Source of the DNA: an uncultured Pelagibacteraceae bacterium
Lineage (GTDB): Bacteria > Pseudomonadota > Alphaproteobacteria > Pelagibacterales > Pelagibacteraceae
Length of the DNA stretch: 64,000 nucleotides
NCBI GenBank assembly: GCA_902533445.1
Contig: CACALX010000004.1
Location: forward strand, 1-64,000
Reading direction: 5' to 3'
Below are positions 1 to 64,000 of the stretch, one piece after another. The notes beneath the pieces are model-generated. The model did no database searches, was not told the DNA's origin, and was given only the letters and a program-made list of their open reading frames with translations. Made by a program: the position numbers and the translations under genes. How positions within the stretch are numbered: position 1 is the first letter of the stretch; each line of letters begins with the position of its first letter.

Positions 1-39
1 GACATTAAGGAATTTATATTTGATCTTAAAAATAAATAA

Positions 40-63
40 AAGGGGCGAAATTAATCGCCCCTT
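40..63 (-). terminator. Rho-independent terminator of the symporter operon
   Basis: A perfect 9-bp inverted repeat (AAGGGGCGA / TCGCCCCTT around a 6-base loop) lies 12 bases past the stop codon of the minus-strand symporter gene. Read on the minus strand it is followed by a T-rich run, as expected for an intrinsic terminator. Its G+C-rich stem stands out in this A+T-rich sequence. Confidence 0.85.
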
Positions 64-74
64 AATAAGATTAT

Positions 75-1889
75 TTATTTTTGGCCGCCGATTACAGATG
101 CACCCGCAGGTACCCTAGAATCATCAACCATTTTTTGTGTTGCAGTGCTTGGTGCTGAAGTCATTAAACTTACAACAACCATAGCTACTAAGCTAACTGT
201 AGATCCGAAGATACCAAATGTTAACTGAGTAATTCCTAAGAATCCGCTTCCACCACTTCGTACCCAAACAAGATACGCGAAACCAGAAACTAATCCTAAG
301 ACCATACCAGCTATAGCACCTTCTTTATTAGCTCTCTTCCACCATACACCAAGTACAAGTGGCCAGAACAATCCAGACATCGCAAAATCAAAAGCCCAGA
401 TTACTGAACCTAAGATACCTTGGATCTCCATTGCCGCAATAGTTGCTCCTGCAAAACCAATTACTACAAGTAATACCCTTGCAACAACTAGTCTCTTAGC
501 AGTCTCAGCTTTAGGGTCTACCATTTTGTAGTAAACGTCATGTGAGATTGCATTTGCAATTGCAAGAATCAAACCATCTGCAGTTGACATCGCAGCTGCC
601 AAACCTCCAGCAGCAACTAGACCTGAGATTACATATGGTAATCCAGCAATTTCTGGTGTTGCTAATACAACGGCTTTACCACCCATGAAGAACTCGTTTA
701 ATTCAACAGTTCCATTTCCGTTAAAGTCGCTTACAAACATCAGATTTGCTTGGTTCCAGTTTTGATACCAATCGATTGCTTGAACTTCTGCAATTGATTT
801 ACCAATAATACCTGTCGGTAAGTTTGGATCAATCAAAGCAAGTTTTGATAGTGTCGCTAACATTGGTGCAGAAGAATATAGTAGGAAGATAAAAAATACT
901 GACCAACCTACTGATTTTCTAGCTGCTTTTACACTTGGAGTAGTAAAGAACCTCATCATTACGTGTGGTAATGAAGCTGTTCCCATCATCATTGCTAATG
1001 CTAATGAGATGAAAGCCCAAGGGGTTGCGTTAACTTCAGAGTGAGCCTTAGTAATACCAGCTAACCCTTTAGGTACTGTAGCTAAATCAGCAGCAGAGTT
1101 TTTAACAAACCCAAACTGTTGCTCTAACTCACCAATTCTAGCAACTTCATCAGCTAACATGAAGTGTGGGAAGAAACCAGCACCAATATTATTACTGATC
1201 CAGAATACTGGAAGTAGGTAAGCTATAATTAGTACAATGTATTGTGCAACCTGTGTCCAAGTTACCCCTCTCATACCACCAAGCATTGAACATAGTAAAA
1301 TACTAATTAGTCCAACATATACTGCGTATTGGAATGGGATATCTAAAGCAACAGCTGCAATAGTACCTGTAGCGTTAATTTGTGCAGTCACATATGTGAA
1401 TGATGCAACAGTTAAAACGATAACTGCCATTAATCTTGCAGTATTACCACCGTATCTAGTACCTACGAAATCTGGAACTGTGTAACAGCCAAATTTTCTT
1501 AAGTATGGTGCTAATAAAGTTGCAACTAACACATAACCACCTGTCCAACCTACAAGCAAAGCCATATATCCATAACCTTTGAAGTAAATACCACCTGCCA
1601 TCGCAACGAATGAAGCACCAGACATCCAGTCGGCTGCTGTTGCCATTCCGTTGAACACAGTTGGAACCGTTCTTCCAGCTACGTAATAGTTACTTGCTTG
1701 GGCTGTTCGAGATAGCCAACCAATCAGCGCGTAGATGAAAATGGTAAAACCTACAAAGCAAATACCTATTGCTTTTGCAGACATACCCATCTGCTCACCA
1801 ATCGCCATTAAGATTATGAAACCTATAAATCCACCTGTGTAGATTCCATAAACTTTAGGCAAGTTATCTATAAAATTACCTTTAATCAT
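75..1889 (-). CDS. Sodium:solute symporter (acetate permease-like, VC_2705-type)
   Basis: A 604-residue inner-membrane protein with many hydrophobic segments and the glycine-rich core of the SSS family (AADWMSGASFVAMAGG near residue 85, ATLLAPYLRKFG near 124, AAAMSTADG near 431). The closest family I recognise is the ActP-like group that pairs with a DUF4212 small subunit, so it probably co-transports acetate or another small carboxylate with sodium; the substrate is inferred. Residues 388-399 (DFNGNGTVELNE) match an EF-hand calcium-binding loop in a hydrophilic segment. Its start codon overlaps the stop of the small-subunit gene (TAATG), so the two are translationally coupled. An acetyl-CoA synthetase gene lies nearby. 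Confidence 0.88.
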   Translation of the reverse strand: MIKGNFIDNLPKVYGIYTGGFIGFIILMAIGEQMGMSAKAIGICFVGFTIFIYALIGWLSRTAQASNYYVAGRTVPTVFNGMATAADWMSGASFVAMAGGIYFKGYGYMALLVGWTGGYVLVATLLAPYLRKFGCYTVPDFVGTRYGGNTARLMAVIVLTVASFTYVTAQINATGTIAAVALDIPFQYAVYVGLISILLCSMLGGMRGVTWTQVAQYIVLIIAYLLPVFWISNNIGAGFFPHFMLADEVARIGELEQQFGFVKNSAADLATVPKGLAGITKAHSEVNATPWAFISLALAMMMGTASLPHVMMRFFTTPSVKAARKSVGWSVFFIFLLYSSAPMLATLSKLALIDPNLPTGIIGKSIAEVQAIDWYQNWNQANLMFVSDFNGNGTVELNEFFMGGKAVVLATPEIAGLPYVISGLVAAGGLAAAMSTADGLILAIANAISHDVYYKMVDPKAETAKRLVVARVLLVVIGFAGATIAAMEIQGILGSVIWAFDFAMSGLFWPLVLGVWWKRANKEGAIAGMVLGLVSGFAYLVWVRSGGSGFLGITQLTFGIFGSTVSLVAMVVVSLMTSAPSTATQKMVDDSRVPAGASVIGGQK

Positions 1890-2149
1890 TAGTCGTCTCC
1901 TTTTTCACTAAAGCCGAACTCTTCATCAATTTTTTCTTGTCTACCTGCAAACCAGAAAATAAGGATTACAAATATGGCAAGAGAACCTTGACATGTGAAC
2001 CAATAAGTTAATGGATACCCAAAAGGTCCAGTCACTTCGTTCATTTCAGCTCCGAAAAGGAATATACCCATTGAGAATACAGCCCAGATTGCAAGTGTTA
2101 TAAACAACAAGCTTCTGGTCTTTTCCCAGTGTTGAGCGTTTTTCGCCAT
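1889..2149 (-). CDS. DUF4212 small subunit of the sodium:solute symporter
   Basis: An 86-residue protein with two predicted membrane segments (about residues 14-32 and 47-68) and a charged C-terminus rich in Asp/Glu. Small DUF4212 proteins are normally encoded directly before VC_2705-type symporters and are thought to be accessory subunits. The motif FPGYPLTYW-like region (here GPFGYPLTYWFTCQGS) is typical. The start is preceded by a purine-rich GAGAGG that could serve as a ribosome binding site. It is the first gene of the two-gene symporter operon. Confidence 0.85.
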   Translation of the reverse strand: MAKNAQHWEKTRSLLFITLAIWAVFSMGIFLFGAEMNEVTGPFGYPLTYWFTCQGSLAIFVILIFWFAGRQEKIDEEFGFSEKGDD

Positions 2150-2270
2150 GCATACCTCTCTTTTTTAGTTATAACTTTTAAAACCTTAACCATTATGAAA
2201 GAGAATAAAAGTGTAAAATTAGCCGTATTAGGTTAATTTTTTCTTATATTTTCAATAAAATTAACTTTTT

Positions 2271-2894
2271 ATGGATAAAAAAAAATTAAGTTGGAAAGAT
2301 TTATCTTTGAGTGATTTCAAAGTTTATTTTTTTTCTTTGTTTAAAGCTTTTATTCCAAAAAAAAAAATTAAAACTTTAGATGAGTTGGAAGAGTTTATTC
2401 AAACAAAATCTGCATGGGTATCCCAAGTTACACTATATAGTTATTTAAAAACTAGAATGGGAACAAGATACGTTCTTCATTTTGATAATGATGAATTTAT
2501 GAAATCTGTAAATGAAGCTAAATGGAATATCTATTCTGTTGCTCTTCAAGATTTAACTTTTTTTACTTTTTCTTATTTAAAAGTTAATTCTAGTTTTAAT
2601 GAACTAGATAAAGCTAAGGAAATTTTTTTAAAAATTTTAGATGATGAAATAACAAATGGTATGCCTTTGAGTATCATCGAAGAAGCGAAAAAAGAATTTG
2701 ATGAAAGACTAATTAAAATTGATTGGGAGAAGTATCACATTGATCGTCCTTTTAACCCAAGTGCTTTATCAATGTACAAATGGGCACCAATAGCTGATGA
2801 GCTAAAAACTCTTGATCGAAAAATAGTTTTAAATTCTGTTATTTTAAAATGGGATGTTATTAAAAAAGAATTTAAAGATAGAATACAGTTCTAA
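2271..2894 (+). CDS. Conserved-looking hypothetical protein, 207 aa
   Basis: I do not recognise the family. The protein is soluble-looking, rich in Lys, Phe and aromatic residues, with no clear signal peptide; residues 85-105 ([16 protein letters not shown] region) are the most hydrophobic stretch. It sits on the plus strand between the symporter pair and acetyl-CoA synthetase, both on the minus strand, and its last four bases overlap the end of acs. Codon use is like its neighbours and the frame is open for 207 codons, which supports a real gene. A link to acetate use is possible from position only. Confidence 0.7.
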
Positions 2895-4957
2895 ATATTT
2901 TTTCTGTTCTCAACCAAACTGTCTACAACGCTAGGATCAGCTAAGGTAGTTGTGTCTCCTAATTGACCATGTTCATTTGCAGCAATTTTTCTTAAAATTC
3001 TTCTCATAATTTTTCCAGATCTTGTTTTTGGAAGTCCTGGAGTGAAATGAATTAAGTCAGGTGTAGCAAGTGGACCAATTTGTTTTCGAACCCAAAGTTT
3101 TAGATCTCTTTCCAGTTCACCAGTTTCTCTTTCACCAGCATTTAATGTTACATAACAATATAATCCATTACCTTTAATATCATGTGGGTAACCTACTACT
3201 GCTGCCTCTGCCACCTTTGGATGAGCCACAAATGCACTTTCAATTTCAGCAGTACCCAAGTTGTGTCCTGATACAATAATTACATCATCTACCCGACCTG
3301 TAATCCAATAATATCCATCTTTATCTCTTCGACATCCATCACCAGTAAAATATTTGCCTTCAAACTGAGAAAAATAAGTATCAACAAATCTTTGATGATC
3401 TCCATATAATGTTCTCATTTGTCCAGGCCACGATTGTCCTATACAAAGTCTTCCTTCTCCAGGTCCTTTTATTTCTTTACCCTCTTTATCGACAAGTACA
3501 GGTTTTATTCCATAGAAAGGTTTTGTTGCAGAGCCAGGTTTCAAAGGAATAGCACCTGTTTGAGGAGCAATTAATATCCCTCCTGTTTCTGTCTGCCACC
3601 ATGTATCTACAATTGGGCACTTAGAATTTCCAACTGTTTTGTAATACCACATCCAAGCTTCTGGATTTATTGGTTCACCAACAGTTCCAAGTAATTTTAA
3701 AGATTTTCTTGATGTTTTCTTTACAGGCTTATCACCTTCTCTCATTAGAGCTCTGATTGCAGTGGGGGCAGTATAAAAAATATTTACTTTGTATTTATCT
3801 ACTATTTGCCACCACCTAGAACTATCAGGATAGTTTGGTATCCCCTCAAACATTATAGTTGTTGCACCGTTCGAAAGAGGACCATAGATAATATAACTGT
3901 GACCTGTTACCCAACCAATATCAGCAGTACACCAATAAATATCTTTTGGTTTGTAATTAAAAATATATTGATGAGTCATCGATGCATACACCATGTATCC
4001 ACCTGTTGTGTGTAAAACTCCCTTTGGTTTTCCGGTTGAACCTGATGTGTATAAAATAAATAAAGGATCTTCAGCGTTCATTTCTTCTGGCTCACACTGA
4101 GAAGGAACATCTTTAATTAAATCATGATACCAAACATCTCTATCATAATTCCAACTAATTGAATTACCTGTACGTTTAACAACAATGCATTTTTTTACAT
4201 TAGGACAACTCTCTAATGCTTCATCAGTTGTTTCTTTTAATGGAATAGTTTTTCCGCCCCTAACACCTTCATCTGCTGTAATTATATATTCAGACTCACA
4301 GTCATTCACTCTTCCAGAAATCGAGTCTGCTGAAAAACCTCCAAAAATAATTGAGTGGACTGCACCAATTCTAACACATGCTAACATTAAAATAGCAAGT
4401 TCTGGTATCATTGTAAGATAAATTGTAACTCTATCTCCCTTTTTAATACCTAATTTTTTTAAACCATTTGCAGCTTTAGAAACTTTTTGGTGAAGTTGTT
4501 TATAGGTAATTTTTTGACTCTCTTTTGGATCATCACCAACCCATATTATTGCTGTTTTGTCTTTTTTATCTTTTAGATGTCTATCGACACAGTTTGCAGA
4601 TGCGTTTAATGTTCCATCTTCAAACCATTTAATTTTCACTTCCTTAGAACTGTATTTAACATTTTTAATTTTTTTATACGGTTTAATCCAAGTAATTCTT
4701 TTTCCTTCTTTTTTCCAAAATTCATCGTTATTTTTTATAGATTGAGAATATTTTTGTTCGTATTTACTTTTGTTAGCTAAACTGCTTTTAATCCATTCAG
4801 GCTTAGTTTTTATAACCAATTCTGGAGTAGGCTTTTCGTTTTGTTTTAAAATTTTTTTTGACTTTTTTCCTCTGACTTTATTTTTTTTCTTAACTGCAGT
4901 TTTCTTTTTTACTTTAGTTTTTTTTTTAGATTTAGCTTTTTTCTTTTTTTTTAGCAT
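2891..4957 (-). CDS. acs: Acetyl-CoA synthetase with Lys-rich N-terminal extension
   Basis: Activates acetate to acetyl-CoA through an acetyl-adenylate. The 688-residue protein has the AMP-binding loop [11 protein letters not shown] (303-313), the family core WWQTETGG, and the C-terminal [12 protein letters not shown] in which K649 is the catalytic, acetylation-prone lysine. Similarity to typical Acs proteins begins around residue 48 ([12 protein letters not shown]). Before it lies a tail in which 22 of the first 40 residues are lysine. No other ATG is available until well inside the domain; a TTG at residue 47 would be the alternative start giving a standard length. It follows the EVE-domain gene by 13 bp, so it may be the last gene of a tsaD-EVE-acs transcript. 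Confidence 0.95.
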
Positions 4958-4970
4958 GGATTATTTTTTT

Positions 4971-5384
4971 TTAAATTCTACTCATGTTATTTATAATATT
5001 CCAGCTTTTATCATCAATTGGCATTACCGAAAGTCTACTTTGTTTAATAAGCGCTAAATCGCTTAAATTCTTATTTTTTTTGATATTTTCTAGGGTAACT
5101 GGCTTAGGGAACTTGCTTATAAACTGGACTGTTACTGCAACAAATCTTCCGGTCTTATCAGTTTTATCTAAATAGTGTTCTTTAATTACTTTTACTATTC
5201 CAACTATCTCTTTACCAATATTAGAGTGATAAAAAAAACATAGATCACCCTTTTTCATACTTTTTAGATTATTTGCTGCTTGATAATTTCTAACACCATC
5301 CCAAGGTGCACCTTTTTTGCCAGCTTTGATTTGTTGATCAATTGACCAAACATCTGGTTCAGATTTTAATAACCAATAGTTCAT
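4971..5384 (-). CDS. EVE-domain protein (thymocyte nuclear protein 1-like)
   Basis: A 137-residue single-domain protein beginning MNYWLLKSEPDVWSIDQ, the signature start of the EVE fold (PUA-like). It also shows WDGVRNYQAANNLK and GDLCFFYHSN, which line the binding pocket in this family. EVE domains bind modified bases in DNA or RNA; the ligand here is unknown. The start codon overlaps the stop of tsaD (TAATG), so it is probably co-translated with a tRNA-modification gene, which would agree with a role in reading or handling modified nucleotides, though that is only contextual. Confidence 0.88.
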   Translation of the reverse strand: MNYWLLKSEPDVWSIDQQIKAGKKGAPWDGVRNYQAANNLKSMKKGDLCFFYHSNIGKEIVGIVKVIKEHYLDKTDKTGRFVAVTVQFISKFPKPVTLENIKKNKNLSDLALIKQSRLSVMPIDDKSWNIINNMSRI

Positions 5385-6457
5385 TACAGTTGCACTCCTG
5401 CACCTTTCAAAAATGCAGCTTTTTCATCCAAAGGCCATCTTGGTTTTGCTGGATAATCTAAATTATTAAATTCATTTAATTTATATTTTTCTAAACCTAC
5501 CATTGCAATCATAGCAGCATTGTCACCACAAAGTTCTATTGGTGGAAATATACTTTTATAATTTTTAGAATCACATAAATTAATTAACATTGATCTAATT
5601 TTTTTATTAGCAGCAACACCACCAGCAACTACAAAAACTTTTTCTTTTAATTTATTTTCTTTTTCAAATTCTTCAAATGCTATCTTTGTTTTTTTATTAA
5701 GAATTTCTTCAACAGTTTTCTGAAAAGAGGCTGCTAAGTCAAATTTTTCTTGTTCTGTTTTTATAGATTTTGAAATTTTTAAAATTGCAGTTTTTAATCC
5801 TGCAAAAGATAAATTGCATCCACCTTTATTAAAAATTGGTTTAGGTAAATCATATTTTTCTGGATCTCCTTTTTTTGCTAAAACTTCGATTTGTGGTCCA
5901 CCAGGAAATTCAATTCCTAAAAGTTTAGCTGTTTTATCAAATGCTTCACCTAATGCGTCATCAATAGTTGTTCCTAATCTTTTATATTTTCCAAGACCTT
6001 GAACGCTTAAATATTGTGAGTGACCTCCTGAAATTAGTAATAATAGATAGGGATAATTTAAATGAGAATTTAACTTAGGACTTAATGCATGACCCTCAAG
6101 ATGGTTAACTGCTATAAAAGGTTTATTAATTGCGCTCGCAAAAGCTTTTCCAAAACTTAAACCAACTGATAAACAAACAATTAAACCTGGTCCCGCAGTT
6201 GAAGCAACAGCATCAATTTCCTCAATTTTTTTTCCACTATCTGAAATTGCTTTTTCTACAATCCAATCTATTTTTTCTATATGTGATCTTGCAGCTAGTT
6301 CGGGAACTACTCCCCCAAATTCTTTATGAACATCAACCTGACTAGAAACAATATTGGATAAAACTGTTGGAATTCCTTTGTCATCTTCAGTTATTATAGA
6401 AGCTGCCGTTTCATCACAGCTGGTTTCTATTCCAAGAATTAAGGGTTTTTTACTCAT
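5384..6457 (-). CDS. tsaD: tRNA N6-threonylcarbamoyladenosine transferase TsaD
   Basis: Catalyses the last step of t6A formation at position 37 of ANN-decoding tRNAs, in complex with TsaB and TsaE. The 357-residue length is standard. Visible signatures are LGIETSCDETA (8-18), the metal-binding HLEGH (H119, H123), SGGHSQYL and the glycine-rich VAGGVAANKKIR near residue 275. It heads a minus-strand group with the EVE-domain gene and possibly acs. Its start is only 55 bp from the divergent hemC start, so promoters for both must lie in that small gap. Confidence 0.97.
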   Translation of the reverse strand: MSKKPLILGIETSCDETAASIITEDDKGIPTVLSNIVSSQVDVHKEFGGVVPELAARSHIEKIDWIVEKAISDSGKKIEEIDAVASTAGPGLIVCLSVGLSFGKAFASAINKPFIAVNHLEGHALSPKLNSHLNYPYLLLLISGGHSQYLSVQGLGKYKRLGTTIDDALGEAFDKTAKLLGIEFPGGPQIEVLAKKGDPEKYDLPKPIFNKGGCNLSFAGLKTAILKISKSIKTEQEKFDLAASFQKTVEEILNKKTKIAFEEFEKENKLKEKVFVVAGGVAANKKIRSMLINLCDSKNYKSIFPPIELCGDNAAMIAMVGLEKYKLNEFNNLDYPAKPRWPLDEKAAFLKGAGVQL

Positions 6458-6512
6458 TCAAATAGTTTTTAATAATTGTACAATCTCAATACAAGTAAGA
6501 AATAAATTTTTA

Positions 6513-7430
6513 ATGAATAGAAAAATTATAATTGGCTCAAGAGGAAGTAAATTGGCTTTGCTTTATGCGCAAAAAGCTAAAGATAAAATTATTGAAGCTT
6601 TAGACTTACCAGATGATCAGATTGTCATTCAAACAATAACTACAAAAGGTGATCAAATTCAGGATAAAAGATTATCAGAAGTTGGTGGTAAGGGTTTATT
6701 TTCTAGTACGATTGAAAAAGAACTGAAAGAAAAAAAAATCGATATAGCCGTGCATGCATTAAAAGATATGCCAGCAATTGAAACTATAGGACTTAGAACA
6801 GATTCATTTTTAGAAAGGACAGATCCAAGAGAAATTTTAATAACTAATGACAAGAAAAATATCAAAGAATTAAAATTAAATGCAATAGTAGGAACCTCGT
6901 CTTATAGAAGGGAATTTCAAATCAAAAAAATAAGATCAGATGTTAGCTGTAAATTAATAAGAGGAAATGTAGATACTAGAATCAAAAAGCTCAAGGAAGG
7001 CATTTATGATGCAATAGTTTTATCTTATGCGGGTATAAAATATTTAAATTTAGATAATGAAATTTCTGAAATTTTTTCGACTGATCAAATTATTCCAAGT
7101 GCAGGTCAAGGCATTATTGCTTTACAGTGTAGAGATGATGACGATGACATTATAAAAGTTTTGGAAAAAATAAATCATAAAGATACTCATATGAGAGCTC
7201 ATATAGAGAGAAACATTTTAAAGGTATTGGAAGGTGACTGCGAAACGGCAATAGGTGCTCATTCATTTATAGAAGGGGATAAAATTACAGTTGAAGCTGA
7301 ACTATTCTCATTAGATGGTTCTCAAATATTTTATGAAAAAAAATCTGGTACTATTGATATGTTTAAAGAAATTGGAACAGAAGTTGGTAACACTTTAAAA
7401 ATTAAATCAAATAATTCATATAAAAAGTAA
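6513..7430 (+). CDS. hemC: Hydroxymethylbilane synthase (porphobilinogen deaminase)
   Basis: Polymerises four porphobilinogen units to hydroxymethylbilane in heme synthesis. The 305-residue protein starts MNRKIIIGSRGSKLAL, the normal beginning of the family, so I chose the ATG at 6513; the frame is open upstream to 6354 but that part lies inside tsaD and has no family similarity. C243 in GDCETAIGAH carries the dipyrromethane cofactor, and SYRREFQIK and RGNVDTRI are conserved substrate-binding segments. hemD follows after one base, so the two are one transcription unit. Confidence 0.97.
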   Translation: MNRKIIIGSRGSKLALLYAQKAKDKIIEALDLPDDQIVIQTITTKGDQIQDKRLSEVGGKGLFSSTIEKELKEKKIDIAVHALKDMPAIETIGLRTDSFLERTDPREILITNDKKNIKELKLNAIVGTSSYRREFQIKKIRSDVSCKLIRGNVDTRIKKLKEGIYDAIVLSYAGIKYLNLDNEISEIFSTDQIIPSAGQGIIALQCRDDDDDIIKVLEKINHKDTHMRAHIERNILKVLEGDCETAIGAHSFIEGDKITVEAELFSLDGSQIFYEKKSGTIDMFKEIGTEVGNTLKIKSNNSYKK

Positions 7431-7431
7431 A

Positions 7432-8130
7432 ATGCATATTTTGTTAACCAGACCTATAGAAGACTGTTCAGAAATGATAATTAGGTTTCAAGGTTTAGAT
7501 CATAAAGTTTCTCACCTTCCACTAATAAATGTTAAAAATGTTCAACATGAAAAAATTAACTTTAATGATTATGGTGGTATAATATTTACAAGTTCTAATG
7601 CAGTAAAAAATTTAAATATAGAAAATTTAAGTAAAAAATTAATTTGTTTTTGTGTTGGTAGTGCAACAGAAAAAAAAGCTAGAAGTTTAGGATTTCAAAA
7701 TACACTTGCTGCAGAGGGGAATGTTTCAAACCTTAAAGAGCTAATCCTACAAAATTATGAATTAAAAGATACTCCTCTTCTTTATGTAAGTGGTGAGATC
7801 ATAACAACAGATTTAGACCAACAATTATTAAAAGATGGGTATGCTGTTAAACGTATTATTAATTATAAAATAACTCATAACGAAAAATTTGATGAAAATT
7901 TTGTTAATGAATTAAAGCAGAATATGCCAGATATTGTTTATGTTTATTCTCAAAACAGTGCCTCTAGTTTTTTAAATTTTATAAAAATCTATCAAACGGA
8001 AAACCTTTGGATGAATACAAACTTGATGTGTATAGGTGAAAAAACCTCGTCAATATTGAATGAAATTAAATGGAAAAAGATATTTCTTTTTAATCCTGGA
8101 GAAGAAGAGTTTTTGTTATATAAAATTTAG
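7432..8130 (+). CDS. hemD: Uroporphyrinogen-III synthase
   Basis: Cyclises hydroxymethylbilane to uroporphyrinogen III. The 232-residue protein is divergent, as is usual for HemD, but begins ILLTRPIEDC and has IIFTSSNAVKNL (about 51-62) and YVYSQNSASSF (about 169-179), the conserved pattern of the two-domain fold. The position directly after hemC, with one base between stop and start, strongly supports the assignment. An MscS-type channel gene follows after two bases. Confidence 0.87.
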   Translation: MHILLTRPIEDCSEMIIRFQGLDHKVSHLPLINVKNVQHEKINFNDYGGIIFTSSNAVKNLNIENLSKKLICFCVGSATEKKARSLGFQNTLAAEGNVSNLKELILQNYELKDTPLLYVSGEIITTDLDQQLLKDGYAVKRIINYKITHNEKFDENFVNELKQNMPDIVYVYSQNSASSFLNFIKIYQTENLWMNTNLMCIGEKTSSILNEIKWKKIFLFNPGEEEFLLYKI

Positions 8131-8132
8131 GT

Positions 8133-9218
8133 ATGGAATTAATAAATAATTTTTCTGAAATATTTTTATCTGTTTGGAATAAGGGAATACTTGGTGTTGA
8201 TATTTTTCAAATTTTAATAGGAATAGGGATATTTTTAATTTTTTTGGTCTTTAGAGGATTAATAAGTAAATTAATTATAAAAAAATTAGAAATTATCTCA
8301 AAAAGAACAACAAACAAACTAGATGACACTTTTGTTCAGTCATTAATTGGTCCAGCTAGATTTTTACCGATTGTATTAGGTTTCTTTATTGCAAGTTACT
8401 ACATGACTTTTTCCACAGAGGGAAGAGAAGTAGTTGATACAATTAATAGAACGTTAATTACAATATTAATTTTTTGGGTTATTCATCAAATTATAGAACC
8501 TATTTCATATATTTTAAGTGGCCTTGATAAACTTTTAACTAGAGAACTTATTGGGTGGATAATTAAATCACTTAAAATTTTAATATTTATTTTAGGATTA
8601 GCTGCAGTACTAGAATTATGGGGAATTAAGATAGGACCAATTATTGCTGGTCTTGGTTTGTTTGGAGTTGCAGTTGCACTTGGAGCACAAGATTTATTTA
8701 AAAATTTAATTTCAGGAATTTTAGTATTAGTTGAAAAAAGATTTAAAATTGGAGATTGGATTGCAGTTGATGGGATCATTGAAGGCATAGTTGAAAAAAT
8801 TGGTTTTAGATCAACAACAATAAGAAAGTTTGATAAATCTCTAGCGATTATTCCTAATTTTCAATTTGCAGAAAATGCTGTAGTTAATGTTAGTGAAACA
8901 TCTAATTGGAGAATTAGATGGATAATTACATTACAGTACGACTCTACAATTGATCAATTAAAAAAAATAAGAGAGGAAATTGAAAGTTATATAAACAACA
9001 GTGAAGACTTTAATCAATCAACTGGGGTTGCGGTTAGAATTGAGAAGTTTTCTGATAGTTCAATAGATTTATTGGTAAGATGTTTTACTAATTCAAATAG
9101 TTGGAGCAATTCACTAGAAGTTAAAGAGAGATTAGCAATTGAAATTAAGCAGATTGTAGAAAAAAATAAGGCCTCTTTTGCTTTCCCAAGTCAGTCAATT
9201 TATGTTGAGAAAAAATGA
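8133..9218 (+). CDS. MscS-family mechanosensitive ion channel
   Basis: A 361-residue inner-membrane protein with about four to five N-terminal hydrophobic segments, then the pore-lining helix of the MscS family (IIAGLGLFGVAVALGAQDLF, near 170-190) rich in Gly and Ala, and the beta domain (GISGILVLVEKRFKIGDWI region, NLISGILVLVEKRFKIGDW). The C-terminal part is soluble alpha/beta. Likely opens under hypo-osmotic stress. It is two bases after hemD and its stop overlaps the yggT start (ATGA), so it belongs to the hemCD-mscS-yggT-folD operon. Confidence 0.93.
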   Translation: MELINNFSEIFLSVWNKGILGVDIFQILIGIGIFLIFLVFRGLISKLIIKKLEIISKRTTNKLDDTFVQSLIGPARFLPIVLGFFIASYYMTFSTEGREVVDTINRTLITILIFWVIHQIIEPISYILSGLDKLLTRELIGWIIKSLKILIFILGLAAVLELWGIKIGPIIAGLGLFGVAVALGAQDLFKNLISGILVLVEKRFKIGDWIAVDGIIEGIVEKIGFRSTTIRKFDKSLAIIPNFQFAENAVVNVSETSNWRIRWIITLQYDSTIDQLKKIREEIESYINNSEDFNQSTGVAVRIEKFSDSSIDLLVRCFTNSNSWSNSLEVKERLAIEIKQIVEKNKASFAFPSQSIYVEKK

Positions 9219-9505
9219 TGGCAATTTTTTATTTAGTTTTACAGATTTTAAAACTGTATTCTTATGTTGTAATAGCAAATGTTGTTATAAGCTGGTTGAT
9301 AGCATTTAATGTTTTAAATACTCAAAACAGATTTGTTTACTCAGTTTTAGAGCTAACTTATAAATTAACTGAGCCAATCCTTAATAAAATTAGACGTTTT
9401 TTGCCTAATTTAGGTTCGCTAGATATTTCACCAATCATCCTTCTTCTATTGATTTGGTTTATTGAAATGTGTATGAAGCTCTACATTGCACCAATAATAT
9501 TTTAG
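9215..9505 (+). CDS. YggT family integral membrane protein
   Basis: A 96-residue protein with two hydrophobic regions (about 3-27 and 71-95) separated by a short loop containing YKLTEPILNKIRRFLPNLG, the conserved YggT loop (TEP.L..IRR.lP..g). Function is not well defined; YggT proteins are linked to osmotic tolerance or membrane protein insertion in some bacteria. The start ATGATGG gives two possible ATGs; the first forms an ATGA overlap with the MscS stop and is preferred. Confidence 0.9.
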   Translation: MMAIFYLVLQILKLYSYVVIANVVISWLIAFNVLNTQNRFVYSVLELTYKLTEPILNKIRRFLPNLGSLDISPIILLLLIWFIEMCMKLYIAPIIF

Positions 9506-9513
9506 AAAGTAAA

Positions 9514-10359
9514 ATGATTTTAATTGATGGAAAAAAAGCTGCAGCTGAATTAAGAGAAGAATTAAAACAAGAAGTATCAGGTCTTAAATCCAAATATAAT
9601 AAAGTCCCCGGTTTAACTGTGATATTAATTGGAGATCTTACTCCAAGTCAAATTTATGTTCGTAATAAAGAAAAATCAGCAAACGAAGTAGGGTTAAAAT
9701 CAGAGGTAATTAAATATCCAGATAGTGTTGAAGAAAAAACTGTCTTAGAAAAAATTAAAGAATTAAATAAAGATGAAAAAGTTTCAGGAATTTTAGTTCA
9801 ATTACCGTTACCAAAACATATAGATAAGCAGAAAGTTATTGAAGCAATTGATCCTTCTAAAGATGTAGATGGTTTTCACCCAATGAATGTTGGTAATCTT
9901 TCATCAGGTTATGAAAGCTCAGTTCCTTGCACACCTCTTGGCTGTTACTTGTTAATTAAAAAAATTGAACCAAATTTAAGTGGAAAAAAAGCAGTAGTAG
10001 TTGGTAGATCAAATTTAAATGGAAAACCAATGACACAACTACTCTTGAAAGAAAATTGCACTGTAACAATTACTCATTCAAAAACTAAAGATCTAAAAGC
10101 TGAATGTTTAGAAGCGGATATAATTGTTGCAGCAGTTGGAATACCTGAGCTTGTAAAAGGAGATTGGGTAAAAAAAGATGCAATAGTAATTGATGTTGGA
10201 ATTAACAAAACTGATAAAGGTATTGTTGGAGATGTTGATTTTGAAGATGTTTCAAAAAATGTAAAAGCATTAACTCCAGTTCCAGGTGGTGTAGGACCAA
10301 TGACCATTGCTTGTTTACTTAAAAATACTATAGACTGTTTCAAAAGATCGCAAATTTAG
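9514..10359 (+). CDS. folD: Methylenetetrahydrofolate dehydrogenase / cyclohydrolase
   Basis: Bifunctional enzyme that converts 5,10-methylene-THF to 10-formyl-THF. The 281-residue form starting MILIDGKKAAAEL is standard; the frame is open to 9469 but that part overlaps yggT. Visible are VILIGDLTPSQIYVRNKEKS (catalytic lysine region), VQLPLPKHID, DVDGFHPMNVG, VVVGRSNLNGKPM (Rossmann) and PVPGGVGPMT. In an organism that demethylates DMSP with THF as acceptor, the folate pool is of special importance; that link is inferred. Confidence 0.97.
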   Translation: MILIDGKKAAAELREELKQEVSGLKSKYNKVPGLTVILIGDLTPSQIYVRNKEKSANEVGLKSEVIKYPDSVEEKTVLEKIKELNKDEKVSGILVQLPLPKHIDKQKVIEAIDPSKDVDGFHPMNVGNLSSGYESSVPCTPLGCYLLIKKIEPNLSGKKAVVVGRSNLNGKPMTQLLLKENCTVTITHSKTKDLKAECLEADIIVAAVGIPELVKGDWVKKDAIVIDVGINKTDKGIVGDVDFEDVSKNVKALTPVPGGVGPMTIACLLKNTIDCFKRSQI

Positions 10360-10397
10360 CATTTAAATCACTTGCTTTAATCTGTTAGTTTAAGAGG

Positions 10398-10601
10398 ATG
10401 AAAAAGCCTAAGCGTCCTTACAGATTTGGTATAATATTTCTCCTGCTTACCGTTCCACCAATTGGTGCCACACAACTTGGTTGGTATTTACATGACAAGC
10501 AAACTGGTTTTGACTATGGTATGATTGTAGGTACAGTGTCAGTAATATACGCTGCATACTTAATGTATGAAAAAAAATGGAGAGAAGAAGATGAGGATTA
10601 G
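10398..10601 (+). CDS. Small two-helix membrane protein, 67 aa
   Basis: I do not recognise this protein. It has a basic N-terminus (MKKPKRPYRFG), two predicted membrane helices (about 11-30 and 40-57) and an acidic C-terminal end (KKWREEDED). It follows folD by 38 bp and is three bases before the SHOCT-domain gene, so the two small genes are probably co-transcribed. An upstream purine run (GAGG just before the start) fits a ribosome binding site. Confidence 0.72.
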   Translation: MKKPKRPYRFGIIFLLLTVPPIGATQLGWYLHDKQTGFDYGMIVGTVSVIYAAYLMYEKKWREEDED

Positions 10602-10604
10602 TTT

Positions 10605-10871
10605 ATGGAAAAAATAATATTTTTTGGCTTGGCGATTCCTATTTTAGCGTATGTTCTATATTTAGGTGGTACTGCAATTATGAAAGGATTTTCAGCAAAG
10701 GAGGCAAATAGAGTAGAAAAAGAGGAATTTGAAAATCAGCCCAATTCAGAAACCATTGGTCAAAGTAAAAATCTAAGTGAAGAGCTATCAAATTTAAATG
10801 ATTTAAAAGAAAAAGGAATTATTTCTCAAGAAGAGTTTGAAAAGGCAAAAAACAAACTATTAAATAATTAA
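10605..10871 (+). CDS. Small membrane protein with SHOCT-like C-terminus
   Basis: An 88-residue protein with one N-terminal membrane helix (about 3-24) and a charged linker, ending in LSNLNDLKEKGIISQEEFEKAKNKLL, of which LKEKGIISQEEFEKAKNKLL is the SHOCT (short C-terminal) pattern. SHOCT domains are thought to mediate oligomerisation or protein contacts; no specific role can be given. The gene begins three bases after its small upstream neighbour. Confidence 0.8.
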   Translation: MEKIIFFGLAIPILAYVLYLGGTAIMKGFSAKEANRVEKEEFENQPNSETIGQSKNLSEELSNLNDLKEKGIISQEEFEKAKNKLLNN

Positions 10872-10937
10872 TAGTTAATAATTTTTTGTAGATTTAAAAA
10901 AAATTCATAAAAGTAAATTGAAAAATTTTTTTAAGAA

Positions 10938-11729
10938 ATGTTAAAAATAAAAACTAATAAAAAAAATATTGGTGCAGAAATAGTTGTAAATTTAAAAGAA
11001 ATTACAAATAAGGATATCTTTACAATTAAGAACGCACTTAACAAGTATGGAATGGTATATTTTAAGCAACAAAAATTAACTTCTAAACATTATATTACGT
11101 TTGCTAAACATTTTGGCAAATTAGCAAATTATCCAAGACTAAAAGGATTAAGTAAGAAATTTAAACAAATTACTGTTGTTCAAAGGAAAGCAACAGATAA
11201 GGGACCTAGTTTTGGAGAACAGTTTCATACTGACTCTATTTACACAAAAAAACCACCGAGATTTACAATGCTTTATTCTAAACTAGTTCCTAAAAAGGGT
11301 ATAGCAAACACTGAATTTTCCTCTCAATACTTAGCTTATGATTATTTGCCTAAATCAATTAAAAATAAATTACTCAAAGTGAAGGGAAGGTACTCTTCTG
11401 AAGGGCCAATTTCAGTTACAACAAGAGAAAGAGTAAAAGAGAAGGGTAGAAAGATTGAAGAATTAAAATCTACTCATAAAATTATAAAAAAGATAAACTC
11501 TAAAAATACGATTTATTGCAGTCCCGGACATCTTGTAGGATTTTCTCCAAATTTAAAAAATTCTGAAAAAGTTAAAAAAGAATTATTTAAGCACCAAGTT
11601 AAAAAAAAGTTTCAATACTCATTAGAATGGGAAAAAGATCAGTTAGCTATTTGGGACAACAGATCTATGCTCCACCAAGCTACCCCTTTTAAAGGCAATA
11701 GAATTATGCATAGAATAACTATATTGTAG
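10938..11729 (+). CDS. TauD/TfdA family 2-oxoglutarate-dependent dioxygenase
   Basis: A 263-residue non-heme Fe(II) oxygenase. The metal-binding triad is visible as H97-x-D99 (EQFHTDS) and H246 (NRSMLHQATP), and R259 near the C-terminus fits the 2-oxoglutarate carboxylate arginine. These enzymes hydroxylate small substrates such as taurine, sulfonates, carnitine precursors or phenoxyacids; the substrate is not predictable here. The central segment (about 150-195) is unusually Lys-rich. Its stop codon directly abuts the stop of the convergent metallo-hydrolase gene. Confidence 0.88.
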   Translation: MLKIKTNKKNIGAEIVVNLKEITNKDIFTIKNALNKYGMVYFKQQKLTSKHYITFAKHFGKLANYPRLKGLSKKFKQITVVQRKATDKGPSFGEQFHTDSIYTKKPPRFTMLYSKLVPKKGIANTEFSSQYLAYDYLPKSIKNKLLKVKGRYSSEGPISVTTRERVKEKGRKIEELKSTHKIIKKINSKNTIYCSPGHLVGFSPNLKNSEKVKKELFKHQVKKKFQYSLEWEKDQLAIWDNRSMLHQATPFKGNRIMHRITIL

Positions 11730-12713
11730 TTATAATAATTCGTTTAAGGATTTTAACTCACCAATATTAAATGTAATTGCATCTTCTCTTTTAAATCCAT
11801 AATTTTCTGCATTTTCTTTAAATCGAACTGGTGGTTCCATAATTGGCTCTAAAGATAAAACAAAAGTCCCCCAATGCATTCCTAGTACTTTTTTGCTTTT
11901 AAGATCTTTTGCTACATTTAAAGCTTCTTCTGGAGTTGTGTGGTAAATAGTTTTGTCAAACATTGGTTTAAAATTATATGCTCCTATGTTGATCATAGTA
12001 AGATCAATCGGACCATATTTTTCTCCTAGTTCTTTATAAATATTTCCATAACCAGTATCACAAGCAAATAAAATTTTTCTATTTTTATATTCAATTAAAA
12101 AATTTCCCCACAAAGTTTTGTTTGTATCTGTTAGACTTCTTTTTGACCAATGAACTGCTGGTAATAAAGTTATTTTTAAATCACTGTTAATGTTTTTGTA
12201 ATCATACCAATCCATTTCATTTACATCTTCATAACTCTTAAAATATTTTCCAAGGTTGAGTGGAACTAATACTTTTGCATCTTTGTATGGAAAATTTCTA
12301 ATAGTAGACATGTCTTGATGATCATAATGATTATGAGTTAACAAAAATAAATCTGTTTTTGGAATTTCATTTAGATCTAATGCTGGTTTAGTAAACCTTT
12401 TCGGTCCAAATATTAATGGACCTGCATTTTTTGAAAAAACAGGATCGGTAATTATTGTAGTGTTACCTAACTTAATTAAATAAGTAGCGTGTCCAATCCA
12501 GGCAATGTAATCATCATTTTTGTATTTTTCTAAATCAGATTTAACCTTATCCTTTTCGACAACATGCTCTTTTGGAAAATTAAGACTAATATTTTTTCTT
12601 AATTTACTGAAAGTTCTATAAGAAAATTTCCCTGATCTAGATATTACAACAGGTGAACCCTTAGGATTTCGAAAAGTTCCATCTGATAAGTGGTGATAAG
12701 GTTTCTCTTTCAT
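11730..12713 (-). CDS. MBL-fold metallo-hydrolase (UlaG/NAPE-PLD-like)
   Basis: A 327-residue metallo-beta-lactamase-fold protein. WIGHATYLIKLGNTTIITDP (72-91) and H127-N-H129-Y-D131-H132 are the typical first strand and dinuclear zinc motif; later ligands include the His in VHWSKR, the Asp in ACDTGYGN and the His in MHWGTF. This arrangement is that of NAPE-PLD-like and UlaG-like hydrolases that act on phosphodiesters or lactones. Substrate unknown. It is four bases after the sugar-dehydrogenase gene, in a minus-strand group with that gene and an SDR. Confidence 0.9.
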   Translation of the reverse strand: MKEKPYHHLSDGTFRNPKGSPVVISRSGKFSYRTFSKLRKNISLNFPKEHVVEKDKVKSDLEKYKNDDYIAWIGHATYLIKLGNTTIITDPVFSKNAGPLIFGPKRFTKPALDLNEIPKTDLFLLTHNHYDHQDMSTIRNFPYKDAKVLVPLNLGKYFKSYEDVNEMDWYDYKNINSDLKITLLPAVHWSKRSLTDTNKTLWGNFLIEYKNRKILFACDTGYGNIYKELGEKYGPIDLTMINIGAYNFKPMFDKTIYHTTPEEALNVAKDLKSKKVLGMHWGTFVLSLEPIMEPPVRFKENAENYGFKREDAITFNIGELKSLNELL

Positions 12714-12717
12714 TTTA

Positions 12718-13782
12718 TTAATTTTTTTTTTCCATTAGCCACAAATCATCTCCAGCTAAAAAGTAAATTTTCCCATCAATTGGGTGAACTTGTATGTCTC
12801 TAATTCTCCCAATTTTATCTTTAAAAATAACTTCCTCTTGGATTTCAGATGTGTTTGAAAATATTAATTTTCTTAAAGATTTATCTTTAAGAGAAGTAAT
12901 TAATGCATGACCATTCCACTCTTCAAACTCTTTACCTTTATAAATTGTAATAGCACTTGCAGCGATAGATGGAACCCAATATTGAATGGCTTTTGTAAAT
13001 CCTGGTTTCCATTTTGGACCAATCTCAGTTCCCGAGTAATTTGTTCCTCCCCATCCTAAAATTTTCCAACCATAATTTTCTCCTTTTTTGGCCTCTCCAA
13101 ACCAATCACCACCTCTTGCTCCATGATTGCTCATATAAATTTTTCCATCAAATTCTGAAAAAGTTAAACCCTGAGGATTTCTAACTCCAATCTGGTATAT
13201 CTCCGGAAGCCATTTTGGCTTACCTTCAAACTTAGGGTTATCTTTTGGAATACTTCCATCTAAATTAATCCTAATGATACTGCCTGGATGTTGAGTTGGA
13301 TCTTGCGCTATCATATTCATGCCTCTTTCACCTGCGGAAGCAAATAAATAATTTTCCTTGATAGCAAGTCTTGATCCAAAATGATAGCCAGATTCAATAG
13401 GTGGATTTGCTTGAAATATATTTTTAAAATTTAAAGAATTCTTATTTAAATCTGCTTTTGCAATTGAGGTACTGGTTTTCCAATCTCCTCTATTCTCTGA
13501 ATATGAAATCCATAATTTTTTATCTTTATGAATAATGTCTAAAAGACCACCCTGACCATGAACAAAATAGTTTAAATTATGTTTAACTTCATGAATATTT
13601 TTTGAAACTATGTTTATTATTTTAATTTTGCCACCTTTTTCTGTAACAATTAATTCTTCACTATTAATGAAACTTGAGCCCCATGGTTCACTAAAAGACC
13701 CTAATTTTTCAAAATTATAATTTTTAGAATTTGCAGTAGAGGAAATTAAAATAAGAAAAAATATATAAATAAATTTTTTCAC
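12718..13782 (-). CDS. PQQ-dependent sugar dehydrogenase-like protein (secreted)
   Basis: A six-bladed propeller protein of the glucose/sorbosone dehydrogenase (YliI/Asd) family: FSEPWGSSFINSEELIVTEK, GGLLDI, HFGSRLAI, GSIIRINLDGSIPKDNP, YQIGVRNPQGLTF and MSNHGARGGDW are all family landmarks. I place the start at the GTG at 13782, one base after the SDR stop, because it gives a clean signal peptide (KKFIYIFFLILISSTANS); an ATG at 13809 would add nine residues and overlap the SDR gene. Exported to the periplasm; oxidises a sugar or polyol, if it binds PQQ. No pqq genes are in the window. Confidence 0.85.
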   Translation of the reverse strand: MKKFIYIFFLILISSTANSKNYNFEKLGSFSEPWGSSFINSEELIVTEKGGKIKIINIVSKNIHEVKHNLNYFVHGQGGLLDIIHKDKKLWISYSENRGDWKTSTSIAKADLNKNSLNFKNIFQANPPIESGYHFGSRLAIKENYLFASAGERGMNMIAQDPTQHPGSIIRINLDGSIPKDNPKFEGKPKWLPEIYQIGVRNPQGLTFSEFDGKIYMSNHGARGGDWFGEAKKGENYGWKILGWGGTNYSGTEIGPKWKPGFTKAIQYWVPSIAASAITIYKGKEFEEWNGHALITSLKDKSLRKLIFSNTSEIQEEVIFKDKIGRIRDIQVHPIDGKIYFLAGDDLWLMEKKN

Positions 13783-13783
13783 T

Positions 13784-14494
13784 TTATGAAAGCTTAGATC
13801 TACCACCATCTACCGCTATAACTTGACCAGTGATCCAAGAACTATCTTCTGTAAGTAAAAATTTAGCAAGTGATGCCGAATCTTTTCCTTCCCCTAATCT
13901 TTTTAATGGATGAGCTTTTGCAATACCTTCCGCTAAAGCCGTATTTTTTAACATGGGTTCAGCAATTTTAGATTTTGTTAAACTTGGTGCCACACAATTT
14001 ACTCTTATATTTGGAGCAAATTCTGCAGCTAAAGAAACAGTCAAACCCTCAACAGCTGCCTTTGCTGACGCAATAATTGCATGATTGGTGAAACCTCTTT
14101 GTGCTGCAACAGTTGAAAACATTACAATTGAACCTTTATTTTTTTTTAAACTTTCTTGATACCCCTTGATAGCTTCAACAGCAGAATAAAGATTAAGTTT
14201 CATGCACTTTTGAAAATCTTGCTCATTAATCATTCTAAGAGGTTTTAAATCTATAGATCCTATACAATAGGCTAATCCTTTAATTTCAGAAATATCTGAT
14301 TTAACTTTTTCTATAAATCCATCCTCCAAAACATCTGCAACAGTATGTGAACACCCAAGCTTTTCTAGAATTGGAGCAAGTTCGCTTTCATTTCTTGCAA
14401 CTAAATGAATATCGTTTCCAGAGTTTTTTAATTGTTCCGCTAAACTTGATCCAATAGAACCTGTCGCACCAAAAATTATATATTTTTCTGACAT
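13784..14494 (-). CDS. Short-chain dehydrogenase/reductase
   Basis: A 236-residue SDR with the nucleotide motif GATGSIGSSLAEQ (9-21), a short NAG equivalent region YCIGSI, and the C-terminal TGQVIAVDGGRS. The catalytic Tyr-x-x-x-Lys is atypical: in the expected place the sequence reads FTNHAIIASAKAAVEG, so the lysine is present but the tyrosine position holds isoleucine or alanine. This suggests either an altered mechanism or a non-catalytic role. SDRs of this kind are often next to photolyase genes in bacteria; here its start is only 27 bp from the divergent photolyase start. Confidence 0.85.
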   Translation of the reverse strand: MSEKYIIFGATGSIGSSLAEQLKNSGNDIHLVARNESELAPILEKLGCSHTVADVLEDGFIEKVKSDISEIKGLAYCIGSIDLKPLRMINEQDFQKCMKLNLYSAVEAIKGYQESLKKNKGSIVMFSTVAAQRGFTNHAIIASAKAAVEGLTVSLAAEFAPNIRVNCVAPSLTKSKIAEPMLKNTALAEGIAKAHPLKRLGEGKDSASLAKFLLTEDSSWITGQVIAVDGGRSKLS

Positions 14495-14521
14495 AAAAAA
14501 TTTTATTAGTTATATTTAACC

Positions 14522-16012
14522 ATGAAGTTATTTTTTATACTTGGTAATCAATTATTTCCAACAAAATACCTAGACCGCTTCAAAAAAGACCACCTATTTT
14601 TTATGGCTGAAGATAAGGGTTTATGTACTTATGAGAAGCATCATAAACAAAAAATTTTATTATTTTTATCTTCAATGCGTTCTTATGCCGATGGGTTAAG
14701 AAAAAATAAATTTAAATTAGATTATTTTAAAATCGAAGATAAAGAATTTAATGATGATTATTTAAAAAAATTAAAAAAAATAATTACTCAAAAAAAGGTA
14801 AAAGAAATTTCAAGTTTTGAAGTGGAGGATAAATTTTTTGAAAAAAAAATTTCTCAATTTTTAAAAAAAGAAAAAATTAATTGGAATGTAATTCAAACAC
14901 CAATGTTTCTTAATTCTAGAGAAGAATTTAAAAATTATTTATCAAAATCAAAAAAACCTTTTATGGCAACCTTCTATAAGGATGTTAGAAAAAAATCTGG
15001 AATATTAATGGGGTCAGATGGTAATCCAATTGGAGGTAAATGGAGCTTTGATGAAGACAATAGAAATAAATTACCAAAAAACATATCAATTCCTAAATTT
15101 CCAAAAATCAATGAAACTAGTCATACAAAAAAACTGAAGCCTATTATTGAGAAGGAATTTAAAAACCATCCAGGAAGTACAGAGAATTTCTGGTTTGCTA
15201 CTGAATATGAAGATGTAGTTCAACTTTTAAACTTTTTTATAAAAGAAAAATCTAATCTATTTGGTGATTATGAGGATGCTGTAGATCAAAAAGATAATAT
15301 TCTTTTTCATAGTGCTTTAAGTCCTTATATAAATTTAGGTATAATAACACCTGAATTTGTTGTTCAAAAAATTTTAGATTTACATAAAAAAAAAAAAATT
15401 AGAATGAATTCTTTAGAGGGTTATGTACGTCAGGTAATCGGTTGGAGAGAATTTATGCGTGGAATTTACCAGTCCTATTCACAAGAAATGGAAATTGGAA
15501 ATTTTTTTAATCAGAATAGAAAAATGAAAGGTTCTTGGTATGAGGGTACTACTGGTCTTCCACCTTTAGATTATGCGATTAAAAATGCAGTTAATTATGG
15601 CTGGTCACATCACATTGAAAGATTAATGATCTTATCCAATATCATGAACCTTTGTGAGATAAAGCCTACAATTGTTTATAAGTGGTTTATGGAGATGTTT
15701 GTAGACTCATCAGATTGGGTAATGGTTCCCAATGTTTATGGAATGGGATTGTTTAGTGATGGAGGCATTTTCGCGACTAAACCTTATATTTGTGGATCTG
15801 CGTATTTCATGAAAATGATGGACTTTAAGAAAGGTGATTGGTGCAACACCATGGATGGTCTTTATTGGAGATTCATAGATCGAAACAGAAAATTTTTTTT
15901 AAAAAATCCTCGTCTTTCAATGATGGTTCGTATCTTTGATAAAATGAAATCTGATAGAAAAAAATTAATTTTAGCAGAAGCCGACAAATTCATTAAACTA
16001 AATACAATTTGA
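14522..16012 (+). CDS. Cryptochrome/photolyase-related protein (PhrB/FeS-BCP type)
   Basis: A 496-residue protein of the prokaryotic (6-4) photolyase / FeS-BCP family. The N-terminal alpha/beta domain starts [10 protein letters not shown] and the FAD domain has [10 protein letters not shown] (305-314), [11 protein letters not shown] (359-369) and [14 protein letters not shown] (402-415). Well-studied members hold a 4Fe-4S cluster with a CxxC pair before the LYW motif; here that stretch reads [20 protein letters not shown], without CxxC. C378, C424 and C441 remain. It probably repairs UV lesions using light. The DUF2256 gene overlaps its stop codon (ATGA-type). Confidence 0.9.
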
Positions 16013-16140
16013 TGAAAAAAGAAAATTTACCAACAAAAATTTGTCCCGTTTGCAAAAGATTATTTACATGGAGAAAAAAATGGAAGTTGAATTGGGAGAG
16101 AGTAAAATATTGTTCCAAGAAGTGTTCTAAGCTAAGTTAA
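16012..16140 (+). CDS. DUF2256 mini-protein, 42 aa
   Basis: A very short gene overlapping the photolyase stop by one base. The 42-residue product has [19 protein letters not shown] followed by [15 protein letters not shown], the exact DUF2256 pattern with two Cys pairs (CPVC and CSKKC) that should bind a zinc ion. DUF2256 genes are commonly found next to photolyase/cryptochrome genes. Its role is unknown; a zinc-ribbon nucleic-acid or protein partner of the photolyase is the natural guess. Confidence 0.88.
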
Positions 16141-16162
16141 TTAAAGTATTATAAAAACTCTT

Positions 16163-16384
16163 ATGAATAACCAAATCTTTGAATGGGCAGGAGTTATAAC
16201 TGCAATATTGTATTCTTTGTTTGTTGCTTTAAATATAGGTATAGAATTTTTTGGTTTTTGCTTATTACTTTTATCTGCAATTTTAATTGGTATTTGGGCT
16301 TATAGAGGTGGCCATAAAGGTATTTTATTTTTACAATTTTTTTATGCTACTGCTGGAATTATAGGTATGGTTCGTTGGTTTTAG
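16163..16384 (+). CDS. Small membrane protein, 73 aa
   Basis: Three hydrophobic helices fill almost the whole protein (about 6-22, 24-43 and 52-72), with a short loop AYRGGHKG. I do not recognise the family with certainty; the pattern slightly recalls half of a small-metabolite channel such as PnuC, but it is too short for that. It follows the DUF2256 gene by 22 bp and its last bases overlap the end of the convergent photolyase-like gene. Confidence 0.75.
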   Translation: MNNQIFEWAGVITAILYSLFVALNIGIEFFGFCLLLLSAILIGIWAYRGGHKGILFLQFFYATAGIIGMVRWF

Positions 16385-17520
16385 TTAAAAGTCGAAACAA
16401 TTTTGGGAATATAATTTTTAAAATTGAAAAATCCTTTATTACAGTATTGCCAAGCTAGTTGATCGAGACTTCTGTATAAAAAATCTACCTTTAAATTATT
16501 TGAATTTAAGTAGTCTAAATTTTCGCCGATTGTTGGATACAAACCACAACAATTTTCAATATTTGTCACTTCACTTATATCAATAATCTGACAATCAATA
16601 GATTGATTTTTTAATCTTTGTGCTTGGTCTTCTATTAACAGAGATTTAAATTTCATTAATTTTTCGCTAAGTTTTATAGATCTATCTTCATTCTTGTTAG
16701 AAACTAAGTAAATTTTCTTAAAGTTGTTTTCTTTAAAGTTAGTGACTTCAAAAGATAGATTATTATCAAAAATTAAAAGATTTTTTTCTTTAATATTCTC
16801 TGAATTATTAAAATCTTGTTTAATAATTTGATATGATTTTTCAGATACCTTTGGAGGAGCATTTTCATTTAACTGTATATTTTGAAATCTATTGTTAGTA
16901 AATTTTTTAATATTCCATTCACTCGCAAGGTAATGTTTTCCTTGAGTTTGAATACCCGCAACCCACCGCCACCCAAGAGTATTTGATGCAGCATCTCCGT
17001 CGAAAAGATGTTTCATAAAAAATTCTGCACCTAATTGCCATGGTAATTCTAGAGTAAAAATCCAAATACTAGCAAACCACATTCTTGTGTGATTATGTAA
17101 ATAATTGTTTTCTTTAAGCTCTGTCACCCACCTATTAAAGCAATCTATATTTGTTTTTCCTTCTATCGCAGAAAGATAATCTTGATTATTTTTAAATTCA
17201 TTTCTTATTTGTTTTAATTCAACAAGATAATCTGTCCAAACATTTGGTCTTAATTCTAACCAACCTTTCCAATAAGTTCTCCATAGAACTTCTTGAATAA
17301 ATTTTTCATTTTTTGAAAAAGAAAATTTACTTAGAGCTTTCTGAATGACTTCTTTTTCATTAATAACTCCATGAGTTATGTATGGTGATAAGCAGGATAT
17401 ATTAGATCTTTTTTCAGGACCAAAATCAAAATTTCTTAATTTTGAATACTCTGCAAGATGATTATCAACAAAATTATTTAATTGATCTAAGGCCTTAGCC
17501 CTTGAAGCTTCAAATATCAT
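16381..17520 (-). CDS. Photolyase-like protein with N-terminal FAD domain
   Basis: A 379-residue protein whose first ~210 residues are the FAD-binding half of photolyases: SCLSPYITHGVIN (42-54), EVLWRTYWKGW (77-87), HNHTRMWFASIW (142-153) and DGDAASNTLGWRWVAGIQT (174-192). The usual N-terminal antenna domain is absent. Instead residues ~245-375 look alpha/beta (NLLIFDNNLSFE, KKIYLVSN, SLLIEDQAQRLKNQ, CQIIDI) and end LYRSLDQLAWQYCNKGFF. So the domain order appears swapped relative to canonical photolyases. Flavin binding is likely; whether it repairs DNA or senses light is open. Confidence 0.82.
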   Translation of the reverse strand: MIFEASRAKALDQLNNFVDNHLAEYSKLRNFDFGPEKRSNISCLSPYITHGVINEKEVIQKALSKFSFSKNEKFIQEVLWRTYWKGWLELRPNVWTDYLVELKQIRNEFKNNQDYLSAIEGKTNIDCFNRWVTELKENNYLHNHTRMWFASIWIFTLELPWQLGAEFFMKHLFDGDAASNTLGWRWVAGIQTQGKHYLASEWNIKKFTNNRFQNIQLNENAPPKVSEKSYQIIKQDFNNSENIKEKNLLIFDNNLSFEVTNFKENNFKKIYLVSNKNEDRSIKLSEKLMKFKSLLIEDQAQRLKNQSIDCQIIDISEVTNIENCCGLYPTIGENLDYLNSNNLKVDFLYRSLDQLAWQYCNKGFFNFKNYIPKIVSTFN

Positions 17521-17525
17521 TTTAA

Positions 17526-17906
17526 TTATTTTGATTTTTTTTTCTTAAGGCCCAATTTGTCACTATGTCTTAATCTTAAGACAACTATGGCTCCTGCAAT
17601 TAATAAAATTGCGACTGCTTCATAAACAAGTGCGGTAGGATCCATTTCTTTTCCTTGCAAAATAATAAATCGTGCAAGAGCGGTTATTGCAATAAGAAGT
17701 GGAAGGGTAATACTAATAGATTGCTGGTTCCAAAAAACTCTAACCATTGCAAGAACTTCTAAATAAAGAAACATTAAAAGCAAATCTGCCAATGTAACAG
17801 ATTGATTTAAGAACATATTTTTCATTTCAATCCCAACAGCAATAACAGTACTGATTAAGATAATAACCATCAATGCTAACTGTAAGTTCTTTGCTATTTT
17901 ATCCAT
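17526..17906 (-). CDS. PsiE-family membrane protein
   Basis: A 126-residue protein with four predicted helices and the PsiE (phosphate-starvation-inducible E) signatures LLMFLYLEVLAMVRVFW (43-59) and ITALARFIILQG (73-84), ending in a Lys-rich tail (LGLKKKKSK). In enterobacteria psiE is induced by phosphate limitation, but its biochemical role is unknown. No pho-box-like repeat is obvious here. It shares one base (start/stop) with the upstream 152-aa membrane protein gene. Confidence 0.88.
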   Translation of the reverse strand: MDKIAKNLQLALMVIILISTVIAVGIEMKNMFLNQSVTLADLLLMFLYLEVLAMVRVFWNQQSISITLPLLIAITALARFIILQGKEMDPTALVYEAVAILLIAGAIVVLRLRHSDKLGLKKKKSK

Positions 17907-18364
17907 TATTTATCTTTACTAAAAGGTAACCATTTTTCAAATACTGATTTTGATGGACCATCATATGGAATTGAATATGAGTTTGGATTTGGACTTGTTA
18001 AAACCTCAATACCTTTTGAAAAAACAAATATAAATACTATTACAAAAACAATTACCATTATTTTAAATGGATCAAAATTTTTAGTTCGAAACACACTTGC
18101 AGACTTCTCTTCTGCTCTATGAAATTGTTTAAATGTCATGTAGACGGCAAATATTAAACCTATATGAGCTAAAAAAAGTCCAGCCCATCCAAAAGCAAAA
18201 GTTGTGTATGAGAATACGTATAAGCTAAATACTGTTGTCCATATAAAACTTAAAACTAAAAGAATTTGTAGTCTTACTGTTTTTGGAAGTGCACGTAGAT
18301 CATTTTTACTATCATCAAATAAAATATTTGCAGCATCTTTCATCCAGTTCTTTATTGATTCCAT
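17906..18364 (-). CDS. Hypothetical membrane protein, 152 aa
   Basis: I do not recognise this protein. Three hydrophobic helices are visible (about 32-53, 56-76 and 101-122), with a soluble N-terminus (MESIKNWMKDAANILFDDSKND) and a polar C-terminal tail that is probably periplasmic. Its stop overlaps the psiE start, so it is the first gene of a two-gene operon and may work with the PsiE-like protein. Confidence 0.75.
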   Translation of the reverse strand: MESIKNWMKDAANILFDDSKNDLRALPKTVRLQILLVLSFIWTTVFSLYVFSYTTFAFGWAGLFLAHIGLIFAVYMTFKQFHRAEEKSASVFRTKNFDPFKIMVIVFVIVFIFVFSKGIEVLTSPNPNSYSIPYDGPSKSVFEKWLPFSKDK

Positions 18365-18421
18365 ATGTTGAAGATATAATTTTTGGTGATTTAAACAAAT
18401 GTTAATTTGTCCTAAACTTAC

Positions 18422-19609
18422 CTACGAACGAAGCTTTTTTTTATGAAAATTGATAAATCTTTCAACGTTAGATTTATTAAATGACTTGTTTTCTTCAAAT
18501 GAGACTTTTTTCATTGAATAGGCACCGCTATTAGTAACTCTTGATTGGATTGTAATATTACCTTTATATAATTTAAGTTTAACTGAGCCATTAACCTTGT
18601 TTCTTTTCAGATCTACAATTTTTTGAAGTTTGAATCTTTCTTTTGAATACCAATAACCATTATAAATAAGTTCAGCATATCTTGGCATAATCTGGTCTTT
18701 TTTATGCATTATTTCTTTATCTAAAGTTACAGACTCTATTGTTCTATGCGCATGGATTAACAAAGTTCCACCTGGTGTTTCATACACACCTCGAGACTTT
18801 ATTCCAATAAATCTATTTTCAACTAAATCGACTCTTCCTATACCATTTTTTCCAGCAACATTGTTCAGCTTTTCTAATAGTTTAGAAGGAGACATTTTTT
18901 TTCCATTAATTGCAAAGGGATCTCCATTTTTAAAATTGATGGTAACAAATGAAGGCTTGTTTGGAGCTTTCTCAGGAGAAACCGTTCTTTGGTAAATAAA
19001 TTCTGGTGCAGAATTTTTTGGATTCTCTAATACTTTCCCTTCAGTTGATGTATGAAATAAATTGTCATCTACTGAAAAAGGGGGGGCACCTTTTTTATCT
19101 TTTGGTATTGGTATCCCATTTTTTTTTGCATAGTTAATTAAATCAGTTCTTGATTTTAATTTCCAAATTCTCCATGGAGCAATAATTTTTATTTTTGGTC
19201 CAAAGTAATGATAGCCTAATTCAAATCTCACTTGGTCGTTTCCTTTTCCTGTAGCACCATGTGATACTGCATTAGCTTTAAATTTTTTAGCAACTCTTAT
19301 TTGGTCTTTTGCAATCAAAGGCCTAGCAATAGAAGTTCCCAAAAGATACACTCCTTCATAAATTGCATGTCCTCTAATCATCGGATAAACGTAATCTTTT
19401 ACAAAAACATCTTTTAAATCTTGGATAATAATATTTTTGACACCAAATTTTTTTGCATTCTTAAAAATTTTTTTTCTATCGATTTCTTGACCAACATCAG
19501 CGGTGTAACAAATTACTTCAGCGTTATAATTTTCTTGAAGCCATTTTAAAATTATGGACGTATCTAAACCGCCTGAGTAGGCAAGTACAATTTTATTTTT
19601 TGATTTCAT
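18422..19609 (-). CDS. argG: Argininosuccinate synthase
   Basis: Joins citrulline and aspartate with ATP to make argininosuccinate in arginine synthesis. The 395-residue length is standard. Visible are the PP-loop LAYSGGLDTSIILKWL (9-24), TADVGQEID, HGATGKGNDQVRFE (118-131) and VENRFIGIKSRGVYETPGG (261-279). It is four bases downstream of the IalB-like gene on the same strand, which may reflect compaction rather than function. Confidence 0.97.
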   Translation of the reverse strand: MKSKNKIVLAYSGGLDTSIILKWLQENYNAEVICYTADVGQEIDRKKIFKNAKKFGVKNIIIQDLKDVFVKDYVYPMIRGHAIYEGVYLLGTSIARPLIAKDQIRVAKKFKANAVSHGATGKGNDQVRFELGYHYFGPKIKIIAPWRIWKLKSRTDLINYAKKNGIPIPKDKKGAPPFSVDDNLFHTSTEGKVLENPKNSAPEFIYQRTVSPEKAPNKPSFVTINFKNGDPFAINGKKMSPSKLLEKLNNVAGKNGIGRVDLVENRFIGIKSRGVYETPGGTLLIHAHRTIESVTLDKEIMHKKDQIMPRYAELIYNGYWYSKERFKLQKIVDLKRNKVNGSVKLKLYKGNITIQSRVTNSGAYSMKKVSFEENKSFNKSNVERFINFHKKKLRS

Positions 19610-19613
19610 TTAA

Positions 19614-20123
19614 TTATGTACAAGCTTTTTTTGATGCGTTGTAAGCTTTGGTAAATCCAAGTAAAGAATAATGATCAATTGTTTGAGATCCATTTTGATT
19701 GTAACCGGTAATCATTATTCTTGATCCCTTCTTCATTCTACTAATCATTTTTACTTCAGTTTTATTATTAGCAATCCATGCAAAACCCTGTTGCATTATA
19801 TCAAACTTAAATTTGTTCTTTCCAGATGCAGCAATTACAGAATTCTTGTTATTAAATTCATATCCAGGAGTAACACTTACTTCATTTGAAATATTTTCTT
19901 CTGGTCTAAAAGTTACAAATAATTTAGCATCTCTTTTGTTTGATTTTGGTGCTTGAAGCACAGGTACTGATTGAGCAAAACATACTTTGCCATCAGGTTC
20001 ATATGCCACCATTGCCTCCCAATCTTTATATTTACCAATTTTTTTTACTTCCTGAGCAAATAGATGATTTGAACTTAAGATAAATATAGTTGATAAAATT
20101 ATTATTTTTTTAATTAAGGACAT
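19614..20123 (-). CDS. Invasion-associated locus B (IalB)-family secreted protein
   Basis: A 169-residue protein with a signal peptide (residues 1-23, ending HLFAQ). The mature part begins KKIGKYKDWEAMVAYEPDGKVCFAQS, the typical WxxxC start of IalB-like proteins, and ends with a Cys-containing KKACT that may pair with it. These proteins are periplasmic in alphaproteobacteria and of unclear role outside Bartonella. Its start overlaps the end of the aldo/keto reductase gene by 10 bp. Confidence 0.87.
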   Translation of the reverse strand: MSLIKKIIILSTIFILSSNHLFAQEVKKIGKYKDWEAMVAYEPDGKVCFAQSVPVLQAPKSNKRDAKLFVTFRPEENISNEVSVTPGYEFNNKNSVIAASGKNKFKFDIMQQGFAWIANNKTEVKMISRMKKGSRIMITGYNQNGSQTIDHYSLLGFTKAYNASKKACT

Positions 20124-21148
20124 GGGTTTGGATAAATTGTTTGAACTTGATTGATTTCTTCAATGACATCATTAGATAAATTTACATTTACACTTTCTAT
20201 ATCTGATTTCAACTGCTCCATTGTAGTTGCACCTATAATTACACTTGTCATAAATTCTTGAATTTCACAGAATTTAATAGACATTTGAGACATATTTAAA
20301 TCGTGTTTCTCACAGATTTTAAAATAAAGTTCTACAGCAGCCTCTGTGTTAGGTTTTCTATATCTTGTCCAAAAATCAAAGTCTCTTTCCATTCTTGATC
20401 CTTTAGGAAAATTTTTATTTCTGTATTTTCCAGTTAAGTATCCACTTGCTAGAGGTGAATATGCAAGGCATCCAATTTTTTCTCTAATAGAAACCTCGGC
20501 TAATCCTACTTCATAAGATCTATTTAGTAAGCTGTATGGATTTTGAATAGACATCATTCTTGGTAAATTTTTTTCTTTTGATTGCTGCAAATAATTTAAC
20601 GCTCCCCAAGGTGTTTCGTTTGAAAGACCAACGTATCTTATTTTCCCAGCTTTAATATATTTATCTAATTCCCCAAGAACATCTTCAAATTTATTCCAAT
20701 CATTTTCTTTATGGACGTAACCAAGTCTTCCAAAATTATTTACATTTCTTTCTGGCCAATGCAGTTGATATAAATCAATATAATCTGTTTTAAGTCTTTT
20801 GAGACTATTGTTCAAAGCCGACTCCAAGTTAGGACCTGTAAAACTATTTTCTCCGTTTCTTAAATAATCTCTTGCTGGACCAGCAACTTTAGTAGCTAGA
20901 ATAACTTCTTTTCTTTTTTTTGTTTTTTCAAACCAATTACCAATTACTTCTTCAGTGTCCCCATAAGTTTCTTTACGAGGAGGAACTGCATACAATTCAG
21001 CAGTATCCCAAAAATTTACTCCATTGCTTAAAGCAAAGTCCATTTGTTCAAATGCTTCATCTTGAGTATTTTGTTCTCCCCAAGTCATTGTACCGAGACA
21101 TATTGTACTTACATCAAGATCCGTATTTCCCAATTTTTTGTAATTCAT
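20114..21148 (-). CDS. Aldo/keto reductase (Tas-like)
   Basis: A 344-residue TIM-barrel NAD(P)H oxidoreductase. GNTDLDVSTICLGTMTWG (7-24), FWDTAELYAVPPRKETYG with catalytic D48 and Y53, the catalytic lysine in ATKVAG, and DYIDLYQLHWPER with the active-site His match the Tas/YajO branch. Substrate unknown. It is the first gene of a minus-strand run with the IalB-like gene and argG, starting 77 bp from the divergent BI-1 gene. Confidence 0.92.
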   Translation of the reverse strand: MNYKKLGNTDLDVSTICLGTMTWGEQNTQDEAFEQMDFALSNGVNFWDTAELYAVPPRKETYGDTEEVIGNWFEKTKKRKEVILATKVAGPARDYLRNGENSFTGPNLESALNNSLKRLKTDYIDLYQLHWPERNVNNFGRLGYVHKENDWNKFEDVLGELDKYIKAGKIRYVGLSNETPWGALNYLQQSKEKNLPRMMSIQNPYSLLNRSYEVGLAEVSIREKIGCLAYSPLASGYLTGKYRNKNFPKGSRMERDFDFWTRYRKPNTEAAVELYFKICEKHDLNMSQMSIKFCEIQEFMTSVIIGATTMEQLKSDIESVNVNLSNDVIEEINQVQTIYPNPCP

Positions 21149-21175
21149 TAATGTTTTATGTTAACTTTTTATTAA

Positions 21176-21208
21176 TCTTTTAAGGTGTCTTGAATAATTA
21201 TTAAAAGA
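21176..21208 (+). promoter_or_regulatory. Hairpin in the leader of the BI-1-family gene
   Basis: TCTTTTAA (21176-21183) and TTAAAAGA (21201-21208) form a perfect 8-bp inverted repeat around a 17-base loop, ending 17 bases before the BI-1 gene start. A 'ybhL' leader motif has been described for genes of this family in alphaproteobacteria; I cannot say whether this hairpin is the same element. In A+T-rich DNA such repeats can also arise by chance. Confidence 0.35.
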
Positions 21209-21225
21209 CTATTATATATCATATT

Positions 21226-21987
21226 ATGAAATTTGATAAAAATGGAATAATAAACAGAGCAAAAGCAGCGCAACAAACTACTGCTGTAATGGATGAAGGC
21301 TTAAGAGCCTACATGTTAAAAGTTTATAACTACATGGCAACAGGTGTGTTGTTAACAGGGATTATCGCACTAATAACATTTAAGATGTCAGTTGTAACTG
21401 ATCAATCAGGTGCAATTGTTGGATTAACACAAATGGGGAACGCGATTTATTTATCAGGGCTTAAATGGTTGGTAATGTTAGCTCCTTTAGGTATCGTTTT
21501 TTATATGAGTTTTGGAATTAATAAGATGAGTGCTTCAAAAGCTCAAACAACATTCTGGGTGTTTGCAGCTTTAATGGGTCTTTCATTGTCTTCAATCTTA
21601 TTAGTTTATACCGGTTTGAGTGTTACTAGAGTGTTCTTCATAACTTCAGCGACTTTTGGAGCTATGAGTATTTATGGTTATACAACAAAAAGAGATTTAA
21701 CAAAATTTGGATCATTTTTAATGATGGGATTGATTGGTATAATTATTGCATCAATCGTTAATATTTTCCTAAAGTCTTCAATGATGTACTTTGTAATCTC
21801 AATTTTAGGTGTTTTAATTTTCGTAGGTTTAACAGCTTACGATACTCAAAAAATTAAAAACATGTATGTTGCTAGTGACTCTGGTGAAATCGTTGGAAAA
21901 AAAGCTGTAATGGGAGCTTTAACGTTATATCTAGACTTTATTAATCTATTTATAATGTTGTTAAGACTTTTTGGTCAAAGACGATAG
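21226..21987 (+). CDS. Bax inhibitor-1 / YccA-YbhL family membrane protein
   Basis: A 253-residue protein with a soluble N-terminus containing MDEGLRAYMLKVYNYMATGV (24-43), typical of bacterial BI-1 proteins, then about seven membrane helices. The C-terminal part has FVGLTAYDTQKIKNMY (210-225) and LTLYLDFINLFIMLLRLFG, the conserved last helices holding the di-aspartyl pH/calcium sensor region. Probably a pH-sensitive calcium leak channel by family knowledge. Single gene, convergent with the DUF2794 gene with one base between stops. Confidence 0.93.
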   Translation: MKFDKNGIINRAKAAQQTTAVMDEGLRAYMLKVYNYMATGVLLTGIIALITFKMSVVTDQSGAIVGLTQMGNAIYLSGLKWLVMLAPLGIVFYMSFGINKMSASKAQTTFWVFAALMGLSLSSILLVYTGLSVTRVFFITSATFGAMSIYGYTTKRDLTKFGSFLMMGLIGIIIASIVNIFLKSSMMYFVISILGVLIFVGLTAYDTQKIKNMYVASDSGEIVGKKAVMGALTLYLDFINLFIMLLRLFGQRR

Positions 21988-21988
21988 T

Positions 21989-22333
21989 TTATTTTTGAAG
22001 TTTCTTCCAATTAGTATTTTTAAGTAAAGACTTAAGTTCGTAAGAATTTTTTAAAATCTTACCGCTTGTATCTGTGATTAGATATTTTAAATTTTTATTT
22101 TTTGGCTTAAAATTTTTACAGATTTTATAGAGTGCATTTTCTGCTGCATTCCTAAATACACTAAAGCTAACTTGTTTGCTTGATATGTTGAGACCATAGT
22201 CTTTCCAAGAGCCTTCGGAAACCATCTTTGCATAAAGATCTAAAATAATTTTAAGCTCATCTTTCTCAAAAAATTGTTTTTCCTCTATTTTATTATGTGG
22301 ATTGTTTACTACTAATCTTAAGTTATTACGCAT
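21989..22333 (-). CDS. DUF2794 protein
   Basis: A 114-residue protein with FEKDELKIILDLYAKMVSEGSWKDYGL (23-49) and VSFSVFRNAAENALYKICK, the DUF2794 pattern found across alphaproteobacteria. Function unknown; it is small, soluble and basic. Its start overlaps the end of the septation-protein gene by 8 bp, an association I regard as typical of compact operons. Confidence 0.85.
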   Translation of the reverse strand: MRNNLRLVVNNPHNKIEEKQFFEKDELKIILDLYAKMVSEGSWKDYGLNISSKQVSFSVFRNAAENALYKICKNFKPKNKNLKYLITDTSGKILKNSYELKSLLKNTNWKKLQK

Positions 22334-22877
22334 CTATTTTATGTTTATTTATTAAAGGTATCTGAAATCCAGTAAAAACTATTGTTATTGGAAGCATTCC
22401 CCATACTTTAAAATTGACCCAAAATTCTTCAGTTTGTGTTCTCCAAATAAATTCATTTAATAATGCAAGACCAAAGAAAAAAAACATCCATCTTCGATTT
22501 AAAATTTCCCATCCAATATCTGACAAAGGTAGTGATTTACCCATAACTTTTTTAAGCACTGGTTCTTTCGTAAAGTATTTTCCAAAATATAAAGCCAAAG
22601 CAAACATGATATTTATTATTGTTGGTTTTACATAAATAAATATTGGATCATTAAAGTAGATAGTGAGACCTCCAAAAAAAGTTATTAAAATTCCACTTAA
22701 CAAAGGCATCGGTGGTATTTTTTTTTCAAAAAACCAAACAACAGCTAATGCAATAATAGTTGCAACTATTAAGGGTGGAATTGCCACTGATAAATTTTTC
22801 CCACTATTGTAATAATAGAAAAAAAATATTGCTAGAGGTCCAAAATCAGTAACAAATTTTAAAAAAGATTTATTCAC
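22326..22877 (-). CDS. yciB: Septation protein A (inner membrane-spanning YciB)
   Basis: A 183-residue protein with about five hydrophobic helices. KFVTDFGPLAIFFFYYY (6-22), GLTIYFNDPIFIYVKPTIIN (71-90), FGLALLNEFIWRTQTEEFWVNFKVWG (about 134-159) and FTGFQIPLINKH are hallmarks of the IspA/YciB family. It acts in the cell envelope; loss affects division or envelope integrity in some species. It leads the two-gene unit with DUF2794 and is divergent from hspQ with an 87-bp gap. Confidence 0.93.
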   Translation of the reverse strand: MNKSFLKFVTDFGPLAIFFFYYYNSGKNLSVAIPPLIVATIIALAVVWFFEKKIPPMPLLSGILITFFGGLTIYFNDPIFIYVKPTIINIMFALALYFGKYFTKEPVLKKVMGKSLPLSDIGWEILNRRWMFFFFGLALLNEFIWRTQTEEFWVNFKVWGMLPITIVFTGFQIPLINKHKIDA

Positions 22878-22929
22878 TTAAAAGATATTAACATATTTGC
22901 CACATCACAAAACATTAATATTTTTTACA

Positions 22930-22957
22930 TTGATTTTTATTTTTAAATACCCATACT
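22930..22957 (+). promoter_or_regulatory. Possible heat-shock (sigma-32-like) promoter of hspQ
   Basis: Just before hspQ the sequence reads TTGA (22930-22933), 16 bases, then CCCATACT (22950-22957), close to the sigma-32 consensus (TTGAAA and CCCCATnT). If used, transcription would begin only a few bases before or at the ATG at 22965, giving an almost leaderless mRNA. The match is short and A+T-rich context makes chance similarity possible. Confidence 0.35.
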
Positions 22958-22964
22958 AACCATC

Positions 22965-23285
22965 ATGGCAATCCAAAAAGCTAAATTTTCAATCGGAGAT
23001 ATTGTTAAACATAAGCACTTCGAATTTAGAGGTGTCATTTACGATGTAGATTTCGAGTTTAACAATTCAGAGGAATGGTATCAATCTATTCCAAAAAATG
23101 TTAGACCAAGAAAAGATCAGCCTTTTTATCATTTACTTGCTGAAAATGATGAAATTACTTACGAAGCCTATGTTTCAGAACAAAATCTTTTGATGGACGA
23201 TTCAGATGAGCCTATAAAACATCCGTTAATTGAAGAAATTTTTTCAGGTAAAAAAGGCTCTAGTTACTTCAAGCTTTCTAATTAG
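22965..23285 (+). CDS. hspQ: Heat shock protein HspQ (YccV-like)
   Basis: A 106-residue protein with FSIGDIVKHKHFEFRGVIYDVDFEF (8-32), YQSIPKNVRPRKDQPFYHLL (about 43-62) and YEAYVSEQNLL, all standard for HspQ/YccV, a hemimethylated-DNA-binding fold. In enterobacteria HspQ is a specificity factor for Lon protease. A single-gene unit with its own upstream region; downstream lie 178 bp with two inverted repeats before the ccm operon. Confidence 0.95.
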   Translation: MAIQKAKFSIGDIVKHKHFEFRGVIYDVDFEFNNSEEWYQSIPKNVRPRKDQPFYHLLAENDEITYEAYVSEQNLLMDDSDEPIKHPLIEEIFSGKKGSSYFKLSN

Positions 23286-23326
23286 TTATCATTATTCAAA
23301 CACATTTATTTCCAATCTAGGCCACA

Positions 23327-23345
23327 CTAATTTTTTATAAATTAG
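23327..23345 (+). repeat. Inverted repeat 1 between hspQ and ccmC
   Basis: CTAATTT (23327-23333) and AAATTAG (23339-23345) form a perfect 7-bp hairpin with a five-base loop. It sits 42 bases after the hspQ stop. The stem is entirely A/T except for one pair, so alone it would be weak; it is listed because a much stronger inverted repeat follows directly. Confidence 0.5.
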
Positions 23346-23351
23346 TTATAT

Positions 23352-23416
23352 TCTGATCAAGAGTGTTAAAAGTTAATCTTTCTTTATTATCTCCCCCCTC
23401 TTCATTCTTGATCAGA
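23352..23416 (+). promoter_or_regulatory. Long-range inverted repeat upstream of ccmC
   Basis: TCTGATCAAGAGTG (23352-23365) pairs with CATTCTTGATCAGA (23403-23416): 14 pairs, one of them a G-T wobble, around a 37-base loop with a pyrimidine run (CTCCCCCCTC). Both arms contain the self-complementary TGATCA, so each could also be a protein-binding half site. It lies 47 bases before the ccmC start. It could be a leader RNA of the ccm operon or an operator pair; it does not look like a classic terminator because the loop is long and no strong T run follows. Confidence 0.6.
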
Positions 23417-23463
23417 TAATTTTTCACAATAGTATTTTTAAAATAAATCCCTAAATTAGAGTT

Positions 23464-24171
23464 ATGTTTAAACTTTTAGAGCCAAATAAAATTTTTCAAA
23501 TTACCTCGAAAGCACCAAAATATGTTTTATTTTTATTCGTTATTGTTCTATCTGTTGGATTGGTTGAGGCACTCATATTGTCTCCAGAAGATTACAAGCA
23601 GAGTGACGCTGTTAGAATTATGTATGTTCATGTTCCCGCCGCATGGATTTCTCTTGGAATTTTTTCTTCGATAACTGTTTTGTCAATTTCAGGATTTATT
23701 TTTAAAAACAAAAATTTTTTTTTAATATCCAAAAGTTTAGCGCCATCAGGCTTTGTTTTTAATATTATTGCTTTGGTAACAGGTTCTATTTGGGGGAAAC
23801 CTACTTGGGGTACATGGTGGGCCTGGGATGCGAGGATTACTTCTATGTTAATTTTAGCTCTATTTTATGCTTTATACTTAATCACTTGGAGAATTTATGA
23901 AAATGAAGAAAAAGTTTTTAAAATCTCAACTTTTATTACCATTCTTGGAATTATTAATGTGCCAATAATTAAGTACTCGGTTGATTGGTGGAATACACTT
24001 CATCAACCTGCCTCAATAAATATCTTGTCTAAAAGCTCAATTCATTCATCAATGCTTTATCCTTTATTGATAATGACTGCGGCATTTGCTCTATTTTCGT
24101 TGTTAATTTTCTTAATGAAATATAATACAGAATTGATAAAAATAAAAAATAAAGGTTTAGATAGATTATGA
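23464..24171 (+). CDS. ccmC: Heme exporter / heme-handling protein CcmC
   Basis: Integral membrane protein of the cytochrome c maturation system I that loads heme onto CcmE. The 235-residue protein has six helices, the heme-handling WWD segment WGKPTWGTWWAWDARIT (about 115-131), and conserved histidines in VHVPAAW (57-63) and in NTLHQPASI. First gene of ccmCDEFGH here; ccmA and ccmB are not adjacent. Its end overlaps the ccmD start (ATGA). Confidence 0.96.
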   Translation: MFKLLEPNKIFQITSKAPKYVLFLFVIVLSVGLVEALILSPEDYKQSDAVRIMYVHVPAAWISLGIFSSITVLSISGFIFKNKNFFLISKSLAPSGFVFNIIALVTGSIWGKPTWGTWWAWDARITSMLILALFYALYLITWRIYENEEKVFKISTFITILGIINVPIIKYSVDWWNTLHQPASINILSKSSIHSSMLYPLLIMTAAFALFSLLIFLMKYNTELIKIKNKGLDRL

Positions 24172-24395
24172 TTAACGAATTATTATTTATGAATGGTTAT
24201 GCAGTATACGTTTTATCTGCATTTGGTTTTACTTTATTAAGTTTCTTAAGTTTATATTTAGTAACAAAAGTTCAATTTATTAAAGAACAAAATAAATTTG
24301 TTGCTAAATTTGGATCACTTAACACTGAACAAGCTAATTCTGCAAAATCACAAAGAATAAATAAAGAAATTTTAGCTGAGGCAACAAATAACTAA
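24168..24395 (+). CDS. ccmD: Heme exporter protein CcmD
   Basis: A 75-residue protein with one membrane helix. FMNGYAVYVLSAFGFTLLSF (7-26) matches the CcmD pattern GxYxxYVWxAYG. CcmD stabilises the CcmABC complex with holo-CcmE. The C-terminal tail after the helix is longer than in many CcmDs and polar (residues 36-75). It lies between ccmC and ccmE as in other ccm operons. Confidence 0.88.
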   Translation: MINELLFMNGYAVYVLSAFGFTLLSFLSLYLVTKVQFIKEQNKFVAKFGSLNTEQANSAKSQRINKEILAEATNN

Positions 24396-24405
24396 TTTTT
24401 GATCG

Positions 24406-24825
24406 ATGTATGGTCGAAAAGTTAAGTTTAGATTTCTATTTGTTTCGACTATTTTATTAATTTTAATATTAACTGTTTTTTTAGTTCTAAAATCTTTAGA
24501 AGAAAACGTTGTTTATTTTCAATCTCCTTCAGAGATTAAGTCATTAACTGAGCTGACAAATAATAAAATCAGAGTAGGTGGAATGGTTAAAAAAAATTCT
24601 ATTAACATGAATTCTGATGAAGTGAATTTTATCATTACAGATTTTAAAAATGAGATTAATGTTACTTATTCAGGTGCTGTTCCAAATTTATTTGAAGAAG
24701 GAAAAGGAGTTGTGGCTGAAGGAGTTTTGAAAGACAGAAATTTCTTTTCAGCAACGAAAATTTTAGCAAAGCATGATGAAAATTATATGCCTCCAGAGGT
24801 TAAAGCTGCATTGGAGGAAAATTAA
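24406..24825 (+). CDS. ccmE: Periplasmic heme chaperone CcmE
   Basis: Carries heme covalently bound to a histidine and passes it to CcmF/CcmH. The 139-residue protein has an N-terminal membrane anchor (about 8-27), a beta-barrel with [11 protein letters not shown], and the C-terminal [16 protein letters not shown] in which H126 of the HDENY motif is the heme-binding residue. It starts 10 bases after ccmD and ends directly before the TTG start of ccmF. Confidence 0.95.
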
Positions 24826-26700
24826 TTGATTTATAGCGTTGTTGGATACTATGCACTGATTTTAGGGTTAATTAGTGGTTCAATTTTGACTTATTTTTCA
24901 GTTCAAAATTTTAGAAATTCAGTAATTTTAGATACTAAAATATTATCATTATCATTTTTACAATTATTTTTTGTTGTAATTAGTTTTTTTGGTTTAGTTT
25001 TATCTTTTGTAGTTTCAGATTTTAGCAACGAAACTGTATTTAATAATTCCCATACTACCAAACCTTTATTTTACAAAATTACAGGGACTTGGGGAAACCA
25101 CGAAGGTAGTTTGTTGTTGTGGTTGTTGGTTTTAACATTATTCGTCTTCATTTTTTTATTAAGGACAAATAATCAATCAATAAAATATAAAATTCTAACA
25201 ACAATATTCCAGCAAATAATAATCATTGGTTTTTTTATATTTTTATTAAAAACTTCTAATCCATTTAATTATTTATTCCCAATTCCCGAGGAAGGTTTAG
25301 GTTTAAATCCAATATTACAAGATCCTGCATTAGCAATTCATCCACCTATTTTATATTTAGGTTATGTTGGTTCATCAATAATATTTTCTTCTGCACTAGC
25401 AGCCACCTCTTTAAGAATGGTTTCAGGAAGCTGGGCAACTCATATTAAAAATTGGACTTTAGTTTCTTGGATTTTTTTGACATTAGGAATTTTACTGGGT
25501 TCTATTTGGGCTTATTATGAGCTTGGATGGGGAGGATTTTGGTTTTGGGATCCAGTTGAAAATGTATCTCTTATGCCTTGGTTAGCATTAACCACATTAT
25601 TACATTGCATATTAGTTTTAGAGAAAAGATCGATTTTAACTTCTTGGGTTATAATTTTATCTATTACTACATTTACACTTAGTATGTGTGGAACTTTCTT
25701 AGTTAGATCAGGTATCCTTAATTCAGTTCATACTTTCGCTAACGACCCAGAAAGAGGTCTATTTATATTAATATTTTTGTTTGTTCTAATTTTTATTTCT
25801 TTATTTATTTTTTTCTTTTTTCATAAAGAGGATCAAAAGAATTCAATAAATCTTTTTTGGTTAAGTAAAGAAAGTGCAATCATATTGAATAATTGGTTCA
25901 TGATGTATTTTTTATCTGTTGTTTTAATTGGTACAGTGTATCCAATTTTTTTAGATGTAATTTCTTCAGAAAAAATATCAGTCGGTCCACCGTTTTATCA
26001 TAAACTAATTATCCCTTTCTTAATTCCATTTTTAATCGCTATGGCAATTGGACCTCAAATGAAATGGATTAAATCTAACTTAGAGAGTAAAAAAATTCTT
26101 ATATTTTTATTATTTATATCGATTTTAATATCTTATTTGGTTGTTAAAAATTTTGATAAAAATTTACTTGTAAATACTATTTTAATCTCAAGTGCATTTT
26201 ATTTGTTTTTTATTACTGTAAGGGATTTTTTTACAAAAAAATTTAAAAACATTTCTCAAAATATCGCTCACTTTGGATTTAGCTTATTAATTTTAAGTAT
26301 TTTATTTAATAATTTACTTTCTAGTGAAGTAATTGCCAATCTTAAAATTGGTGAAAGTTATGAAAACTCAAAATTTAAAATTATACTTGAAGATGTAAAT
26401 CAGAGAAGTGAAAAAAATTACAACTCAGTAGTAGCAAATTTTAAAATAATTTCTTCAGATGGAAAAATTAATAAAATGTCTCCAGAGTTAAGAATTTATA
26501 ATCAGCCAAATATAGTAACTAGTGAAGCTGATATTAAAACTTCTTTAATGAAAGATAAATTTATTGTCATAAACTTAGTGCAAAATCAGGAATATTTTAA
26601 TGTTAGATATCAAGAAAAACCCTTTATGCTTTGGATATGGGTTTCAGTATTATTATTAAGTATGGGTGGAATATTAAGTTTTTTTAAAAAGAGAATATGA
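24826..26700 (+). CDS. ccmF: Cytochrome c heme lyase subunit CcmF
   Basis: Large polytopic protein (624 aa) that ligates heme to apocytochrome c. GTWGNHEGSLLLW (88-100), the WWD domain WGGFWFWDPVENVSLMPW (233-250) and conserved histidines in HPPILYLGYVG and NSVHTFANDP are clear. The chosen start is a TTG immediately after the ccmE stop; the residues that follow (YSVVGYYALILGLI) are the usual CcmF beginning. The stop overlaps the next gene (ATGA). Slightly shorter than the ~650 residues common in the family. Confidence 0.96.
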   Translation: MIYSVVGYYALILGLISGSILTYFSVQNFRNSVILDTKILSLSFLQLFFVVISFFGLVLSFVVSDFSNETVFNNSHTTKPLFYKITGTWGNHEGSLLLWLLVLTLFVFIFLLRTNNQSIKYKILTTIFQQIIIIGFFIFLLKTSNPFNYLFPIPEEGLGLNPILQDPALAIHPPILYLGYVGSSIIFSSALAATSLRMVSGSWATHIKNWTLVSWIFLTLGILLGSIWAYYELGWGGFWFWDPVENVSLMPWLALTTLLHCILVLEKRSILTSWVIILSITTFTLSMCGTFLVRSGILNSVHTFANDPERGLFILIFLFVLIFISLFIFFFFHKEDQKNSINLFWLSKESAIILNNWFMMYFLSVVLIGTVYPIFLDVISSEKISVGPPFYHKLIIPFLIPFLIAMAIGPQMKWIKSNLESKKILIFLLFISILISYLVVKNFDKNLLVNTILISSAFYLFFITVRDFFTKKFKNISQNIAHFGFSLLILSILFNNLLSSEVIANLKIGESYENSKFKIILEDVNQRSEKNYNSVVANFKIISSDGKINKMSPELRIYNQPNIVTSEADIKTSLMKDKFIVINLVQNQEYFNVRYQEKPFMLWIWVSVLLLSMGGILSFFKKRI

Positions 26701-27215
26701 AAGATAGATTAATACCTTCAATAATAATAATTAGTTTTATAATTATTTTTTTAATATTTTATAAAGGTTTGCAGGAAACAAACATCTATACCCCTAAGTC
26801 AGAAATAAAAAAAGATATTCCAATTTTTTCTAGCGTTAAGTTTGACACTAAAGAAAATATTAACTCATCAGAAATATTTAATTCAAATAAGTTTTATTTA
26901 TTAAACATATGGGCCTCATGGTGTGTACCTTGTAGACAAGAACATTCTTATTTAATGAGATTAAGCGAAAACAATAAAATAACTTTAATTGGACTAAATT
27001 ATAAAGATAATTTTAATAATGCTCAAAATTTTCTAACAAAATTGGGAAATCCATACGAAACAATATTATTAGATGAGGATGGTACAATTTCAATAGAGTG
27101 GGGAGCATATGGTGTGCCAGAAACTTTTTTAATTCATAAAAACAAAATAGTTGCAAAATATATTGGACCATTAAATGAAAAATTAATTAACGAAATTAAC
27201 TCGATAATAAAATGA
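26697..27215 (+). CDS. ccmG: Thiol:disulfide interchange protein CcmG/DsbE
   Basis: A 172-residue membrane-anchored thioredoxin-like protein. The helix at 5-22 anchors it; WASWCVPCRQEH (about 73-84) is the redox-active CxxC, and YGVPETFLI is the conserved cis-proline loop. It keeps the cysteines of apocytochrome c or CcmH reduced. Overlaps ccmF by four bases and ccmH by four bases. Confidence 0.95.
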   Translation: MKDRLIPSIIIISFIIIFLIFYKGLQETNIYTPKSEIKKDIPIFSSVKFDTKENINSSEIFNSNKFYLLNIWASWCVPCRQEHSYLMRLSENNKITLIGLNYKDNFNNAQNFLTKLGNPYETILLDEDGTISIEWGAYGVPETFLIHKNKIVAKYIGPLNEKLINEINSIIK

Positions 27216-27571
27216 GAATTTTAAAAATTATTTTAATTATTTTATTATTAATTCCAAAAATATCATTTGCTGATGATCAGCTTGAAAGAAATAAGATTAC
27301 CAAAAATTTAAGATGTTTAATTTGTCAGGGTCAATCAGTGTATGATTCAGATTCAGATTTCGCAAATAGCATGAAAATTTTAGTTGATAAAAAACTTGAG
27401 GAAGGATTATCTGAAAACCAAATTTATGATTTTTTTAAGGAAAAATATGGTGAATGGATTTTGTATGAACCTAGTTTAAATAAAAACACTTATATTCTTT
27501 GGATATTGCCAATATTGATATTTTTACTTGGAGGTGCAATAATCCTAAAAAAACTAAAATTTAAAAATTAA
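27212..27571 (+). CDS. ccmH: Cytochrome c maturation protein CcmH (CycL)
   Basis: A 119-residue protein with a signal sequence (1-20), the redox motif LRCLICQGQSVYDSDSDFA (about 33-51, LRCxxC), the domain end KYGEWILYEP, and a C-terminal membrane helix. It works with CcmG and CcmF to present reduced apocytochrome. The CcmI domain found fused or adjacent in many proteobacteria is missing, so this is the short CcmH. Confidence 0.95.
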   Translation: MRILKIILIILLLIPKISFADDQLERNKITKNLRCLICQGQSVYDSDSDFANSMKILVDKKLEEGLSENQIYDFFKEKYGEWILYEPSLNKNTYILWILPILIFLLGGAIILKKLKFKN

Positions 27572-27577
27572 TCCAAA

Positions 27578-28090
27578 ATGCATTTAAAAAAAATTCTGAT
27601 TTTACTTACATTTCTAGTATTTCCGATTTCATCAACTGCAGAGGAAATTAAACATAGAGATTTAAATACTGAGTTTAACGTTTATACAGGAATGTTTGAT
27701 TTTAGTGATGATGGAAAAAAATCAGAATTAATTGGCTTTCAGCATCAAAATGAAAACCTAAATAGAGATACTTTTCTGGGAAATTTATCACCTATTACAG
27801 GTGCTCTTATAACTGCAGATAGTGCGGCTTATGTTTATACAGGCGTTGAAGCACAATATAAAATAGGATCATTAAATTTTAATCCAAGTTTTACTCCAGG
27901 ATTGTATCACGAAGGTAATGGAAAAGATTTAGGTCATGTTTTAGAATTTAAATCTGAGTTACAAATTTCCTTAGATATGTCTGAGAGTAGTCAATTTGGT
28001 TTTTCATACAATCATATATCTAATGCAAGTATAGGAGATAAAAATCCTGGGGCAAATAGTTATATGTTTAATTTCTTTAAAAGCTTTTAA
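27578..28090 (+). CDS. PagL-type lipid A 3-O-deacylase (acyloxyacyl hydrolase)
   Basis: A 170-residue outer-membrane beta-barrel candidate with a signal peptide (1-21). The C-terminal FGFSYNHISNASIGDKNPGANSY (FSYNHISNASIGDKNPGAN, about 143-161) carries the PagL active-site His and Ser (H-x-S-N) and the conserved NPG, and the last residue is Phe as in outer-membrane barrels. PagL removes an acyl chain from lipid A. It begins six bases after ccmH, so it is probably transcribed with the ccm operon, an unusual pairing. Confidence 0.83.
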   Translation: MHLKKILILLTFLVFPISSTAEEIKHRDLNTEFNVYTGMFDFSDDGKKSELIGFQHQNENLNRDTFLGNLSPITGALITADSAAYVYTGVEAQYKIGSLNFNPSFTPGLYHEGNGKDLGHVLEFKSELQISLDMSESSQFGFSYNHISNASIGDKNPGANSYMFNFFKSF

Positions 28091-28099
28091 TATTATTTT

Positions 28100-29251
28100 A
28101 TGAATTTAAATAATTGCTATAATTTTGATGATTTTAGAAAATTAGCCAAGAAGAAACTTCCAGCACCCATATTTCATTATATTGATGGAGGTGCTGATGA
28201 TGAAATAACATTAAACAGAAATACAGACTCATTCAATGATTGTGATTTAGTTCCTAATATTTTGAATAGTGTTGGAGAGCCGGATTTATCCACAACAGTT
28301 TTTGGTAGAAAAATTGATATGCCACTATTTTTGTCTCCTACTGCAATGCAAAGTCTGTATGACCCAGAAGGAGATAAGGCCTCTGCTAGGGCAGCAGAAA
28401 AATTTAATACTATTTATAGCATGTCTACAATGGCATCATTTTCCATAGAGGAAGTTGCGAATGTTTCTAGTGGTCCAAAGCTATTTCAACTTTATATTCA
28501 TAAGGATAAATCAATTACTGATGATTTAATTGAAAGATGTAGCAGAGCAAATTTTGACGGCATGTGTATTACTGTTGATACATTAGTTGCTGGCAACAGA
28601 GAAAGAGATCATAGAACAGGTTTTACTACTCCACCCAAATTTACTTTGGATAGTTTACTGAGTTTTGCTATGAGACCTGGTTGGGTTTTTAAATACTTTA
28701 CTAATAAAAAATTTGAATTAGCAAATATCAAAAACAAAACTGATAAAGGGACAAACATAGCTAAATCAGTAATGGATTATATTAATGAACAATACGATCC
28801 GGCAATGAATTGGAAAGATGCAGAATACTGTATTAAAAAATGGAATAAACCAATGGCACTAAAAGGTGTGATGTCTGTTGAAGACGCAAAGAGAGCAATT
28901 GATATAGGTTGTACAGCAATAATGATATCAAATCATGGTGGAAGACAATTGGATGGGTCAAGATCACCTTTTGATCAAGTAAAAGCAATTTCAGATGCGG
29001 TAGGAGATAAATTAGAAATTATTCTTGATGGTGGTGTAAGAAGAGGAACTCACGTTCTTAAAGCTCTTGCAGCTGGTGCAACAGCTTGTAGTTTTGGAAA
29101 AGCTTTTCTTTTTAGTTTGGGTGCTGGAGGGCAAAAGGGCGTTGAAAGATTACTAGAGAACATGCAAAAAGAAATTAGAAGAAATATGATTTTAATGGGC
29201 TGTAAATCTGTAAACGATCTTGACGCATCAAAAATAATTTACAGAAGTTAA
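28100..29251 (+). CDS. FMN-dependent alpha-hydroxy-acid dehydrogenase (LldD/glycolate oxidase family)
   Basis: A 383-residue TIM-barrel flavoprotein oxidising an L-2-hydroxy acid such as L-lactate or glycolate. FHYIDGGADDEIT (25-37), LFLSPTAMQSLYDPEGD, FQLYIHKDKS, CITVDT, the catalytic SNHGGRQLDGSRSP (276-289, His and Arg) and LDGGVRRGTHVLKALAAGA (310-328) are all present. Substrate cannot be fixed from sequence; the neighbouring aminotransferase and glcDEF make glycolate or lactate likely. Starts nine bases after the PagL-like gene. Confidence 0.93.
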   Translation: MNLNNCYNFDDFRKLAKKKLPAPIFHYIDGGADDEITLNRNTDSFNDCDLVPNILNSVGEPDLSTTVFGRKIDMPLFLSPTAMQSLYDPEGDKASARAAEKFNTIYSMSTMASFSIEEVANVSSGPKLFQLYIHKDKSITDDLIERCSRANFDGMCITVDTLVAGNRERDHRTGFTTPPKFTLDSLLSFAMRPGWVFKYFTNKKFELANIKNKTDKGTNIAKSVMDYINEQYDPAMNWKDAEYCIKKWNKPMALKGVMSVEDAKRAIDIGCTAIMISNHGGRQLDGSRSPFDQVKAISDAVGDKLEIILDGGVRRGTHVLKALAAGATACSFGKAFLFSLGAGGQKGVERLLENMQKEIRRNMILMGCKSVNDLDASKIIYRS

Positions 29252-29325
29252 GATAAATCAAGGAAATTTAAATTTTATCTAACATAGACATTCAATTTAA
29301 TTTATGTATATTTTCCAACTTTATT

Positions 29326-30489
29326 ATGAAACTAGCAGCATCACTTGATAGACTTGGAACAGAAAGTGCTTTTTCAGTTTTAGCAGAGGCTAAAAAACTA
29401 GAAGCACAAGGAAACCCAATGATACATCTTGGGTTAGGTCAGCCAGATTTTAAAACACCCAAACATGTAGTTGAAGCTGCAAAGAAAGCTTTAGATGATG
29501 GTCACCATGGCTATGTTCTTTCGAACGGAATTTTAGAGTGCAGACAAGCGGTTACCAGATGGATCAAGAAAAGATATAACGCTGAAGTAGATCCAGAAAG
29601 AATTATCATAATGCCAGGTGGCAAACCTACAATGCATTATGCAATACAATGTTTTGGTGAGCCAGGAGCTGAAATTATTCACCCTACACCGGCTTTTCCT
29701 ATTTATGAGTCTATGATTAATTATACAGGCTCTACGGCTGTACCTTATGATTTAACAGAAGATAAAGATTTAAAATTTAATGCAGATAAAATTTTATCTT
29801 TAATAACTGAAAAAACTAGATTGTTAATTTTAATTAATCCTAATAATCCAACTGGAAGTTTTGTTGAGAAATCTGAAATCGATAAATTAGTAGAGGGTTT
29901 AAAAAAACATCCTCACGTAACTATTTTAAGTGATGAAATTTACAGTAGACAAATATTTGATAATAAAGAAATGCCAACATTCTTTAACTATCCTGAGTTA
30001 AGAGAAAGATTAATTGTTTTAGAAGGTTGGAGTAAAGCTTACTCAATGACAGGTTGGAGATTAGGTTGGAGTTTTTGGCCTGAAAATTTAATAGAACATA
30101 TTAATAAATTACTAATCAATAGTGTTTCTTGTGTTAATGCTGCAGCTCAATTTGCAGGAATAGCAGCACTTGATGGACCAGACGATTCAATTGATTTGAT
30201 GATGGAAAAATTTACACAAAGAAGAAAATTAATTCATGAAGGATTAAATAGTTTACCTGGAGTAGAATGCAGTTTGCCAGGAGGAGCATTTTATGCATTT
30301 CCAAAAGTTATAGGGACTGGAATGGATGGTTCAGAGTTTTGTAAAAGAGCCATGCATGAAGCTGGTGTTGCAATTGTCCCAGGCACAGCATTTGGAAAAA
30401 CATGCAAAGATTATGTAAGATTTAGCTTTGCTGCATCACAGGATAACATTTCTAACGCATTGGAAAATATCAAAAAAATGCTAGGTTAA
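29326..30489 (+). CDS. Class I/II PLP-dependent aminotransferase
   Basis: A 387-residue fold-type I aminotransferase: LGLGQPDFKTPKHV (36-49), NPNNPTGSF (171-179), SDEIYSR (204-210), the PLP lysine in EGWSKAYSMTGWRLGW (about 231-246) and the C-terminal carboxylate-binding Arg in YVRFSFA. Similar to broad aspartate/alanine-type enzymes. Being three bases before glcD suggests it may convert the glyoxylate made by GlcDEF to glycine; this is inferred from context. Confidence 0.92.
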   Translation: MKLAASLDRLGTESAFSVLAEAKKLEAQGNPMIHLGLGQPDFKTPKHVVEAAKKALDDGHHGYVLSNGILECRQAVTRWIKKRYNAEVDPERIIIMPGGKPTMHYAIQCFGEPGAEIIHPTPAFPIYESMINYTGSTAVPYDLTEDKDLKFNADKILSLITEKTRLLILINPNNPTGSFVEKSEIDKLVEGLKKHPHVTILSDEIYSRQIFDNKEMPTFFNYPELRERLIVLEGWSKAYSMTGWRLGWSFWPENLIEHINKLLINSVSCVNAAAQFAGIAALDGPDDSIDLMMEKFTQRRKLIHEGLNSLPGVECSLPGGAFYAFPKVIGTGMDGSEFCKRAMHEAGVAIVPGTAFGKTCKDYVRFSFAASQDNISNALENIKKMLG

Positions 30490-30492
30490 GCT

Positions 30493-31989
30493 ATGTCTGA
30501 ATTAGCTTTACCAAAAATTGATAGTTCTATTTTAAATAGAAAAACTGAAATAGTAAAAATTCTTTCAAAATTAACAGATAGAGAAAATGTTCTTAGTGAA
30601 GCTGATGAATTAAGACCATATGAAACAGATGCTTTATCAGTTTACACACAAACACCATTAGCAGTAGTGCTTCCAGAAAATACGCAGCAAGTAAGTGACA
30701 TATTAAAATATTGTCATAGTGAAAATATTAAAGTTGTGCCAAGGGGCGCAGGTACAGGATTGTCTGGTGGAGCATTACCTCTCCAAGATGCTATTCTTCT
30801 TAGCTTAGGAAAATTTAATAAAATATTAGAAATTGATTACGAAAATAAATGTGTTGTGACACAGCCAGGAGTTACAAATCTAGGAATTACTCATGCAGTT
30901 CAAGATAAAGGATTTTACTATGCGCCAGATCCTTCGAGTCAGTTAGCGTGCTCTATAGGTGGAAATGTTGCTGAAAATTCAGGTGGAGTTCACTCTTTAA
31001 AGTACGGAACGACTACAAATAATATTTTAGGCGTACAAATGGTTATGATGGATGGAACCATTTGTAGATTTGGAGGAAAATCTTTTGATCAAGAGGGATA
31101 TGATCTTATGGGTTTAATTTGTGGATCAGAAGGTTTATTGGGAGTTGTCACTGAAGTCACGGTTAAAATTTTAAAAACACCTGAAGTAGTAAGAGCCGCT
31201 TTGATAGGTTTTCCATCAATTAAAGAGGGTGGAGATGCAGCTTCAGAAATTATTTCAAGTGGAATAGTTCCAGCAGGAATGGAAATAATGGATAAAGCTT
31301 TAATTGAGGCGACAGATAATTTTAGTAAAGCAGGATATCCACGAGACGCAGAATTATTATTAATAGTGGAACTTGATGGTACAGCCTCAGAGGTTAATGA
31401 ATTGATTAAAAAAGTAGAGGCTATCTGCAAAAAAAACAATTGCTCGAGTCTTAAACTTAGCAATAGTGAAAAAGAAAGACTTTCATTCTGGGCTGGAAGA
31501 AAAGCTGCATTCCCAGCTTGTGGAGCTATGGCCCCTGACTATTATTGTATGGATGGATCTATTCCAAGAGGCAAGCTTGCTGAAGCATTATTAGAAATTA
31601 AAAAATTATCAGAAAAATATGAATTACCAGTTGCAAATTGTTTTCACGCAGGTGATGGAAATTTACATCCACTTATTATGTTTGATGGAAATGATAAAGA
31701 ACAACTTAGAAAAACCGAGGAGTTTGGTTCTGAGATATTAAAAACATGTGTAAGACTTGGTGGAGTAATTACAGGTGAGCATGGTGTTGGTATAGAAAAA
31801 AGAGAACTTATGTGTGAAATGTTTAATGATAACGATATTCAACAACAATTGAGTATCAAAAAGTCATTAGATGAAAAAAATTTATTAAATCCTGGAAAAG
31901 TTTATCCGATACTTAGAAAATGTGCAGAGGAAGGAAGGGTTCATGTCCACAAAAATAAAGATAAATTCCCGGATCTTCCAAGATTCTAA
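30493..31989 (+). CDS. glcD: Glycolate oxidase subunit GlcD (FAD)
   Basis: Catalytic FAD subunit that oxidises glycolate (or D-lactate) to glyoxylate. The 498-residue protein shows the FAD-binding PRGAGTGLSGGALP (about 84-97), SIGGNVAENSGGVHSLKYG (about 156-174), GSEGLLGVVTEVTVKIL, and C-terminal NCFHAGDGNLHPLI and GGVITGEHGVGIEKRE, all conserved in GlcD. It overlaps glcE by 47 bp and follows the aminotransferase by three bases. Confidence 0.96.
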   Translation: MSELALPKIDSSILNRKTEIVKILSKLTDRENVLSEADELRPYETDALSVYTQTPLAVVLPENTQQVSDILKYCHSENIKVVPRGAGTGLSGGALPLQDAILLSLGKFNKILEIDYENKCVVTQPGVTNLGITHAVQDKGFYYAPDPSSQLACSIGGNVAENSGGVHSLKYGTTTNNILGVQMVMMDGTICRFGGKSFDQEGYDLMGLICGSEGLLGVVTEVTVKILKTPEVVRAALIGFPSIKEGGDAASEIISSGIVPAGMEIMDKALIEATDNFSKAGYPRDAELLLIVELDGTASEVNELIKKVEAICKKNNCSSLKLSNSEKERLSFWAGRKAAFPACGAMAPDYYCMDGSIPRGKLAEALLEIKKLSEKYELPVANCFHAGDGNLHPLIMFDGNDKEQLRKTEEFGSEILKTCVRLGGVITGEHGVGIEKRELMCEMFNDNDIQQQLSIKKSLDEKNLLNPGKVYPILRKCAEEGRVHVHKNKDKFPDLPRF

Positions 31990-33223
31990 TAACGTTTATT
32001 ATCCCAAAGATGAGACAGAAGTTTCAGATTTAATTAGGGAACTATATAAACAAGACTCTCCAACAGAAATTATCGGTAATAATTCAAAAAGTTTCATTGG
32101 AAATAAAACCCAGTCAGCTAATACTACGTCTTTATCTAAAATTTCAGGTATTATCGATTATAGACCTGAAGAATTGTATATTAAAGTTAAAGCCTGTACA
32201 CCAATCAATGTAATCGAGCGGGTCTTAAGCGAAAATAATCAAGAGCTAGCTTTTGAACCAATAGACTTTGGGTATATTAAAGAAGGTAAGTCAAATAAAG
32301 GGACAATAGCAGGATACTTATCTTGTAACTATGCAGGTTCACGAAGATTTAAAGTTGGTAGTGTGAGAGATCATGTACTAGGTTTTAAGGGAGTTAATGG
32401 AAAAGGAGATATAATTAAATCAGGAGGTACTGTTGTAAAAAATGTTACAGGTTATGATTTATCAAAACTTATAGCAGGCTCATTTGGTACTCTTGTTGCC
32501 TTAACCGAAATTACGTTAAAGGTTTTACCTAAGAAAGATTCTTCTAAAACTGTAATAATTTATCCTAGTAATTTCGAACAAATTTATGATTTTTTTAATA
32601 AACTATCTAGCTCAAGTAGCGAAATTTCTGGCGCCGTTTTTATTCCTGAACAATCAAAGGATAAAGATTTTGTTGCTAAAAAAAATTCTGTTTTTAAATT
32701 TAATGATCTTAAATCAAATGTTTCATTTATAGCATTTAGAGTCGAAGGGGACAAAATTTCAATTGAAGAAAAAATAAACAATTTAAAAAAAGAACTTGAA
32801 TTAAATAATTCAGATATCTCTACCCTTGATGTTTATCAATCAGAACCATTTTGGAAAAAAGTAAATAATTTAGAGGTATTTGAAAAGACCGAACATAATT
32901 TAATACGAATAGTGATACCACCTGCAAATGGTTTAAAACTATGCAAATATTTAGAAAACAACCATAATTATTTTGTTGATTGGTGTGGGTCGTTATTCTG
33001 GATTGAAGTTAATAGTAAAAAAGAAGAAAAGATTAAAGACTTAAAAAAAATGGCAAAAGATTTTGGAGGTTATTTGACAGTAATTAAAACTTCATCAGAT
33101 TATGATTATGGAGAAGCTATTTTTACTGTTGATAAAGTACGTTTAATCATTTCTGAAAAAGTAAAACAAAGTTTTGATCCTAAAAGAATTTTAAACCCAG
33201 GGAAAATGTATAGAGGAATTTAA
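31943..33223 (+). CDS. glcE: Glycolate oxidase FAD-binding subunit GlcE
   Basis: A 426-residue paralog of GlcD that lacks the C-terminal catalytic segment. GTIAGYLSCNYAGSRRFKVGSVRDHVLGF and KSGGTVVKNVTGYDLSKLIAGSFG (short pieces: VVKNVTGYDLSKLIAGSFG) are typical. I take the ATG at 31943, which follows a purine-rich GGAAGGAAGGG; a GTG at 31922 would add seven residues. It starts inside the end of glcD, in another frame, and stops exactly where glcF starts, so the three subunits are coupled. Confidence 0.94.
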   Translation: MSTKIKINSRIFQDSNNVYYPKDETEVSDLIRELYKQDSPTEIIGNNSKSFIGNKTQSANTTSLSKISGIIDYRPEELYIKVKACTPINVIERVLSENNQELAFEPIDFGYIKEGKSNKGTIAGYLSCNYAGSRRFKVGSVRDHVLGFKGVNGKGDIIKSGGTVVKNVTGYDLSKLIAGSFGTLVALTEITLKVLPKKDSSKTVIIYPSNFEQIYDFFNKLSSSSSEISGAVFIPEQSKDKDFVAKKNSVFKFNDLKSNVSFIAFRVEGDKISIEEKINNLKKELELNNSDISTLDVYQSEPFWKKVNNLEVFEKTEHNLIRIVIPPANGLKLCKYLENNHNYFVDWCGSLFWIEVNSKKEEKIKDLKKMAKDFGGYLTVIKTSSDYDYGEAIFTVDKVRLIISEKVKQSFDPKRILNPGKMYRGI

Positions 33224-34512
33224 TGCAAACAAAATTTACAGAAGAACAGCTTAGAGATCCTGACAATTTTGCAAACGAAAAAGTTTTTAAAAAGTGTGTG
33301 CATTGTGGAATGTGTAATGCTACTTGCCCCACACATCAGCTATTAGGTGATGAATTAGATGGTCCAAGAGGTAGAATTTATCTTATTAAAGATATGTTGG
33401 AAAATAATAGAAAACCAACCGAAAAAGTTGTTAAGCACATTGATCGTTGTCTTTCATGTTATAGCTGTATGACCACTTGCCCTGCAGGTGTAAATTACAT
33501 GCACATCATAGACCACGGAAAAAAATATATTGAAAAAAATTATGAAAGATCTTTTTTTGATAAAATAATTAGATATTTTTTATCAATCACTTTACCAAAC
33601 GTTAAAGTTTTTAGACTGTCAAGTTTTTTTGTTAAATTGGCAATGCCATTCAAATTCTTAATGCCTACAAAGATTAAAGACATGATTGAATTAATGCCAA
33701 CAACTTTTCCAAAAAAAACTTTACCTATTAAAGAGATTTATAAAGTTTCAGACAAGAAAAGAATAGCAAGAGTTGCTTTATTAACTGGGTGTGTTCAAAA
33801 AGAAATTTCACCCCAAATAAATGAAGCAACAATTAGATTGTTAAATAGACATGGGGTTGAAGTTATAGTTCCAAAAAAAATTCGTTGCTGTGGATCTTTA
33901 AATCACCATCTAGGAAAAGAAGAGGATGCTCACCAAGATTTTAAAAATAATATAAATACTTGGTATGAAGAGCATAAAAAGGGAAATTTAGACGCAATCT
34001 TATCTAATACATCGGGTTGTGGTACTACCATGAAGGATTATGGTTTTATTTTTAGAGATGACAAAGAGTTAAGTAAAAAAGCTAAAGTCATATCAGATCT
34101 TACAAGAGATATTTCTGAATACATTTTTGAAAGTTTAAAACTAAATATAGAATCTAAAGGAAAGAAATATAAAATTGCTTATCACTCTGCATGCTCAATG
34201 CAACATGGTCAAAAAGTTCATTCACAACCAATTTCATTACTTGAAAAAACTGACAATGAAATTATGGAAATTCCACAAGGACACATTTGTTGTGGATCAG
34301 CTGGAACTTACAATATTTTACAATCAAAAATTGCAAAACAACTATTAAAAAATAAGGTAAACAATATAGAAAGTTTAAATCCTGATTTTATTTCAACAGG
34401 AAATATTGGTTGTATTACCCAAATTTCTCATGGTACTAAAGTCCCAATTTTACATACAATTGAAGTTTTAGATTGGTACACGGGCGGTCCCAAGCCTGAA
34501 ATTTTAAAATAG
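33223..34512 (+). CDS. glcF: Glycolate oxidase iron-sulfur subunit GlcF
   Basis: A 429-residue protein with two 4Fe-4S motifs, CVHCGMCNATCPTHQ (26-40) and CLSCYSCMTTCPAG (76-89), and two CCG domains (RCCGSLNHHLG and HICCGSAGTYN), as in GlcF and other CCG-type electron-transfer subunits. It carries electrons from GlcD/GlcE to the membrane quinone pool. Start overlaps the glcE stop (TAATG). The D-2-hydroxyacid dehydrogenase gene follows after seven bases. Confidence 0.96.
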   Translation: MQTKFTEEQLRDPDNFANEKVFKKCVHCGMCNATCPTHQLLGDELDGPRGRIYLIKDMLENNRKPTEKVVKHIDRCLSCYSCMTTCPAGVNYMHIIDHGKKYIEKNYERSFFDKIIRYFLSITLPNVKVFRLSSFFVKLAMPFKFLMPTKIKDMIELMPTTFPKKTLPIKEIYKVSDKKRIARVALLTGCVQKEISPQINEATIRLLNRHGVEVIVPKKIRCCGSLNHHLGKEEDAHQDFKNNINTWYEEHKKGNLDAILSNTSGCGTTMKDYGFIFRDDKELSKKAKVISDLTRDISEYIFESLKLNIESKGKKYKIAYHSACSMQHGQKVHSQPISLLEKTDNEIMEIPQGHICCGSAGTYNILQSKIAKQLLKNKVNNIESLNPDFISTGNIGCITQISHGTKVPILHTIEVLDWYTGGPKPEILK

Positions 34513-34519
34513 GGGTTTT

Positions 34520-35473
34520 ATGAAAAAAATTTTGATTACTAGAAGACTGATCCGAGAGAGTGAAGATAAAGCGTCAAAATTATTTGAAGCTAAATTTAAT
34601 TCAAATGATGAACTTTATTCACAATCAAAAATTATTGAAATGAGTGAAGGATGTGATGGAATTTTATCATCATTAACTGAAAAATTAGATGCTGATACAA
34701 TAAATAAGCTTCCAGATAGTATTAAAATAATTTCAAATTTTGCAGTTGGTTTTGGAAACATTGATTTAGATGCTGCTAAAAAAAAAGGTATTGCTGTCAC
34801 TAATACTCCAGAAGTTTTATCAGATGCTACAGCTGAGATAGGAATATTACTTATATTAGGAGCTTGTCGAAGAGCATCAGAAGGAATTGAGTCTGCTCGT
34901 GAAGGTGGATGGAAATGGTCTGCAGATTATTTAATTGGAAAGCAGTTAACAGGAACAAGATTAGGAATTTTAGGTATGGGTCGTATCGGTCAAAAAATTG
35001 CAAATATTGCTAAATCTTTAGGCATGGTTATCCATTATCATAATCGTTCAAAATTAAGTGAAGATAAAGAGCAGGGAGCAATTTATCATGACAGTATTAA
35101 GAGTCTTTTTTCAGTTTCAGATGTTTTATCTATTTGTTGCCCAGCTACAAAGGAAACTGAAAACTTAATAAATAAAGAGACAGTTGAGTATTTCCCTAAA
35201 GGTGCTGTGATAACAAATGTTGCTCGAGGTGATATAATTGATGATGAAGCTTTGATCGATGCATTGAATAGAAGAAAAATTTATGCTGCAGGATTAGATG
35301 TTTATAAAAATGAACCAAATTTAAATCCTGGTTATTTAAAAATTCCGAGTGTTTTTGTTTTGCCTCATCTAGGAAGCGCTACAAAAGATACTAGAATTGC
35401 AATGGGTAATTTAGCGATAGACAATATAGAAGAATTTTTTAGAACTGGTAATTGCATTAATAAAGTTAACTAA
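34520..35473 (+). CDS. D-2-hydroxyacid dehydrogenase (glyoxylate/hydroxypyruvate reductase type)
   Basis: A 317-residue NAD(P)-dependent enzyme. FAVGFGNIDLDAAKKKGI (74-91), the Rossmann LGILGMGRIGQKIANIA (147-163), catalytic Arg in VARGDIIDDEAL (236-247), Glu in YKNEPNLNPG and His in LPHLGSATKDTR (286-297) are all visible. The pattern is close to glyoxylate reductases (GRHPR-like). As last gene after glcDEF it likely balances glyoxylate and glycolate, or reduces hydroxypyruvate. Confidence 0.93.
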   Translation: MKKILITRRLIRESEDKASKLFEAKFNSNDELYSQSKIIEMSEGCDGILSSLTEKLDADTINKLPDSIKIISNFAVGFGNIDLDAAKKKGIAVTNTPEVLSDATAEIGILLILGACRRASEGIESAREGGWKWSADYLIGKQLTGTRLGILGMGRIGQKIANIAKSLGMVIHYHNRSKLSEDKEQGAIYHDSIKSLFSVSDVLSICCPATKETENLINKETVEYFPKGAVITNVARGDIIDDEALIDALNRRKIYAAGLDVYKNEPNLNPGYLKIPSVFVLPHLGSATKDTRIAMGNLAIDNIEEFFRTGNCINKVN

Positions 35474-35589
35474 ATTTTAATGAATAAACCTGTTCTAGCT
35501 GAAAAATGCTGTATTTACGAAAATAATAAACTAATTTAGGTTTTAAATTCTACCTATAATTGCAAAAAAATCCTATCTAACCCATTCTA

Positions 35590-35636
35590 GGTCACTTTTT
35601 AGAAGGACTCTAATCTAAAAATATGTTTTAGTGATC
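35590..35636 (+). promoter_or_regulatory. Two-part hairpin in the leader of dctP
   Basis: TTTTTAGA (35596-35603) pairs perfectly with TCTAAAAA (35614-35621) around a 10-base loop, and GGTCAC (35590-35595) pairs with GTGATC (35631-35636) with one wobble, leaving a nine-base bulge. It ends 28 bases before the dctP start and is followed by a strong Shine-Dalgarno sequence. Possibly a regulatory or mRNA-stabilising leader. The 191-bp intergenic region is otherwise A+T-rich, with one more weak repeat (TAGGT and ACCTA near 35537-35555). Confidence 0.45.
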
Positions 35637-35652
35637 GCCAAGTTAATTAACT

Positions 35653-35660
35653 AGAGGAGA
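35653..35660 (+). promoter_or_regulatory. Strong Shine-Dalgarno site of dctP
   Basis: AGAGGAGA five bases before the ATG is a nearly ideal ribosome binding site. Most genes in this window have weak or no such site, so this fits a highly translated binding-protein gene and fixes the start at 35665. Confidence 0.75.
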
Positions 35661-35664
35661 ATAA

Positions 35665-36825
35665 ATGATTAACAATAAAAAATCTTTGAAGAGTTCTAAA
35701 ACTCCTTCAAGAAGAAAGTTCTTCAAAGCAGCGGCAGCAACTGGTGCAGCAACAGCAGCAGCAGTAGCAATGCCAAATCTTGCTTTAGGAGACGGTCATA
35801 CTACCCTTAAAATGCAAGCAGCTTGGCCATCAGGCGCTAACATCTTTTTTGAGATGGCTGGCGACTATTGCAAAATGGTCAGTGATATGTCGGGTGGAAA
35901 ATTAAAAATTGACTTACAGCCAGTTGGTGCAGTTGTAAAGACTGGTGAAATAGGTCAGGCAGTAAGTGACGGTGTACTTGATATGGGTCACTGGGTAACT
36001 GCTTACTGGTATGGTAAAAACCCAGCCGCATCACTTTTTGGAACAGGTCCATCTTATGGTCTTTCGTCTCAAGAAGTAATGGGATGGATGGAAGAAGGTG
36101 GCGGAAGAGCGCTATATGAAGAGACACTAGCAAAAGTTGGATACGACTATGTTGGTGTTTTTGCTATGCCTATGCCTGCACAACCGTTTGGTTGGTTCAA
36201 GAAAAATGTAACTAAGGCTTCAGACGTTAAAGGAATGAAGTACAGAACTGTTGGTCTTGCAACTAACGTACTTACAGCAATGGGAATGGTAGTTAGACAA
36301 TTACCAGGTGGTGAGATTCAACCTGCAATGAAAACAGGTTTAATTGAAGCTGCTGAGTTTAACAACCCAACATCAGACTCTCAATTTGGTATGCAAGATG
36401 TATCTAAGCATTATCACTTAGGTTCGTTCCACCAATCACAAGAGATGTTTGAGATACCTATAAACAAAAAAACTTACAATAGTTTATCTCCTGCAAATCA
36501 AGCAATATTAAAAAATGCTTCATATGCAGCGAATACCGCAAACTATTTTAAAGCTTTGGTAAGATATTCAGCTGATTTATCTAAGTTGATGAATGAGCAT
36601 AAAGTAAATGTTTACCAAACATCTGATGCAATCCTTGCTGAACAGCTAAAAGGTTGGGATAAAGTTGTAGGAGATTTCTCTGCTAAAGATCCTTTCTTTA
36701 AGAAGATAGTTGACTCACAAAAGGCTTATGCAAAAAGAGTGATGAAATATTTACTTATGAATCAGCCTAACTACAGACTTGCTTACGAAAATGAGTTTGG
36801 TCCGTTAGGAAAAGTAAAAATCTAA
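35665..36825 (+). CDS. dctP: TRAP transporter solute-binding protein (DctP/TakP-like)
   Basis: A 386-residue periplasmic binding protein with a twin-arginine signal (SRRKFFKAAAATGAATAAA, residues 16-34, cut after the LALG region). LKMQAAWPSGANIFFEMA, GEIGQAVSDGVLDMGHW, the R-containing VKGMKYRTVGLATNVL, and IEAAEFNNPTSDSQFG are typical of the TakP/mannitol-chloroaromatic branch, which binds 2-oxo or other carboxylic acids, often with a metal. Substrate unproven; the glycolate genes upstream suggest a hydroxy- or oxo-acid. A terminator follows before dctQ, so this gene should be expressed above the membrane subunits. Confidence 0.93.
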   Translation: MINNKKSLKSSKTPSRRKFFKAAAATGAATAAAVAMPNLALGDGHTTLKMQAAWPSGANIFFEMAGDYCKMVSDMSGGKLKIDLQPVGAVVKTGEIGQAVSDGVLDMGHWVTAYWYGKNPAASLFGTGPSYGLSSQEVMGWMEEGGGRALYEETLAKVGYDYVGVFAMPMPAQPFGWFKKNVTKASDVKGMKYRTVGLATNVLTAMGMVVRQLPGGEIQPAMKTGLIEAAEFNNPTSDSQFGMQDVSKHYHLGSFHQSQEMFEIPINKKTYNSLSPANQAILKNASYAANTANYFKALVRYSADLSKLMNEHKVNVYQTSDAILAEQLKGWDKVVGDFSAKDPFFKKIVDSQKAYAKRVMKYLLMNQPNYRLAYENEFGPLGKVKI

Positions 36826-36846
36826 GTTCATAAAAGATTTAATTAA

Positions 36847-36871
36847 GGGGGCTACAAAGCCCCCTTTTTTT
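36847..36871 (+). terminator. Rho-independent terminator between dctP and dctQ
   Basis: GGGGGC (36847-36852) and GCCCCC (36859-36864) form a perfect six-pair G/C stem around TACAAA and are followed by seven T residues. It lies 22 bases after the dctP stop and 41 bases before the dctQ start. Partial read-through here would give high binding-protein and low membrane-subunit expression. Confidence 0.92.
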
Positions 36872-36911
36872 AATTGAATAAATCAAGAAAATTAAGATAA
36901 GCTAAAACACT

Positions 36912-37496
36912 ATGGAATCTTATATAAAATTTGCTGATACTTTAAGCTCATCAATGGGTAAAGCTTTTTCATGGTGTATAGTTATTTTGATGGGTGGAAC
37001 TTGCTATGAAGTGGTGATGGCCTATGCATTTAATTCACCAACTTTATGGAATTTTGACTTCAGTTTGCAAATGTATGGTGCAATATTTATGATGGCTGGA
37101 GCTTATACTTTATCTACAGAAGCTCATGTAAGAGGAGATGTTATATACAGACTATTTCCAAAAAAAGTTCAAGGATGGATTGATTTAATTTTATATTTTG
37201 TATTTTTCTTCCCTGGAGTAATTGCTTTATCTTTTTATGGATATGAATATGCAGCTAAAGCGTGGATGATTAAAGAAACAAGCTGGAATAGTCCCGCCCA
37301 AATTCAAATTTATATGGCAAAGTCATTAATACCTTTATCTGGTATTTTGCTTACTATTCAGGGTGTAAGCGAGGTCATGAGAGCAATAATTTGTATAAGG
37401 ACTGGAGAATGGCCAGAGAGACTAACTGGTGCTGAAGAAACAGAGAAAATTTTAATGAGAAAATCTAAAGAGGATGAAACAATAGATGTTATTTAG
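36912..37496 (+). CDS. dctQ: TRAP transporter small membrane subunit DctQ
   Basis: A 194-residue protein with four hydrophobic helices (about 16-36, 55-75, 91-112 and 139-160). FNSPTLWNFDFSLQMYGAIFM and the loop with EAHVRGDVIYRLFPKKVQGW (about 74-93) are DctQ landmarks. Works with DctM and DctP in sodium-driven uptake. It overlaps dctM by 11 bp. Confidence 0.92.
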   Translation: MESYIKFADTLSSSMGKAFSWCIVILMGGTCYEVVMAYAFNSPTLWNFDFSLQMYGAIFMMAGAYTLSTEAHVRGDVIYRLFPKKVQGWIDLILYFVFFFPGVIALSFYGYEYAAKAWMIKETSWNSPAQIQIYMAKSLIPLSGILLTIQGVSEVMRAIICIRTGEWPERLTGAEETEKILMRKSKEDETIDVI

Positions 37497-38847
37497 TTTA
37501 ACAAATCCCGAAATAGCAATCTTGATGATGGTTATATTTTTGTTTGCAGTATTGCTCGGATTTCCTATTGCTTTTACATTAATGGCAATGGGTCTAGGTT
37601 TTGGCTACTACGCATACTTTGACCCATCAAGAATGGATCACCTTCTAGATAATAGAATATTTAATTTATTTGTTCAAAATACTTATTCTGTTATGGATAA
37701 TCATGTGCTCACCGCTGTTCCATTGTTTTTATTTATGGGATATCTTGTTGAAAGAGCGGGAATAGTAGCAAGATTATTTTATGCAATAAGACTAGCTTCT
37801 CATTCTTTGCCAGCTTCGATGGCCGTTGCTGCATTAATTACTTGTACGTTATTTTCTACAGCCACAGGCATTATCGGAGCAGTAGTAACGTTAATGGGCT
37901 TATTAGCCTGGCCAGCAATGGTTAAAGCTGGATATGATAAAAAATTTGCTTCTGGTGTAATTTGTGCAGGAGGTTGTTTGGGAATTTTAATACCACCTAG
38001 CATAATGTTAATTGTTTATGCTGTGATTGCACAACTTTCACCTTTAAGATTATTTGCAGCTGCTATTTTTCCAGGATTGATGCTAGCTGGATTATATATT
38101 TTATATGCTATAATTTTAGCATATTTTAATCCATCAGTTGCACCTAAACCTCCAAAAGAAGAAATACCTCCAAGATCAATAATTATGAAAGAGGTTTTAG
38201 TTTCTTTTTTACCTTTGTTTTCTCTAATAATTTTGGTTTTAGGAAGTATCCTTGCGGGTTTAGCTACACCAGCTGAAGCAGCTGGAGTGGGTGCTTTTGG
38301 AGCTTTAGTTTTATCTTTTTTTTATAAATCTTTAAAATGGAAAAACTTTAAAGAATCAGTTTTTCTTACAGCTAAAACAACAGCAATGATCATGTGGCTG
38401 TTTATTGGTTCATGGACATTTGCTTCAGTATTCTCATATCTTGGAGGTCATGAAGTATTTGAGCAATTTTTTAAATCTATGGATATCAAGCCATGGCAAT
38501 TCTTAGTAATAACACAAATAATTATTTTCTTGTTAGGCTGGCCTTTAGAATGGACAGAAATTTTAATTATCTTTGTTCCAATTTTTTTACCGCTTGTAGA
38601 ATTTTTTGGAGTAAATCCTTACTTTTTTGCAATGCTTATAGCCTTAAACTTACAGACTTCATTTTTGACTCCCCCCATGGCGATGTCCGCTTATTATTTA
38701 AAAGGTGTGCAATCTAAAAATGTAGAACTATTAGAAATATTTAAAGGAATTATGCCATTTTTAGCTATAGTTATTTTTGGTATGGTTTTAATGTATTTAT
38801 TTCCAGGAATAGCTTTGTGGCTGCCAGAAAAATTATTTGCAAATTAA
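37486..38847 (+). CDS. dctM: TRAP transporter large permease subunit DctM
   Basis: A 453-residue protein with about 12 hydrophobic segments. LLGFPIAFTLMAMGLGFGYY, HVLTAVPLFLFMGYLVERAG (about 70-89), FSTATGIIGAVVTLMGLL, GCLGILIPPSIMLIVYAVI and LATPAEAAGVGAFGALVL are the conserved TRAP large-subunit blocks. It forms the translocation path. The amidase gene follows after three bases. Confidence 0.95.
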   Translation: MLFSLTNPEIAILMMVIFLFAVLLGFPIAFTLMAMGLGFGYYAYFDPSRMDHLLDNRIFNLFVQNTYSVMDNHVLTAVPLFLFMGYLVERAGIVARLFYAIRLASHSLPASMAVAALITCTLFSTATGIIGAVVTLMGLLAWPAMVKAGYDKKFASGVICAGGCLGILIPPSIMLIVYAVIAQLSPLRLFAAAIFPGLMLAGLYILYAIILAYFNPSVAPKPPKEEIPPRSIIMKEVLVSFLPLFSLIILVLGSILAGLATPAEAAGVGAFGALVLSFFYKSLKWKNFKESVFLTAKTTAMIMWLFIGSWTFASVFSYLGGHEVFEQFFKSMDIKPWQFLVITQIIIFLLGWPLEWTEILIIFVPIFLPLVEFFGVNPYFFAMLIALNLQTSFLTPPMAMSAYYLKGVQSKNVELLEIFKGIMPFLAIVIFGMVLMYLFPGIALWLPEKLFAN

Positions 38848-38850
38848 ATA

Positions 38851-40188
38851 ATGAGTGAAATCTTAAATGATTCTGTAGAGGAGTTGGTTAAGAAAATTTC
38901 TCTTTCTAAAATTACTTCTGTTGAAATTTGTAATGCTTATATTGAAAGAATTAATAAGTTTGAAAAAGAAGTAAAAGCCTGGGCATTCTTTGATAAAAAA
39001 TTATTATTAGAGAAAGCAAAAGAAGCGGATGATTATAAAAATTCAGGTAAGCCTACGGGTCCCTTGCATGGTATACCAGTTGCCGTAAAAGACATTGTTG
39101 GTACTATAGAAATGCCAACTGAATGTGGAACCCCTATAAGAAAAGGTAAATCATATTCTCAAAATGCTGAAATAATTGATTTACTTCACTCTTCAGGTGC
39201 TATTGTAATGGGTAAAACTGCAACTTCAGAACTTGCTTATCTTGGTCCACCAAAAACAACAAACCCACATGATAATTCTAGAACACCTGGAGGTTCATCT
39301 AGTGGCTCGGCTGCAGCTGTGGCATCATTTATGGCTCCATTGGCTATTGGGTCACAAACTGGTGGTTCAGTTATTAGACCAGCATCCTTTTGCGGCGTGG
39401 TGGGCTATAAACCGTCATATGGTCTCATTTCTAGAAATGGAGTTTTAAAAACTTCTGAAAAACTTGACCAGATAGGTGTATTTGGAAAATCAGTAGAAGA
39501 CGTTGCTCGACTTGCAAAAATTTTAATTAAAAAAGACTCATTTGATCCAGCTACTATTTATTTTTCTGCTGATAACATGATCAGTTCTGTAAAAGAGGGA
39601 CCATTATATGAGCCAAAATTTATTTTTTATAAAACAGATTTTTGGAAGATGATTGATAAAAAATCGAAAGAGGCTTTTGAGTATTTTATTAAATCTTTCA
39701 AAAAAAATATTGAAATTTTTGACACTCCTTCATATTTTAAGGACATACATAAGTATCATCAAATAATTCACGAAACTGATTTAGCTAATAATTTTAGTGA
39801 TTATTATAAAAAATCAAAAAATAAACTCTCTAAATATATGCAATCTGCAATTAAAAATGGAAATAAATATTCTGGAAAAGAGTATGCAGAAGCAATTGAT
39901 TTTATGAAAAGGAGCTATGAATCCTATAAGGAAGTATTTGAGGATTATCATGGTATTTTGACACCTTCTAGTCCTGGTGTCGCGCCAAAAGGTTTAAAAA
40001 GCACAGGAACGGCTGAGTTTAATAAAGTATGGTCTTACCTAGGAACTCCTTGTATTTCTCTACCTTTACTTCAGGGAGAAAATAATTTACCTTTAGGCAT
40101 ACAGTTAGTTGGAGAAAAATACGATGATAATCGTTTTTTAGGTGTTGCTAGTTGGATAGAAAAAGAAAGTAAAAAATTTAATGAATAA
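38851..40188 (+). CDS. Amidase (amidase-signature family)
   Basis: A 445-residue amidase-signature enzyme with the Ser-cisSer-Lys triad: lysine in GIPVAVKDIVGT (about 75-86), and the two serines in GGSSSGSAAAVA (146-157) and IGSQTGGSVIRPA (166-178). It hydrolyses an amide bond of unknown substrate and is too far from gatBC to be assumed GatA. The start is three bases after dctM, so it probably processes the compound imported by the TRAP system, or a breakdown product of it (inferred). Confidence 0.91.
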   Translation: MSEILNDSVEELVKKISLSKITSVEICNAYIERINKFEKEVKAWAFFDKKLLLEKAKEADDYKNSGKPTGPLHGIPVAVKDIVGTIEMPTECGTPIRKGKSYSQNAEIIDLLHSSGAIVMGKTATSELAYLGPPKTTNPHDNSRTPGGSSSGSAAAVASFMAPLAIGSQTGGSVIRPASFCGVVGYKPSYGLISRNGVLKTSEKLDQIGVFGKSVEDVARLAKILIKKDSFDPATIYFSADNMISSVKEGPLYEPKFIFYKTDFWKMIDKKSKEAFEYFIKSFKKNIEIFDTPSYFKDIHKYHQIIHETDLANNFSDYYKKSKNKLSKYMQSAIKNGNKYSGKEYAEAIDFMKRSYESYKEVFEDYHGILTPSSPGVAPKGLKSTGTAEFNKVWSYLGTPCISLPLLQGENNLPLGIQLVGEKYDDNRFLGVASWIEKESKKFNE

Positions 40189-40357
40189 GATTACAACAAT
40201 TATCGGCCTTTCATTTGCGATATTTTTCTTAGTTGGCCTTGCTACAACCCTTACAAGATCAATGTTAATTGGATTTTTTGATGTTTTACCTGTTTATATA
40301 TTAATGATACTAGCTATTTCTATGATGCTTTACGAAGCATTTTTCGATAAAAAATAA
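40181..40357 (+). CDS. Small two-helix membrane protein, 58 aa
   Basis: A short gene whose start overlaps the amidase stop by eight bases. The product starts MNKITTIIGLSFAIFF and has two hydrophobic helices (about 4-22 and 34-53), separated by TRSMLIGFFDVLP, and ends YEAFFDKK. I do not recognise it. The tight overlap, the open frame and the membrane-protein character argue that it is translated; it would be missed by gene finders with a 60-codon minimum. Confidence 0.6.
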   Translation: MNKITTIIGLSFAIFFLVGLATTLTRSMLIGFFDVLPVYILMILAISMMLYEAFFDKK

Positions 40358-40373
40358 TTTTCTAATTTTATAA

Positions 40374-41279
40374 TTGTCTAGCCAAAATAAAAATTTATTA
40401 GCTTTATCTCTTTTATTTATTCAACCAATATTTATGGCATCGAATTTAATTGTTGCTAGAGGTGGTGTTGAATTTGTACCTCCAATTTCATTAGCTTTTT
40501 GGAGATGGACATTTGTATTTTTTCTTCTTTTACCTTTCACGTATTCATCCTTAAAAAAAAATTACACAGTTATTAAAGATGAGTACACAAAATTATTTTT
40601 TCTAGGAGCAATGGGATGTGGAGTTTGTGGGGCTTTTCCTTTTTTAGCAGGTAAAACGACTACCGTTACAAATATGGGAATTATTTATACTTCATCTCCT
40701 ATTTTTATCATTATGATTTCAGCAATATTTTTTAAAGAGAAAATTAATTTTTTAAAAATTGTTGGTTTGATTTCATGTTTGGTTGGAGTTTTAGCAATTA
40801 TTATTAAAGGTGATTTAAATTTACTTTTGAATTTAACATTTACCATTGGAGATTTATGGATGTTGGCAGCAGCAATTGGCTGGGCACTATATTCTATTTA
40901 TTTATTTTATTGGAAATCTCAATTATCGATTTTTGATAGGTTTTCTATGATATCTTTTTTTGGAGCGGTAAGTTTATTTCCATTCTATCTAGCAGAAGAA
41001 ATTTATTTTGAAAAAACTATATTTAATTCTGATTTTTTATTGTGGACTTTATTTGCGGCGGTTTCTCCAGGAATTATAGCATTTACTTTGTATACTAAAG
41101 CTCAAGAAAGTTTAGGAGCTTCACTTACTGGCTTTACCTTGTATGTATTTACTATCTATGCAGCAATTTATGGATTTATATTGTTTGATGAAAATTTAGA
41201 AACATTTCATTATATTGGTACTGCACTTGTTTTTGTTGGAGTTTACTTGGCAAAGAAAAATTATGATACCAAAACCTAG
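40374..41279 (+). CDS. EamA/DMT-family transporter
   Basis: A 301-residue protein with ten predicted helices in two EamA repeats. The first repeat has PPISLAFWRWTFVFFLLLPF (36-55) and TTTVTNMGIIYTSSPIFIIM; the second has GDLWMLAAAIGWALYSIYLF (about 158-177) and FTLYTKAQESLGASLTG. Exports or imports a small metabolite of unknown identity. The start is a TTG (MSSQNKNLL). Its end overlaps the next gene by 17 bases. Confidence 0.9.
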   Translation: MSSQNKNLLALSLLFIQPIFMASNLIVARGGVEFVPPISLAFWRWTFVFFLLLPFTYSSLKKNYTVIKDEYTKLFFLGAMGCGVCGAFPFLAGKTTTVTNMGIIYTSSPIFIIMISAIFFKEKINFLKIVGLISCLVGVLAIIIKGDLNLLLNLTFTIGDLWMLAAAIGWALYSIYLFYWKSQLSIFDRFSMISFFGAVSLFPFYLAEEIYFEKTIFNSDFLLWTLFAAVSPGIIAFTLYTKAQESLGASLTGFTLYVFTIYAAIYGFILFDENLETFHYIGTALVFVGVYLAKKNYDTKT

Positions 41280-42081
41280 GAAATTAATTTTGCAAATTTT
41301 ATTTTGGATTTTAGTTATATATTTTATTTTATTAGCTTATCTTTTTATATTTCAAAGAAATCTAATGTATCATCCTAAGGAAAATAATTATTCAGGAGAT
41401 AAAATAGAAGTAAAAATAGAAAAAGTTCAAATTCAAACAACAGATAATATTAGTCTTCTTGGATGGTTTCATAAAAAAGATTTGAAAAAATTTAAGACAA
41501 TTGTTTTTTTTCATGGAAATGCAGGGAGCTTAGAAAACAGAGTTCATAAATTAAATCATTTTAAAAATATGGATGTAAATTTTCTAATTATCGCTTGGCG
41601 TGGATTTAGTGGAAATTTAGGAAAACCATCTGAAAATGCTTTATATGAGGATGGAAAAAGCGCAATTAGCTGGCTTAAAAATAAAGGTTTGAGTGACAGT
41701 GATTTAATTATTTATGGAGAGTCACTTGGCACAGGAATTGCAACTGAGGTATCTCAAAATAAAAAATATGCTGGCTTAATTTTAGAAACACCTTTCACTT
41801 CAATGGTTGCAGCAGCTAAGATTTTTTATCCATACATTCCTGTTTCTCTAATATTGAAAGACAAATATAAAAATCATGAGAAAATAAAAAATATCAATAT
41901 TCCAGTTTTAGTAATGCATGGCGAAAAAGATCAAATTGTTCCTTTTTCAATGGGAAAAAAGATGTTTGATTTAGCAAATGATCCAAAGTCCTCTTATTTT
42001 ACCAAACATGACGATCATATGATGGAATTTGATAATAATATGGTTTTTCAACTAGGTTCATTTATAAAAAGTTTAAATTAA
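41263..42081 (+). CDS. Alpha/beta hydrolase (YfhR/BEM46-like), membrane-anchored
   Basis: A 272-residue serine hydrolase. One N-terminal helix (about 8-30) anchors it. VFFHGNAGSLENRVHKL holds the oxyanion loop, IIYGESLGTGIATEV the nucleophile Ser (GESLG), VMHGEKDQIVPF the catalytic Asp and KHDDHMMEF the His. This is the YfhR/ABHD13-like branch of unknown substrate. I chose the ATG at 41263, because the longer form from 41215 only adds residues inside the EamA gene. Confidence 0.9.
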   Translation: MIPKPRKLILQILFWILVIYFILLAYLFIFQRNLMYHPKENNYSGDKIEVKIEKVQIQTTDNISLLGWFHKKDLKKFKTIVFFHGNAGSLENRVHKLNHFKNMDVNFLIIAWRGFSGNLGKPSENALYEDGKSAISWLKNKGLSDSDLIIYGESLGTGIATEVSQNKKYAGLILETPFTSMVAAAKIFYPYIPVSLILKDKYKNHEKIKNINIPVLVMHGEKDQIVPFSMGKKMFDLANDPKSSYFTKHDDHMMEFDNNMVFQLGSFIKSLN

Positions 42082-42130
42082 GCCACAATCAAAACATTTT
42101 TATTCCAAAAATTAGAATTAAATTCTAGTT

Positions 42131-42694
42131 ATGAAGAAATTATTCACTTATATTTTTTTGACATTTCTTATTTCAGGAACTTCCTTTTCCAAAGAAAATT
42201 TATATTCAATTGAAAATTTATTTTTTATTGATCAAATGAACTCGCATGATGAAAATTTTGCTTTGTATTTTAAACCAAGAGAAAAGGCTATTTTAGCAAA
42301 AGGGGAAGTAAGTAATTACATTAATGATTTCCCTAAAGATCTTTATATATATGATTATAAAACAGAAGTTTCATCGCCATTGATTTCTTATGAATGGTTT
42401 CCAAGAAAAGCAAAAAATTTTTTGAAGGAATATAATTTTCCAGTTTTCCCAGATGATTTTGCTTACTATCTATTAAAGGATAACAAAACATTGGTCATGA
42501 TTAGTGCTGTAAAAAGTTTAAAAGTAAATTTCAAATACGATATTGTTGAAAAAAAATTAGATTTATATCCAACTAATGGAAAGTTTGATTTTATTATTTC
42601 ATCTATTGCAAAGGATTGTGGTCACTATAAATTCAAGGATAATTATGAATGTAGTTTCTATAAACCTTTAATATCAAGTGCTTTAATTAAGTAA
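42131..42694 (+). CDS. Secreted hypothetical protein, 187 aa
   Basis: I do not recognise the family. A signal peptide is clear (1-20, MKKLFTYIFLTFLISGTSFS). The mature protein is mixed alpha/beta with many aromatic residues and has two cysteines near the C-terminus (KDCGHYKF and YECSFYK) that could form a disulfide. It is a single gene that overlaps the end of the convergent ftsY by eight bases. A 15-base palindrome (TAGAATTAAATTCTA, 42113-42127) lies directly before its start. Confidence 0.75.
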   Translation: MKKLFTYIFLTFLISGTSFSKENLYSIENLFFIDQMNSHDENFALYFKPREKAILAKGEVSNYINDFPKDLYIYDYKTEVSSPLISYEWFPRKAKNFLKEYNFPVFPDDFAYYLLKDNKTLVMISAVKSLKVNFKYDIVEKKLDLYPTNGKFDFIISSIAKDCGHYKFKDNYECSFYKPLISSALIK

Positions 42695-43604
42695 TTTGTG
42701 TAAATGCATCAGCAAATTTTTCAGCTTCAAAAACTTGCAAATCATCTTCTTTTTCCCCTAAACCAAGTGCAATAATTGGTATTTTATACTTTTTGGCTAC
42801 AGCCAGAAGTATTCCTCCCTTAGCTGTTCCATCTAATTTTGTCATCACTAAGCCTGTAATTGGAATAATTTTATTAAATTCTTCGACTTGATTTAAAACG
42901 TTTTGACCTGAAGTTGCGTCTAAAACTAAAATCACATCATGAGGAGCGCTTTCATCTATTTTTTTTGTTACGTTTGCAATTTTTTTGTATTCTTCCATTA
43001 GGTTTTTTTTATTTTGTAATCTTCCAGCTGTATCTATTAAAACTTGATTAAAATTGTTTGATATAGAAGTTTCTATTGCCTTATAGGCTACAGACGCAGG
43101 ATCAGAACCTTGTGAAGATTTTGTAATTTCAACATCAATTTTTTTTGCCCAATTTTCTAATTGCTCTATAGCAGCAGCTCTAAATGTATCTGACGCTGCC
43201 AACATAACTTTATTTCCATTTTCTTTTAATATTTTACTAATTTTCCCAATAGTTGTTGTTTTACCAACACCGTTAACTCCAGATACTAAAATGGCATTAA
43301 GTTTTACTTTATTTTTAAAAAATTGATTATTTTCTAAAGGTTTCATAACTGAGATAATGTAGTCTTTAAGAATATTATTTATCTCAGCAGTTAAATCTTT
43401 GTTTGGATCTATCTTTGTTTTTGCGATTATTTCTCTAATTTCTGAGGCAGAAGCCACTCCAACGTCTGATTGAATTAAATAATCTTCGATTCTGTCTAAA
43501 GTTTTGTCATCAATTTCTTTTTTGACAACTATATCTCTTAAGCCTGATGTAAAAGCTGAAGCACTTTTTTTAAATCCTGATTTAAATTTTTCGAAAATTC
43601 CCAT
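42687..43604 (-). CDS. ftsY: Signal recognition particle receptor FtsY
   Basis: The SRP receptor GTPase that docks ribosome-SRP complexes at the membrane. At 305 residues it holds only the NG domains: N helices (1-95), P-loop SGVNGVGKTTTIGK (108-121), DTFRAAAIEQLENWA, DTAGRLQNK (about 189-197) and TKLDGTAKGG. The acidic A domain of E. coli FtsY is missing, as in many alphaproteobacteria; a basic N-terminal stretch (FEKFKSGFKKSASAF) may bind membrane. Its start meets the dapF stop (TAATG). Confidence 0.97.
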   Translation of the reverse strand: MGIFEKFKSGFKKSASAFTSGLRDIVVKKEIDDKTLDRIEDYLIQSDVGVASASEIREIIAKTKIDPNKDLTAEINNILKDYIISVMKPLENNQFFKNKVKLNAILVSGVNGVGKTTTIGKISKILKENGNKVMLAASDTFRAAAIEQLENWAKKIDVEITKSSQGSDPASVAYKAIETSISNNFNQVLIDTAGRLQNKKNLMEEYKKIANVTKKIDESAPHDVILVLDATSGQNVLNQVEEFNKIIPITGLVMTKLDGTAKGGILLAVAKKYKIPIIALGLGEKEDDLQVFEAEKFADAFTQIT

Positions 43605-44428
43605 TAAATTTCTATATCAATTTCTTTTATATCAGAAACAGGACCTTTCATGTGTATACTATTGTTTTCATCTATAGATATTGTCAATCTTCCAGTAGAA
43701 AATTCGATGTTAACTTTATCGCTAGCAAGTCCCGCTTGCTTAGCAGCATAGGCAGTAGCACAAGCTGCAGTTCCGCATGCTTTTGTTAAACCAGCTCCTC
43801 TTTCCCAAACTTTTACTTTTATTAACTCTTTATTTATTATCGTAGCTATTGTGACATTACATTTTTCAGGAAACAGTCTGTGGTTTTCTATTTCTGGTCC
43901 AATTTTTTCTATTTTGAATTGTTCGTTGTCTTCTACAAAAAAAATTATATGAGGATTTCCCACATTAACAGCGGCTCCTCCAAAAAATTCATTATTATTT
44001 GAATCAACAATTTTAATATTTAAGTTTTTAGTTTCTAATTCTTCAGATAATGGAATTTCATTCCATTTAGTTCTGCCCAAACCAATTTCAGTAGATACTA
44101 ATTTTTCTCCTAAAATATGAGATTTTAAATGGCCAGACAAAGTCGTTAACGTAATTGTGTCTTTATTTTTTTCTTTTCCTAATAGCTCAGCCACACACCT
44201 TGTGCCATTTCCACAAGCACCAGAAACCCCACCATCAGAGTTAAAAAATTCTATTGAAGCATCGTAATTTTGGTCTTTATTAATTAATATAAGTTGATCA
44301 CATCCTATAAAGTTTCTGTTACAAATTTTAATTATTTGGTCTTTGGTAAGATTTGTAACTTTTTCTCTATTATCAATAATTACAAAATCATTGCCTAAAC
44401 CGTCCATTTTAAATGCTTTAATATTCAT
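43604..44428 (-). CDS. dapF: Diaminopimelate epimerase
   Basis: Converts LL- to meso-diaminopimelate for lysine and peptidoglycan. The 274-residue protein begins KMDGLGNDFVIID and has both active-site cysteines, in GACGNGTRC (about 73-81) and KACGTAACA (about 214-222). It heads a minus-strand pair with ftsY. A TATAAT sequence on the minus strand (44469-44474) lies 41 bases upstream of its start and could be its -10 box. Confidence 0.97.
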   Translation of the reverse strand: MNIKAFKMDGLGNDFVIIDNREKVTNLTKDQIIKICNRNFIGCDQLILINKDQNYDASIEFFNSDGGVSGACGNGTRCVAELLGKEKNKDTITLTTLSGHLKSHILGEKLVSTEIGLGRTKWNEIPLSEELETKNLNIKIVDSNNNEFFGGAAVNVGNPHIIFFVEDNEQFKIEKIGPEIENHRLFPEKCNVTIATIINKELIKVKVWERGAGLTKACGTAACATAYAAKQAGLASDKVNIEFSTGRLTISIDENNSIHMKGPVSDIKEIDIEI

Positions 44429-44476
44429 AATTAGATATTTAACTTATTTATTGACTTTTTGAACCTCTATTATAGG

Positions 44477-44586
44477 TTGTTGCCGTTTCCGCAAAAACAT
44501 TAACTTTGCGGTGTCTTTGGAAACAAAGAGATCGACACTAGTCAGCGAGAGTTCGCCCACTAGTGCATTACTGCTATGCGTAACAA
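44477..44586 (+). ncRNA. Structured multi-hairpin leader of ffh
   Basis: About 110 bases that fold into an enclosed four-hairpin structure. The closing stem is TTGTTGC (44477-44483) with GTAACAA (44580-44586). Inside are CCGCAAA/TTTGCGG (44489-44495, 44505-44511); GTGTC/GACAC with TTTG/CAAA and a GAAA tetraloop (44511-44538); CACTAGT/ACTAGTG with GCGA/TCGC (44536-44565); and GCAT/ATGC (44565-44579). It ends eight bases before the ffh ATG. The SRP-RNA core sequence is absent, so it is not 4.5S RNA. I recall a candidate 'ffh' RNA motif from Pelagibacter searches; identity is unverified. Confidence 0.72.
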
Positions 44587-44594
44587 AAAAATAT

Positions 44595-45953
44595 ATGTTT
44601 GAAAATTTAACTAATAAATTCGAAGAAATTTTTTCTTCTTTAAAAAAAGCACCCTCTCTGAACGAAGCTCAGGTAGATGAGGGCTTGAGAAGCATTAGAC
44701 AAGCATTGCTTGAGGCGGATGTTTCTTTAGATGTTGCAAAAGAATTTATTGAAAAAGTGAAACCTAAAGCTTTAGGACAAGAAATCATAAGATCAACTTC
44801 TCCTGGAGATATGGTTGTAAAAATAGTTTACGATGAACTAGTAAACTTACTAGGTTCTAGCAATGTAGACATAAATTTAAACGTTGTACCGCCAGTTCCT
44901 ATGATGATGGTTGGTTTACAGGGTTCAGGTAAAACAACTTCGACTGCAAAATTAGCTAAATATTTAGAAGATAACAAAAAGAAAAAAGTGATGATGGTCA
45001 GTTTGGACATTTATAGGCCAGCAGCACAAGAACAGCTTAGATCTTTAGGTGAACAGAATAATATTTTGACACTTCCTATTATTGAAGGTCAACAACCAAC
45101 TGATATTTGCCAAAGAGCAATGAGTGCAGCAAATTTAAATGGAGCAGATATAATTTTATTTGACACAGCCGGAAGAACTCAAATTGATTTACAAATGATG
45201 AGCGAAATTAAACAAATTGAGAGCATGATTAATCCAGCAGAAACTTTTCTAGTAGCGGACTCTCTTACAGGTCAAGTTGCTGCTTCGGTTGCAAAAGAGT
45301 TTAAAAATACAGTTAACTTGTCTGGAATAATTTTAACTAGAGCTGATGGTGATGCTAGAGGCGGAGCTGCTGTAAGTATGAAATATGTATCAAATGTTCC
45401 TATAAAATTTTTGGGTATAGGTGAAAAAATTGAAAATTTTGAGGTATTTCATCCAGATAGAATAGCAAATAGAATTTTAGGAATGGGAGATATTGTTTCC
45501 CTTGTAGAAAAAGCGGCTCAAGATTTAGGTGAAGAGAATATTAAAAAAGCAGAAGAGAATTTAAAAAAAGGTCAATTTTCTATGGAGGATTACCTTTCAC
45601 AATTAAGACAGATGAAAAAAATGGGAGGCATTGAAGGGATCATGTCTTTTATGCCAGGAGTATCTAAAATTAAATCTCAAATGGATTCAGCAGGGATTGA
45701 CGAAAGTATTATCACAAAAAACGAATCTATCATTTTATCAATGACAAAAAAAGAGAGACAGAATCCAAAAATAATTGATGGTTCAAGAAAAAAAAGAATT
45801 GCTAATGGCTCTGGTACAGATCCAGCCACTATCAATAAATTGCTTAAGCAATTTAAAATGATGTCTGAAATGATGAAAAAGATGTCAAAAGGAAATCTGA
45901 AAGGTATATCTGATCAAGGGATACCACCAGAGCTATTTAATAAACTAAAATAA
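44595..45953 (+). CDS. ffh: Signal recognition particle GTPase Ffh (SRP54)
   Basis: Binds SRP RNA and signal sequences for membrane protein targeting. The 452-residue form starts MFENLTNKFEEIF, the normal Ffh beginning; the open frame reaches back to 44511 but that part is the structured leader. The N domain, P-loop VGLQGSGKTTSTAK, DIYRPAAQEQL, DTAGRTQ, TRADGDARGG, and the Met-rich M domain with RQMKKMGGIEGIMSFMPG and SGTDPATINKLLKQFKMM are clear. It begins a plus-strand operon with rpsP, trmD and rplS. Confidence 0.97.
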   Translation: MFENLTNKFEEIFSSLKKAPSLNEAQVDEGLRSIRQALLEADVSLDVAKEFIEKVKPKALGQEIIRSTSPGDMVVKIVYDELVNLLGSSNVDINLNVVPPVPMMMVGLQGSGKTTSTAKLAKYLEDNKKKKVMMVSLDIYRPAAQEQLRSLGEQNNILTLPIIEGQQPTDICQRAMSAANLNGADIILFDTAGRTQIDLQMMSEIKQIESMINPAETFLVADSLTGQVAASVAKEFKNTVNLSGIILTRADGDARGGAAVSMKYVSNVPIKFLGIGEKIENFEVFHPDRIANRILGMGDIVSLVEKAAQDLGEENIKKAEENLKKGQFSMEDYLSQLRQMKKMGGIEGIMSFMPGVSKIKSQMDSAGIDESIITKNESIILSMTKKERQNPKIIDGSRKKRIANGSGTDPATINKLLKQFKMMSEMMKKMSKGNLKGISDQGIPPELFNKLK

Positions 45954-45970
45954 TAAAATAAGGAGAACAA

Positions 45971-46393
45971 ATGTTAAAACTAAGATTATCAAGGGGAGGC
46001 ACTAAAAAGAGACCAGTTTACAAAGTTGTTGTAGCTGACAGTCGTTTCCCAAGAGATGGAAGATTTATAGAAAAAGTTGGTTTTTTTAACCCACTACTTC
46101 CTAAAGATAAAAAAAAAAGAGTAGGTCTTGAAGCTGAAAGAATTAAATATTGGCTAGGTCAAGGCGCCAAACCAACAACAAGAGTTGCAAGAATTTTAGG
46201 TGAAAATGACTTAATCCCTATGCCAGCAGCTGGAAATAATCCAAATAAAGCTATTCCTAAAAAAGAAAGAAATAAAAAAGAGGAAGATGGTGCAGAAGCT
46301 CCTAAAGCTCCAGCAACAGAAGAAGCACCAGCAGCAGAAGCTCCTAAAGAAGAAGCTCCTAAAGCAGAGGCTCCAGCTGAGGAAAAAAAATAA
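45971..46393 (+). CDS. rpsP: 30S ribosomal protein S16 with acidic Ala/Pro-rich tail
   Basis: Core residues 1-80 ([55 protein letters not shown]) are standard S16. After a basic linker (97-104) comes a low-complexity tail (105-140) of repeated A-P-K-E-E-A units, absent from typical S16, which ends near residue 80-100. A clear Shine-Dalgarno AAGGAGAA precedes the ATG. A similar tail is on L19 two genes downstream. Confidence 0.96.
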
Positions 46394-46407
46394 ACTAAGG
46401 ACAGTAT

Positions 46408-47094
46408 ATGTGGCAAGCTCAAGTGTTTACACTTTATCCAGATATTTTTCCTGGTCCTTTGTCTAAAGGTCTATATGGAAAAGCAATGTCTAAAAATATT
46501 TGGAATTTAAAAGTAGTAAACATTAGAGATGCTGCTGAGGATAAACATAAAACTGTAGATGATACTCCTTATGGAGGTGGTTCTGGTATGTTGATGAAAG
46601 CTGATGTATTAGCAAAATCATTAGATCAAAATAAAAATGAGGGAGAAAAGATATTATATTTATCTCCAAGAGGAAAAAAATTTGATCAAAATTATGCCAA
46701 AGAATTATCAAAGGAAAAATCGGTTTCGATAATTTGTGGACACTTCGAAGGAGTTGATGAAAGAGTGTTAAGCACAAGAAATATAGAAGAAGTCAGCATT
46801 GGAGACTTTATTTTATCAGGAGGAGAGTCAGCAGCATTTGTGGTGATTGATAGTATTTTGAGACTTTTACCTGGTGTTCTGGGAAATGAAAATTCTACGG
46901 TAAACGAAAGTTTTGAAAATGGATTATTAGAGTATCCTCAGTTCACAAAACCTCAAATATGGGAGGAAAAAGCTGTTCCAGAAGTACTTTTGTCAGGAGA
47001 TCACAACAAAATTAAACACTGGCGTTTATCTCAATCTGAGGCTATAACACGCGTCCGAAGACCAGATTTATGGGAAAAATATAAGAAGAATTAA
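46408..47094 (+). CDS. trmD: tRNA (guanine-N1)-methyltransferase TrmD
   Basis: Methylates G37 of tRNAs to prevent frameshifting. The 228-residue SPOUT protein shows [19 protein letters not shown] (5-23), [16 protein letters not shown] (about 51-66), [23 protein letters not shown], and the knot sequence [18 protein letters not shown], all conserved. It lies in the classical rpsP-trmD-rplS order; no rimM gene is present between rpsP and trmD. Confidence 0.97.
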
Positions 47095-47110
47095 TTTGAT
47101 AAATATTACT

Positions 47111-47665
47111 ATGAAAACAATTGAAGAGATAAATCAACATAACGTTAAAAAAATACTTTCAGAAAAAAAGATACCTGAATTCTACCCTGGAGATGTAGTT
47201 AAAGTAGGTGTCAGAATTACAGAGGGAAAAAAAGAGAGAATTCAATATTTTGAAGGGGTTTGCATTGCAAAAAAAAACAGAGATTTAAACTCGTCTTTCA
47301 CAGTTAGAAAAATTTCTTTTGGTGAAGGTGTTGAAAGAACATTTCCACTTTATGGAACTCTGATTGACTCAATTAAAGTTATTAGATCAGGGAAAGTAAG
47401 AAGAGCAAAATTATATTATCTAAGAGATAGAACAGGAAAGTCAGCAAGGATTGCAGAAAAAATTAGAAAAAAAATTGGTATAGATGTAGATGTAAAACCC
47501 GAAACAGTTACTGAAGAAAATGTAGCATCACCGACAGAAGCTCCAAAAGAAGAGGCTCCTAAAGTAGAAGCAGCTCCAGCAGAAGAAGCTTCAAAAGAAG
47601 AAGCCCCTAAGACAGAAGAAGCTACTGCCGAACAATCAACAGAAAGTACTTCAGAAAAAAAATAA
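47111..47665 (+). CDS. rplS: 50S ribosomal protein L19 with acidic Ala/Glu-rich tail
   Basis: Residues 1-118 form normal L19 ([53 protein letters not shown]-like region). Residues ~131-184 form a low-complexity tail with repeated APKEEAPK-type units. I place the start at the ATG at 47111; the frame continues to a TTG at 47096 that would add five residues. Family members usually end near residue 115-125, so the tail is an addition. Confidence 0.95.
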
Positions 47666-47676
47666 TTTTTTTTTCA

Positions 47677-49080
47677 ATGTCCACTACTCTTTACGATAAA
47701 ATTTGGAATGATCATCTGGTAGATCAGCAAGAAGATGGAACAGCTTTATTGTTTGTCGATAGACACTTAATTCATGAAGTTACTAGTCCACAAGCGTTTG
47801 AAGGTTTAAGAAATTCAAATAGAAAAGTTCGTCATCCTAATTTAACTTTAGCTGTTGCTGATCATAATGTTCCAACGACGGATAGAACTAAAGGGATATC
47901 AGATCAGGAGTCGAAAATACAAGTTGATACATTAGAATCAAATTGTAAGGAATTTGGTGTGCAGCTTTTTGGTATGGATGATAAACGACAAGGAATTGTT
48001 CATATTATTGGACCAGAACAAGGATTTACTCAACCAGGAACAGTTATTGTATGTGGAGATAGTCATACGGCAACACATGGAGCTTTTGGTTCGCTAGCTT
48101 TCGGTATTGGAACATCTGAAGTTGAACATGTTTTAGCAACGCAAACACTCGTTCAAAAAAAAGCAAAAAATTTTAGAATTAATGTTAATGGAACACTTCC
48201 ATTAGGAGTAACATCTAAAGATGTAATTCTTCAAATCATTGGCAATATTGGTACTGCAGGCGGAACAGGGTGTGTAGTTGAATATGCTGGAGATTTAATA
48301 AGATCGTTAAGTGTTGAACAAAGAATGACTATTTGCAATATGACCATTGAGGGTGGTGCAAGAGCTGGATTAATTGCTCCAGATGAAAAAATATTTGAAT
48401 ATTTAAAAGGTAAACCCATGTCTCCTAAAGGACAAAATTGGGAAAAAGCACTTGAGTACTGGAACAATTTAAAAACAGATGCTGATGCAAGTTTTGATAA
48501 AGAAATAAATCTTAATGCAAATGAGATTTTACCTATGATTACTTGGGGGACATCACCTCAAGACGTAATTACAATTGATGGAAAAGTACCTAATCCTCAA
48601 AATGAAAAAGATGAGGATAAAAAGAACTCAATTGAAAGAGCGCTAAAATATATGGGATTAACACCTGATATGGCAGCAACTGATATTAAAATAGATAAAG
48701 TATTTATTGGAAGCTGTACAAATGGAAGAATTGAAGATTTGAGGGAAGCTGCTAAAATCTTAAAGGATAAAAAAATATCATCTCATGTAAATGCTATTGT
48801 AGTTCCCGGGTCAGGATTAGTTAAAGAACAAGCTGAGCAAGAAGGTTTAGATAAAATATTTGTAAATTCAGGATTTGAATGGAGAGAGCCAGGTTGTTCT
48901 ATGTGTTTAGCAATGAATGCAGATAAATTAAAACCAGAGGAAAGATGTGCGTCTACCTCAAACAGAAACTTTGAAGGAAGACAGGGAAGAGGTGGCAGAA
49001 CGCATTTAGTAAGCCCTGGGATGGCAGCTGCAGCTGCAATCTCTGGCAATTTAGATGATGTAAGAAAGTATCAAAATTAA
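47677..49080 (+). CDS. leuC: 3-isopropylmalate dehydratase large subunit
   Basis: Isomerises 2- to 3-isopropylmalate in leucine synthesis. The 467-residue protein has [21 protein letters not shown] (about 61-70), [20 protein letters not shown], and the 4Fe-4S ligands in [12 protein letters not shown] and GCSMCLAMN. Forms a heterodimer with LeuD. The next gene starts directly after the stop codon, and leuB overlaps leuD, so leuCDB is one operon; leuA is not in the window. Confidence 0.97.
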
Positions 49081-49686
49081 ATGCAAAAATTTAATACATT
49101 AAAAAGCATTCCAGCTTATTTACCAATCGTAAATATCGATACAGATATGATTATTCCTAAGCAATTTTTAAAAACGATAAAAAGAACTGGACTTGGAAAA
49201 AATTTGTTTTTTGAAATGAGATATGACGATAATGGAAAAGAAATTAATGATTTTGTATTAAATCAGGAACCATTTAATAACTCAAAAATTTTAATTGCAG
49301 GAAACAATTTTGGATGTGGTTCATCAAGAGAGCATGCTCCATGGGCATTGTTAGATTTTGGAATTACTTGCGTGATTAGTTCAAGTTATGCTGATATTTT
49401 TTATAGTAATTGTTTTAAAAATGGAATTTTACCAATAATTCTCGAAGAAGAAAAAATAAAAGAACTTTCTGAATACGCAAATAGAAAAGAGGAAATTTCT
49501 GTAGACTTAAATGATCAAAAAATTATTTATGGAAACAATGAAATTAAATTTGAAATAGATCCATTTAAGAAAAAATGTTTGCTAGAAGGACTAGATGATA
49601 TTGCTCTCTCTTTAAAAAAATCTGACAAAATCGAAAATTTTGAAAATAAATTAAAAGATAAAAAACCTTGGGTTTTTAATGATTAA
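49081..49686 (+). CDS. leuD: 3-isopropylmalate dehydratase small subunit
   Basis: A 201-residue swivel-domain protein. [20 protein letters not shown] (about 18-37), [20 protein letters not shown] (70-89) and [19 protein letters not shown] are the conserved LeuD blocks that complete the LeuC active site. Starts with no gap after leuC and overlaps leuB by eight bases. Confidence 0.97.
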
Positions 49687-50785
49687 AGTAAAAAAAAGAA
49701 AAATTCTATTATTACCAGGAGATGGTATTGGGCCTGAAGTAATTGGCGAAGTTAAAAAAATAATTAACTGGTTCAATGATAAAAAATCTTTAGACTTTGA
49801 AATAGATGAAGATCTTGCTGGTGGATGTTCTTACGATAAACACGGTACACCTATAACAGATGAAGTTTTTTATAAAGCTTTAGAGAGTGAAGTTGTTATG
49901 CTTGGTGCAGTAGGAGGACCTAAGTGGGATAATATTGAGTTTTCAAAAAAACCTGAGAGAGCTTTATTAAAATTAAGAAAAGAATTAAAATTATTTGCAA
50001 ATTTGAGACCTGCAATATGTTTTGAACAATTAGTTGGCGCATCAACACTTAAACCAGAAGTGGTTTCTGGTTTAGATATAATGATTGTAAGAGAATTAAC
50101 AGGTGGAATTTATTTTGGTGAACCGAGAGGTATTAAACCAATAGAAAATGGTGAAAGAAAAGGAATAAACACTCATACTTATACTACTAGTGAAATTACT
50201 AGAGTTGCAAGAGTTGCTTTTGATCTTGCTAGAAAAAGATCAAATAAAGTTACCTCTTGTGAGAAATCTAATGTAATGGAAGCCGGACAACTATGGAAAG
50301 AAGAAGTTCAGGAACTTCATGAAAAAGAATACAAAGATGTCGAGCTAAGTCATATGCTTGCAGATAACTGTTCAATGCAATTACTTAGAAATCCAAAACA
50401 ATTTGATGTAATTGTTACTGATAATTTATTTGGTGACATGCTTTCAGATCAAGCTTCAATGTTAACAGGATCTTTAGGTTTATTACCTTCTGCATCTTTA
50501 GGTGCAAAAAATAAAGATGGTGAAATGAGAGCAATGTATGAACCCATACATGGTTCAGCTCCTGATATTGAAGGAAAAGGACTAGCAAATCCAATCGCAA
50601 CAGTACTTAGTTTTGCAATGGCTTTAAGATATTCTTTAAATCTTGATAGTGAAGCTGATGCTTTAGAGAATGCAGTACAAGCTGTGTTAAATGATGGTCT
50701 AAGAACGAAAGATATCCTTTCTGAGGGTATGAAAGAAGTATCTACTTCGCAAATGGGCGATGCGATAATTTCAAAATTGCAATAA
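49679..50785 (+). CDS. leuB: 3-isopropylmalate dehydrogenase
   Basis: NAD-dependent oxidative decarboxylation of 3-isopropylmalate. The 368-residue protein has [18 protein letters not shown] (10-27), [37 protein letters not shown] (about 140-153), and the Mg-binding [15 protein letters not shown] (about 247-261) and [15 protein letters not shown]. Standard length and last gene of leuCDB. Confidence 0.97.
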
Positions 50786-50811
50786 ACCTCTAAGTATTCT
50801 AAGCTTTTCAA

Positions 50812-52575
50812 ATGCCAAGTTATTCTGCACCTGTCAAAGATATGATGTTTCTCTATGAAAAATTAAGAGATAACAAAAATTATAATGATCTTGAAAGATA
50901 TAATGAAGTTAGCTCAGATTTGGTTAAAGATATTTTAGAAGAAGCAGCTAAAATCAATCAAAATTTAATTTTACCACTTGCTAAAGCTGGTGATGAAAAT
51001 CCGGCAGTTTTAGAAAATGGTGTAGTTAGAACACCACCAGGATATAAAGAAGCTTATCAGAAATATATTGAGGATGGATGGACTTCATTGTCATGTGATC
51101 CAAAATATGGTGGTCAAGGAATGCCAAAAACAGTAAGTGCTTTTTTTGACGAAATGCTGTCCTCTGCGAGTTTATCTTTTAAACTTTATAGTGAATTAAG
51201 TATTGGAGCATACAATTGTATTAATCATCATGCTACTGATGAAATAAAAGATAAATATTTACCTAAAATTGTAGAAGGTAAATGGAGTGGCACGATGTGT
51301 TTAACTGAACCTGTTTGTGGTACTGATTTAGGTTTACTTAAAACAAAAGCAGTTAGTCAATCTGATGGAACTTATAAAATAACTGGCCAAAAAATTTTCA
51401 TCACATCAGGCGATCATGACTTAACAGAAAATATTGTTCATTTAGTCTTAGCAAGATCTACCGACTCTCCTCCAGGAACAAAAGGAATAAGTTTATTTTT
51501 AGTACCCAAGTTTTTAGTAAATCAAGATGGATCAGTTGGACAAAGAAATGGTATTTCAACGGGATCTATTGAAACAAAAATGGGAATTAAAGGTTCGGCA
51601 ACTTGTGTCTTAAACTTTGATGATGCAACAGGATATATGATTGGTCCTAAGGACAAAGGTTTAAATGCAATGTTCACTATGATGAATCTTGAGAGAATTG
51701 TAGTCGGCATTCAGGGATTGGGTATTTCAGAAATTGCTTACCAAAATTCACTTGCTTATGCAAAAGAGAGAAAACAAGGAAAAACTAATAATTCTAAATC
51801 TACAAATGGTGCAGATTTTATTATTGACCATGCAGACATAAGAAGAACTTTATTAAACATGAAATCAATAATTGAGGGAGAAAGAGCTTTATGCTTTTGG
51901 CTGTCTCAACAAACCGAAGTTAGTCTTCATCATCCAGATGAAAAAATTAAACAGGAAGCTTCTGATTATGTTTCTTTGATGACACCTGTAGTTAAATCTT
52001 TATTTACTGATTTAGCCATGGAGATTACGAGTGATGCTATGCAGATTCATGGAGGGTACGGTTATACTAAAGACCAAGGTATTGAACAATTATATAGAGA
52101 TAATAGGATCACACCGATATATGAAGGAACCAATTCAGTTCAAGCTGCTGATTTAGTATTTAGAAAGTTAATAAATAGAAATGGTGATGTAATTTCTAAA
52201 TTTTTAGAAATGATAAAATCTGAATGTGAAAACAAACATGAAAAGGTAAAATCTTTTACAAAAGATCTTACATATTATCTTGATATTTTATCAAAGTTCA
52301 CTGGTTGGATTGTAGATAAAAATAAAATCGAAAAAGATGATGTTTCTGCAGCTGCGAATGATTATTTAAAAACACTTGGTTATATTTCAATTGCTTTTTC
52401 ATGGATAAAAATTTTAGAAATTAGTTTTAAAGATTATGAAGAAAATAAAGAGTTTTATTCAGATAAAATTAATACAGCTAAATTCTACTTTGAAAAAGTG
52501 TTACCAAGAGCAGAATATCACTATAAATCTGCAGTTTCAGGCAGCTCAAATATAATGAAATTTAAATTTAATTAA
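50812..52575 (+). CDS. dmdC: Acyl-CoA dehydrogenase, probable DmdC (methylmercaptopropionyl-CoA dehydrogenase)
   Basis: A 587-residue FAD acyl-CoA dehydrogenase of the long DmdC/FadE type. CLTEPVCGTDLGLLKTKA (about 163-180), KITGQKIFITSGDHD, QIHGGYGYTKDQGIEQLYRD and PIYEGTNSVQAADLVFRK, which holds the catalytic Glu, are visible. In the DMSP demethylation pathway DmdC oxidises 3-methylmercaptopropionyl-CoA to methylthioacryloyl-CoA. The family also contains ordinary fatty acyl-CoA dehydrogenases; the assignment rests on length and on lying two bases before the dmdB-like gene, in one operon with dmdA. Confidence 0.87.
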   Translation: MPSYSAPVKDMMFLYEKLRDNKNYNDLERYNEVSSDLVKDILEEAAKINQNLILPLAKAGDENPAVLENGVVRTPPGYKEAYQKYIEDGWTSLSCDPKYGGQGMPKTVSAFFDEMLSSASLSFKLYSELSIGAYNCINHHATDEIKDKYLPKIVEGKWSGTMCLTEPVCGTDLGLLKTKAVSQSDGTYKITGQKIFITSGDHDLTENIVHLVLARSTDSPPGTKGISLFLVPKFLVNQDGSVGQRNGISTGSIETKMGIKGSATCVLNFDDATGYMIGPKDKGLNAMFTMMNLERIVVGIQGLGISEIAYQNSLAYAKERKQGKTNNSKSTNGADFIIDHADIRRTLLNMKSIIEGERALCFWLSQQTEVSLHHPDEKIKQEASDYVSLMTPVVKSLFTDLAMEITSDAMQIHGGYGYTKDQGIEQLYRDNRITPIYEGTNSVQAADLVFRKLINRNGDVISKFLEMIKSECENKHEKVKSFTKDLTYYLDILSKFTGWIVDKNKIEKDDVSAAANDYLKTLGYISIAFSWIKILEISFKDYEENKEFYSDKINTAKFYFEKVLPRAEYHYKSAVSGSSNIMKFKFN

Positions 52576-52577
52576 TA

Positions 52578-54194
52578 ATGAATCATTACGATATTAATCT
52601 GGATAGAAATAATGCAAATTATGTTCCATTAACACCACTAACATTTTTACAAAGAGCTAAAGATATTTATCCTGATTATGAGGCTATAGTTTATGAGGAT
52701 AGAAGCTATACTTGGAATGAAGTTTATAAAAGAGCAGTAAAATTTTCCAGTGCACTTTCTAAAATTGGTATTCAAAAAGGAGATACAGTATCTTTTTTAG
52801 CTTTTAATACTCCTGAAATTTTTGAGGCACACTACTCAGTTCCAATGACAGGAGCTGTTTTAAATACAATAAATATAAGATTAGATGCTAATACAATTAA
52901 TTATATTTTAAATCACAGTGATGCGAAGGTATTAGTTGTAGATAGACAATTACATGTAGAAGTAAAAAAAGCTTTAAAAAATTTAAATAAAAAAATCACT
53001 GTTATAGATATTAACGACAAAAATGCTGATCAATCGAAATTGGAAAAAATTGGAGATTTAGAATACGAAAGTTTTTTAAATACTGGAGATGAGAATTTTA
53101 ATTGGAAAATGCCTGATGATGAATGGCAGGCAATATCTTTAAGTTATACTTCAGGTACAACTGGCAATCCTAAAGGTGTTGTTTACCATCATAGAGGTGC
53201 GTACTTAATGTCCACAGGAAGCACTGTTGCCTGGAACATGCCTAATCGTTTAAACTTTTTAACGGTTGTGCCTATGTTTCATTGTAATGGTTGGTGCTAT
53301 CCATGGACAGTTCCAATGTTAAATGGAAAAACAATTTGCTTGAGAAATATTGATGTTAAGAAAATTTTTGAGCTTATTGATAAATATGACATTACTCATT
53401 TTGGAGGAGCACCAATAGTTTTAAATATGATAACGGGTGCTCCTGAAAGTGATAGAAAAAAATTAAAGCATAAGGTTTATGTCTTAACTGCTGGAGCACC
53501 TCCCCCAAGTATTATTTTTAAAAAAATGAAATCCCTTGGATTTGAAGTTATGCATGTTTATGGTCTTACAGAAACATATGGTCATGTTACACAATGTGCG
53601 TGGAATGATGGATGGAATGATTTAGATGAAGATAAACAAAATGAGATTAAAGCAAGACAAGGAGTAAGATATCCTAACACAGAAGGAGTAACAGTTTTAA
53701 ATCCAGAGACAATGAAAGAAGTTCCTAAAGATGGAAAAACCATCGGAGAGATCATGATTAGAGGAAATGTAGTAATGAAAGGTTACTTTAAAGATAAAGA
53801 AGCTACTGACAAAGCAATGAAAGATGGATGGTTTCATAGTGGTGACTTGGCAGTTATGTTTCCTGATGGATATGTAAAAATCCAAGATAGATCGAAGGAT
53901 ATTATTATTTCAGGGGGAGAAAATATTTCATCAATAGAAATTGAAAATACATTGTCTAAACATCCTTCTGTTTCAATAGCGGCTGTAGTTGCTAAACCAG
54001 ATGAAAAATGGGGAGAAGTACCTTGTGCTTTCATAGAGATGGTTCAAGATAAGCCTGTTACTGAAAAAGAATTAACTGATTTTTGTAAAGAAACTTTGGC
54101 TGGATTTAAAGTTCCCAAAAAGGTTGTTTTTTGCGAACTACCTAAGACATCAACTGGAAAAATACAGAAGTTTGAACTGAGAAAAAAAGTTTAG
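52578..54194 (+). CDS. dmdB: Acyl-CoA ligase, probable DmdB (3-methylmercaptopropionate-CoA ligase)
   Basis: A 538-residue ANL-family enzyme. The P-loop is SYTSGTTGNPKGVVYHHRG (about 189-207), followed by MFHCNGWCYPW, GLTETYGHVT (about 331-340), HSGDLAVMFPDGYVKIQDRS (about 418-437) and the C-terminal LPKTSTGKIQKF with catalytic lysine. DmdB makes CoA thioesters of methylmercaptopropionate, the product of DmdA. The family also includes medium-chain acyl ligases, so substrate choice relies on the operon with dmdC and dmdA. Confidence 0.88.
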   Translation: MNHYDINLDRNNANYVPLTPLTFLQRAKDIYPDYEAIVYEDRSYTWNEVYKRAVKFSSALSKIGIQKGDTVSFLAFNTPEIFEAHYSVPMTGAVLNTINIRLDANTINYILNHSDAKVLVVDRQLHVEVKKALKNLNKKITVIDINDKNADQSKLEKIGDLEYESFLNTGDENFNWKMPDDEWQAISLSYTSGTTGNPKGVVYHHRGAYLMSTGSTVAWNMPNRLNFLTVVPMFHCNGWCYPWTVPMLNGKTICLRNIDVKKIFELIDKYDITHFGGAPIVLNMITGAPESDRKKLKHKVYVLTAGAPPPSIIFKKMKSLGFEVMHVYGLTETYGHVTQCAWNDGWNDLDEDKQNEIKARQGVRYPNTEGVTVLNPETMKEVPKDGKTIGEIMIRGNVVMKGYFKDKEATDKAMKDGWFHSGDLAVMFPDGYVKIQDRSKDIIISGGENISSIEIENTLSKHPSVSIAAVVAKPDEKWGEVPCAFIEMVQDKPVTEKELTDFCKETLAGFKVPKKVVFCELPKTSTGKIQKFELRKKV

Positions 54195-54202
54195 GAATCT
54201 AA

Positions 54203-54979
54203 TTGAATTTTGAAATCGAAAATAAAAGTATTTTTGCTTCAGACAATGGCAAAGGTATAGATAAAAACAAAGATACCATTGTTTTTCTTCATGGAAGTGG
54301 CTTATCCCATATTGTTTGGTCATTAAGTGAGCAATTTTTTTCAAATAATAATTTCAATGTATTATCTATTGATCTACCAGGACATGGAAATTCTAAGGGG
54401 CCATGTTTAAAAACTATTGAGGAAATTGCAGAATGGTTGGAACTTGTATTTGATGCCTTAGATCTTCAAAATTTAATTTTAGTTGGTCATTCACAAGGAT
54501 GTTTAGAAATACTTGAGTATTCCCATAGATACAAAGATAGACTTAAAAAAATAGTCTTTGTAGGTGGATCTAATAAAATGCCTGTTCATCCTGATTTGAT
54601 TGAGCTTGCAGAAAATGGAGATTCTGGTGCAGTAAAGTTAATGATGAAGTGGGGATACGAGGGTTCAAAAAAATTTATAGGTGGAAATCCAGTTGAAAGA
54701 ATTATTCAATCTCCAAAAGATATTAGTGAAATACTTGCTGTAGATCTTATAGCTTGTAATAACTACAAAAATGGTTCAACCGCAGCTGGGTCTATCGAGG
54801 TTCCATCAATGTTTGTTTTTGGTTCTCTAGACAAAATGGTTAATTTAGAATCTGGAAAAAAATTCTCTCAATTAATCAAAAATTCAACTATTCATGTAAT
54901 TGAAGGATGTGGACATATGATTATGATTGAAAAAGCATTTGAAATGCGGGACAAGGTTTTAGAATTTTTAAATAAATGA
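54203..54979 (+). CDS. Alpha/beta hydrolase inside the dmd operon
   Basis: A 258-residue serine hydrolase. [10 protein letters not shown] holds the oxyanion hole, [13 protein letters not shown] the nucleophile Ser, [11 protein letters not shown] the Asp and [10 protein letters not shown] the His. Substrate unknown. The start is a TTG with an upstream AGGAAT; its last four bases overlap the dmdA start (ATGA), so it is tightly coupled to dmdA. It could act on a CoA thioester or methylthio intermediate of DMSP breakdown, a step for which no DmdD-type crotonase is present nearby. Function is inferred from position only. Confidence 0.88.
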
Positions 54980-56085
54980 AAAGTTATTCGATAGCAAAAT
55001 CTAGAAGACTTAGAAGTACACCATATACTTCAAGAATAGAAAAACAAGGTGTAACAGCTTATACAATATATAACCATATGTTACTTCCTGCAGCATTTGG
55101 ATCTGTAGAAGATTCTTATCATCACTTAAAAGAACACGTTCAGATTTGGGATGTTGCAGCAGAAAGGCAAGTTGAAATTTCAGGAAAGGATTCAGCTAAA
55201 TTAGTTCAATTAATGACTTGTAGAGATTTATCTAAATCTAAAGATGGTAGATGTTATTATTGTCCTATTATAGATGACCAGGGTGGAATAATTAATGACC
55301 CTGTAGTGTTGAGACTAAATCAAGAGAAATGGTGGATATCTATTGCAGACTCTGATGTAATTTTATTTGCAAAAGGATTAGCAATTGGAAATAAATTTGA
55401 TGTAAAAATTATAGAACCAAATGTAGATATAATGGCTGTCCAAGGACCAAAGTCATTTAAATTAATGGAAAAAGTATTTGGTGAAAAAATTACTAAATTA
55501 AAATTTTTTGGATTTGATTATTTTAATTTTGAAGGAGTTGATCATTTAATTGCACAATCAGGTTGGTCTAAGCAAGGTGGTTATGAAATTTATGTTCAAA
55601 ATACAGAGTCTGGCCAAAAGTTATATGATCATCTATTTGAAGTTGGTAAAGAATTTAACATTAAACCTGGATGCCCTAATTTGATAGAGAGAATTGAAAG
55701 TGCTCTTTTATCATTTGGAAACGATATGGATAACAATGACAACCCGTTTGAGTGTGGTTTCGATAAGTATGTTAATTTAGATAGTGATGTAAAATTTTTA
55801 GGTAAAGAAAAATTAATAAAAATAAAAGAAGACGGAATTAACAAAAAGTTAATGGGTATCAAAATTGATATTAACGAAATTAGTGTGACAGGTTCTCTAG
55901 ATTTGACAGATGAAAACAACAACTTAATTGGAGAATTAAGATCTGCTTGTTATTCACCTCACTTCAGAAAAGTAATTGGTATAGCCATGATGCAAAAAGG
56001 ACACTGGAATCCTGATCAAAATGTAAAAGTTATTATAAATGGATATAATTGCGCTGGAAAAGTTTGCGATTTACCATTCATTTAG
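54976..56085 (+). CDS. dmdA: Dimethylsulfoniopropionate demethylase DmdA
   Basis: Transfers a methyl group of DMSP to tetrahydrofolate, giving 3-methylmercaptopropionate and 5-methyl-THF. The 369-residue protein is GcvT-like and matches what I know of the Pelagibacter enzyme closely, with [20 protein letters not shown]-like N-terminus, [20 protein letters not shown] (50-69), [31 protein letters not shown] and the end GKVCDLPFI. This length and these segments separate DmdA from glycine cleavage T-protein. It is the last gene of dmdC-dmdB-hydrolase-dmdA; FolD, encoded at 9.5 kb, serves the same folate pool. Confidence 0.95.
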
Positions 56086-56100
56086 TATAACAACCTCATC

Positions 56101-57111
56101 ATGAATATAGCTATAGTAGGTGCTACTGGTAACGTTGGTAGAAAACTAATAGAGATTTTAGAAACAAGAAATTTTGAAATCTCTGAATTATATTTAGTTG
56201 CTTCGTCTAGAAGTGAAGGAAAAAAAATTAAATTTCTTGAAAAAGAACACACAGTAATAGCTTTAGAGAAATTTGATTTTTCGAAAGTAAAAATTGCTTT
56301 TTTTGCAGCTGGAAGTTCAATTGCAGAAAAATGGGCTCATATTGCTGCAGAAAAAACTATAGTAATTGATAACTCTAAATATTTCAGAAAAGACCCTGAT
56401 GTTCCATTAATAGTACCAGAAGTGAATTCTAAAAAATTATCTGATGTTAAAAATAAAAATATTATTGCAAATGGAAATTGTTCAGTAATTCCAGTTGTAG
56501 TAGCTTTAAAACCCCTTCATGATTTGTATAATGTAAAGAGGATAGTTGCCTCGACTTATCAATCTGTTTCAGGAGCCGGCAAAGAACCCATGGATGAGCT
56601 TTTGTCTCAAACAAAAGAGTATTTTGAGAATAAAAAATTAGACTCTAAATTTTTTACAAAACAAATTGCATTTAATGCAATTCCTCATATTGATAGTTTT
56701 CTAGAGAGTGGTTATACGAAAGAAGAGCAAAAAACTTCTGATGAAATTAAAAAAATATTAGATAAAAAAATTAAAGTAACTTCCACTTGTGTAAGAATTC
56801 CAGTTTTAGTTTCTCACTCTATAAGTGCAAATGTTGAGTTTGATAAAAAATGTGATCTTGATGAAATAAGAACTGTTTTATCTAGCTCTCCAGGATGCAA
56901 GGTTGTTGACGAACATAAAGATGGTGGTTACATAACTCCTGTTGAAGCTGAAGATAAGTTTGAAACATTTATATCGAGAATTAGGCTAGATGATTCTCAA
57001 CCAAATACAATAAATTTATGGATAGTTTCTGATAATTTATTAAAGGGTGCTGCACTAAATGCAATTCAAATAGCAGAAGGATTAATTAAAGAAGAATTTT
57101 ATGGAAGATAA
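56101..57111 (+). CDS. asd: Aspartate-semialdehyde dehydrogenase
   Basis: Reduces aspartyl phosphate to the semialdehyde for lysine, threonine and methionine synthesis. The 336-residue protein has IAIVGATGNVGRKLIEIL (3-20), the catalytic Cys in IIANGNCSVIPVVVALKPL (about 121-139), STYQSVSGAGKEPMDEL and VRIPVLVSHSISANVEF. Starts 15 bp after dmdA; its end overlaps the sdhC start by 11 bp. Confidence 0.96.
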   Translation: MNIAIVGATGNVGRKLIEILETRNFEISELYLVASSRSEGKKIKFLEKEHTVIALEKFDFSKVKIAFFAAGSSIAEKWAHIAAEKTIVIDNSKYFRKDPDVPLIVPEVNSKKLSDVKNKNIIANGNCSVIPVVVALKPLHDLYNVKRIVASTYQSVSGAGKEPMDELLSQTKEYFENKKLDSKFFTKQIAFNAIPHIDSFLESGYTKEEQKTSDEIKKILDKKIKVTSTCVRIPVLVSHSISANVEFDKKCDLDEIRTVLSSSPGCKVVDEHKDGGYITPVEAEDKFETFISRIRLDDSQPNTINLWIVSDNLLKGAALNAIQIAEGLIKEEFYGR

Positions 57112-57484
57112 AAGACCATTGTCACCTCATATTAATATTTATAAATGGCATATATCTTCACTAGTTTCTATATCGCATAGAATTACAGGTATTATAAATA
57201 TTATAGCTATAACTTTAGTTTGTGTCTGGGTTTCTTGGCTAATTTTAGGAGAAACTAAATATGATTTGATAAACTTTTTTTTTAATTCATTTCTTGGAAA
57301 ATTTGTTGCAATAGGGTTAGCATGGTCTTTTAGTTTTCAAATACTTAGTGAAATCAGACATTTAATAATGGATATGGGTTATGGCTATGAACTGAAAACT
57401 ACTCGTATAACAGGTTTGATGGTGATCTTTGGTTCATTAATTTTAACTATTTTATTTTACTTAATTGGAAAAAACTTTTTTTAA
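57101..57484 (+). CDS. sdhC: Succinate dehydrogenase cytochrome b556 subunit
   Basis: A 127-residue membrane anchor with three helices. RPLSPHINIYKWHISSLVSI (5-24), SHRITGI and FQILSEIRHLIMDMGYG, which contains the heme-ligand histidine region, are SdhC signatures. Together with SdhD it binds heme b and quinone. Starts within the last bases of asd. Confidence 0.95.
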   Translation: MEDKRPLSPHINIYKWHISSLVSISHRITGIINIIAITLVCVWVSWLILGETKYDLINFFFNSFLGKFVAIGLAWSFSFQILSEIRHLIMDMGYGYELKTTRITGLMVIFGSLILTILFYLIGKNFF

Positions 57485-57485
57485 T

Positions 57486-57812
57486 ATGAATTTAGCTACA
57501 AAAAAATGGGTGTTTTTAAAATTATCATCTATAATTTTAGTCCCTTTAATGTTTTGGTTTATAATTAATTTCATATCAGTTTATGATGGAGATTATTCTG
57601 AAGTAATTAGTTTTTTTTTAAACAAAACAAATAAGTTTTTATTTAGTATATTTTTAATTTTTGCTTATTTTTTTTCTGCCATAAGTATTAGTGAGGTTTT
57701 TGAGGACTATATTTCTAATGAAAAAACCAAATATGTCGCAAACAGACTTCTCTATATTTCTGCTATAATAATCCCATTATTAACAATAATAATTTTACTT
57801 AATCTAAAATAA
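57486..57812 (+). CDS. sdhD: Succinate dehydrogenase membrane anchor SdhD
   Basis: A 108-residue protein with three hydrophobic helices (about 10-29, 46-70 and 85-107). It is poorly conserved, as SdhD usually is; [19 protein letters not shown] at the start fits. The assignment rests on size, helix number and position between sdhC and sdhA. I take the ATG at 57486, one base after the sdhC stop, over a longer form from 57465 that would overlap sdhC. A normal SdhD heme-ligand histidine is not obvious. Confidence 0.85.
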
Positions 57813-59587
57813 TGAGTGCTTATAATATTATAGATCATGAATATGATGTAGTTGTCTTAGGAGCTGGTGGATCTGGCTTGAGAGCTGCTGTTGGATTAAG
57901 CGAAGCTGGATTGAAAACAGCCTGTATTTCAAAAGTATTTCCAACTAGAAGTCACACATCTGCTGCACAAGGAGGTATCTCAGCTGCACTTGGTAACATG
58001 GGAGAAGATGACTGGAGATGGCACATGTATGATACGGTCAAAGGTGCTGACTGGTTAGGAGATCAAGACAGTATTGAGTATTTATGTAAAGAAGCTCCAA
58101 AAGCAGTTTTAGAATTAGAAAAATATGGAGTTCCATTTAGTAGAACTGAAGAGGGAAAAATTTATCAAAGACCTTTTGGAGGAATGACAAAAAATTATGG
58201 AAATGGAATTGTACAAAGAACGTGTGCTGCTGCAGATAGAACTGGTCATGCAATTCTTCATACGCTTTATGGACAGGCCCTAAAACATAACACTGAGTTT
58301 TTTATAGAATATTTTGCACTAGATCTTTTAATGAAAGATGGAGCATGCAAAGGCTTAATTGCATGGAATTTAAATGATGGAACAATCCATAGATTTAGAG
58401 CACACACTGTAATTATAGCCACAGGTGGATATGGGAAAGTTTATTATTCAGCTACATCTGCGCACACTTGTACTGGAGATGGAAATGCAATGGTATTAAG
58501 AGCTGGATTGCCTCTTCAGGACATGGAGTTTGTTCAATTTCATCCAACAGGAATTTACGGTCATGGTACATTGATAACAGAAGGTGCCCGAGGAGAGGGT
58601 GGTTATCTTACCAATTCTAAAGGTGAAAGATTTATGGAAAGATATGCTCCAAATGCAAAAGATTTAGCATCAAGAGATGTTGTTAGTAGATCAATGTCTA
58701 TTGAAATAAATGAAGGAAGAGGTGTTGGTAAAGATCAAGATCATGTTCATTTGAACTTAAGTCATTTAGATAAAGATATTATTGAAAGTAGACTTCCAGG
58801 AATTACTGATGCTGCAAGATTATTTGCAAATGTAGATGTAACTAAAGAGCCAATACCCGTTGTACCAACGGTTCATTATAATATGGGAGGAATTCCAACA
58901 AATTATAAAGCAGAAGTTTTAACTGTTAATGGTTCAGAAAAAACTGTTCCAGGTCTGATGGCTATAGGAGAAGCAGCATGCGTTTCAGTTCATGGCGCAA
59001 ATAGACTTGGTTCTAATTCACTAATTGATTTAGTAGTATTTGGAAGAGCAGCAGCAAAGAGAGCTGCAGAATTAGTAAAACCTGGAACTCCTCATGAAGA
59101 GATGCCTGAGTCTGAGACGCAAAAATGTTTAGATAGATTTGATAAGTTAAGAAATGCAAATGGAAATAATAGTACTGCAGAACTTAGACTTTCAATGCAA
59201 AAAACAATGCAATCTAAATGTGCAGTATTTAGAACAGAAAAGAATCTAAAAGAAGGAGTTGATGATATTAGAAAAGCTTATGATGGAATGGACTCAATTT
59301 CTGTCAAAGATAGATCTTTAGTTTTTAACACTGATTTAGTAGAAACTTTAGAATTTGATAATCTAATTAGACAGGCAGTAACAACAGTTGAATCTGCATA
59401 TCACAGAAAAGAAAGCAGAGGAGCTCATGCAAGAGATGATTATCCAAAAAGAAATGACGAAAAATTTATGCAACACACTCTTGCTTGGTGTGATGGAAAA
59501 AATACAAAAATTAGCTACAGACCAGTTCACAAGTCAACTTTGACCAATGATGTTCAATATTTTCCACCACAAGAACGGGTATACTAA
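57812..59587 (+). CDS. sdhA: Succinate dehydrogenase flavoprotein subunit
   Basis: Oxidises succinate to fumarate with covalent FAD. The 591-residue protein has [17 protein letters not shown] (14-30), [19 protein letters not shown] in which the His binds [24 protein letters not shown] (short: [19 protein letters not shown]), and the active-site Arg region [15 protein letters not shown]. Standard length. Start shares a base with the sdhD stop and its stop overlaps sdhB (TAATG). Confidence 0.98.
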
Positions 59588-60366
59588 TGGTGCAATTGAA
59601 TTTACCAAAAAATTCTGAAGTCAAAAAAGGTAAATATTTTAAAGACAAAACAGGTTCTAAAAATCTTAGAAAAGTAAATGTTTATAGATGGGATCCCTCT
59701 ACCGAGGAAAATCCAAGAATTGATACTTATGAAGTTGATATGGATAACTGTCCTTCAAAAGTCTTGGATATTTTAAATAAAATTAAAAACGAAATTGATC
59801 CAACATTAGCTTACAGAAGATCTTGTGCTCATGGAGTTTGTGGTTCTTGTGCTATGAACATGGGTGGTAAAAATGGTTTAGCGTGCACAACTCCACATTC
59901 GGAAATTGATGGAGATGTAGACATATATCCTCTACCGCACTTGAAAGTTAAAAGAGATTTAATTGGTGATTTAGATGGTTTGTATAAACAGTATGAATCT
60001 ATTGAACCTTGGCTAAAAAATAATTCAAAAAAAGAAACAACAGAAATTTATCAATCTCAAGAAGATAGAGCAAAACTTGATGGTGCTTATGAATGTATTA
60101 TGTGTGCATGTTGTTCAACATCTTGCCCAAGTTATTGGTGGAATGGAGATAAATATTTAGGTCCAGCAGTTCTTTTACAAGCATATAGATGGATCGTTGA
60201 TAGTAGAGATGAAGAAAGAAAAGCAAGATTAAAAAAAGTTGCTGATGAATTAAAACTTTACAGATGTCATACTATTTTAAATTGTACAAATGCTTGTCCT
60301 AAAGGGCTAAATCCTGCAAAAGCAATTGCAGAAATTAAAAAAATGTTAGCTACGGCCAATGTTTAA
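59587..60366 (+). CDS. sdhB: Succinate dehydrogenase iron-sulfur subunit
   Basis: A 259-residue protein with the 2Fe-2S motif [12 protein letters not shown] (about 79-90), and the 4Fe-4S/3Fe-4S motifs [13 protein letters not shown] (about 167-179) and CTNACPKG (about 235-242). It links the flavin of SdhA to the quinone site in the SdhC/D anchor. Last gene of sdhCDAB; a 39-bp gap precedes the next gene. Confidence 0.98.
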
Positions 60367-60405
60367 ATAGACTATTAAGTTTTTTTGATTTAAAAGACCG
60401 TATTC

Positions 60406-61899
60406 ATGAAATTAATAGAGCACTTCGTTAATGGAAAAATAATTCCAGGTTCATCTGATAGAAAAGGAAAAGTATTTAATCCTGCAACAGGAGAACAAGA
60501 GTCTGAGGTAAGACTTGCAAGTAAATCTGATTTAGATCAAGCTGTAGAAGCAGCCAAAAAAGCATTTGAAACTTGGTCTGCGAAACCTCCCTTACAAAGA
60601 GCAAGGATTATTTTTAAATTTAAGGAATTAATTGAAAAAAACTCTGATGAGTTAACAAAGCTAATAGTATCAGAACACGGAAAAGTTTTTGAGGATGCCA
60701 GAGGATCTTTAACAAGAGGGCTTGAGGTAGTAGAGTTTGCTTGTGGAATTCCTCATTTGTTAAAAGGTGAATATTCAGAAAACGTTGGAACAAATGTTGA
60801 TAGTTGGTCAATGCGACAACCTCTAGGGGTAGTAGCTGGAATTACTCCATTTAATTTTCCAGCAATGGTACCAATGTGGATGTTTCCAATAGCAATTGCT
60901 TGTGGAAATACATTTATATTAAAACCTTCAGAAAAAGATCCTTCATGTCCAGTCAGATTAGCAGAGTTACTTAGTGAAGCTGGATTGCCAGAGGGCGTAT
61001 TTAATGTAGTTAATGGTGATAAAGAAGCTGTTGATGCAATTTTAGAAAATAAAGATATTAAAGCTGTAAGCTTTGTTGGATCCACTCCAATTGCAAAATA
61101 TATTTACGAAAATTCAGCTAAAAATGAAAAAAGAGTACAAGCACTTGGAGGTGCAAAAAATCACTTAGTAGTTATGCCAGATTGTGACTTGGATGGTGCA
61201 GTAAATGGATTGATGGGTGCAGCTTACGGATCTGCAGGTGAAAGATGTATGGCTCAATCTGTTGCGGTTGCTGTTGGAGATATTGGTGATGAATTAGTTT
61301 CAAGACTTTCAAAAAAAGCAGAGGCCTTAAAAGTAGGACCTGGTATGGATAAAACCTCAGAGATGGGACCTCTGGTTACAAAAGAGCATTTAGAAAGAGT
61401 AAAAAGTTATGTGGATTTAGGAGTTAAAGAGGGTGCAAAATTAGTTGTCGATGGAAGAAACTTAAAGCTTCAAGGTTATGAAAATGGATTTTATATAGGT
61501 GGTTGTTTATTTGATCACGTTAATAAAGACATGAGAATTTATAAAGAAGAAATTTTTGGCCCTGTTCTATCTGTAGTTAGAGTTAAAACTTTTGAAGAGG
61601 CTGCAAAACTAATTAATGATCATGAATACGGCAACGGAGTAAGTATTTATACTAGAGATGGTGATGCAGGCAGAACATTTGCTAGTAAAATTCAAGTAGG
61701 AATGGTTGGTATCAATGTTCCAATTCCAGTTCCTATGGCCTTTCATAGTTTTGGTGGTTGGAAAAGATCATTATTTGGAGATAGTGGCATGCATGGCATG
61801 GAAGGAATAAAATTCTATACTAAACTTAAAACTGTAACATCACGATGGCCTTCAGGTGTGCGAACAAACGCAGAATTTGTAATGCCAACAATGAAATAA
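60406..61899 (+). CDS. mmsA: CoA-acylating methylmalonate-semialdehyde dehydrogenase
   Basis: Converts methylmalonate semialdehyde (or malonate semialdehyde) to propionyl-CoA (or acetyl-CoA). The 497-residue protein begins HFVNGKIIPGSSDRKGKVFNP, typical of MmsA, and has VVAGITPFNFPAMVPMWMFP, LGGAKNHLVVMPDCDLD (the NHL in place of the usual ALDH Glu marks the CoA-acylating group) and the catalytic Cys in YGSAGERCMAQS. Standard length. It lies between sdhB and mdh. Role could be valine, inositol or C3-acid breakdown; the latter could include acrylate-derived carbon. Confidence 0.94.
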   Translation: MKLIEHFVNGKIIPGSSDRKGKVFNPATGEQESEVRLASKSDLDQAVEAAKKAFETWSAKPPLQRARIIFKFKELIEKNSDELTKLIVSEHGKVFEDARGSLTRGLEVVEFACGIPHLLKGEYSENVGTNVDSWSMRQPLGVVAGITPFNFPAMVPMWMFPIAIACGNTFILKPSEKDPSCPVRLAELLSEAGLPEGVFNVVNGDKEAVDAILENKDIKAVSFVGSTPIAKYIYENSAKNEKRVQALGGAKNHLVVMPDCDLDGAVNGLMGAAYGSAGERCMAQSVAVAVGDIGDELVSRLSKKAEALKVGPGMDKTSEMGPLVTKEHLERVKSYVDLGVKEGAKLVVDGRNLKLQGYENGFYIGGCLFDHVNKDMRIYKEEIFGPVLSVVRVKTFEEAAKLINDHEYGNGVSIYTRDGDAGRTFASKIQVGMVGINVPIPVPMAFHSFGGWKRSLFGDSGMHGMEGIKFYTKLKTVTSRWPSGVRTNAEFVMPTMK

Positions 61900-61909
61900 G
61901 AGGAAATAA

Positions 61910-62872
61910 ATGAAAAAAATATCTTTAATTGGCGCAGGCCAAATAGGTGGAACGCTAGCACATTTAATTGGAATAAAAGAGCTTGTTGATGAAGTTATTT
62001 TATTTGATGTTGCAAGTGGAATAGCTAAAGGAAAGGCTTTAGATATAGCTCAATCATCATCAGTTGATGGATTTAATGTAAAATTATCAGGTACAGACGA
62101 TTATAAAGATATTAAAGATTCTGATGTTATCATAATTACAGCAGGAGTTCCTAGAAAGCCAGGAATGAGTAGAGATGATCTTCTCGGTATAAATTTAAAA
62201 ATCATTAAACAGGTAGCTCAAGGAGTAAAAGAAAACGCTTCGAACGCCTTCGTAATTTGTATCACCAACCCTTTAGACGTAATGGTTATGGCGTTTCAAA
62301 AGTTTTCAGGTTTGCCTGCAAATAAAGTTGTCGGTATGGCAGGAATTTTAGATAGCTCAAGATTTAAACTATTTTTATCATTAGAGTTTGGTGTGCCTGT
62401 AAGAGAGATTGAAGCAATGGTTATGGGTGGTCATGGAGATACTATGGTTCCAATGCCAAGATTTACAAAAATATCTGGTAAACCTTTATTAGATCTTGTG
62501 AAAGAGGGAAAGATTTCTCAAGAGAGAGTTGAAGAAATTAATCAAAGAACTAGAGACGGTGGAGCAGAAATCGTTAAGTATTTAGAAAAAGGTTCTGCTT
62601 TTTATGCACCTGCAGCATCGGGAGTTCAAATGGCTGAGTCATATTTAAAAGATGAAAAAAAATTATTACCTTGTGCAGTGCAGTTAAATGGTGAGTACGG
62701 AGTAGAAAATGTTTATGCAGGAGTACCAGTTGTAATTGGTAAAGACGGAGTTGAAAAAATTGAAGTAGTGGATTTAGGTGAAAAAGAAAATAAAGAGTTT
62801 ATGCACTCTATAGATGCTGTCAAAGCTCTTTGGGAAGCTGCCTCTAAAATAGATCCAGATCTTTCAAAATAA
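61910..62872 (+). CDS. mdh: Malate dehydrogenase
   Basis: A 320-residue LDH-like malate dehydrogenase of the alphaproteobacterial type. [18 protein letters not shown] (4-21), [17 protein letters not shown] (about 77-93), ITNPLDVMV with Asn for substrate binding, and [15 protein letters not shown] containing the catalytic His are all standard; R in VPRKPGMSR is the malate-selecting arginine. A clear AGAGGAAA ribosome binding site precedes its start. Directly upstream of sucC, a TCA-cycle order typical of alphaproteobacteria. Confidence 0.97.
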
Positions 62873-62874
62873 TA

Positions 62875-64000
62875 ATGAATATTCACGAGCACCAAGCAAA
62901 AGAAATTTTAAAGAAATATGGAGCAATAGTTCCAGCAGGAGTATTTTCAACAAGTGTTGATGACTTACTTGAAAAAGCAAAAAATTTAAAAACTGAAAAG
63001 TATGTTTTAAAGGCTCAAATTCATGCTGGTGGTAGAGGTAAAGCTGGAGGAGTTAAAATTCTTAATACACTTGAGGAATTAAAAAATTCAGCAAAAGAGT
63101 TACTTGGAAAAATACTTGTAACTCATCAAACTGGACCTGAAGGAAGAGAAGTTAAGCGATTATATGTTGAAGAGTCCTCTAATATAGAAAAAGAATTCTA
63201 TTTATCATGTTTAGTTGATAGAGCGAGTTCAAAGATTGCATTTATTTCAAGTGATCAAGGTGGAATGGATATTGAAGAAGTAGCAAGCTCAAATCCAGAA
63301 AAAATTATTACAACTAAAGTTGATATAGCTGAACAAATATCAGATGCAGATTGTGAGACAGTAATTAAAATTTTTGATTTAAACAGTAATGCAAAAGATC
63401 AAGCAATTTCACTAATCAAATCAATTTATAAAATGTTTATTAGCACAGATGCAAGTATGGTTGAGGTAAATCCTTTAATTTTAACAAAAGAGGGAAAGAT
63501 TGTTTGTTTAGATGCAAAAGTTAATTTCGACTCTAATGCATTATTTAGACACCCTGAAATTCTAGAACTAAGAGATCTAAATGAAGAAGATCCAACTGAG
63601 ATTGAAGCTAGCAAACATGATTTAGCTTATATAAAGTTAGATGGAAGTATTGGATGTATGGTTAATGGTGCAGGTTTAGCAATGGCAACTATGGACATCA
63701 TCAAATTATATGGCAAAGAACCAGCTAATTTCTTAGATGTAGGAGGTGGAGCCTCAAAAGAAAAAGTTTCTGCAGCATTTAAAATCATTCTTTCAGACAA
63801 AAATGTTAAGGGAATTTTGATAAATATTTTTGGAGGAATAATGAGATGTGATGTGCTTGCACAAGGAGTAGTTGACGCTGCAAAAGAAATTAATATCAGT
63901 GTACCTTTGGTAGTTCGACTTGCAGGGACAAATTTTAAAGAGGGAAAAGAAATTTTAGATAATTCGGGTTTAAAATTAATTTCAGCAGAGAACTTAGATG
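62875..64000 (+). CDS. sucC: Succinyl-CoA synthetase beta subunit (3' end beyond window)
   Basis: The first 375 codons of the ADP/GDP-forming beta subunit; the full protein is about 385-400 residues, so only the last residues are missing. It starts MNIHEHQAKEILKKYG (1-16), then has the ATP-grasp segment KAQIHAGGRGKAGGVK (45-60), MVEVNPLILTKEGK, and the CoA-phosphorylation region FLDVGGGASKEKVSAAF and NIFGGIMRCDVLAQG. It begins three bases after mdh; sucD should follow outside the window. Confidence 0.97.
   Translation, partial: MNIHEHQAKEILKKYGAIVPAGVFSTSVDDLLEKAKNLKTEKYVLKAQIHAGGRGKAGGVKILNTLEELKNSAKELLGKILVTHQTGPEGREVKRLYVEESSNIEKEFYLSCLVDRASSKIAFISSDQGGMDIEEVASSNPEKIITTKVDIAEQISDADCETVIKIFDLNSNAKDQAISLIKSIYKMFISTDASMVEVNPLILTKEGKIVCLDAKVNFDSNALFRHPEILELRDLNEEDPTEIEASKHDLAYIKLDGSIGCMVNGAGLAMATMDIIKLYGKEPANFLDVGGGASKEKVSAAFKIILSDKNVKGILINIFGGIMRCDVLAQGVVDAAKEINISVPLVVRLAGTNFKEGKEILDNSGLKLISAENLD

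Follow-up and report, generated by a model that had tools for sequence, protein, structure and literature searches.

A photolyase of inverted domain order in Pelagibacteraceae, very probably of the NewPHL type, with an antenna-like domain at its C-terminus

The locus described here raises the question of what a photolyase does, and where its C-terminal part comes from, when the FAD domain stands first and an alpha/beta domain last. The window (the whole stretch of DNA that was analysed, 64,000 nucleotides of contig CACALX010000004.1 from an uncultured Pelagibacteraceae bacterium, assembly GCA_902533445.1) encodes such a protein at 16381-17520 on the reverse strand. The open reading frame starts with ATG, includes its stop codon and translates to 379 amino acids without an internal stop. 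Based on the reading frame, Pfam matches, homologues, alignment and tree, the protein is very probably a NewPHL-type photolyase acting on cyclobutane pyrimidine dimers (CPDs), with a relocated and shortened antenna-like C-terminal domain.

The N-terminal FAD-binding domain (residues 1-212; 16885-17520, reverse strand) was delimited by Pfam, phmmer and alignment. In a phmmer comparison with PDB photolyases, residues 6-189 pair with 208-394 of 1tez (E 2.1e-16), and Pfam FAD_binding_7 (PF03441) matches residues 74-198 (E 1.5e-16), which confirms the N-terminal position given to the FAD-binding half in a preliminary description of this locus. The antenna model PF00875 had no Pfam match in the 379-residue protein, even at E 1. 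A linker that is poorly conserved in the alignment (residues 213-239; 16804-16884, reverse strand) leads to a C-terminal alpha/beta 'Z' domain (residues 240-379; 16384-16803, reverse strand), which appears antenna-like from the alignment, AlphaFold2, VIA-align and HHalign and ends in the conserved stretch KGFF-FK--IPK. A DUF5406 match to this domain (Pfam, E 0.03, below the cut-off) was taken as chance. Between residues 187 and 300 the translation is free of Cys, and so no Fe-S cysteines follow the FAD domain. The best phmmer matches span from about residue 6 to residue 209 of 379, and none of the PDB chains found is a full-length counterpart; the compact class therefore looks structurally unsolved.

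The preliminary description also held that the alpha/beta domain comes first in known photolyases, but this is out of date, as NewPHL, phr6 and the split phr4-phr5 are in print. NewPHL is a class of inverted topology described in 2020 (Emmerich et al., NAR gkaa1147, via the citing papers PMC9426592 and PMC13274461), reported there to combine an FAD domain at the N-terminus with a C-terminal Z-domain and to repair CPDs in single-stranded DNA; in the citing literature the Z-domain is called a short photolyase domain of atypical kind. Characterised NewPHL proteins come from Dinoroseobacter and Methylobacterium, and PMC13274461 names the UniProt accessions A8LJA9 and M7YZC8 for the class. The FAD domain likewise comes first in the proteins described as short photolyase-like (SPL; Xu et al. 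2021, as cited in PMC9649867). Among cyanobacteria, PMC9426592 describes split phr4/phr5 and inverted phr6 photolyases in Synechococcus and Cyanobium, and a Prochlorococcus phr7 with an N-terminal FAD domain and a C-terminal Z-domain, said to be without Fe-S cysteines.

The window protein resembles NewPHL in its N-terminal FAD domain, its short C-terminal alpha/beta domain and the lack of an N-terminal antenna domain, in a Trp dyad in place of a triad, and in its alphaproteobacterial distribution. Every sequence-level feature of NewPHL that was compared was found in it, the class being known here from descriptions in citing papers. By description it is also like phr7 (FAD first, Z-domain, no Fe-S cysteines). 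It shares with phr4, phr5 and phr6 the order of FAD domain first and antenna-like domain second, but those are encoded by split genes, or carry a longer antenna-like domain in a fusion, and fall outside the NewPHL clade. Class I/III CPD photolyases share its FAD domain and pocket residues, but have the antenna domain first, a Trp triad and a longer C-terminus of the FAD domain. Precedents for the inverted order now exist, and NewPHL is the published class that the protein fits. Set against NewPHL in print, the SAR11 members are 376-386 residues long, and the window protein shares 33-42% identity with the homologues of other alphaproteobacteria in a 39-sequence alignment. Among the papers listed in literature searches, none dealt with SAR11 members of NewPHL, and nothing relevant turned up on circular permutation or an antenna domain.

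A survey of the family shows that this domain order is not a chance occurrence. Among 147 genomes of the family, 89 carry a same-order homologue (rows with E <= 1.2e-95; counted by hand, and including a few fragments or broken copies, e.g. in genome G105); the figure is 21 of 289 for the class (rows with E <= 7.4e-59) and 12 of 299 for a phylum-wide sample. These 12, which include the window's own genome, all belong to the same class. The best 80 relatives in GTDB genome contigs are 79-89% identical, and their titles are all Pelagibacteraceae, Pelagibacterales or Ca. Pelagibacter. Plasmid-borne homologues include those of Ruegeria sp. TM1040, Asticcacaulis, Niveispirillum, Peteryoungia and Novosphingobium; that of Ruegeria sp. 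TM1040 (Roseobacteraceae) can be aligned with the window protein from end to end (33% identity). In Asticcacaulis and Ruegeria (L161 3049-8178 and L160 3980-6582) an AarF/UbiB-kinase-like gene is found near the photolyase gene, which in Asticcacaulis also adjoins a DUF3429 gene and one for an NAD(P)-binding protein. No viral relatives were detected in IMG/VR scans, and INPHARED phage records gave matches to the FAD half only, over at most 52% of the query.

Residue conservation was determined in a full-length alignment of 39 homologues of our choosing, with the numbering of the A. nidulans photolyase mapped by phmmer alignment. Within the FAD domain, E77, W80, N143, H144, M147, W161, N180 and W184 are each identical in all 39 sequences, as is R146, and W186 is identical in 38. 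Identity is 39/39 at the positions corresponding to A. nidulans E283, W286, N349, M353, N386, W390 and W367, and 38/39 at that of W392; we take these to be residues of the substrate and flavin pocket and of the Trp chain. The third classical Trp (A. nidulans W314) is missing, with no Trp in columns 104-111 of any of the 39 sequences. A Trp dyad is described for the NewPHL of Dinoroseobacter (PMC8948257), and N180 corresponds to the flavin-contacting Asn that PMC12083526 reports as retained in NewPHL.

The pocket Arg of A. nidulans, R350, is replaced by His in all 39 homologues, and lesion or strand preference may therefore differ. This replacement could be taken to mean that the inverted photolyase repairs another lesion, e.g. 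(6-4) photoproducts, and PMC9426592 raises the possibility that the inverted phr4/phr5 of Synechococcus is a (6-4) enzyme. However, the remaining pocket residues match those of CPD photolyases and the PF04244-type gene next door is a better candidate for a (6-4) enzyme, judging from Pfam and from the account of phr2 in PMC9426592; repair of a different lesion is thus hardly probable. The same pocket bears on the suggestion of the preliminary description that the protein has a distinct job such as light sensing. A cryptochrome-like blue-light sensor would use photoreduction of FAD to change a signalling C-terminal domain and would not repair DNA; the domain order does leave the C-terminal domain as a possible output module, and the gene does adjoin another of the photolyase family. 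Against this, the aligned lesion-pocket residues are kept except for the one Arg, domain searches of the 379-residue protein found no DNA-binding, kinase or other output domain, and relatives are reported to repair CPDs (PMC9426592, PMC13274461). Light sensing is not supported, as the pocket is kept but for one residue and, according to published reports, the relatives that have been characterised are CPD photolyases. A sensor is highly unlikely, and light-driven CPD repair appears far likelier from the sequence comparisons.

The nature of the C-terminal domain was approached through structure prediction. The full-length AlphaFold2 model (38 SAR11 sequences) had a mean pLDDT of 53.7; a block at residues 241-350 reached pLDDT 61-93 and the rest was mostly poor, the FAD domain included (values below 50 for residues 131-237). 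When predicted alone (residues 236-379, 80 SAR11 sequences), the domain came out as alpha/beta with a mean pLDDT of 83.2 and a pTM of 0.77, so that the alpha/beta-like C-terminal domain of the preliminary description was borne out. In a VIA-align search of the PDB, the first four matches of the lone domain were photolyase-family chains (Z 8.1, 8.1, 7.9 and 7.8; 123-132 aligned residues, rmsd 4.0-4.9), followed by universal stress, Can2 and shikimate dehydrogenase folds (Z 7.5-7.0), which are tied with them by VIA-align's own rule. For the domain taken from the full-length model, the first nine matches were photolyase-family antenna domains (Z 8.3-7.3) and then universal stress proteins (at most 7.1). 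Foldseek gave no match at E <= 0.001; its top match was PhrB (5kcm; E 0.023, prob 0.98), with a cyclodipeptide synthase next. Photolyase antennas therefore rank first, but other folds are close, and with scores so nearly tied the structure alone says that the domain is Rossmann-like with an antenna domain as its best single match. The lead of less than one Z unit over universal stress proteins and others, and the non-photolyase in second place in Foldseek, favour another reading, in which the protein is an inverted photolyase whose C-terminal domain is an unrelated Rossmann or universal-stress-like domain added after loss of the antenna.

Direct profile comparison leaves room for this unrelated domain as well. 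The C-terminal domain matched canonical antennas with HHalign probabilities of 3.7-7.1%, which was unconvincing before the split-gene bridge described below; with smaller profiles the score (19.8) lay under the shuffle maximum (20.9), and with extended profiles it was weak (22.3) but above the maximum of 200 shuffles (19.6). The bridge comes from FAD-only relatives in alphaproteobacteria, which have a second ORF directly downstream that starts within a few bases of the first, or overlaps it. The profile of these second ORFs matched canonical antennas with a probability of 95.8% and a score of 55.8, and the window-type C-terminal domain with a probability of 61% and a score of 32.3, collinear over 129 columns. 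Column shuffles of the latter comparison (200) had a mean of 11.2 and a maximum of 23.0; in the reverse direction the score was 26.1 (probability 20%), and with the smaller profiles the bridge scored 27.8, above a maximum of 22.7. Controls against the C-terminal domain (ArgG N-domain, SDR and PF04244-type N-domain, a single sequence each) scored 10-16. The PF04244-type N-domain showed no sequence kinship with the C-terminal domain (10.3), though structures of that type are its best VIA-align matches. PF00875 was detected weakly (E 0.013) in one of three split second ORFs and was absent from the other two, and the second-ORF profile also picks photolyase-sized ORFs in other genomes (E 1e-5 to 1e-3). 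These profile comparisons support true kinship of the C-terminal domain with the canonical antenna. The alternative of an unrelated, added domain is therefore unlikely, all the more as the FAD domains of the inverted and split kinds lie on one side of a branch of the tree presented below.

An antenna-like gene lies just downstream in all eight FAD-only relatives of the class-wide search (seven loci and genome G174), which is possibly a new observation. Ten split loci were examined; these eight, one in genome G745 reached via its second ORF, and one in Deinococcus sp. QL22 from a plasmid search. FAD-only 'short photolyases' with such a downstream gene were seen at L151-L158, L203, L204 and L215, in alphaproteobacteria and on one Deinococcus plasmid. 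The alphaproteobacterial arrangement is that reported for phr4/phr5 of Synechococcus (PMC9426592), and the published SPL class may be one half of a two-gene enzyme. On three Deinococcus plasmids the FAD and antenna-like parts are fused into one protein of inverted order, and two Persicobacter loci carry single long ORFs, which the second-ORF profile did not match. Several of the split or fused relatives retain cysteines after the FAD domain.

An unrooted tree was built from 58 FAD domains that we chose (30 NewPHL-type, nine split, two other fused and 17 canonical). A single branch (100/100) separates the 41 inverted or split rows from the 17 canonical ones, with the caveat that the program flagged long branches joining each other, and one Persicobacter row as long. 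The NewPHL-type sequences form one clade (100/99), apart from the split-gene phr4/phr5/phr6 type, and this clade holds both the window protein and the homologue of Ruegeria sp. TM1040. A single change of domain order would be the simplest reading of this topology, its direction not being fixed by an unrooted tree. The preliminary description had offered a circular permutation or a new C-terminal domain; the look of a relocated antenna holds up in VIA-align and in the profile bridge, but a clean circular permutation does not, as the change would rather be a move of the domain as a whole, the final part of the canonical FAD domain being absent.

The photolyase-related neighbour named in the preliminary description is a convergent gene of the PF04244 (DPRP) type at 14522-16012 on the forward strand (Pfam), present in 78 of 80 Pelagibacteraceae loci. 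Judged by the PhrB pattern, its product seems to be without the usual Fe-S cysteines near the C-terminus. A Prochlorococcus enzyme is likewise said to lack Fe-S (PMC9426592). At the stop codon of this gene begins that of a 42-residue DUF2256 protein (16012-16140, forward strand; PF10013, E 3.3e-19), which is a likely functional partner, as it lies beside the PF04244-type gene in 78/80 loci. On the other side, five bases upstream of the inverted photolyase gene, is a gene for a PsiE-family membrane protein (17526-17906, reverse strand; PF06146, E 3.6e-17; 80/80 loci), followed by one for a 152-residue membrane protein (17906-18364, reverse strand; ORF list and locus comparison); both are probably in the same transcript as the photolyase gene. 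The order argG, membrane protein, PsiE and inverted photolyase, facing the PF04244-type and DUF2256 genes, is near-constant in the 80 loci, but the PsiE/argG order was not conserved at four loci from other SAR11 genera. As the order is kept in the genus and not at these four loci, the neighbourhood gives no function.

The photolyase complement of the genus Pelagibacter was counted by hand in 27 genomes. The inverted gene is carried by 25, and a PF00875-type photolyase by 22. One of the 25 inverted genes is broken (G105:C7:27157-28294), in a genome that retains the canonical photolyase. Four genomes have the inverted and PF04244-type genes but no PF00875-type gene: the window's own (1.13 Mb, 87% complete), G035 and G074 (99% each) and G140 (96%). 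This combination, without a canonical photolyase, is possibly new, and incompleteness is an alternative explanation for the window's own genome. Genome G083 is without all three photolyase types and G137 has the canonical one only. Furthermore, the single-contig SAR11 genome G017 encodes a lone canonical antenna domain of 147 residues (L205 1366-1809, reverse strand) where related genomes have a 488-residue photolyase; this is probably the remnant of a lost second photolyase.

In the NewPHL-type CPD photolyase that we propose, the N-terminal domain would bind FAD, and the light-excited, reduced flavin would donate an electron to a CPD in DNA and so split the dimer. Re-reduction of the flavin would run through a short chain of two tryptophans, W184 and W161. 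The C-terminal domain of NewPHL is said, in the abstract of the 2020 description, to seal the FAD site. In the window protein this domain would be a shortened, relocated relative of the antenna, most likely packing on the FAD domain and shielding the cofactor, and it is more likely to be a shield than a carrier of an antenna dye. A preference for single strands may be expected. What counts against this picture is that the inverted gene is the sole CPD-type candidate in four of 27 genomes, which would be odd for a strictly single-strand enzyme.

A wider scenario can be put forward tentatively, and we hold it to be somewhat doubtful as a whole. A single relocation may have placed the antenna domain after the FAD domain, in one lineage whose present-day members come in three forms (overlapping split genes, a long fusion and the compact NewPHL fusion); the 'antenna-less' short photolyases would then be halves of a two-gene enzyme, and the compact inverted form would be the sole CPD photolyase of those Pelagibacter without a canonical one, serving the whole chromosome including duplex DNA. 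Inverted photolyases bear on the origin of the photolyase/cryptochrome family, and SAR11 belong to the most abundant bacteria of the sunlit ocean. Were the class restricted to single strands, the four genomes would be without a CPD photolyase for duplex DNA; genomes with the inverted enzyme and no canonical photolyase could show directly whether duplex DNA in the cell is repaired by this class.
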